Virus record (IMG/VR): IMGVR_UViG_3300014839_000478
Span: 1-26,841 of that record
Source of the DNA: a virus
Length of the DNA: 26,841 bases
Strand: one strand, 5' to 3'
Within the stretch, counting starts at the first letter, position 1, and every line of letters begins with the position of its first letter. Positions 1 through 26,841 of this stretch are shown one piece after another. Both the position numbers and the translations under genes were made by a program. The notes under the pieces are model-generated. The model searched no databases and was not told the DNA's origin. It was given only the letters and a program-made list of their open reading frames with translations.

Positions 1-2
1 CC

Positions 3-1043
3 GAGAAGAAGCATTGGCAGTTTGTTACCGGGATGCAGCAGGACTTCGTCAAGTACCATCAGCGGTACGACGAACTCGTGAAGAACGGCGAGACGCCGCT
101 TAGAGCCGCCGAGATCGCCGGGGCAGAGGTCGCGGGACGGACGGCGCCTGCGGCTGCAAAACCGGAAGCGGCGGCGAAACCACCACTGGCGCCGAAACCT
201 CCTAAGCCACCGACAGTAGCCGAGCAGGCATACGCCGACAAGCATGGGCTCGACGCATCTAAACTGACCGCCGAGCAGAAGATCAAAGCGGTACACGAAG
301 CACGCGAGGCGGAGCGATTGAGCCCACAGAAGAATGGGGCCGGAGCCGACCCGGATGTCAAGTTCTCCGACGACGGACTACGCTCTCTTGCTCGCACGTC
401 GCTTATCACCAAGCACGACCCGAACTTTGGAACCAGGAACCCGAAGCTGAACGCACGCTATCTCGCTGTGAAGGGCGAGGAAACAGAGAAAATGGGCGGG
501 CCGCAAGGTGTCGCGGCGATGCAGGCCAAGTACGCGGGAGAGTCTCACAATTTCTCCAAGTTGATTTCGTTGCAGAGCCAAATGCGCGCGGCAAAGTCGG
601 GAACCGATTTGGAGATCGATCGTCTAAAGCGGTTGAGTCAGAATGTACCGCTCGGATCGGTAGCCAAGTACAATAGCTTGGAGCAATTCCTTTCCGCCAA
701 TCTGAGCGACAACCCGGATCTGGCCCGCTTCCGTGAGGCGTTGGTTGCCGCGCGTTACCGTTACAACAGCATGATCTCTTCGTTCCGTGGCAGTGGCGGA
801 TCGGCAACCAACCAGGTCAGAAGCGAGACCGCCGAAGAGATCATTAATCGTAGTATGGCTCGCGGTGCCTTGAACGCGGCGGCTGACGAAATGAAAGTAG
901 GACTCCAGAACGTAATGTCGGGACTGGATCAAGCCGTACAATCCGCCAGCGACGAACTCGCTGGCAAGGTGGGTAGCGGGGACGGCAAGAAGACGGACGA
1001 TACCGGCGGCGGTCCTAAGATTGTTATCAAGAGCGTGAAGTAA
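3..1043 (+). CDS. Probable virion-associated protein, 5' end outside the window
   Basis: The frame is open from the first bases of the window (an in-frame ATG lies at 33 but the codons before it are also open), so the gene probably begins upstream and only its C-terminal ~346 residues are seen. The visible part has an Ala/Pro/Lys-rich linker (about residues 45-75 after the ATG), then a polar helical region ending in a Gly/Asp-rich tail. No catalytic motif is visible. Composition and its place 6 bp before another large Ala/Gly-rich gene fit the internal virion or DNA-ejection proteins of tailed phages, but this is inference from style and context. The + strand direction opposite to the early operon fits a late-gene block. 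Confidence 0.75.
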   Translation, partial: EKKHWQFVTGMQQDFVKYHQRYDELVKNGETPLRAAEIAGAEVAGRTAPAAAKPEAAAKPPLAPKPPKPPTVAEQAYADKHGLDASKLTAEQKIKAVHEAREAERLSPQKNGAGADPDVKFSDDGLRSLARTSLITKHDPNFGTRNPKLNARYLAVKGEETEKMGGPQGVAAMQAKYAGESHNFSKLISLQSQMRAAKSGTDLEIDRLKRLSQNVPLGSVAKYNSLEQFLSANLSDNPDLARFREALVAARYRYNSMISSFRGSGGSATNQVRSETAEEIINRSMARGALNAAADEMKVGLQNVMSGLDQAVQSASDELAGKVGSGDGKKTDDTGGGPKIVIKSVK

Positions 1044-1049
1044 TCCGAT

Positions 1050-2432
1050 ATGCCCGAGCGGACCATCGAAGCAGAGATCGACGGTAAGAGCAGAACTATT
1101 GTCGCCGACATCCCAGACGGGTCTACGCCCGAGCAGGTTCAGAGCGCGGTAAGAGAGTATATTAAGGCAAACCCGATCCCAGAGGACAAGAAGCCCGAGC
1201 CTGGTTTCTGGTCTAAGCTCGGATCGCAAGCCAAGGATTTTGCCGGTACAATCACCTCCGATATCGCGTCTATACCTGGCGCAGTGAACCAAGCCTTCTA
1301 CCACCCCATAGATACAATTCGTGGGATTGGCGAGTCTCAAGGCGGTGAATACGAAGCTTCAAAGGAAGCCTTCAAGAAGGGTCAGATTGGCGAAGGCATC
1401 CGTCGTGGAATAGGTTACGCGATCCCGTTCGCCGGACCTCAGTTATCGCAAGCTGGAACGGAAGCCGAGAGCGGCCAGTACGGGAAGTCTCTCGCTCATA
1501 CATTGGAGTTGACCCCCGCTCCCGAAGCCGCGATGAAAGGTCTTGCGTCTTTGGGGCGGCGCGCTCTTGGACCGGCCTCTAAAGCTACCGCTCGATCTAT
1601 TTACGAAGCCGAGCTTAGACCCAGCGCCAAGATATCGCTCGCGCAGCGCAAAGAATTGGTCGAGCGCGGTCTCAAAGGTAAACTGCCTATCGAAGAGAAG
1701 TCGCTGACCCGATTGCAGCCCGAGATCGAAGCCAACAAGCAAGCGATAGATACTCTGACGAAAGATCCAGCGTCTCCCTACAGTGGCCGTTCCGTACCCG
1801 TGGCGGATGTTCTGATGCCCGTGGACAAATTCATTACCCGTGTAGCTCGTGTCGATCCGGCGCAAGCCAAACTGCTGATGAAGAAAAGGGCCACTTGGGC
1901 GAGTAGCTTGGGTGGCGGTACCGATACGACGGTTGCAGCGGCACAACAACTAAAAGAGGACTTCTATGCCGTGATAAACAGCGGCGCCTATGCAGATGCG
2001 GCCGAGCCGGGTACGCTGACGGCGGGAAGGAAACTTGCTGCTAGGGGGATGAAGAAAGCGATCGAGGACGCTATTCCAGAGGAGCCGATTCGAGCGATCA
2101 ATCACGCAATCGAGAACGATATCCGGCTCAAGGATGCGATTACGAGCGCGATCAAGAAACATCCCTCGTGGATCAACGACTGGGGTGTTTTCGTTCTGGG
2201 AGCCGGTGCCGGTGAAGCGGTGTCCGGCCATTTGCTAGGTGGCGGTGCAACCGCCATAGCGGCGCTTACTCGCATGGCGGCCCGAAATCCTCGGATTATG
2301 AGTAGGTTGGCAATAGCTTTGGATCGAAGTGGAATGCTCGCGCTTGGACCGGCAGTTAGAAGTACGGTGACGGCAGGCAGGTTGGCAGAAGTCGGAACTG
2401 GACAGCGAGAAACGGCGGAGCGGCCAGACTAA
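1050..2432 (+). CDS. Probable phage internal virion / ejection-type protein
   Basis: A 460-residue protein. Its N-terminus has a small domain of the type DGSTPEQVQSAVREYIKAN, seen at the start of many large phage virion proteins. It then has several Gly/Ala-rich amphipathic or weakly hydrophobic stretches (about residues 110-140 and 375-400) that could insert into membranes. The middle is helical and charged. It starts 6 bp after the previous stop with only a weak ribosome-binding site, so it is probably translated as a unit with that gene. No enzymatic motif was recognised. Role as a DNA-ejection component is inferred from composition and neighbours. Confidence 0.75.
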   Translation: MPERTIEAEIDGKSRTIVADIPDGSTPEQVQSAVREYIKANPIPEDKKPEPGFWSKLGSQAKDFAGTITSDIASIPGAVNQAFYHPIDTIRGIGESQGGEYEASKEAFKKGQIGEGIRRGIGYAIPFAGPQLSQAGTEAESGQYGKSLAHTLELTPAPEAAMKGLASLGRRALGPASKATARSIYEAELRPSAKISLAQRKELVERGLKGKLPIEEKSLTRLQPEIEANKQAIDTLTKDPASPYSGRSVPVADVLMPVDKFITRVARVDPAQAKLLMKKRATWASSLGGGTDTTVAAAQQLKEDFYAVINSGAYADAAEPGTLTAGRKLAARGMKKAIEDAIPEEPIRAINHAIENDIRLKDAITSAIKKHPSWINDWGVFVLGAGAGEAVSGHLLGGGATAIAALTRMAARNPRIMSRLAIALDRSGMLALGPAVRSTVTAGRLAEVGTGQRETAERPD

Positions 2433-2481
2433 GCTCAGAGTATGCCACGCAGGCTAAAATCGAAGTATAGGCTGAACCTTT

Positions 2482-2805
2482 ATGAATGGATTGAACGCAC
2501 CGCCAGCGCAGCCTGCTTCCCCGCCTCTTCCTCCTACTACGACCAGTCAGCAGGACCTTACAACCGCCGGTCAGCGCCGGATCAATCTGCTTTGGGAGTA
2601 CACCCAAGCAATTATCGCTATTATCGTAACCGTTTGTACGATGGCTGCCGGGGCCTACGCTACCTTCAACAAGAGCGAGACCCCGCCAGTACTCAACATC
2701 TCGTTTGGAATGGTAATTGGTTTTTACTTTTCGCGCACCAATCACGCGGCAATTGGCGGCGCGGGTCCAAAGCCAAACGAGACGCAGCAGTACGAAGGAC
2801 GATAG
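2482..2805 (+). CDS. Small two-helix membrane protein, holin-like
   Basis: A 107-residue protein with a Pro/Thr-rich N-terminus, a first transmembrane helix (TQAIIAIIVTVCTMAAG, about residues 41-57), and a second hydrophobic segment (VLNISFGMVIGFYF, about 70-83), then a short polar tail. Size, two helices and position at the end of the late block resemble phage holins, which open the inner membrane for lysis. No endolysin gene is visible next to it, so the lysis role is only likely. Another open frame, 2442-3005, overlaps it but has no protein-like character. This gene is convergent with the early operon; no clear terminator hairpin was found in the 20 bp between them. Confidence 0.65.
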   Translation: MNGLNAPPAQPASPPLPPTTTSQQDLTTAGQRRINLLWEYTQAIIAIIVTVCTMAAGAYATFNKSETPPVLNISFGMVIGFYFSRTNHAAIGGAGPKPNETQQYEGR

Positions 2806-2825
2806 CGCTTGGTCCGACTGGCTCG

Positions 2826-3221
2826 TTAGTCCAGGTCGAACGGATTGATCTTGGCGTTGAGGAACGGCTTCGAGTCTACGTACGATTCCGCGATCTGCTC
2901 GGCGGTCACCCCGAGAGCGAGCAGCCGTTCCTTCGAGAGAGTCTTGCGGGTGGTGTACCCGTAATACTCGAAGCAGTTCAGTCCGTGCCGGATACCGGGC
3001 AGTGAGTAGGCTTCGCAGATCGCAGCCAGACTCTCTTTTAACTCCGCCGCTTCTTCTTCGAGTTCGGATATCTTAACTTTCAGGTTCGTCGCAGTCTGAA
3101 GCATGGCGACGGCTTCCTCGAAAGTATCCTGGTCAGATATCTTGCTTGCGAGCGGGATCTTCGAGTTCGATGCGCTGCGCAGCCGCGGCGCCTTCGTGGA
3201 TTCAGTATTCGCAGTTGTCAT
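2826..3221 (-). CDS. Hypothetical coiled-coil phage protein
   Basis: A 131-residue protein that ends the early operon. Residues 35-70 (KVKISELEEEAAELKESL) predict a coiled coil. The C-terminal part is more conserved in appearance (FEYYGYTTRKTLSKERLLALGV, then SKPF). No enzymatic motif is visible. The start is the ATG at 3221, preceded by GGAAGG at normal spacing and 2 bp after the stop of the upstream gene, so the two are probably translated together. The function is unknown. Because it pairs with the larger coiled-coil protein upstream, a partnership is possible but unproven. Confidence 0.8.
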   Translation of the reverse strand: MTTANTESTKAPRLRSASNSKIPLASKISDQDTFEEAVAMLQTATNLKVKISELEEEAAELKESLAAICEAYSLPGIRHGLNCFEYYGYTTRKTLSKERLLALGVTAEQIAESYVDSKPFLNAKINPFDLD

Positions 3222-3223
3222 GA

Positions 3224-4030
3224 TTACCTTCCCGAGATCCTAGTCTCTTCGTAGATTTCGACTCCCGGCCACGCCTTCACAGTGTCCGGTTCCTGCTTGA
3301 AGATCATGTCGATCGCTTCGGTATTTGGCTGGACGGCAATAGAAGGAACCGTACCCGCCGCTACAGCCGTGATGAACTTCTGCTGGTTACCGATACGCCA
3401 GTGCCGTACGACAGTGACACGGCTACCAGCAGCCTTGACAGCTTTGGGAGCCGGAGCTGTCGCAGCAGCACGCAGCGTCTCTTGTCTCTGCCGCTCCAAC
3501 TCTTCCTGTTGCTCTCGGAGCGCACGCTCTCGTTCCGCTGCTTCGGCACGTTGCTGTTTGGTTAGCGCTTCGGATACTTTGCGTTCGGCTTCCTGTCGCT
3601 CGCGCTCAATCCGTTCCTGCTCACGGCGCACGCGATCTTCTTCCTCTCGCTTCAGCCGCTCCGCTTCTTCTCGTTTGTGGCGCTCCGCTTCCTGCCACGC
3701 GGCCATCTTCTGTTTGACTTGCTTCTCCGCCTTTTCGAGTGGTGAGTCAAGATCGGCGAGTAACTGTCTGCGTGCTTCATAGAGTTTGTCGAGCCCGGCA
3801 CGGATCGGTTTTATGATCGTGTCGAGACGCGACTCGATCAGCGATGCCACGGATCTTCTAGCCGACCGGATCTTGAATAGGATCAGGTCGGCGTTTTGGT
3901 ACCCGGATTGGTCAGTGATGACTACAGCGTTCGCGGCTCCGGTAGCGGTTTGGACTTCGGTTTGCCCGGCCTGACGTATCTCGACCAAGGCGGTAGATGT
4001 AGTGTCTTCGGTAATAACGGTCGGTTGCAT
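3224..4030 (-). CDS. Coiled-coil protein of the DUF1351-like phage type
   Basis: A 268-residue protein. The N-terminal third has the pattern VVITDQSGYQNADLILFKI, then helices around IKPIRAGLDKLYEARRQL. This resembles phage proteins (DUF1351-like) often found near recombination genes. Residues ~110-190 are a long Glu/Arg/Gln-rich coiled coil. The C-terminus (RHWRIGNQQKFITAVAAG ... VKAWPGVEIYEE) is a compact domain also typical of this group. The start ATG at 4030 follows AAGGAG by 7 nt, and the polymerase gene ends 4 bp upstream. The family function is not established; a role in assisting DNA replication or recombination is inferred from position. Confidence 0.75.
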   Translation of the reverse strand: MQPTVITEDTTSTALVEIRQAGQTEVQTATGAANAVVITDQSGYQNADLILFKIRSARRSVASLIESRLDTIIKPIRAGLDKLYEARRQLLADLDSPLEKAEKQVKQKMAAWQEAERHKREEAERLKREEEDRVRREQERIERERQEAERKVSEALTKQQRAEAAERERALREQQEELERQRQETLRAAATAPAPKAVKAAGSRVTVVRHWRIGNQQKFITAVAAGTVPSIAVQPNTEAIDMIFKQEPDTVKAWPGVEIYEETRISGR

Positions 4031-4034
4031 CTGC

Positions 4035-5492
4035 TTACTCCTTTACGTGCCAGCGGTCCAGTATCTCGCAATCGGATTTGATCGGCGTGCGCCACAGCCG
4101 CTCGCCGGTCTCTCTATCGTCCATCACATGATCGAAGACGTGCTGTACGATCTCACCGACCTCTGCGGCATAGTCTTCTTCTACCTCCGCGATGATTTGG
4201 TCATGTATCGAGAGCAGAGCTTCAATCCGAACACTAAGCGAGCGCAAGTGGTCGAACTCGTCTTCGCACTCGGCCATCGCGAGCTTCGTCTGTTCGGCGT
4301 TAGAGGCGGTCACGGCGAAGTTCTGGGCCTCGCGCAGACCCTCGCTGACTTTCCAGAACAGGGAGGATCGTACCTGTGGGATGTAACGTACACGTCCCCA
4401 TGGGTCCCAGACGAACCCGTACCTGCGCGCCCGGTAGTACTGCGTCTCGAAGTACGGCTGCACTTCCGGGTAGGCGGCGTGCCAGGAGGCGATGAACTGC
4501 TTGCACCAGTCCTCGGTAAGCCAGTCGGGCGGCGGCATCGAGGCGGCCCAGTAATCAGTGACCAGTTGCGCATACAGTCCCTTCTCGGTAGTCCCGTTCT
4601 GGATTCCGAAATTTACGCGCTTGCTCGGGAGCCGATGCTTGTACTTATCCACTTGAGCAGGGTCCGCGATCCCGAATGCCTTCATGGCGGTCGATTGGTG
4701 GATATCACCATCAGCGAGGTAGACCGAGATCATGGAGCGGGCGGCGGCCAGGTGGGCCAGGTCGCGTATCTCCATCTGCGAGAAGTCCACGCTCACGATC
4801 TTGTATCCAGGAGATCCAATAAAGGCAGCGCGAATACGAGAGCCAATGTCGCTCCGAATCGGTATGGTCTGAAGTGGCGGCTTCTTACACTGGATGCGTC
4901 CGGTGATCGCCCGTGTCGTCAGCCATGTTGTGTGCAAGCGGCGTGTAGGTTCTACATGAGCCAATTCGCAGATCGGGCAGCAGGGTCCGCGAGGATGCAG
5001 GATAGCCGTTTGTGGCAGCGTGTCACAGTAGGTCGTCTTGAGTTTCTGACGTTCCCGATATTGCTGTATGAGCGGTATAACCGGGTGCTGGTCATGCACC
5101 ATTTCTAAGTTCTTGCGGCTGGTCGAGACCTTGCCGGTGGATGTCGTCTTCAGTTTCTTGCCCTGCCCGACTTTCAAGAGGTCGAATAGCAAGACCCGGA
5201 TCTGCTCTGCCGATGCTGCGTTTATAGTCACCGACCCTTCCGCTTCCTCGATCTCGGCGGCGGCCGTCGCGAATCGGTCAAGCGCATCGGGAGGGATGTA
5301 GGAGGCGATGTCCTTCTGGAGCCCGGCCATCTCGCGTCCGAACTCGGAAGAGAGTTCCTGGAGGTAGGGAACATCCACTGCTACTCCCACTCTGCTCATT
5401 CGATTGGTCTGTGGGAGTATCGATAGGTCTAGACGGCGTATGTTCTCAAGATCCGGCTGGCCTGGAAGCGTGATTCCGTTATAGAGCGGCAT
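4035..5492 (-). CDS. polA: Family A DNA polymerase, polymerase domain only
   Basis: A 485-residue protein holding the thumb, palm and fingers of a family A polymerase but no exonuclease domain. Motif A is VSVDFSQMEIRDLAHLA (metal-binding D236). The O helix is RLPSKRVNFGIQNG (R287, K291, F295). Motif C is SIHDQIIAEV (H430, D431). TGRIQCKKPPLQTIP matches the conserved TGRLSS-PNLQNIP segment. Unusual points: N299 stands where E. coli Pol I has Y766, HDQ replaces HDE, and a Cys-rich insertion (CCPIC, about 171-175) precedes the palm. Proofreading is most likely supplied in trans by the UDG-exonuclease gene at 5751-7154. The start is 1 bp after the preceding stop. It contains one copy of the 13-bp palindrome. 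Confidence 0.95.
   Translation of the reverse strand: MPLYNGITLPGQPDLENIRRLDLSILPQTNRMSRVGVAVDVPYLQELSSEFGREMAGLQKDIASYIPPDALDRFATAAAEIEEAEGSVTINAASAEQIRVLLFDLLKVGQGKKLKTTSTGKVSTSRKNLEMVHDQHPVIPLIQQYRERQKLKTTYCDTLPQTAILHPRGPCCPICELAHVEPTRRLHTTWLTTRAITGRIQCKKPPLQTIPIRSDIGSRIRAAFIGSPGYKIVSVDFSQMEIRDLAHLAAARSMISVYLADGDIHQSTAMKAFGIADPAQVDKYKHRLPSKRVNFGIQNGTTEKGLYAQLVTDYWAASMPPPDWLTEDWCKQFIASWHAAYPEVQPYFETQYYRARRYGFVWDPWGRVRYIPQVRSSLFWKVSEGLREAQNFAVTASNAEQTKLAMAECEDEFDHLRSLSVRIEALLSIHDQIIAEVEEDYAAEVGEIVQHVFDHVMDDRETGERLWRTPIKSDCEILDRWHVKE
4944..4956. promoter_or_regulatory. 13-bp palindrome TGTAG-N3-CTACA, copy 1 (exact)
   Basis: TGTAGGTTCTACA lies inside the polymerase gene. It is one of four exact copies of this palindrome in the window. 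Binding by a repressor or by ParB is inferred; see the findings. Confidence 0.55.
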
Positions 5493-5493
5493 C

Positions 5494-5754
5494 TTACTCT
5501 TCAGTAATACTGTTTACAATTTTGCTGGAGCAATCGTTACAGCCTTCCGTATACAACCACGCAGCCTCACAGTCAGGTCTATGCACATTGTTGGTTATGC
5601 GACATAGTTCTGCACAATCCCTACGCGCTTCTTGATCTATCTCCACCAACAAGGAATCAAGAGCAGCGATATCCACTACATCGCAGTGGTAAGTTGTATT
5701 TCTAAGTAACTCTTCTGCTCTTTCATGAATCGCTTGCGACCGTTCTTTTGTCAT
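5494..5754 (-). CDS. Small Cys-containing hypothetical protein
   Basis: An 86-residue protein starting at the ATG at 5754, which overlaps the stop of the UDG-exonuclease gene as ATGA. It is helical and acidic with six Cys, four of them in the C-terminal third (DCEAAWLYTEGCNDCSS), perhaps metal-binding. No family was recognised. Its DNA is visibly more AT-rich than the polymerase genes on either side. It separates the two halves of what is a single polymerase protein in many phages, so it may be a later insertion. A longer frame to 5832 exists, but the ATGA junction decides the start. Confidence 0.7.
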   Translation of the reverse strand: MTKERSQAIHERAEELLRNTTYHCDVVDIAALDSLLVEIDQEARRDCAELCRITNNVHRPDCEAAWLYTEGCNDCSSKIVNSITEE

Positions 5755-7154
5755 AAGTCTCTGTCCCCCGTATATATCTTGAACGCACCATCTCGACGCC
5801 TCGCCAGTTCTACAGCCACTCTGCCACACCAATCTGCGTCCCCGACCGCGTACCTCACAGCTTCAGCCATCGAGCAGTTCCCGATTCCGAGAATGGGGTA
5901 GCGACCGGCTCGCGCTTCGACGTGCGTGACCATCCATTCGTTCAAGGGATCATGCCAGAAGGCATCCAGCCGCTCCCAAGGATCATACTCCGAGTTCACG
6001 TCCGTGAGCCGCAGGCAGCGCGTCAGCAGCGATTCGAGCGGTCCCTTCGAGACCTTCTCGCGCACCTTGGTTTTGAGTTGGATTCGCTCAGTAAACGATA
6101 GGTCGGCCTGCGCGATCTGGATTGCCTCCAGCATCCAGTTCTGGAGCGCGAGAACCGAGGCGGGACGGACTGTCTCTTCGTAAGAGGTCATGGTGTGGCG
6201 GAAGAGACGGTAGGCGAGCGCCTTGAGCCCTTGCGGTAAGTTTCCTAAGTGAAACGCTTCCTGCATGGTGTCGCGGTACCTAAGCACCCGTACCAGCATC
6301 CTTCTCATCTCTTCAAGGTCGTGCGCGGCATGGTGCATCGCAATATCCCAGCACCATAAACCAGAGTTGAGCCAGAAGTCTAAGGCGTCCAGTCCTTCCC
6401 GGTCATCAGCGCGAATTAGGATTCCGGTTTGGGGCTTGAAACTGACCTGCACCGACCAAGGCTTGCCGCCGTGACTTTCAGTGTCGAGTGCCGGTTGTGA
6501 GGAGTCGTTAGCGATGTTACAGTACTCGTTGACGGCATGGGCGCCACGGACGTAACGATAATCGACAGGCTCGGGCTTTGGGTCTTCTGTGAACACATCG
6601 AACCCGCGATGGTTCATGTCGATCTTGCCGTGCAGCCGGGTCCAATCGTCGATACACACTGTCATCCATTTCGATTCGTGCAGGCCGATGCTCGGGTGGT
6701 ACATCGGTACCAGCCAGCCTTCCCAGCCGAACAGCGTCCCGACCTTGCTGGTTGGCTGCGGAATACCGTGGTGCAAATCTAGCCGTATCCCTGGGACCAG
6801 AGAGCAGGCCGTAGACCCCAGCAGCAGGATCACTTCGGGCTTGGTGCGCCGGATCTCTTCAGGCAGATGGTGTGGCGCACAGTGAGCCACTTCCTTGTCG
6901 GTCGGCGTCTTGTTATTGTCGGCGCCGCAGAGAACACAGTTAGTCACGCGAACTTCTGATCTGTCCAGACCGGCTAACGGTAAATATAATTCGTCAAATT
7001 CTTGCCCTGTTTTACCACAAAAAGGTCTCCCAATTTGATTTTCTACTTGCCCTGGACGTTCACCTATACACAAGACCTTAGCGGGTTGCGGACCATCCCC
7101 GCTAATAGCACGATGCGTACACTTGCACTCTGGACACGGATCTCTCCAACTCAT
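5751..7154 (-). CDS. Uracil-DNA glycosylase (family 4/5 type) fused to a DnaQ-like 3'-5' exonuclease
   Basis: A 467-residue fusion. Residues 1-175 are a family 4-like uracil-DNA glycosylase: four likely iron-sulfur Cys (C7, C10, C76, C92), GERPGQVENQIGRPF (31-45) for the active-site loop, and MYHPS (151-155). Residues ~215-467 match the 3'-5' exonuclease of family A polymerases: Exo I LDTES (D224, E226), Exo II HHAAHDLEEM (D279), and Exo III YAVGD (Y435, D439). The first domain would remove uracil from DNA and the second proofread for the polymerase at 4035-5492. UDG-polymerase fusions are known in phages; here the chain is broken between exonuclease and polymerase. The ATG at 7154 overlaps the HNH stop as ATGA, which favours it over the in-frame ATG at 7196. 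Confidence 0.9.
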   Translation of the reverse strand: MSWRDPCPECKCTHRAISGDGPQPAKVLCIGERPGQVENQIGRPFCGKTGQEFDELYLPLAGLDRSEVRVTNCVLCGADNNKTPTDKEVAHCAPHHLPEEIRRTKPEVILLLGSTACSLVPGIRLDLHHGIPQPTSKVGTLFGWEGWLVPMYHPSIGLHESKWMTVCIDDWTRLHGKIDMNHRGFDVFTEDPKPEPVDYRYVRGAHAVNEYCNIANDSSQPALDTESHGGKPWSVQVSFKPQTGILIRADDREGLDALDFWLNSGLWCWDIAMHHAAHDLEEMRRMLVRVLRYRDTMQEAFHLGNLPQGLKALAYRLFRHTMTSYEETVRPASVLALQNWMLEAIQIAQADLSFTERIQLKTKVREKVSKGPLESLLTRCLRLTDVNSEYDPWERLDAFWHDPLNEWMVTHVEARAGRYPILGIGNCSMAEAVRYAVGDADWCGRVAVELARRRDGAFKIYTGDRDL

Positions 7155-7648
7155 CCAGATCGCCTCCACAAACCACGCTGGATAAACCCTACCCATGTTA
7201 CACTTACGTGATGTTTTTGGGATAATTCAGCGCGTGTTAACTGCGCACTGCAAATGTCTTCTACCTGCGCGGTAGTCAATCTCGCATTACCATTACGTAG
7301 AGCTTTCGGACGGGAATCTGGGTGGTTCTGCATCCCATGTCTGCCTTTACGCACCGAATCGCTCATATTGTCTTGTCGTGTTCCGTAAAAGTGATGGAAC
7401 GGATTGCAACACGGTGGGTTGTCGCAGTGATGACAAGTGTGCAGTTCGATAGGTTCGGGTAGACCTTTAACCAAGTACGATGCGATAGGATGAGCAAGTA
7501 CACTAATATCCTGAATCGAAAATGTTCCGTACCTTCTGTCTGTTATTGCTCCCAACCACAACCAACAGTCGTCTGTTCCTTGAACATCGACCTTAGACCA
7601 AAAGCGTTTGATATCCGCTTCGGTCAAGCTCAATACGATTGGGTTCAT
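7151..7648 (-). CDS. Free-standing HNH homing-type endonuclease
   Basis: A 165-residue protein. The core is an HNH_3-type ββα-metal site: HTCHHCDNPPCCNPFHHFYGTRQDN (about 70-94), with C72/C75/C80 likely structural and H85/H86/N94 near the active site. The C-terminus (about 115-160: LTTAQVEDICSAQLTRAELSQKHHVS) looks like a helix-turn-helix DNA-reading module. Such genes are common selfish endonucleases in phages. Its start (ATG 7648) and its stop (7151) both form ATGA overlaps with neighbours, so it sits in the operon without breaking it. The DNA is more AT-rich than around it, a sign of recent arrival. Target site unknown. Confidence 0.9.
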   Translation of the reverse strand: MNPIVLSLTEADIKRFWSKVDVQGTDDCWLWLGAITDRRYGTFSIQDISVLAHPIASYLVKGLPEPIELHTCHHCDNPPCCNPFHHFYGTRQDNMSDSVRKGRHGMQNHPDSRPKALRNGNARLTTAQVEDICSAQLTRAELSQKHHVSVTWVGFIQRGLWRRSG

Positions 7649-7839
7649 TGTTTCGCCTTCTCTACCTGAACGACTCCCAGTAATCGTTCCTCGTTGATGA
7701 AGACCTTGACCTTCGCGCCGCCATTGGCTTTCGACTCCGTCTCGGCCCACGCGAATATCTGCGCCTCGCTTTGCGCGAACCCCTGGATAGGATGACCGTC
7801 CCGCTCCACATCCACCACGACCGCACGGTACCTCATCAT
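7645..7839 (-). CDS. Small hypothetical protein
   Basis: A 64-residue protein beginning at tandem ATG codons (7839 and 7836). The first overlaps the stop of the ERCC4 nuclease gene as ATGA, and its own stop overlaps the HNH start in the same way. The sequence alternates β-strand-like stretches (RYRAVVVDVERDG; AKVKVFINEERLLGVVQVE) around a helix, suggesting a small compact domain. No known family was recognised. Coupled translation with the nuclease suggests an accessory role, but nothing more can be said. Confidence 0.75.
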   Translation of the reverse strand: MMRYRAVVVDVERDGHPIQGFAQSEAQIFAWAETESKANGGAKVKVFINEERLLGVVQVEKAKQ

Positions 7840-8606
7840 TTGTGATTCCCCCTCAGCCAATCGACGATCTTCGCCGCCGACTGCTTGCTGAAATGCTTCA
7901 CGCCACCCTTGCGATCCGTCCACTCTAACCGTCTCCATTCGCGCTCATCCGCCAAGCACATCTCGGCGGGCGAACTAAAATACTTCCCTACGTCCCACGC
8001 TTTCGCATCGATCCCAGGTATCTGCGCCGCAAGCAGCGTAACCGGGTTCGGGTCTCCCTGGTGGATCGTGACCGCGCCGCGCCTCTGCGCCCCCGGCATG
8101 TTCGTGAACAGCGTGTCGTGGCTCTTGTGCAGGTCGTAGTCTTTCTGCCACCAGTAATACCGGCTCGCGTACAGGTGCGCCGTCTCGGCTGTCGATCCGG
8201 TTCTCCAGCATGGGACGCCACCACACTCGTACTGCGAATAGAGATAGGAGTCCAGTTGCCGGTAGCTGATCCCACTGCCGCGAAAGAACAGGGTTTGCCA
8301 TCCGCACCCGCGAGAGGGTACCTCGATCGCGCCGTTCTCGCCAGGGCGCCAGAGCGACTCGATCACCAGCTCGACCCGGTCGTACAGCTTCCACATCTCG
8401 CGGATCTGGAACCCGGATAGACGCCTGTCGGTCATGCACTGGAGCAGATCGTCCAGGTGCTTGCGCTCGTAACCGATCAGGAGTCCGCCGCTGGACTGGA
8501 TGGCGAGGTCTCCGGCGTCGAGGCGGACGGTAGAGATCGGGAGTCCGAACCGGGACAAATGAGCCTGGATGCTGGAGTCCTCACGATCATCGATCAAGAT
8601 AGACAC
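7836..8606 (-). CDS. ERCC4/XPF-type nuclease with helix-hairpin-helix end
   Basis: A 256-residue protein. The N-terminal ERCC4 nuclease domain shows the family signature: ILIDDRE (3-9), LDAGDLAI, and YERKHLDDLL (the GDXnERKX3D motif, about 31-52). The C-terminal region (LLAAQIPGIDAKAWDVGKYF ... SKQSAAKIVDWLRG) resembles tandem helix-hairpin-helix DNA-binding motifs. The family (XPF, Mus81, archaeal Hef) cuts branched or flap DNA, so this protein probably processes replication or recombination intermediates. The start is a GTG at 8606, 5 bp after the preceding stop with a weak ribosome-binding site; no alternative start keeps the nuclease motif. Confidence 0.9.
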   Translation of the reverse strand: MSILIDDREDSSIQAHLSRFGLPISTVRLDAGDLAIQSSGGLLIGYERKHLDDLLQCMTDRRLSGFQIREMWKLYDRVELVIESLWRPGENGAIEVPSRGCGWQTLFFRGSGISYRQLDSYLYSQYECGGVPCWRTGSTAETAHLYASRYYWWQKDYDLHKSHDTLFTNMPGAQRRGAVTIHQGDPNPVTLLAAQIPGIDAKAWDVGKYFSSPAEMCLADEREWRRLEWTDRKGGVKHFSKQSAAKIVDWLRGNHK

Positions 8607-8611
8607 AGCGC

Positions 8612-8938
8612 TCAGTTACCCCGGCTTCCCGGTTGACCCGGCATGATAATCCGGCTTTGCTGCCTGCGCTTCTCCTCCGCCTGCGCCTCTCGCTCTTTCA
8701 TCTCGTACTCGGCTCGCTCGACTCGCGCATCCTCGACTAACTGGTTCAATGCCTTAATGAACTCAGGAGAGCGTGTGGCCGGAGCGCGGAATCCGAATAT
8801 CTTCTTAGCGAGTAAGTCAGCGAAGCAGACAGACGCAGCGAGTGAGTTCTTATGGACGTTCATACCCCTGTAGTGGTTGATCTGTTCGAGGAGCGCCTGG
8901 TCGAACTGGTTGGCGGTGATCCGTTCTTTCTGTTTCAC
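8612..8938 (-). CDS. Hypothetical helical protein
   Basis: A 108-residue protein, mainly helical. The second half is a charged coil (VEDARVERAEYEMKEREAQ) ending in a basic, Gln/Arg-rich tail. No family was recognised. The start is a GTG at 8938 directly after the stop of the zinc-finger gene, with GGAGG 8 nt upstream inside that gene. This gives strong translational coupling. It lies between that gene and the ERCC4 nuclease in the repair part of the operon. Confidence 0.75.
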   Translation of the reverse strand: MKQKERITANQFDQALLEQINHYRGMNVHKNSLAASVCFADLLAKKIFGFRAPATRSPEFIKALNQLVEDARVERAEYEMKEREAQAEEKRRQQSRIIMPGQPGSRGN

Positions 8939-9121
8939 TTACTCGTCCTCCTGATCGTACAAGTGATCGTAGTACGCCTGGTCGGCTCTGGTGTCCGCAT
9001 CCTCGTAGTCTTCGGCTACGAACCGGTCGCACTCACACCCGACGACCTGACAGGCACCGTGACAGCCGTTATCGTCCGCGTGCTCGTCGTAGTCGTGACC
9101 GCAGTTGCAGGTGACGCTCAT
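8939..9121 (-). CDS. Small Cys/His-rich, acidic-tailed protein
   Basis: A 60-residue protein starting at the ATG at 9121, which overlaps the methyltransferase stop as ATGA. The N-terminal half has a metal-site-like arrangement (CNCGHDYDEH ... CHGACQVVGCECDRF): six Cys and two His within about 30 residues. The C-terminal half is very acidic (Asp/Glu/Tyr). This CxCGH...C..C pattern is common in small actinophage and plasmid proteins of unknown role. Zinc binding is likely from the spacing; function is unknown. Confidence 0.75.
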   Translation of the reverse strand: MSVTCNCGHDYDEHADDNGCHGACQVVGCECDRFVAEDYEDADTRADQAYYDHLYDQEDE

Positions 9122-9753
9122 ATCACTAGCTCCCCGAGGAAGTCGGGACCCGTGCCGCGCGCTATCCACGCGCAGGCGGCGGTGGAGTTCTCCAGCACAT
9201 ATAGGGGCGAGAGACTGAGCGTGTCCACGTACCGGCGAACCTCGATCCACTTGCGATCCGGGTTGTCCAAGATGTCGTAGTCGTGCCAGACAAACAATCC
9301 TCGCACGTCCGCGTCGAGCAGTGCATCAGTATCCCGCTTGACGCCTTCGTAGGCGTGGTCGCCGTCGATAAAGACCATGCCAACTTTCAGCTCCGAGATG
9401 AGTTCCGGTGTTATCCCGTTCGGAAGGTTAAAGAGTGCAACGTTGGGTTCCTTCCAAGCGAGTCTTCCGGCGAGCCCGAACACTGGAGTCTCGCCTATCT
9501 GTTCGGGAGCCAAGCCAGATATCGTGGTGCGGTCCACCGCGTAAACGGTCTTGCTCGGGTTGGTTCTCGCGAGTGCCTGCGTGGTGCGTCCGTAATTGCA
9601 GCCGATCTCTAAGACGTTGCCAGGGCAGTGTTGCGCGCACCAGCACAAGAACGCAATCTCGTGCGGGGCGGTATACTGTGGCGCGCTCGGGTCCACAGGC
9701 TGCGGGATCGAAGGTAGGTCTGCCGGTAAGTGTATGAGTTTGTAGTTGCTCAT
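9118..9753 (-). CDS. Class I SAM-dependent methyltransferase (Methyltransf_24 type)
   Basis: A 211-residue protein. Motif I for S-adenosylmethionine binding is VLEIGCNYGRTT (47-58), followed by an acidic strand end (VYAVDR, 70-75). FIDGDHAYEGVKRD (128-141) is the hallmark of the Methyltransf_24 group, many of which act on sugars or small molecules next to glycosyltransferases. It is the last gene of the glycosyltransferase cassette and overlaps both neighbours by ATGA. A sugar or glycan O-methylation role is inferred from this context. DNA methylation is unlikely, as no DPPY-like or PC motif of DNA methylases is visible. Confidence 0.85.
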   Translation of the reverse strand: MSNYKLIHLPADLPSIPQPVDPSAPQYTAPHEIAFLCWCAQHCPGNVLEIGCNYGRTTQALARTNPSKTVYAVDRTTISGLAPEQIGETPVFGLAGRLAWKEPNVALFNLPNGITPELISELKVGMVFIDGDHAYEGVKRDTDALLDADVRGLFVWHDYDILDNPDRKWIEVRRYVDTLSLSPLYVLENSTAACAWIARGTGPDFLGELVI

Positions 9754-10442
9754 TTCGAGAACCCGTCCTTTCTACGCCGGGCCAGCACCCGGTCTTTCAC
9801 GTCCCATGCTTCCTGCCGGTTCGTGTGCCGGTACACAGCGTCATCCGGTGCCATGCCGTTGAACCGGTGCCGGTGCTCGAAGTAGTACGGGAGCCCACGC
9901 ACCACACTGTCACGTAGGGCGTACTCGGTGAAGTCATCGTCACTGCCGACTGAGATGTACTCCGGGTAGAGCAGTTCGCCGGCGCACCCGCCCCGGCCAG
10001 GGCGCTCATAGTAGGCGCGGGTGATTATGGGGTGGGTAATTAGCCGTGGTTGGAACTCGCAGCTCGGCCACACTACAGCCTCTTGGTTCACGTCTCCATT
10101 CAGCAAGTCGAGTATGCGTGTGTCCCAGTGATCGCAGGGGTACCAGTCGTCGGCTATCTCTACCAGAATGGAGCCGGTGGAGACGCGGGCGGCCAGGTTC
10201 CAAGCGTCCACAGTGCAGGGGCGGTCAAGATTTACGAGTTGCTGTATCCAGATACGCTCACGCCAGCAGGACACGTTAGGGCGCCGCTCCCTATCCCTGA
10301 AGTCGATCACCAGCAGGTACTCGCAGTTCTCCGGGTGATCGCACTTGTCCGCCCACTCCGCCGCGGCATCGCACCAGCCATGAGGAAGACGCGCGGTCGC
10401 GTGCAGCAGGCTGAAGGCTGGTCTAGCAATCGGCTTCTGCAT
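9750..10442 (-). CDS. GT-A-like glycosyltransferase
   Basis: A 230-residue protein. The N-terminus (FSLLHATARLPHGWCDAAAEW) and the central AWNLAARVSTGSILVEIADDW (80-100), with the paired D98-D99 in the place of a DXD-type metal site, fit a GT-A (GT2-like) sugar transferase. The C-terminal half carries many aromatic and acidic residues likely to form the acceptor site. The ATG at 10442 follows an ideal AAGGAGG. It overlaps the upstream glycosyltransferase gene by 20 bp. Donor and acceptor are unknown; family placement is moderately sure. Confidence 0.7.
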   Translation of the reverse strand: MQKPIARPAFSLLHATARLPHGWCDAAAEWADKCDHPENCEYLLVIDFRDRERRPNVSCWRERIWIQQLVNLDRPCTVDAWNLAARVSTGSILVEIADDWYPCDHWDTRILDLLNGDVNQEAVVWPSCEFQPRLITHPIITRAYYERPGRGGCAGELLYPEYISVGSDDDFTEYALRDSVVRGLPYYFEHRHRFNGMAPDDAVYRHTNRQEAWDVKDRVLARRRKDGFSK

Positions 10443-11196
10443 CGAGCACCTCCTTGACCCAACAATCCACGTCCTGTTCGTACCCTGGAGGCAGATGCGA
10501 GGCGATCCGGTATCTGTTCCCGTAAGTGCCGTCCGAGGCGATCAGTCCGCGCGTCCACTCGTCCCAGCTAACCGGGTTCTCGTACGTACCACGTTCACGA
10601 CCGATGTTCAGGGTGCGGGACAGGGACGGGTACAAGACCTTCAGGCCGTGCCGCTGGATGGTGAGGTTGACGCTCCAGTCCCAACCTACGCCTCCGTGCG
10701 GGGTCTCCGGTTTAAGGTTCCATTCAGGCAGCAGGTACTTGTTCCATGTATCGCGCGTGAAAGCCCAGCCCCATGGCGAGAACCGCATGTGCTCGCGCAC
10801 CATGAGCGGGTGGTCTGGACAGCGTGAGTGCGAGTGCAGGCATAGGCAGGCGTACTGGCTCTGTTCTGGCAGGTCGTGGAACCAGTCGCACAGTTCGAGC
10901 GCATCCGGCGAAGGGACCACGTCGTCCTCGATTGCAACGATGAAGTCGTGGTTCCTGAAGAGTACGTCGTAGAGCCAGCGCGGATGCTCGTCTACTCCGA
11001 GTCGGCGGTAGTGTAAGAGCTTCACGTTCACACATGGGAACGAACGCGCGACCTTGGCTGTTTCCTTCTGGTGCTGGCCGTCGTCTACTGAGACGACCAC
11101 TGTGTAGTCTTCGATACCTCGGCAAGCACTCAGAGCTGTAAGCGTCCGGTGCAGATAGTCCGGCCGGTTATAGGCGAGCACGGCGATAGCTTTCAC
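10423..11196 (-). CDS. GT-A glycosyltransferase, GnT-I/GT2-like
   Basis: A 257-residue protein. It begins with VLAYNRPDYLHRTL (6-19), the nucleotide-sugar-binding start of GT2-type enzymes. It continues with VVSVDDG and FIVAIEDDVVPSPDAL (85-100), whose E90-D91-D92 matches the EDD metal motif of the N-acetylglucosaminyltransferase I-like group. PWGWAFTRDTW follows. It would transfer a sugar from a nucleotide donor; the acceptor is unknown. The start is a GTG at 11196, overlapping the stop of a 23-codon membrane peptide gene (GTGA) and preceded by GAGGA. Confidence 0.85.
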   Translation of the reverse strand: MKAIAVLAYNRPDYLHRTLTALSACRGIEDYTVVVSVDDGQHQKETAKVARSFPCVNVKLLHYRRLGVDEHPRWLYDVLFRNHDFIVAIEDDVVPSPDALELCDWFHDLPEQSQYACLCLHSHSRCPDHPLMVREHMRFSPWGWAFTRDTWNKYLLPEWNLKPETPHGGVGWDWSVNLTIQRHGLKVLYPSLSRTLNIGRERGTYENPVSWDEWTRGLIASDGTYGNRYRIASHLPPGYEQDVDCWVKEVLDAEADC

Positions 11197-11264
11197 GGGT
11201 TCCTCTGTCTAATCCGGTAGCACTGCCAGGCCAGCAGCAGCGCGAGAACTACGATCCAACTCAT
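11193..11264 (-). CDS. 23-residue membrane micropeptide
   Basis: A very short gene whose ATG overlaps the stop of the TPR-glycosyltransferase gene (ATGA) and whose stop overlaps the GTG of the next glycosyltransferase (GTGA). GGAGG stands 7 nt before the ATG. The peptide is one hydrophobic helix (WIVVLALLLAW) with a basic end (YRIRQRNP), so it should sit in the membrane with the C-terminus in the cytoplasm. The ribosome-binding site and the fit at both ends make it more than a chance frame. It might anchor the glycosyltransferases to the membrane; this is inference. Confidence 0.6.
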   Translation of the reverse strand: MSWIVVLALLLAWQCYRIRQRNP

Positions 11265-12532
11265 TTCAGACCCTCCAGTCTCGCGAGTGTAGATTCTACA
11301 ATCTCGTTCGCGTCCCAGCAATAAGGCTTGTGTTGCCGGTAGCAGGTCAGACTGCGTCCGTACCAAGGTTGGCAGTCGTCCAGTAGCCCCCAGCGCCACT
11401 CTGACGCTACAGGGCGCAGGACCAGGGTAGGGATACCCAGCAGGCCAGCCAGGTGCGCGACGGCTGTATCGACAGTCAGTACGAAGTCGAGCGAGCACAT
11501 ATACTCGGCGGTCGCACGCCATGACGATTGCTTGTCGGGCTCATACTTCAGGCCGGTGGGCTGTGAGAACTCTTCTTTTCCGTACAAGTCTACCCCGGAT
11601 GGAGACAGCGACAGGATCTCGCGGCTGGGAGACAGACGTTCGGCGATCACACTTGCGACCTCTACAGGCAGCGAGCGGATCGGACGCGGCGCCGAGTTCT
11701 CTTCGGCTCGCCAGCAGAAACCGACACGGAAAGATCTCGTCTTATCGCTCTTGCAGAGTGGTGGTGTATGTTCTACACGTGCCCAACCTTCCGTCCCGTT
11801 AGCTTCCGAGCAGCCGGGACAGTCGAATGCTATAGGCAGATCCGGTTCCGGTATATCCGCCCACGCCTTCATACCGAGTAGGCCCGGCAGGCTCAGTATG
11901 CTGGTTGCGTGGGGCCACTCACCGAACGTGATCTGATCGACGCCGACCAGGTAGAGGACATCGACGCCAAGAGCCTTCCAGTCGCAGAAGTCGTGCAGAC
12001 GCTTGAAGACCATGAAGCCAAGCGAGCCGGTAACCAGGCCGCGCTGTTTGAGTAGCGGCAGCCAGCGCATGAACTGGAACACGTCTCCGTAGCCACCCTC
12101 GCACTGCACAAGCAGGTTCTCGACTGGCGTGCCGTCCCAGATCGCGCTACCCGGCCAGGGAGTCCAGGAGGGACCGAGACGGCCAGCTTCCCAGCAAGGC
12201 CACGCCGCCTCGAATTGACCGTGGCGCATCAGAGCGCAGGCAAGACCCATCGCGATAGTCTGGGATTCCTGAACTTGGCGCGCGTCCAAACCTTCGATGT
12301 TACGGGTGCGAGCCAGTTTCATCGCTGTCCGGTGGTAGCGCAGCGCCGAGTCGAACCGTCCGAGGTCCGTCTGGATCTGCCCGAGCGTATGCCAGACCGC
12401 CGGCTCCTTCTCGCGTTCGGGAAGCAGGGTTCTGGCTACCTCCAGGGCCATCTGGAGGAAGCCTTGCCGCCGGAGGGCGACCGCCGCACCGAGCCGTTCA
12501 AGGTATTGCTCGTCAGTCAGCAGACCGGCCAT
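11261..12532 (-). CDS. TPR-containing glycosyltransferase (GT9/OGT-like)
   Basis: A 423-residue protein. Residues ~20-110 are TPR-like helices (AVWHTLGQIQTDLGRFDSAL). The remainder resembles the heptosyltransferase/O-GlcNAc-transferase-like GT-B fold found behind TPR repeats. Near the C-terminus, LDFVLTVDTAVAHLAGLLG and a WRWGLLDD-PWYG segment form the donor-binding part. It would glycosylate a protein or glycan. The ATG at 12532 has GGAGG 6 nt upstream and overlaps the small preceding gene by 16 bp; an upstream start at 12601 would overlap that gene far more. Two copies of the 13-bp palindrome lie within it. Confidence 0.85.
   Translation of the reverse strand: MAGLLTDEQYLERLGAAVALRRQGFLQMALEVARTLLPEREKEPAVWHTLGQIQTDLGRFDSALRYHRTAMKLARTRNIEGLDARQVQESQTIAMGLACALMRHGQFEAAWPCWEAGRLGPSWTPWPGSAIWDGTPVENLLVQCEGGYGDVFQFMRWLPLLKQRGLVTGSLGFMVFKRLHDFCDWKALGVDVLYLVGVDQITFGEWPHATSILSLPGLLGMKAWADIPEPDLPIAFDCPGCSEANGTEGWARVEHTPPLCKSDKTRSFRVGFCWRAEENSAPRPIRSLPVEVASVIAERLSPSREILSLSPSGVDLYGKEEFSQPTGLKYEPDKQSSWRATAEYMCSLDFVLTVDTAVAHLAGLLGIPTLVLRPVASEWRWGLLDDCQPWYGRSLTCYRQHKPYCWDANEIVESTLARLEGLK
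11288..11300. promoter_or_regulatory. 13-bp palindrome TGTAG-N3-CTACA, copy 2 (exact)
   Basis: TGTAGATTCTACA lies near the 3' end of the TPR-glycosyltransferase gene. It is an exact match to the repeated palindrome. Confidence 0.55.
11765..11777. promoter_or_regulatory. 13-bp palindrome, copy 3 (one mismatch)
   Basis: TGTATGTTCTACA lies inside the TPR-glycosyltransferase gene, 477 bp from copy 2. One arm base differs from TGTAG-N3-CTACA. Confidence 0.4.
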
Positions 12533-12711
12533 ACCAGACCTCCGTGAGCGAGCAGTGGCTTCTTGATCGCGGAGCGGTCGGAGGCGTAAGTATCGCCCCA
12601 TCTAACAGGGTGCGTTCGCAGGCAGACGCGGCAGCGGACGCGGCCGTTGACAGGCCATAGCAGGTCGTCGTGGGTCCAACGGCACCACCAGGAAAGCAGG
12701 GTCTCGATCAT
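12517..12711 (-). CDS. Small Trp/Cys-rich protein, possible zinc ribbon
   Basis: A 64-residue protein starting at the ATG at 12711, with GGAGG 8 nt upstream, 14 bp after the Sak4-like gene. It is rich in Trp and Arg and holds CRVC plus a further Cys near each end, a possible zinc site (WWCRWTHDDLLWP ... RCRVCLRTHP). No family was recognised. It links the recombination genes to the glycosyltransferase cassette. An alternative upstream start at 12735 would overlap the previous gene and lacks a ribosome-binding site. Confidence 0.65.
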   Translation of the reverse strand: MIETLLSWWCRWTHDDLLWPVNGRVRCRVCLRTHPVRWGDTYASDRSAIKKPLLAHGGLVWPVC

Positions 12712-12725
12712 GATAGTTACCTCCG

Positions 12726-13526
12726 TTACTCCCAATCCTCAATCGAACTGTCCGGTCTCAGTTCTTTAGCGAGGTATTTGAACTCGACCATCTCGCCGCA
12801 GAGAAGGTGCTGTCCGTCCGTGCCCATGAGCGCGGCCCGGTCCTGGCACATGCGGATATCGAGCCAGAAGCCCTCGGCGACCGAGAAGTGAGTCTCCGCC
12901 AGGCAGTTCGACTCGTACCCGATCGGCTTGTATCCGGCTGGTTCGTCCCAGCCTTGAGCGACCTTCCCCACGTACGACTCTTTAGATTCCGCGGTGAAGA
13001 CGATATGCTTGGTCTGAAGCGATTCCAGCAGCATCCGCATCTCGGTGTTCGGCGGCTCCCATGCGGTCTTCTCGGCGGAGAACCGAGCGGCGCGTCCGTA
13101 GTGAGCGCTGACTATGAGGTTGTACAGGACTGTCCCCGAGTCGATACCGATGGTCTGAATCTCCGGTATGTCCAGCATCGACCAGTAAGCCTGTTTGATC
13201 CGGTCCACCAGCGCGCGGTAGAACGCGATGGATTCTTCCCGGTTCATGAGCGCCAGTTCCATCGGGTTCTTGTAACGGAAGAACTCTTCCGGGTGCTTGG
13301 GCCACCACACCTTACGCGCCGGGTAGAGGTCGCGGAGGACCTGTTCGACGGTGGGCCGGACCTTACGCTGCAACGGGACCACGCCGAGACCGGGAGCGGT
13401 TGCCATGAGCCGGGTCTTGCCGGTGGTAGCCTTGCCGAAGACGGCGATAAAGAGCTTGTCCGGGGCGCCGATAGTCAGCGGCTCGAACTCGATCTTGGTG
13501 GACTTAGTGGTGGTGGTGTTTATCAT
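12726..13526 (-). CDS. RecA-fold ATPase, Sak4-like recombinase (AAA_24)
   Basis: A 266-residue protein. The Walker A motif is FGKATTGKT (30-38), and a Walker B-like strand, TIGIDSGTVLY, follows near 125-135. Length, motif order and position beside an SSB-like gene and a nuclease fit the Sak4 group of phage single-strand annealing or RecA-like recombinases (AAA_24 family). It would act with an ssDNA-binding protein in phage recombination. The ATG at 13526 overlaps the preceding nuclease-like gene as ATGA. A general ATPase of another function cannot be excluded from sequence alone. Confidence 0.8.
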   Translation of the reverse strand: MINTTTTKSTKIEFEPLTIGAPDKLFIAVFGKATTGKTRLMATAPGLGVVPLQRKVRPTVEQVLRDLYPARKVWWPKHPEEFFRYKNPMELALMNREESIAFYRALVDRIKQAYWSMLDIPEIQTIGIDSGTVLYNLIVSAHYGRAARFSAEKTAWEPPNTEMRMLLESLQTKHIVFTAESKESYVGKVAQGWDEPAGYKPIGYESNCLAETHFSVAEGFWLDIRMCQDRAALMGTDGQHLLCGEMVEFKYLAKELRPDSSIEDWE

Positions 13527-14161
13527 TCGCTGTAACCCTCTCTAATCGCCGCCTCGCGGTTCCGTTCGATCATCTGCCGCATCTCGCCAAGCTCCTTACT
13601 GTTGAACCCGACCAGGAACTTCTGGTAGACCGGATCGGGGAACTCGAACGCGCTAATGACATGCCAGCGCACGACCTCGCAGCCGTACCCGAGGCAGTAG
13701 CCGGCGCCCTGCGCTACCCACAACCAGTGATTCTTGATGAGAGACTCGCCGGTCATGCGCTTCGCTCGCCGGAACTTGAACTCTTCGATTACGAACTGCG
13801 ACGCACCGCTGTCGCTACCGAAGTCGGTCAGTTCGCTGATCCCGTCCGGCGTCATGATGACCGGCTCAGTCACTTCGCCCGGCTGCCAACTCATGTCCGG
13901 GTAGAGCGAGGCGAAGAACTCTTCGGATGCGATCCCGAGAGCCCAGCGCAACGGCATTTCCTCTTCAGCGATCTGGTCCAGGTAGGCTGAGATCCTGGCT
14001 GTCTGCGCGACGTACTTCAGCAAGCCGGACAGGTGTAGTCCGGGCGTGCGCCTGGGGGGCTGGATATACCCGGATGCGTCCAGTTCGCGAGGAAGCTGAA
14101 CGCGCCGGAGCATATCTGTCCGTTCCAGGCGCACGACCGTTTCTGAGAGAAGTGTTGGCAT
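13523..14161 (-). CDS. PD-(D/E)XK-type nuclease candidate
   Basis: A ~212-residue protein from the ATG at 14161 (an in-frame GTG at 14176 is possible). The segment TPDGISELTD, followed ~14 residues later by FVIEEFKFRR, matches the D...ExK core of PD-(D/E)XK nucleases. The helix NHWLWVAQGAGYCLGYGC after it is like the Q-x-x-x-Y helix of the RecB/Cas4-type branch. A phage exonuclease next to a Sak4-like recombinase is a common pairing for end resection and annealing. The assignment rests on the motif and context. Confidence 0.65.
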   Translation of the reverse strand: MPTLLSETVVRLERTDMLRRVQLPRELDASGYIQPPRRTPGLHLSGLLKYVAQTARISAYLDQIAEEEMPLRWALGIASEEFFASLYPDMSWQPGEVTEPVIMTPDGISELTDFGSDSGASQFVIEEFKFRRAKRMTGESLIKNHWLWVAQGAGYCLGYGCEVVRWHVISAFEFPDPVYQKFLVGFNSKELGEMRQMIERNREAAIREGYSE

Positions 14162-14163
14162 AA

Positions 14164-14340
14164 CTATCGACACCAACGTTGTTCCAATTCGGTAGCCAAT
14201 CGGTCAAATTCTTCCTGATTACCTTTATTCATTGCCTGCAACAAAGCCTTTGCTTCTGGACCGATTGGGAAACCACACGCAAATTGCATGGTCCCATCAT
14301 CCAACTTGACCAAACAGCCGTAAGTGTGAATGTGTTTCAT
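14164..14340 (-). CDS. 58-residue hypothetical protein
   Basis: A short gene reading from ATG 14340 to TAG 14164, 2 bp before the next start. The peptide begins MKHIHTYGCLVKLDDGTMQF and ends in a charged helix (NQEEFDRLATELEQRW). It is clearly more AT-rich than its neighbours and has no good ribosome-binding site, sitting right after a region of strong predicted RNA structure. No family was recognised. The sensible strand-helix pattern and its fit between two operon genes support it as real. Confidence 0.6.
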   Translation of the reverse strand: MKHIHTYGCLVKLDDGTMQFACGFPIGPEAKALLQAMNKGNQEEFDRLATELEQRWCR

Positions 14341-14346
14341 ACAATT

Positions 14347-14490
14347 AAAATCTCAGCTCGTACTGATTCCCCGCTCTGCCCTGTGCGGGACTGCGCCTCC
14401 ATAACGGACGCCTCTGGACGTAGTACGGAAGTGGTACCTGTCTTCCTTTACCGGGATCTCCCCGCTCAACACATCCAAGCTGAGATATTT
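14347..14490 (-). ncRNA. Possible structured RNA element, multi-branched
   Basis: This intergenic stretch holds nested complementary segments: outer arms ATCTCAGCT (14350-14358) and AGCTGAGAT (14478-14486), 9 bp perfect; CGTACT (14359-14364) with AGTACG (14422-14427); CCCGC (14370-14374) with GCGGG (14385-14389); GAAG with CTTC (14428-14431/14442-14445); CGGG with CCCG (14452-14455/14461-14464). The pairs are mutually compatible and form one multi-branched fold. It could be a leader structure or processed RNA. No known riboswitch or tRNA feature was recognised. A short open frame (14353-14472) overlaps it. Confidence 0.35.
14353..14472 (-). CDS. Possible 39-residue protein, GTG start
   Basis: A short frame from GTG 14472 to TGA 14353, reading LSGEIPVKEDRYHFRTTSRG and ending RAERGISTS. 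Codon third positions look GC-rich and protein-like, and the open frame extends upstream into the preceding gene. There is no ATG and no convincing ribosome-binding site. It competes with the structured-RNA reading of the same DNA; both are uncertain. Confidence 0.25.
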   Translation of the reverse strand: MLSGEIPVKEDRYHFRTTSRGVRYGGAVPHRAERGISTS

Positions 14491-14500
14491 GTTCAGTCCG

Positions 14501-15481
14501 CTAGCTGGCGAACTGGATCTTGCCCTCGTCGGTGACCTCTAACAGTCCGAGAGCCTCGCCGGTCGCGGTCAGCCAGGACACATCGCCGAGCTGCTCCTGG
14601 ACCGCCTTCTTCAGCTCCACTGGCACCGCCGGCTTGTGCTTGTTGATGCACATGAAGGCTTCGACCTTGAGCTTGGTGTCGTTAGCCAGAAGCGCGCCCT
14701 TCTTGGCCGGGGCGAGCGTATCGGTCAGAATGGCCGTCGCGATCTGCTCGGCGTCGAGATCGCTAGCGTCCGCAGCGGGAGCGGTGGTGGTTGCCGGGGC
14801 TGGTGCTCCATTCGGTTTGCCGGAGGCGGTAGCGGTGGCCTTGGCCTTGCCCTTCGCCGCCGGTTTCGCCGCTCCCTTCTCGTACGGGAAGGTCTTGATC
14901 TCGGTGACCACGAACACGGTCGGGTCGCTGGTCATGTCGTCGCGGAACTTCTTGCGCGTCTCGGTCTTGAAGAAGGCGTACAGCCCCACCAGATCGGTGA
15001 AGTACGTACGCTTCAGCACCGCCGGCTTGAATCCCCTCTCGACCAGCGATGCCGTGAACGACATCCACTTGGTCTTGTCATTGAGCTGGAACCCGTCCTG
15101 GACCGCGTAGAGGGTGTTCCCCTCCGCGCCCAGCTCGCCGGTCTTGTCGATCGGGTCGGCGTCCAGGTTCCCGTCCGGGTAGTCGCCCGGATGCGCGGCG
15201 TCGAGCATCCCGGTATCCCTGCTGGCGCGCTGGATTCCCAACAGCACTTCTTCGGACTGCGTCGCTGCCTTCTGGCCGTCCCCATCTATGTATCGCTGGA
15301 TGGTGAGCTGTGCGTACAGTCCGGGAGGGTCCTGCGATCCGGCGGGCCGATTGCCGCTCGCTTCCTTGGTGGGCGGGAACTGGAACACCACCGCTTTCGC
15401 GTCGGTCACGACGCCCCAGCCGTCCGCGAACGATCCTTTGAAATGGAAAGCGTCTTCCGGGGCGCTTGAAATCTTTGGCAT
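14501..15481 (-). CDS. Phage protein, possible ssDNA-binding protein
   Basis: A 326-residue protein. Residues 1-200 are a β-rich globular domain (AKAVVFQFPPTKEASG; LYAQLTIQRYIDGDG; TVFVVTEIKTFPYEKG). An Ala/Pro/Lys linker follows (about 200-240: AAKPAAKGKAKATATASG), then a C-terminal helical domain (DAEQIATAILTDTLA ... LLEVTDEGKIQF) that could be a winged helix. Its place between a helicase and the Sak4/nuclease genes makes an ssDNA-binding protein plausible, but no OB-fold signature was seen. The ATG at 15481 has AAGGAG about 10 nt upstream. Well supported as a gene, weakly as to role. Confidence 0.8.
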   Translation of the reverse strand: MPKISSAPEDAFHFKGSFADGWGVVTDAKAVVFQFPPTKEASGNRPAGSQDPPGLYAQLTIQRYIDGDGQKAATQSEEVLLGIQRASRDTGMLDAAHPGDYPDGNLDADPIDKTGELGAEGNTLYAVQDGFQLNDKTKWMSFTASLVERGFKPAVLKRTYFTDLVGLYAFFKTETRKKFRDDMTSDPTVFVVTEIKTFPYEKGAAKPAAKGKAKATATASGKPNGAPAPATTTAPAADASDLDAEQIATAILTDTLAPAKKGALLANDTKLKVEAFMCINKHKPAVPVELKKAVQEQLGDVSWLTATGEALGLLEVTDEGKIQFAS

Positions 15482-15497
15482 GTTAGTCAATCTCCTT

Positions 15498-17072
15498 CTA
15501 AGTTGGTTTGGTTGTTGGTTGGTTGGTTGCATTCACTCGCGGCGGCGCCGGGGGTACCGCCGCAACCGTGAAAATACGAAAGCCTGGAGGACAATAAGAG
15601 CGGCCTTCGGGACCGCAGAGCTGCTTACAGGCGTTATCGAGCAGAAAGGTTTCGGCGCGATCAGTAGCACTGCGAACAGGGCGGCCGCGCATCTGCACGA
15701 CCTTTTGGGCGGCGTAGTGGAGGCGGTAACCGGGGATTTGCGCGCAACGTTCCTTGATTACACGCTGGGTTTCGTTCGGGAACGGGAACTTGAGGACGAT
15801 CTGGTACTCGCATTGGTCTTCGGGGAAGTCGAAGCCTTCTTCGACACTCGGCGTAACGAGGATGACCCCATAATCAGCAGCCCGGAATCGCTCCAGGCAA
15901 GTGGCAAGCTCACTTCCCTTCGAGTTCCAGATGAATCGTCCAGCGTGACGTGAATGTTGCAGGGCTCTTTGTCCGCGAGCATAACTAACAGTGTGGACGA
16001 TGCCCTTGCGGTCCAAACGTCGATCGATAATCGCGTCCATCGCTTCGATGACCGCCTGGTAGTCTTCATCGGTACTCCTCCACGACAACTTCCTGGTTGG
16101 GATATGGTAGACCGGCGCGTTCGAGGGCGGGAAGACCGCGCCCCAAGAGCGATAGTCATAGGGAACGTCAGAGGGTAAGGTTAGGCGCAGGACGAACTCG
16201 TTCAGGCTGGCGCTCATCAAGAGCACGCGCGGGACCCCGCTGAACAATGCCTTGGTGTAGGCCGAGAGCCTGACCGGCTCGAAGGTAACCGCGCCGTGGT
16301 CGTCGAACTGCCATACGAAGTTTCCGCTCATGCGCGTGATACGGTAGCAACGCGCGCACAGATCCTTATCGTCGTCGTCCTCGCTGTCGAATAACTTGTC
16401 GTACTTCTCTTTGGCCCACTTCTTCCACCCTTCCGGGTCGTCCTCCGACATCGCGCCGTCGCGCGAGAAGCCGGCGCCGGACTTGCCCAGCTCGCTCGCG
16501 TAGAGCTTGACCGAGGCGAAGTTACCGAGCTGGGATTCGAGCGCGTGCGCCTCGTCGCAGATCAGCAGTCCGACTGGCCGTCCGTCGCGTTCGAGCGCCT
16601 TCGCGTTGTGCTTGCGCGCGTGCAGCCAGTACGAATAGTTGGTGATGATGAGGTCCGCGTCTCTGGCATCCTCGACCGCGTTGGTGTAGTCGCAGCCGGT
16701 CGTATTGGAGACGCTGCACTTCTCTTCGTATCCGCGGTCGCAATTGCCATAGTTGGGGCACTTGTAGTTCGCACGACCTCGAATGTCCACCATGCCCATC
16801 GGGAAGCCATCGCGCAAGACTTGTTCCTGGAGCGCCTTCGTAGCGACGAGATAGACGGCTTTCACGCCCAGTAGCTTGGCAAGCGAGAGCCCGATCGCTG
16901 TTTTACCCGCGCCGGTTGGCAGGCAGGCGGCGGAGACGGAGGCACCGGAGGCACCACAGTCGTTCAGGAGCCAATCCAGACACTCGCGCTGAGGGAGGCG
17001 ATAGCTGGAGAACTTCTCCGGTAGCCCCAGGTCGGCGGGGGTCAAAGAGTCGAAGATGGAATCGGGAGCCAT
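15498..17072 (-). CDS. DinG/XPD-like iron-sulfur superfamily 2 helicase
   Basis: A 524-residue helicase. Walker A is LPTGAGKT (51-58). Walker B is LLICDEAHAL (DEAH at 173-176). Motif VI is QMRGRPVRS (near 475). Four Cys between motifs I and II (C105, C111, C119, C127) match the position of the 4Fe-4S cluster of XPD/DinG helicases, which unwind 5'-3'. It probably works in replication restart or repair. The 3' end carries an AACC-type simple repeat that encodes an Asn/Gln/Pro/Thr tail. The ATG at 17072 has a weak ribosome-binding site but a strong promoter sequence 13 bp upstream. Confidence 0.9.
   Translation of the reverse strand: MAPDSIFDSLTPADLGLPEKFSSYRLPQRECLDWLLNDCGASGASVSAACLPTGAGKTAIGLSLAKLLGVKAVYLVATKALQEQVLRDGFPMGMVDIRGRANYKCPNYGNCDRGYEEKCSVSNTTGCDYTNAVEDARDADLIITNYSYWLHARKHNAKALERDGRPVGLLICDEAHALESQLGNFASVKLYASELGKSGAGFSRDGAMSEDDPEGWKKWAKEKYDKLFDSEDDDDKDLCARCYRITRMSGNFVWQFDDHGAVTFEPVRLSAYTKALFSGVPRVLLMSASLNEFVLRLTLPSDVPYDYRSWGAVFPPSNAPVYHIPTRKLSWRSTDEDYQAVIEAMDAIIDRRLDRKGIVHTVSYARGQRALQHSRHAGRFIWNSKGSELATCLERFRAADYGVILVTPSVEEGFDFPEDQCEYQIVLKFPFPNETQRVIKERCAQIPGYRLHYAAQKVVQMRGRPVRSATDRAETFLLDNACKQLCGPEGRSYCPPGFRIFTVAAVPPAPPRVNATNQPTTKPT
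15503..15529. repeat. Short (GGTT)n-type simple repeat
   Basis: A run of GGTT-like units covers the last codons of the helicase. Slippage here would change only the C-terminal tail. Confidence 0.5.
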
Positions 17073-17084
17073 CGGTCAGAATCT

Positions 17085-17113
17085 ATCCTACCCTAGCGAT
17101 CTTGATTTGTCAA
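17085..17113 (-). promoter_or_regulatory. σ70-type promoter for the helicase gene and genes after it
   Basis: On the - strand, TTGACA (17108-17113) and TAGGAT (17085-17090) are separated by 17 bp. The predicted start of transcription lies only a few bases before the ATG at 17072, so the mRNA leader would be very short. The gap between the ATPase and helicase genes is otherwise empty. Assigned by eye. Confidence 0.5.
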
Positions 17114-17122
17114 TGTCATAAT

Positions 17123-18451
17123 TCAATCTTCCCATCCGGTACGCAGGAGTGCTTGCGCGCTCTCGCTCAGTAACCATAGTCCGCCGCCATCCGACCGGTC
17201 GCACGCCACGAGGCCATGCATACGCAGGTCTTCAAGTGTCCGGCGCGTGGCGTTGACCGATATCCCGATCTCGTGCGATATCTCACTGAGCCCGCGCGAT
17301 CCCTGTTCGAGCATGTGAATCGCCGCGCTCCTGGTCGCAGGCATCGAATCCATCGCGCACTGCGCCAAGACCTTCCCGATCTCGGCCGGTGTACATCCTA
17401 CACGCTCCATTCCGCGCAACAACTGTGCAAAGGTATTTGCCAGGCGCGGACCCAGAGCCGAGCGTGTAATTCCGCTGATCTCGTTCTTGGCGTACCTGTC
17501 TCTCTGCACACCAGACCGTCCGCGTGCGCAGAACTGCGCCAGGGCCATGATCCGGCGCTTCTCGCTCTCCAGTAGCGGCCGTGGCGACTGTGTCTCATGC
17601 CAGTTCAGGTCCATCTCGACCGACCATATCTGGAACAGATCGGCGATCCGATCCGTCTTATCGGTCCCGTCCGGGTTGTCGAGTGCGCTCGCGATCTCGT
17701 GATACCCGGTCGATACCGGATAGCGGTAGTAAACGCAGCGCTCGCCCATCTCGGCGTTCGCCTGCTGGTTGTCCGGGTGGTCGATCACGTCCGTGCAGGC
17801 GGCCAGGAAACCGATCCGGCCACGGTAGGAGAGAGTCTTGCCGCCGTCTGTCCCGACCTCGCGCTGATAGTGCTGGTCGTGCAGCATCCCGATCGCACCC
17901 AACGTCTGTCTACTGGAGGCAGCGTCAGCAGCGAGGACGGTCCTGGCGAAGTCGAGCATGACGAGCGCGCCGCGGTGGAACCCCGAGTCGTCCGAGATCA
18001 TGTCGCAGAGCATCCCACCCGTCGCGTCCTGCGCCTTGTCTTTCGCGCGAGTACCCGAGAGCATGGCGGCCTTGCCGGATAGATCGCCGCACTCGCGGAT
18101 ACCTGGCAGCCCCAGCAGTGGCTTCAGTAACTCAGTCTTCCCGCTCTCCGGTGGTCCGATCAGCATCAGCCAGACCGGGTAGCCGCGCATACTGTTAGCG
18201 ATGAGGGCGCCGCAGACGGCATAGAGCGGAGACGGATCTGGGAAGTAGAGGAGGGACTGGATCGCGGAGGCGAGCCTGTGTATTGGCGTGCGCGGGTTCG
18301 CGAGCGGTGAGTTGGTACTGCTGACCAGGAACGGGCGGGCGCGCCCTAACTTACCATTCGACGATGATCTGTCCGACGATGATCTGTCCGATGGCAGTTC
18401 GAGTGGCGGTTCGAGCGAGTTGTGACCGAGCGCGGCGGCTTCTCGATTCAC
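17123..18451 (-). CDS. P-loop ATPase with C-terminal winged helix, replication-helicase-like
   Basis: A 442-residue protein with a GTG start at 18451. Walker A is IGPPESGKTELL (near 97-108), and LVMLDFARTVL may be the Walker B strand. The C-terminus (AIHMLEQGSRGLSEISHEIGISVNATRRTLEDL) is a winged-helix DNA-binding domain. The N-terminus is Ser-rich and disordered and includes a duplicated SDRSS segment from a 15-bp tandem repeat. The layout resembles phage or plasmid replication ATPases of the DUF3987/helicase kind. Role as a replicative helicase or loader is inferred, since no other such gene is visible. It contains a near-copy of the 13-bp palindrome. Confidence 0.75.
   Translation of the reverse strand: MNREAAALGHNSLEPPLELPSDRSSSDRSSSNGKLGRARPFLVSSTNSPLANPRTPIHRLASAIQSLLYFPDPSPLYAVCGALIANSMRGYPVWLMLIGPPESGKTELLKPLLGLPGIRECGDLSGKAAMLSGTRAKDKAQDATGGMLCDMISDDSGFHRGALVMLDFARTVLAADAASSRQTLGAIGMLHDQHYQREVGTDGGKTLSYRGRIGFLAACTDVIDHPDNQQANAEMGERCVYYRYPVSTGYHEIASALDNPDGTDKTDRIADLFQIWSVEMDLNWHETQSPRPLLESEKRRIMALAQFCARGRSGVQRDRYAKNEISGITRSALGPRLANTFAQLLRGMERVGCTPAEIGKVLAQCAMDSMPATRSAAIHMLEQGSRGLSEISHEIGISVNATRRTLEDLRMHGLVACDRSDGGGLWLLSESAQALLRTGWED
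17390..17402. promoter_or_regulatory. 13-bp palindrome, copy 4 (one mismatch)
   Basis: TGTACATCCTACA lies inside the ATPase gene. It has one arm mismatch to TGTAG-N3-CTACA. Confidence 0.4.
18361..18390. repeat. 15-bp tandem duplication
   Basis: ACGATGATCTGTCCG occurs twice in a row near the start of the ATPase gene and encodes a repeated Ser/Asp/Arg segment. Confidence 0.9.
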
Positions 18452-18500
18452 TTACAAAGTCCAGGTAACGGAAATGAAATAGACGACAGGGACGAACCTA

Positions 18501-18522
18501 GCACTAACTGACCAGATAGTGC
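18501..18522. promoter_or_regulatory. 22-bp palindrome in the ATPase/ParB gap: operator or parS candidate
   Basis: Arms GCACTA (18501-18506) and TAGTGC (18517-18522) are perfect; inner CTG (18508-18510) and CAG (18513-18515) also match, leaving mismatches only at two pair positions. Outer CCTA (18497) and TAGG (18525) add a further offset pair. It lies in the only untranslated gap between the parB-like gene and the ATPase gene. This position fits a centromere site beside parB or an operator for the genes after it. It differs from the 13-bp palindrome. Confidence 0.5.
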
Positions 18523-18538
18523 AATAGGTAAGTGAGAT

Positions 18539-19864
18539 TTACTTGCGCGCGGTCTTCTTCTTTGCGGTCGGCTTCTTGGGAGCGGGCTTCGCTTTAGCTT
18601 TCGACAGTGCTGCGTTGCGACGAGCCTGCTTCGACGCCTTCGCGGTCTTCTTGACCGCCTTCGTCACTTTCGCCGCCGGCTTGTGTACCAGATGCGCCGT
18701 CTTCTCCAGTTGCGCCTCGACCAACTGCGCGATCTGGTTCCAGTGACCGAGCACTTCCTTGTCTCCGGCATCCCCTCTCCACCACTGTTCCGATAGAACG
18801 GTGACGAAGTTGCGCATGATATCCGGGTAGGCCGGCGACTTCATCTGGTCGTAGATCCGGCGGAGATCAGGAACTCCACGCTGAAGCGTCTTGCCGGTAG
18901 CGCGCTCGGCTTTCTCTTCCTTCGCCGCTTGCTTCACATGGCGCGTCTCGACCTTCGCTTTCTTCTCCGCCGCGACCCGCTCCTTGTGCTTGCGTTGCTC
19001 CTGTTTCATCCATTCCGGGGTTTTGACCCGGTCAGAAGGCTTCGAGGTCGCCTGCTGGGATGCCCCGCGCCGCGCATTAGCTCTTGCTGGTGCCTCTGAC
19101 GGCGAATCCGGCGTACTTGGCGGCTCGGCGGCGCTTTCTAACGGCTGGGAGGGCGATTCGGCTTCCGCGATCTCTGCCGCCCGCTCCAGGACCTTGCCTG
19201 CCTTCTCGGGCTTGACGTGCGAGAGGGTGTAGAACGCGGCCTCGGCCCCGACCTCGCCGCTCGCCACTTGTGCCAGCAGCCGGTCGTAGGCGTCCGTGTC
19301 CATGCCCTCGGGAGGCGCGAGCAGTTTGTCGTGCTGGCTGACCTGCGCTCGACTCACTCCGAGGTAGGCTGCGACTTCCTTCGTGCCTTCCCACGAGTTC
19401 AGCTTGCGCAGCTCGGCGCACAGGTGCGCGAACTGGACGTGCGAGAGTCCCTTGCGCTTGAGGTTCGCGTGGATCGCGAGCCGGAGCGGGTCCACGTCTC
19501 CGGTCACCACGGCGCAGGCCAGGCTGAATGGCTGTTCGTCGGTGTCGAGCGTGAGCGCGGCCTTCCAGCGCCGGTAGCCGTCGATCAGCCAGTAACCATC
19601 CGCGCGCCTCTCGACGATCACCGGGACGATCTGGCCGAGTTCGCGCAGGTCTTTCGCCAGTTCGGAGAGCGATGCCTCGGAATCGGCGGTCTCCGGGCCG
19701 GGACGCGCGGCATGGACGTGCACCGGGTCGATGCGGATCTGCTCGGGACGCAGCAGGACGAACGGGGAATCGCCTGCGGGGGACAGGGCTTGGTTTTCAG
19801 CCGACTCGTTTCCAGGCAGGCTTACTGCCGGGTTTTCGCTTACGACGGTTTCGACTCTTGGCAT
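18539..19864 (-). CDS. ParB-like partition protein with Lys/Ala-rich tail
   Basis: A 441-residue protein. The ParB/Srx N-terminal domain is visible: LRPEQIRIDPVHVH, then ELGQIVPVIVERRADGYWLI and DGYRRWKAA (about 76-103). A helix-turn-helix follows (TKEVAAYLGVSRAQVSQHDKLL, about 160-182). After a Pro/Ser/Ala linker come a basic coiled coil, then a compact helical part (about 330-390), and a histone H1-like tail of Lys/Ala (about 395-441). ParB proteins bind parS sites and usually act with a ParA ATPase; no parA is in this window. The ATG at 19864 has GAGGT upstream and overlaps the Xre gene by 68 bp. Confidence 0.9.
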   Translation of the reverse strand: MPRVETVVSENPAVSLPGNESAENQALSPAGDSPFVLLRPEQIRIDPVHVHAARPGPETADSEASLSELAKDLRELGQIVPVIVERRADGYWLIDGYRRWKAALTLDTDEQPFSLACAVVTGDVDPLRLAIHANLKRKGLSHVQFAHLCAELRKLNSWEGTKEVAAYLGVSRAQVSQHDKLLAPPEGMDTDAYDRLLAQVASGEVGAEAAFYTLSHVKPEKAGKVLERAAEIAEAESPSQPLESAAEPPSTPDSPSEAPARANARRGASQQATSKPSDRVKTPEWMKQEQRKHKERVAAEKKAKVETRHVKQAAKEEKAERATGKTLQRGVPDLRRIYDQMKSPAYPDIMRNFVTVLSEQWWRGDAGDKEVLGHWNQIAQLVEAQLEKTAHLVHKPAAKVTKAVKKTAKASKQARRNAALSKAKAKPAPKKPTAKKKTARK

Positions 19865-20162
19865 TTTCGACCTCTGGCTCCGATTTCGTTTTCGTTTTCT
19901 TCCGCGCCTGGTAGAGCAGCGCGACCTGATCGAGCGTCCAGCCCATCAGCGCAGCCAGTCTCTCCGCCACGGCCATCGACGGTTTGTTGTGGCCGTTCAT
20001 GATCCGGCCCACGTAGGTGGGCGAGATGCCAAGGGCTTGTCCGAGAACCTGGTAGTTCAGGTCTTGGAACAGGCGAGGCTTGGCCCCACGGGCGGATATG
20101 GCGCGGCGCGGCACGATCTTGGACGGCGCCGGTACGAGCGGGTTGGAGTGCTCAGTCAACAC
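19797..20162 (-). CDS. Xre-type helix-turn-helix regulator
   Basis: A 121-residue protein, first gene of the early operon. Residues ~35-85 form an Xre/Cro-type domain (LNYQVLGQALGISPTYVGRIM, then AERLAALMGWTLDQV). The C-terminal tail is very basic and overlaps the parB start. It starts with a GTG at 20162, has no ribosome-binding site, and lies 4 nt after a promoter -10, so its mRNA may be leaderless. It is a good candidate for the regulator of the divergent region 20163-20434. Confidence 0.85.
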   Translation of the reverse strand: MLTEHSNPLVPAPSKIVPRRAISARGAKPRLFQDLNYQVLGQALGISPTYVGRIMNGHNKPSMAVAERLAALMGWTLDQVALLYQARKKTKTKSEPEVENAKSRNRRKRKPGSKPAWKRVG

Positions 20163-20166
20163 GGAC

Positions 20167-20196
20167 AGTATCGCATATCGGGATTTCAGCAGTCAA
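20167..20196 (-). promoter_or_regulatory. Promoter of the early operon, probably leaderless
   Basis: On the - strand, TTGACT (20191-20196) and an extended -10, TGCGATACT (hexamer 20167-20172), are 18 bp apart. The predicted transcript start falls at or next to the GTG of the Xre gene. Assigned by eye. Confidence 0.45.
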
Positions 20197-20262
20197 GAAT
20201 AAAGTTGAGGACCCGAGCAGCCGATGGCGCCGCGGTCGAGATCGAGGAATCGGAGGGACGCT

Positions 20263-20275
20263 TGTAGAGCCTACA
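20263..20275. promoter_or_regulatory. 13-bp palindrome TGTAG-N3-CTACA, copy 5 (exact)
   Basis: TGTAGAGCCTACA lies in the divergent control region. The identical 13-mer recurs at 21334-21346, so the two copies flank the zinc-module gene. Confidence 0.6.
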
Positions 20276-20288
20276 CGGAACATGGTCA

Positions 20289-20426
20289 TCTACTCTATAC
20301 ATCGCTTTGAATGGCTCCCACCCTAACACAAGAGATTTCCCCTCCTGATACGTGTGCTCTCTTACTACTACGGAGGGATTCTTCTGTGTTAGGGGTGGAT
20401 TGACTTAGGATGATGTATAGAGTAGA
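20289..20426. repeat. 138-bp imperfect inverted repeat in the divergent region
   Basis: The outer arms TCTACTCTATACATC (20289-20303) and GATGTATAGAGTAGA (20412-20426) are perfect over 15 bp. Inner arms CCACCCTAACACA (20318-20330) and its complement at 20385-20398 match with one extra G. Segments at 20336-20345 and 20372-20380 also pair. All share the centre 20357.5. The region codes for nothing. It could be an operator array, a replication origin or attachment site, or form a cruciform or RNA hairpin. The right arm overlaps the predicted promoter of the zinc-module gene. Together with 20163-20288 it fills the 272-bp gap between the two genes. Confidence 0.85.
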
Positions 20427-20428
20427 CT
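20400..20428 (+). promoter_or_regulatory. Promoter of the zinc-module gene, probably leaderless
   Basis: TTGACT (20400-20405) and TAGACT (20423-20428) are 17 bp apart; the ATG at 20435 follows 6 nt later. Most of the -10 lies within the right arm of the inverted repeat, suggesting control by whatever binds it. Assigned by eye. Confidence 0.4.
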
Positions 20429-20434
20429 GCTTAC

Positions 20435-21355
20435 ATGAGTAAGTCTATTGTTTTCATAGCCGGTCAGAAATTGGCAGGAACCATGCTTACTGTACTGGGT
20501 CCCGTGAACGATACTTGGCGTGTGGTGGAATGCCTGTGTGACTGTGGCAACATTGTCCAGCTTCCGTACCAGCAGCTCTACTACGGGAAGTATTCTTGCG
20601 GGTGTACGAGACGTGGCCGCAAGTGCATCTTCCATCTTGGGGATCGCGTCGAAGGGACAATGCTTACGATTGTGCGGCCTCTTCGACCGGATTCCTGGCG
20701 CATCGTCGTCTGTAAATGCGATTGCGGAAAAGTAGTCGAACTGCTCTACAACACGTTGTTCAGCGGACGCTACTCGTGCGGTTGCACCAGGAAAACACGT
20801 ACCGATGCGGTCGATTATACGGGCATGACGGTCCACAACGGCAAGGGCAATCGAGGGTATGGCCGGCGTATCACGATCCTCTACCAAAATGAGGAGCAGC
20901 GCTGGGTGTACGTATGCGAGTGTTGTGCCGAGACCTTTGTGCTGCCTCGGGGCATGGAGCGGGGGATCAAGGCGGGACTCAAGGATATCGCTGTCGAGAC
21001 CTGCCCGAACTTCAAGGAATACTATCCTGCCGATCACATTGAGCGGTTGCACAACGCCTACATGGCAGAGTACGGCGTAAGCCTGTTCTATTTATACAGG
21101 CTTACCACCGGCGCGTCGAGGGACCGGTTGGCGGAGGAACTCGCTCCTTACTACGAGCGCAGGAACGTAAAGTACAAACGGCGCGGTGGGGTCAGCGGGT
21201 TCTACGGGTTCCCAACCAAGTCAGCCCCAAAATCCGACGCCAATAGTTTCATCGTGGCCGACGACACCGTTACTGAGCTTGTGCCGGTAGACCCGGACGG
21301 ATTCACGGAGCTTGATAGTGCCGCCGCCGTCGGTGTAGAGCCTACAAGCGAATGA
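20435..21355 (+). CDS. Protein with tandem CDCG...SCGC zinc modules
   Basis: A 306-residue protein, the only + strand gene in the right half. It has two clear tandem copies of a Cys module: GTMLTVLGPVNDTWRVVECL with CDCG and SCGCTRRGR (about 10-65), and GTMLTIVRPLRPDSWRIVVC with CDCG and SCGCTRKTR (about 70-125). A decayed third copy follows (RITILYQNEEQRWVYVCECC). Such modules occur in phage HNH and AP2-type proteins and probably bind zinc and DNA. No nuclease motif is visible here. It has no ribosome-binding site, and its end overlaps the convergent recombinase fragment by 14 bp. It is flanked by two identical 13-bp palindromes. Function unknown. Confidence 0.8.
   Translation: MSKSIVFIAGQKLAGTMLTVLGPVNDTWRVVECLCDCGNIVQLPYQQLYYGKYSCGCTRRGRKCIFHLGDRVEGTMLTIVRPLRPDSWRIVVCKCDCGKVVELLYNTLFSGRYSCGCTRKTRTDAVDYTGMTVHNGKGNRGYGRRITILYQNEEQRWVYVCECCAETFVLPRGMERGIKAGLKDIAVETCPNFKEYYPADHIERLHNAYMAEYGVSLFYLYRLTTGASRDRLAEELAPYYERRNVKYKRRGGVSGFYGFPTKSAPKSDANSFIVADDTVTELVPVDPDGFTELDSAAAVGVEPTSE
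21334..21346. promoter_or_regulatory. 13-bp palindrome TGTAG-N3-CTACA, copy 6 (exact)
   Basis: TGTAGAGCCTACA is identical to copy 5, 1,071 bp away. It covers the convergent ends of the zinc-module gene and the recombinase C-terminal gene. Confidence 0.6.
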
Positions 21356-21632
21356 AGTCGCCGGCGTTCGCCTCTTCGCCGGTCTGGGTGTAGAGTTCGG
21401 TCGTTCGCGCGCTCGCGTGACCTAGCGAGTGCTGGATGACCTCTATCGGTGCGCCGCCCAGCCGGGCTAGTTTGGCGTGAGTCCGGCGCAGGTCGTGAGG
21501 GTTCAGGTCGGGTATTCCGATCGCGGCGCCGTAGCGCTGTACGATGTCGCGCACGGAGGTAGTAGAGAGCGAGCCGTTCAGAGAGCCTGAGAGCGAGAAA
21601 GAGCGGAGCAGTAGCAGGGGCTTGTTAGGCAT
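21342..21632 (-). CDS. Tyrosine recombinase, C-terminal catalytic part only
   Basis: A 96-residue protein carrying the second half of a tyrosine recombinase catalytic domain: HDLRR (H46, R49, the HxxR box), HSLGHAS (H72), and TTELYTQT (nucleophile Y81). It lacks the first catalytic Arg and Lys, which are encoded by the separate gene at 22386-23033. The ATG at 21632 overlaps the stop of the intervening gene (ATGCCTAA), implying coupled translation. It may assemble with the N-terminal part into a split enzyme, or be the remnant of a broken integrase. The motif call is sure; activity is not. Confidence 0.9.
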   Translation of the reverse strand: MPNKPLLLLRSFSLSGSLNGSLSTTSVRDIVQRYGAAIGIPDLNPHDLRRTHAKLARLGGAPIEVIQHSLGHASARTTELYTQTGEEANAGDFIRL

Positions 21633-22410
21633 ATGCCTCCATGATCTTCTTACTAGCTTCGCGTGCTTCGGGAGGCATCGAACCTAACTCGAAGTTCCAG
21701 TCAGGATGTTCGGTTAGTGCCAGTTCTAAGATTCTCTTCGCGCGGCCGAAAGCCATGGTCTTCGACCCTAAGCCGCGCCCGCTCTTTACATGTGTCACGT
21801 TCCAGCCGGCCTTCGGTTTCACGACACTTTCGCCGTCTGTCCAATCGGACTTTGTGCCGTTCTGGGTTAGTGCTAGGCCGCAGCCACTCGGATGTGCAAT
21901 GACCATACCTTCATCTCGCCGTTTCAGTCGTGCGTTGTAGTATGCTTCCGCGCTCCATTCGGCATCGAGCGGGTTTGGGTGCCAGCCGTTCGAGCGCTTA
22001 TCGACTGGCGGTTTCGGAAAGTTCTTAACCGTTGCGGGAATCCGATGCGAGTCCTCTACTATGATCGTCGCGGCGAGCGCGATCAGTTCTGTCCGTTCGA
22101 TTGGAGCCGGGTCCCAGACGGTAGCCCAATCGCGCGCTTCCGGGTGGCTCCTCTGGTATTCCCACCAATCGTCTACCGCTATGTGTGTCTGTCCGTCGTG
22201 GCTCACGCGCCACTGAAGCGAGCCGGAGTAGTCTAGCTTAGTCTCGTACTTGCGCTCCCACGAGAGCATGTAGTGGATGCCCGCCGCATCGCAGGCGAGC
22301 GCCAAGCGCAGAACGAACCGAGCCTGCGACGTGATCGGCTCAGGTTTGCGACAATGGCCATGTTCGTGCCGTCTCTCGACCGCCTTTATCCATGCTGTTG
22401 ATCTGTGCAT
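21625..22410 (-). CDS. Hypothetical protein between two recombinase halves
   Basis: A 261-residue protein from the ATG at 22410, with GGAG 8 nt upstream, inside the 3' end of the recombinase N-terminal gene. The sequence is Trp-rich in the first half (SWERKYETKLDYSGSLQWRV; DDWWEYQRSHPEARDWATVW) and basic in the second (SKTMAFGRAKRILELALTEHP). No homing endonuclease, reverse transcriptase or other known motif was seen. It overlaps the recombinase halves by 25 bp upstream and 8 bp downstream, so all three seem translated as one unit. It could be a recombination accessory factor; this is inference from position. Confidence 0.8.
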   Translation of the reverse strand: MHRSTAWIKAVERRHEHGHCRKPEPITSQARFVLRLALACDAAGIHYMLSWERKYETKLDYSGSLQWRVSHDGQTHIAVDDWWEYQRSHPEARDWATVWDPAPIERTELIALAATIIVEDSHRIPATVKNFPKPPVDKRSNGWHPNPLDAEWSAEAYYNARLKRRDEGMVIAHPSGCGLALTQNGTKSDWTDGESVVKPKAGWNVTHVKSGRGLGSKTMAFGRAKRILELALTEHPDWNFELGSMPPEAREASKKIMEAYA

Positions 22411-23033
22411 TGCTTTGTCTCCTCGATCCACTCCGCAATCAGTTGTGCCGCCCAGCCAGGAACGCTGACGCTCCTGACTCTGCCGCCCTTGCCTACCAGA
22501 TTCCTGATAAGCATCCGGCCATCCCTGGTGACTAGCTGGTCGGTGGTTAGTGCCACGGCTTCAGCTCTCCGAAGTCCACACCCTACCAGGAGCGCGAGCA
22601 GACACCGGTCGCGTCGCCCGATAGCCGTAGTCGGGTCCGGCGCCGCCAGTAGTGCCACAGTCTGCTGCTCATTGAGCCAGCGGCCGACGCGCACACCTGC
22701 TGTTTTCTTTCCCTTGATCCGCTCGATTTGTGCCGCTTGTTCTTGGGCGATCCAGCCGAGATCCGCTGCTTCACCGGCCAGCTTCTTGAGCGCGGCGAGC
22801 GCCTGGTTACGCACTTGTGCCGAGCAACCGGCCAGCTCCAAGGCGCGGAGGTACCGTTTGACGCTCTCGCGGTCTAATGCAGTTGTGCCGTCTCGCCAGC
22901 GCAGCCAAGCGCGGATGCGCGACTCGTAGACCCGGCGAGTCGTGGCGGCCAGGCCCGATAGTGCCGTGGAGATGGCACGCTCTTGGAGCGAGTCACAGGG
23001 CGGTACGAGGGCGATAGCGTCCATCGTCGTCAC
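22386..23033 (-). CDS. Tyrosine recombinase, N-terminal and first catalytic part
   Basis: A 215-residue protein. Residues ~12-105 form a SAM-like core-binding domain (TTRRVYESRIRAWLRWRDG). GCGLRRAEAVAL supplies the first catalytic Arg (R155) and GKGGRVRSVSVPG the β-hairpin Lys (K182). It stops soon after, at the point where the family normally continues toward HxxR. The rest is found in the gene at 21342-21632, in the same frame but separated by stops and another gene. The GTG at 23033 with AGGAG 7 nt upstream is the best start; it lies 11 bp after the preceding stop. An ATG at 23024 is the alternative. Confidence 0.9.
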   Translation of the reverse strand: MTTMDAIALVPPCDSLQERAISTALSGLAATTRRVYESRIRAWLRWRDGTTALDRESVKRYLRALELAGCSAQVRNQALAALKKLAGEAADLGWIAQEQAAQIERIKGKKTAGVRVGRWLNEQQTVALLAAPDPTTAIGRRDRCLLALLVGCGLRRAEAVALTTDQLVTRDGRMLIRNLVGKGGRVRSVSVPGWAAQLIAEWIEETKQCTDQQHG

Positions 23034-23043
23034 TTGTTCTCTC

Positions 23044-23484
23044 CTACGCCGTGGGAACGCAGATACCCTCTCTGCCATAGTCGTCCGTCTTCCCACTGGG
23101 GACCGTAATCTTGACCGTGATGCCGCGCGGGTCTCCCGAGAAAATCACGCCGAATCCCTGCCCGAGTCCAGCCACAATCGCGCTGATGCGCTTCTCTAGC
23201 TGTGCCTCGCGCTTCTTGCACCATTTCGCGTGGCGGTCGTAGATCCGTTGCAGCTTGTCGTTGGGCAGGTTCGCCTGTGCGTATGGCGTCAGCTCCGGCC
23301 CGTTGCACACGGCCTTTTGGATGTGCGCATAGGTCTTGCTGTGACGGCATAGCAGCCGCGCGGCTACAAGCGCATAGGGCCTTTGTGCCGGCCGCAAGTA
23401 ATCCTCTATGCCTAGTTGCAGTTCCGCCTCATTCTGTAGCAGCGTTTCAAACGCAGTACGTGCTTCAGACTCTTTCCGCGTCAT
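23044..23484 (-). CDS. Hypothetical protein upstream of the recombinase
   Basis: A 146-residue helical, basic protein (RRxLCRHSKTYAHIQ-like region; KWCKKREAQLEKRISAIV). The C-terminal part (GFGVIFSGDPRGITVKITVPSG) is β-hairpin-like. No family was recognised. The ATG at 23484 has GAGG about 8 nt upstream. It leads the recombinase unit. The style of the C-terminus recalls small plasmid proteins of unknown function. Confidence 0.75.
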   Translation of the reverse strand: MTRKESEARTAFETLLQNEAELQLGIEDYLRPAQRPYALVAARLLCRHSKTYAHIQKAVCNGPELTPYAQANLPNDKLQRIYDRHAKWCKKREAQLEKRISAIVAGLGQGFGVIFSGDPRGITVKITVPSGKTDDYGREGICVPTA

Positions 23485-23578
23485 GATTTTGTCCTCTCTT
23501 CTGTTCCTTCCCGCGATATAGCCGCCGGTTGTAGTGCCGTCATCTCTCGCCGCCTCCCAGCGGCTCGCTTGTCCAGGT

Positions 23579-23605
23579 GGCCGGACTCTATACCGGAGTC
23601 CGGGC
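23579..23605. other. Strong hairpin between two - strand genes
   Basis: CCGGACTC (23581-23588) and GAGTCCGG (23596-23603) pair perfectly around a 7-nt loop, extendable with a bulge. There is no T run, so it is not a standard terminator. It may slow transcription or protect mRNA ends. The 131-bp gap around it (23485-23615) shows nothing else. Confidence 0.45.
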
Positions 23606-23615
23606 CGGTCGGGTG

Positions 23616-24479
23616 CTACTCGCGCCCGCCGATTGTTCCTCTGTGCGTGGTCACGATGTTGTATTCGTATGGAAACTCCGACAGGTTCGCTAGCAGCCAG
23701 TCTAGATCCGCGTCCGCTTCGAGCGCCTTACTCCATCCAAACGTGAACAGGGCTTTGTGGCTGTAGTAAATGAGATTGTGCAGGATGCGAACCGGGCAAC
23801 CGTGAACAAACAGCCAGTTTTTGCCGTGGTACTCGGTGTACAGTTCCGCCGTCTTCTTGTCGAAATTCTCTTTCAGGTTCGCGCCGTACTTCTCCCGTGC
23901 GACGCGGGCGCGCTCGCTGCCCTTGCCGCTCTGTTCTGCCTGATAGATCGGCATCAGTTCTGCCGTTTCCTCTGGCGTCAGCGGAGCGAACGTCTGATGT
24001 AGCACGGGCTCGATGCGGGTGAGATGCAAGTCCTCCGCCTTGAGGTACTCGCTGCCCAAGCAGGCATGGCAGAACGCGGGTGGAGCTGGCACGTCGCGCT
24101 TATCGTATTGCTTGCCGCAGTACCCGCATTTCAGCCGGTTCGAGCGGACCTCGATCATTTCGGGCGTCATGTCGAGGTAGTGCCCGCGCTTGAGATACTG
24201 ATTGCCACAGGGCCGGTAGTCCTGTGCCCAGTCGAACACCCGAAGCCCCTTGTCGCTGACGCCTTCGACGGGCGCGGTGTTCCATTGGTTGTCAAACACA
24301 AAGGCAGTGTCGAGCGTCACGGCGCGGCCATTCCACGCGGGTTGATTGTGGCTGCTCTCGCCGATGGTCTCGAAGCACTTAGTACCTTGTGCTTTCATGC
24401 GCTCGCGTAGTGCCTTGTAGTCCGCCGCGCCTTTTGGCTCGTTGACGTAAAAACTGTAGGTGTGAATCGTTGTTTGCAT
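23616..24479 (-). CDS. Hypothetical protein with CxxC...CxxC zinc ribbon
   Basis: A 287-residue protein from the ATG at 24479 (GAGGAA upstream). The N-terminal part (HTYSFYVNEPKGAADYKALR) is an αβ domain. Residues ~115-145 form a zinc-ribbon pattern (CGYCGKQYD ... FCHACLGSEYL). The C-terminus is mixed αβ with many aromatic residues. It resembles hypothetical proteins of plasmids and genomic islands; no enzymatic motif was recognised. The frame runs open to 24740, but the ribosome-binding site and two small genes upstream decide the start. Confidence 0.75.
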   Translation of the reverse strand: MQTTIHTYSFYVNEPKGAADYKALRERMKAQGTKCFETIGESSHNQPAWNGRAVTLDTAFVFDNQWNTAPVEGVSDKGLRVFDWAQDYRPCGNQYLKRGHYLDMTPEMIEVRSNRLKCGYCGKQYDKRDVPAPPAFCHACLGSEYLKAEDLHLTRIEPVLHQTFAPLTPEETAELMPIYQAEQSGKGSERARVAREKYGANLKENFDKKTAELYTEYHGKNWLFVHGCPVRILHNLIYYSHKALFTFGWSKALEADADLDWLLANLSEFPYEYNIVTTHRGTIGGRE

Positions 24480-24483
24480 GGCT

Positions 24484-24609
24484 TCATTCCTCGTCAGATT
24501 CTCCGCGCGAATCGGCACGCGGGCCGGTTGTGCTAGTTGAAAAATCGTTCCAACTTTTTCGCCCCATTGGAGCGCCGTACTGACAATTGCATTTCGGTGT
24601 GAGGTCCAT
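24484..24609 (-). CDS. 41-residue Cys-containing protein
   Basis: A small gene from ATG 24609 to TGA 24484. The peptide begins MDLTPKCNCQYGAPMGR, a pattern familiar from short plasmid proteins. The C-terminus is polar. GAGGA lies 8 nt upstream, within the end of the preceding tiny gene, and the next gene begins 4 bp after its stop. Function unknown. Confidence 0.55.
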   Translation of the reverse strand: MDLTPKCNCQYGAPMGRKSWNDFSTSTTGPRADSRGESDEE

Positions 24610-24613
24610 ACGG

Positions 24614-24706
24614 TTAGTCCTCGTCCTCTACTCCGGCGAGCAGATGCACTTCGGGCCAATCTTGGCAGATGCCTTGCCAGTAGCACTTCAATATCAGTGT
24701 GAGCAT
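24614..24706 (-). CDS. 30-residue Trp/Cys-containing leader peptide or small protein
   Basis: A tiny frame from ATG 24706 to TAA 24614 with the segment LKCYWQGICQDWPEVHLL. The ATG lies 5 nt after the -10 of a good promoter, so it may be translated from a leaderless mRNA. It could be a regulatory leader or a small protein. No family was recognised. Confidence 0.45.
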   Translation of the reverse strand: MLTLILKCYWQGICQDWPEVHLLAGVEDED

Positions 24707-24711
24707 GACCA

Positions 24712-24740
24712 ACGATACCATTACGACACTGACATGTCAA
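24712..24740 (-). promoter_or_regulatory. σ70-type promoter with 10-bp palindrome at the -35
   Basis: On the - strand, a perfect TTGACA (24735-24740) and TATCGT (24712-24717) are 17 bp apart. TGACATGTCA (24730-24739), a perfect 10-bp palindrome, overlaps the -35 and could be an operator. It would drive the three genes down to 23616. A near-copy of the 13-bp palindrome (24772-24784) lies upstream. Confidence 0.55.
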
Positions 24741-24771
24741 GGATTATAATACGTGTGATATCAATAGTGTA

Positions 24772-24784
24772 TGTAGGACGTACA
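24772..24784. promoter_or_regulatory. 13-bp palindrome, copy 7 (one mismatch)
   Basis: TGTAGGACGTACA lies upstream of the promoter at 24712-24740. One arm base differs from the repeated motif, so it may be chance. Confidence 0.3.
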
Positions 24785-24805
24785 AGACTGTGGAGGCGAA
24801 ACGTA

Positions 24806-24822
24806 GGGGAATTATATACATG
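24806..24822 (+). repeat. IS terminal sequence, copy A
   Basis: GGGGAATTATATACATG, identical to 25335-25351, marks the left end of the older element. It is assigned as an IS end because both copies begin at the same distance pattern before related small genes. Confidence 0.65.
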
Positions 24823-24835
24823 GCTACATCTAAAC

Positions 24836-24862
24836 TGAAAAGGCAAGGGGTTATCCCTTGCC
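24836..24862 (-). terminator. Rho-independent-type terminator inside the IS
   Basis: On the - strand, GGCAAGGG and CCCTTGCC (24842-24849/24855-24862) form an 8-bp stem with a 5-nt loop, followed by TTTT. The stop codon of the small basic gene lies in its loop. It would end transcription coming from the transposase. Confidence 0.6.
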
Positions 24863-24970
24863 CTTCCGCGCGGCCTTTTTTTTCCGTTTCTTGGCCGCTT
24901 TCGCCTTCAGTTTCGGATGATAGTTCAGCACCATATCTGCGATCTTTCCAAGTTCCTCGGGAGGCTTCAT
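24851..24970 (-). CDS. 39-residue basic IS-associated protein, copy 1
   Basis: ATG 24970 overlaps the transposase stop as ATGA. The peptide starts MKPPEELGKIADMVLNYHPK and ends in a run of Lys/Ala/Arg. It is related to the 42-residue protein at 25362-25490 in the second element (shared MKP, I-x-D-x-V-L-x-Y-H-P-K, and basic tail). Role unknown; DNA or RNA binding is suggested by the tail. Confidence 0.65.
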   Translation of the reverse strand: MKPPEELGKIADMVLNYHPKLKAKAAKKRKKKAARKGKG

Positions 24971-25334
24971 GCTGTGAGCCTCCGATACGTAATCCGCTTG
25001 CCCTTCGTCGCGTCAACGAAGCTATCCAGCCGCCGCGTGGTGTGGTTGGCGACGTTCCCCTCGTTAAGCCGGAAGGTGAACTCATCAACGTATCGAGCCA
25101 GATGCTTTTTGCTCGCGTGGTGATAGACGCCGTGCAGTCCGCGCTTCAGGACCGCCCAGACGCTCTCAATGCTGTTCGTGCTGACCGGCCCACGCGCGTA
25201 CTCTCCCGCGCTGTGATTGACCGTAGCGTGACGGTAGAAGAGCCCGTCCAGGTCGCTGAAGCAGATGTGATCGTCGGTGTAGAGTTGCGCCCCAACTTCC
25301 ACGTTGCCGTGAATCTCTCCGTGGATATTGTCAA
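24967..25334 (-). pseudogene. IS1595/ISXO2-like transposase, 3' fragment
   Basis: About 122 codons of the C-terminal part of the transposase, beginning LDNIHGEIH and running through YTDDHICFSDLDGLFYRH, VNHSAGEYARG, and NSIESVWAVLKRGLHGVYH to the natural stop. It aligns along its length with the transposase at 26131-26841 but differs at many residues. The frame continues to 25350 only because it reads into the end of the inserted second element (MYIIP). The N-terminal half, with the first catalytic Asp, is missing, so it is inactive as it stands. Confidence 0.85.
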
Positions 25335-25351
25335 GGGGAATTATATACATG
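25335..25351 (+). repeat. IS terminal sequence, copy B
   Basis: GGGGAATTATATACATG, identical to 24806-24822, marks the left end of the second element and the insertion point in the older transposase. Confidence 0.65.
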
Positions 25352-25361
25352 ACTCCCGCGC

Positions 25362-25490
25362 CTAACCACGTTTCTCCTCGCGCTTCTTGCGGCGCTCGCG
25401 GCGCTTCGACGCCTTGGTTTTTGACTTCGGGTGGTACGCAAGTACCACGTCAGTTATCGCGTCCAACTCAATCGGAGCCTTGGGCTTCAT
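25362..25490 (-). CDS. 42-residue basic IS-associated protein, copy 2
   Basis: ATG 25490 overlaps the methyltransferase stop as ATGA. The peptide starts MKPKAPIELDAITDVVLAYH, then PKSKTKASKRRERRKK. It is a relative of the protein at 24851-24970 and also the last gene of its element. Its persistence in two diverged elements suggests a function in the IS. It could aid transposition or regulation; that is inference. Confidence 0.65.
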   Translation of the reverse strand: MKPKAPIELDAITDVVLAYHPKSKTKASKRRERRKKREEKRG

Positions 25491-26134
25491 CGATTCACCT
25501 CGAAAAATGCCTTTGCAAAACCAGGGGCTGTCTTCTCACGCTCTCGCTTCCAGGAACTAGACATGCGCGCTATCGTGCCGGACGTGTGACCGCTCGGCAT
25601 TCTGACAGTCGGGGGAGTTGCCACGATGTTGGTGGGCTCCGGCTTCCGCGCCGTTCCCCAGATGTAGGTCTGCTTCACCCACGGGTCGCCATGTTGCCAC
25701 GGTTGGAACTGCCAGGCAGGGGCGGGAATCTCCGGCATGAGCTTGCGCTGACGGCCGGGCGGATTCTCCAGCGCCCACCATCCGCGCGCCTTCTGGCAGA
25801 TTCGGAAGCACGCGCGGAACAGTTTAATGGCTCGCTCGGTTGTCCCATCCGAATCCATCCGAGGCCACCAGCGGGCACCGGGCCGACAGAAGGCGGCGCA
25901 GCACGGAGCGGCCAGGACAGCCCACGGGTCGCCGCAAAATCCGTAATGGGGAAGCCAGAACACGTCGTATCCCTGCGTCAAGTCCTTCCCCACACACCAC
26001 AACCTTTCACCGGCCTGTACCGCTCCGACGGGATACGCGAGGTCAACACGGACGACGGTGTACCCGGCATCGACGTAGGCTTGAGACCAGACGCCAGAGA
26101 TGTCACACAGGCTGATGACGAGCCGTTCGATCAC
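25487..26134 (-). CDS. C5-cytosine methyltransferase-like protein, IS passenger
   Basis: A 215-residue protein with a GTG start at 26134 overlapping the transposase stop (GTGA). VISLCDISGVWSQAYVDAGY is motif I for S-adenosylmethionine. LAAPCCAAFC holds the Pro-Cys of motif IV (normally PPC), and WWALENPPGR resembles motif VI. QTYIWG and PGFAKAFFEVNR at the end match short phage-type cytosine methyltransferase-like proteins. It lacks an obvious long target-recognition domain. It may methylate DNA to protect or regulate the element, or the family may have another substrate; catalytic activity is uncertain because of the altered PC context. Confidence 0.75.
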   Translation of the reverse strand: MIERLVISLCDISGVWSQAYVDAGYTVVRVDLAYPVGAVQAGERLWCVGKDLTQGYDVFWLPHYGFCGDPWAVLAAPCCAAFCRPGARWWPRMDSDGTTERAIKLFRACFRICQKARGWWALENPPGRQRKLMPEIPAPAWQFQPWQHGDPWVKQTYIWGTARKPEPTNIVATPPTVRMPSGHTSGTIARMSSSWKREREKTAPGFAKAFFEVNR

Positions 26135-26841
26135 GCCACCACCTCCGCCGTAAGCTGCTTGTATGTGAGCCGCTTGCCAGCGATGGCGTCGATGAAGGAA
26201 TCCAGCCGCGCCAACGTGTGCCGTTTCACGTCGCCTTCATTCAGCCGGAACGTGAACTCATCGACGTACCGGGCCAAGTGCTTGGGGCTGACCTGATGGT
26301 AAACGCCATGAATCCCGCGCTTCAGAACGGCCCAAACGCTCTCGATGCTGTTGGTGTTGGCCGCTCCCCGCGCGTACTCGCCCGCGCTGTGGTTGACCGT
26401 ATCGTGCCGAAAGAAGAGCCCGTCCAGGTCGCTGAAAACCATGTGGTCATCGGTGTACAACTGGGTGCCAACTTCAACCGCATCGTGAATCTGGCCGTGG
26501 ATGGCGTCAAGGCTGCGAACCTCGGTAACCGTGGCCCGCGTCCGGCCTCCGCGTTCGCGCATTCCCAGGACGGCGGTTTTTCCAACGGAGCCGCGCCCGG
26601 CGTGGAGCTTCTTGGACTCGTGCTTGTTGGCTTCCTTCCCGCCGAAGAAGGCTTCGTCAATCTCCACGATGCCCTTGAGCTTGTCGGTGGTGTCGGGGCC
26701 GCTGCAAGCCTCGCGGAGCCGTCCCAGGATAAACCAGGCGGTCTTCTGAGTGACGCCGATTTCCTTCGCCAACTGCATCGAAGAGATTCCCTTTCGGGCC
26801 GTCACCAGCAGGTACATGGCGTAAACCCACTTATTCAGCGG
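26131..26841 (-). CDS. IS1595/ISXO2-like transposase, 5' end outside window
   Basis: An open frame with no stop up to the window edge; an internal ATG lies at 26817 but the family start is further upstream, as PLNKWVYA precedes it in frame. The catalytic region shows IVEIDEAFFGGKE (first Asp), LYTDDHMVF (second Asp), and NTNSIESVWAVLKRGIHGVYH (final acidic/Asn position). KGISSMQLAKEIGVTQKTAW is the helix-turn-helix. The N-terminal zinc ribbon is not in view. It appears intact in the visible part and would move the element at 25335. Confidence 0.9.
   Translation of the reverse strand, partial: PLNKWVYAMYLLVTARKGISSMQLAKEIGVTQKTAWFILGRLREACSGPDTTDKLKGIVEIDEAFFGGKEANKHESKKLHAGRGSVGKTAVLGMRERGGRTRATVTEVRSLDAIHGQIHDAVEVGTQLYTDDHMVFSDLDGLFFRHDTVNHSAGEYARGAANTNSIESVWAVLKRGIHGVYHQVSPKHLARYVDEFTFRLNEGDVKRHTLARLDSFIDAIAGKRLTYKQLTAEVVA

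Follow-up and report, generated by a model that had tools for sequence, protein, structure and literature searches.

The window examined here, 26,841 bases long (IMG/VR virus record IMGVR_UViG_3300014839_000478, classed as linear), is a fragment of a phage genome. Its sole tyrosine recombinase is encoded by two genes, referred to below as the N half and the C half, with a 261-codon gene between them; in the direction of transcription the order on the minus strand is N half, middle gene, C half (Table 1). On recheck, coordinates, strand, overlaps and catalytic residues all proved to be as given in an earlier note on this DNA. In Pfam searches the N half matches PF00589 (Phage_integrase) over positions 2-86 (E 1.8e-11) as well as PF02899, the core-binding domain (E 3.9e-5), and the C half takes up PF00589 again at positions 103-168 (E 9.1e-11). 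Essentially only a loop is therefore missing from the two halves taken together. The signature residues of the family (Arg I, Lys, HxxR, His/Trp and Tyr) are supplied by both halves jointly, in the window and in each of the four other split phages described below. What is found in place of the single polypeptide expected of PF00589 is two ORFs with a gene between. A single chain is usual for tyrosine recombinases rather than a defining feature of their chemistry; judged by sequence, the pair keeps its place in the family, as a two-gene variant.

The three genes form a co-linear operon. As the earlier note had it, the middle gene has its own ribosome-binding site (GAGGAG, within the N half) and overlaps both of its neighbors; translational coupling is likely at each overlap. 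The junctions are built alike in all five split phages: the Shine-Dalgarno sequence of the first gap gene lies at or just past the end of the N half, and the C half starts roughly 8-16 bp inside the gene before it.

Table 1. Split recombinase locus of the window, with other genes mentioned in the text
Feature	Position	Strand	Remarks
N half of tyrosine recombinase	22386..23033	-	GTG start, 215 aa; core-binding SAM-like domain, R155 (Arg I), K182 (beta-hairpin Lys)
Middle gene, no family match	21625..22410	-	261 aa, ATG at 22410; gap cargo
C half of tyrosine recombinase	21342..21632	-	ATG start, 96 aa; HxxR (H46, R49), H72, nucleophile Y81
N-half Shine-Dalgarno GGAG	23041..23044	-	duplex energy -7.3 kcal/mol
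Middle-gene Shine-Dalgarno GAGGAG	22419..22424	-	within last N-half codons; duplex energy -8.9 kcal/mol
C-half Shine-Dalgarno GGAGG	21636..21640	-	inside middle-gene end; duplex energy -9.3 kcal/mol
Overlap, N half and middle gene	22386..22410	-	25 bp; likely translational coupling
Overlap, middle gene and C half	21625..21632	-	8 bp; likely translational coupling
Convergent gene	20435..21355	+	partial match to HNH PHROG; 14-bp overlap with C-half end
Family A DNA polymerase region	4035..5492, 5494..5763, 5751..7196	-	polymerase also in two genes
HNH endonuclease-like gene	7151..7750	-	overlaps start of UDG/exonuclease gene
IS1595-type DDE transposase	26131..26817	-	at record end

Sequence similar to the convergent gene that abuts the C half also adjoins the recombinase in three related phages (those of records L009, L010 and L002), and it is present in the syntenic region of a relative, G011, that is without a recombinase. 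The motif GGCACAA, suspected by eye of strong over-representation, proved to be mildly enriched and not in all genomes (about twofold or more in some of the window, G001, G005 and G006).

Recurrence of the split among related phages

The same split, at the same loop, is found in five phages on separate contigs: the window and four records from other metagenomes, L002 (52 kb), L003 (63 kb), L006 (20 kb) and L010 (63 kb). L002 and L003 were found by a search with the C half; L006 and L010, together with L008, L009 and L036, came from alignments of the halves. Related recombinases are few (only six were found), and a scan of the genome collection yielded nothing beyond distant Xer-like C-terminal matches. 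The N halves of the four other split phages are 48-61% identical to that of the window and the C halves, the better conserved of the two, 65-69%. Recurrence in four other related phages takes the split out of the realm of chance. L036 is the phage of L010 from a different sample: its N half and first middle genes are identical to those of L010 and it ends within the gap, which argues against an assembly error. L008 ends inside its N half and is uninformative on the split.

None of the five split phages has lost a catalytic residue. Pairwise dN/dS is 0.16-0.31 for both halves wherever dS could be estimated, these values being rough because synonymous change is saturated. In four of the five phages the N and C halves share a reading frame (about 1 in 20 by chance), stops between them notwithstanding; several of these stops are in frame, and simple read-through of the gap is ruled out. 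The earlier note had looked to recurrence of the three-gene order with purifying selection on every gene. The split recurs and both halves are under such selection; a common middle gene does not recur.

Another recombinase does not appear to stand in for the divided one. PF00589 finds just the two halves in every split record, bearing in mind that the window is itself a fragment, and no serine recombinase was found in these records. The case is clearest for L003, whose genome (G002) is closed by a 70-bp direct terminal repeat and likewise yields only the two halves. The undamaged second integrase that the earlier note would have counted against a working split enzyme was thus not found in any of them.

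An intact relative and one without the enzyme

The phage of L009 has one intact recombinase of 327 aa, and its genome (G005) has a 127-bp terminal repeat, as expected for a closed assembly. The AlphaFold model of this protein (mean pLDDT 80.9) has a Cre/IntI/Xer-like fold, with IntI and Cre as the best structural matches, and it locates the cut: the corresponding region, residues 224-231, is a loop that joins helix 210-223 to strand 232-234 and lies after Lys199 and before the HxxR box. The precise split read from the window, after the beta-hairpin Lys and ahead of the HxxR box, is accordingly borne out and is common to the five phages. A linker close to AAGIxxG spans this loop in the intact relatives, recombinases of Acidobacteriota and Deinococcus plasmids included; in L009 it reads AAGIIDG, and it is absent from every split phage. 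Since L009 keeps a linker of this type, it is most simply a form that was never split, not a re-fusion.

The nearest intact recombinases are carried by Acidobacteriota plasmids, and the top-listed match to the helicase is from a Tunturiibacter phage; together these hint at an acidobacterial host for the window phage. One plasmid recombinase, of Acidisarcina polymorpha (L059:2067-3091), is annotated as two overlapping integrase ORFs; its break is well upstream of the phage split point and is probably an ordinary frameshift.

Five core proteins group the window with the phage of L009 (96/97), apart from the other split phages. This leaves two histories: repeated splitting at the one loop, or swapping of the locus among phages. 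Support in the recombinase tree is insufficient to tell a single origin from several: neither a clade of split recombinases (p-AU 0.37) nor a grouping of the window with L009 (p 0.33) is rejected. The circular genome G011, with a 127-bp repeat at its ends, includes the syntenic region and lacks the recombinase; phages of this group can evidently do without the enzyme.

An intact gene in the window's own sister phage, and a relative that has lost the recombinase or never had it, are what one might expect if a gene insertion had recently broken the integrase and left two decaying pseudogenes. That explanation is nevertheless unlikely, and already largely refuted: the same split is seen in five diverged phages with every catalytic residue in place, the dN/dS values are those of constrained genes, and start signals and overlaps have been kept. 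The earlier note had named an intact relative beside a lone, decaying copy as a finding that would refute its reading; the relative exists, but the window copy is one of five and shows no decay. It is less likely still that one half functions by itself, for example the N half as a DNA-binding regulator, with the other as a passenger. The N half does contain a core-binding domain and could bind DNA alone. The supposed passenger is then the better conserved half, however, and its HxxR, His and Tyr make sense only in combination with the Arg I and Lys of the N half.

The genes in the gap

Each split phage has different genes in the gap: one gene of 261 aa in the window, two (67 and 44 aa) in L002, single genes of 82 aa in L003 and 190 aa in L006 (195 with an upstream ATG), and three (144, 65 and 133 aa) in L010. 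There is no detectable similarity among the middle proteins of the five phages, and no copy of any of them elsewhere in the compared genomes. The middle gene of the window has coding-like codon use (0.21 bits per codon in frame, with the other two same-strand frames negative). Its protein has no match in viral contigs, phages, plasmids, Pfam or PHROGs, and an AlphaFold model made without an alignment (mean pLDDT 33.5) is useless. The L006 protein and the 133-aa protein of L010 resemble repeat-rich phage families; most gap proteins are without database relatives, and no middle gene matches an endonuclease family.

A conserved position occupied by differing sequences is also what different introns at one site would produce, and one can imagine an intron or other element that is removed from RNA or protein to give one continuous recombinase. 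That is very improbable. There is no Rfam match in the gap, even with a permissive threshold for the window, and the window's middle protein has no Pfam match, on which grounds intron and intein were both rejected; the gap is almost wholly taken up by genes that have their own ribosome-binding sites and overlap both halves, and the AAGIxxG linker that intact relatives conserve is missing from the halves. The middle protein might also be a regulator of the recombinase or, as the earlier note suggested, a third subunit. Its place in the same operon of the window, with overlaps and likely coupling, speaks for this idea, which nevertheless has next to no chance of being right: each phage has its own middle genes, unrelated to those of the others, which makes them cargo and refutes a fixed third subunit, and one relative does without any middle protein.

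The gap is better described, as far as sequence comparison goes, as a slot in which unrelated small phage genes appear to turn over between relatives. One probable trace of such turnover is seen in L010, where a 65-bp direct repeat (L010:3850-3914 and L010:4521-4585, 98.5% identical) marks a second copy of the N-half end, located after cargo gene two and before cargo gene three. The copy is probably the scar of a recombination event that placed a new cargo pair ahead of an older one.

A recombinase in two polypeptides?

We think it likely, from the recurrent split, the retained catalytic set and the selection on both halves, and by analogy with other divided enzymes, that this recombinase is encoded as two polypeptides that assemble and work as one Cre/Xer-type enzyme. 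The core-binding domain would come from the N half, along with Arg I and the beta-hairpin Lys, and the beta4-beta5 hairpin from the C half, along with HxxR, the second His and the Tyr nucleophile. Translated from one operon in which starts and stops overlap, the halves could associate during coupled translation, without being covalently joined at the loop that leads from the helix after beta3 to strand beta4. Once assembled, they may act as an ordinary Cre/Xer-type protomer, either in integration or in the resolution of phage-genome multimers, and the gap would be a tolerated slot where unrelated small phage genes are gained and exchanged. The earlier note's reading, an operon arrangement with an integrase that may work in its split form, is supported, and both halves are under purifying selection. 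Attachment sites for the recombinase were not found. A ParB-like gene is found near the recombinase genes in the window; no match to ParA was found.

A bolder version would have the loop position as an active gene-capture slot: the still-functional split recombinase permits swaps of cargo, the split is kept because it is useful and is not merely tolerated, and perhaps the recombinase itself or a neighboring nuclease promotes the exchange. We regard this as doubtful, if somewhat less so than the alternatives discussed above.

Split enzymes, engineered and natural

The analogy with other divided enzymes on which two-subunit assembly leans is drawn from Cre and from phage NrdA and gp43. When Cre is cut at Lys244/Asn245, a site that separates beta4 from beta5 and likewise lies between the Lys and the HxxR box, its activity returns to near wild-type levels with no need for dimerizing tags (PMC5633763). 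The engineered cuts (Lys244/Asn245, and 232/233 with split inteins) and the phage cut thus all fall between Lys and HxxR, near the beta4-beta5 hairpin. They differ in that the Cre split is artificial, that the natural cut comes one strand earlier, and that some 6-8 linker residues have been lost or replaced in the phages.

The closest parallel comes from phage enzymes encoded in pieces: both the split NrdA of Aeh1 and the divided gp43 of Aeromonas phage 25 show activity in two-chain form (PMC2988022). These and similar genes in pieces (Aeromonas phage Aeh1 NrdA, split by mobE; the gp43A/gp43B DNA polymerase of phages 25 and 44RR; the T4 topoisomerase, split by mobA) share with the present case the division of one enzyme between two genes, with another gene or sequence between, and the retention of both halves with complementary domains. 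Here, in contrast, the enzyme is a tyrosine recombinase, and the insert is no recognizable homing endonuclease and is different in every phage. Splits by homing endonuclease genes are the best-known cases, not the only ones. The window phage group has a second divided enzyme, its family A DNA polymerase: each of the six phages compared encodes a UDG plus 3'-5' exonuclease part and a polymerase part in separate genes, and between these lie 0-2 differing small genes. An HNH endonuclease-like gene overlaps the start of the UDG/exonuclease gene in the window. The polymerase split is comparable with that of the OM43 phages MEP401 and MEP402, where a small unknown gene segments a family A DNA polymerase into two ORFs (PMC10580990); the split enzyme there is a polymerase, not a recombinase.

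The archaeal suicidal integrases (SSV-type, pT26-2, pTN3) are likewise tyrosine recombinases found in two pieces, Int(N) and Int(C). They are split by their own integration, the att site being inside the gene, and the pieces bound the integrated element and are regarded as inactive (PMC8371274). In the phages the halves are instead part of the phage genome, on the same strand and 0.2-1.1 kb apart. A search of the joints for target-site duplications or att-like repeats gave no clear hit, and no direct repeat between N-half end and C-half start stands clearly above the shuffled level in any of the five split phages. Beyond these archaeal cases, searches of the open-access literature yielded no naturally split bacterial or phage tyrosine recombinase. 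The family and the genes-in-pieces principle are already known; a conserved, cargo-bearing split in a recombinase appears to be new.

Significance

Tyrosine recombinases are central tools and models, and they are known as single chains. A natural split, kept in diverged phages close to the cut that engineers chose in Cre, would be a source of evolved two-part recombinases for use in conditional genome engineering and would offer a way to ask why phage enzymes fragment. The split locus also shows a precise position within a gene at which unrelated small genes turn over between related phages.
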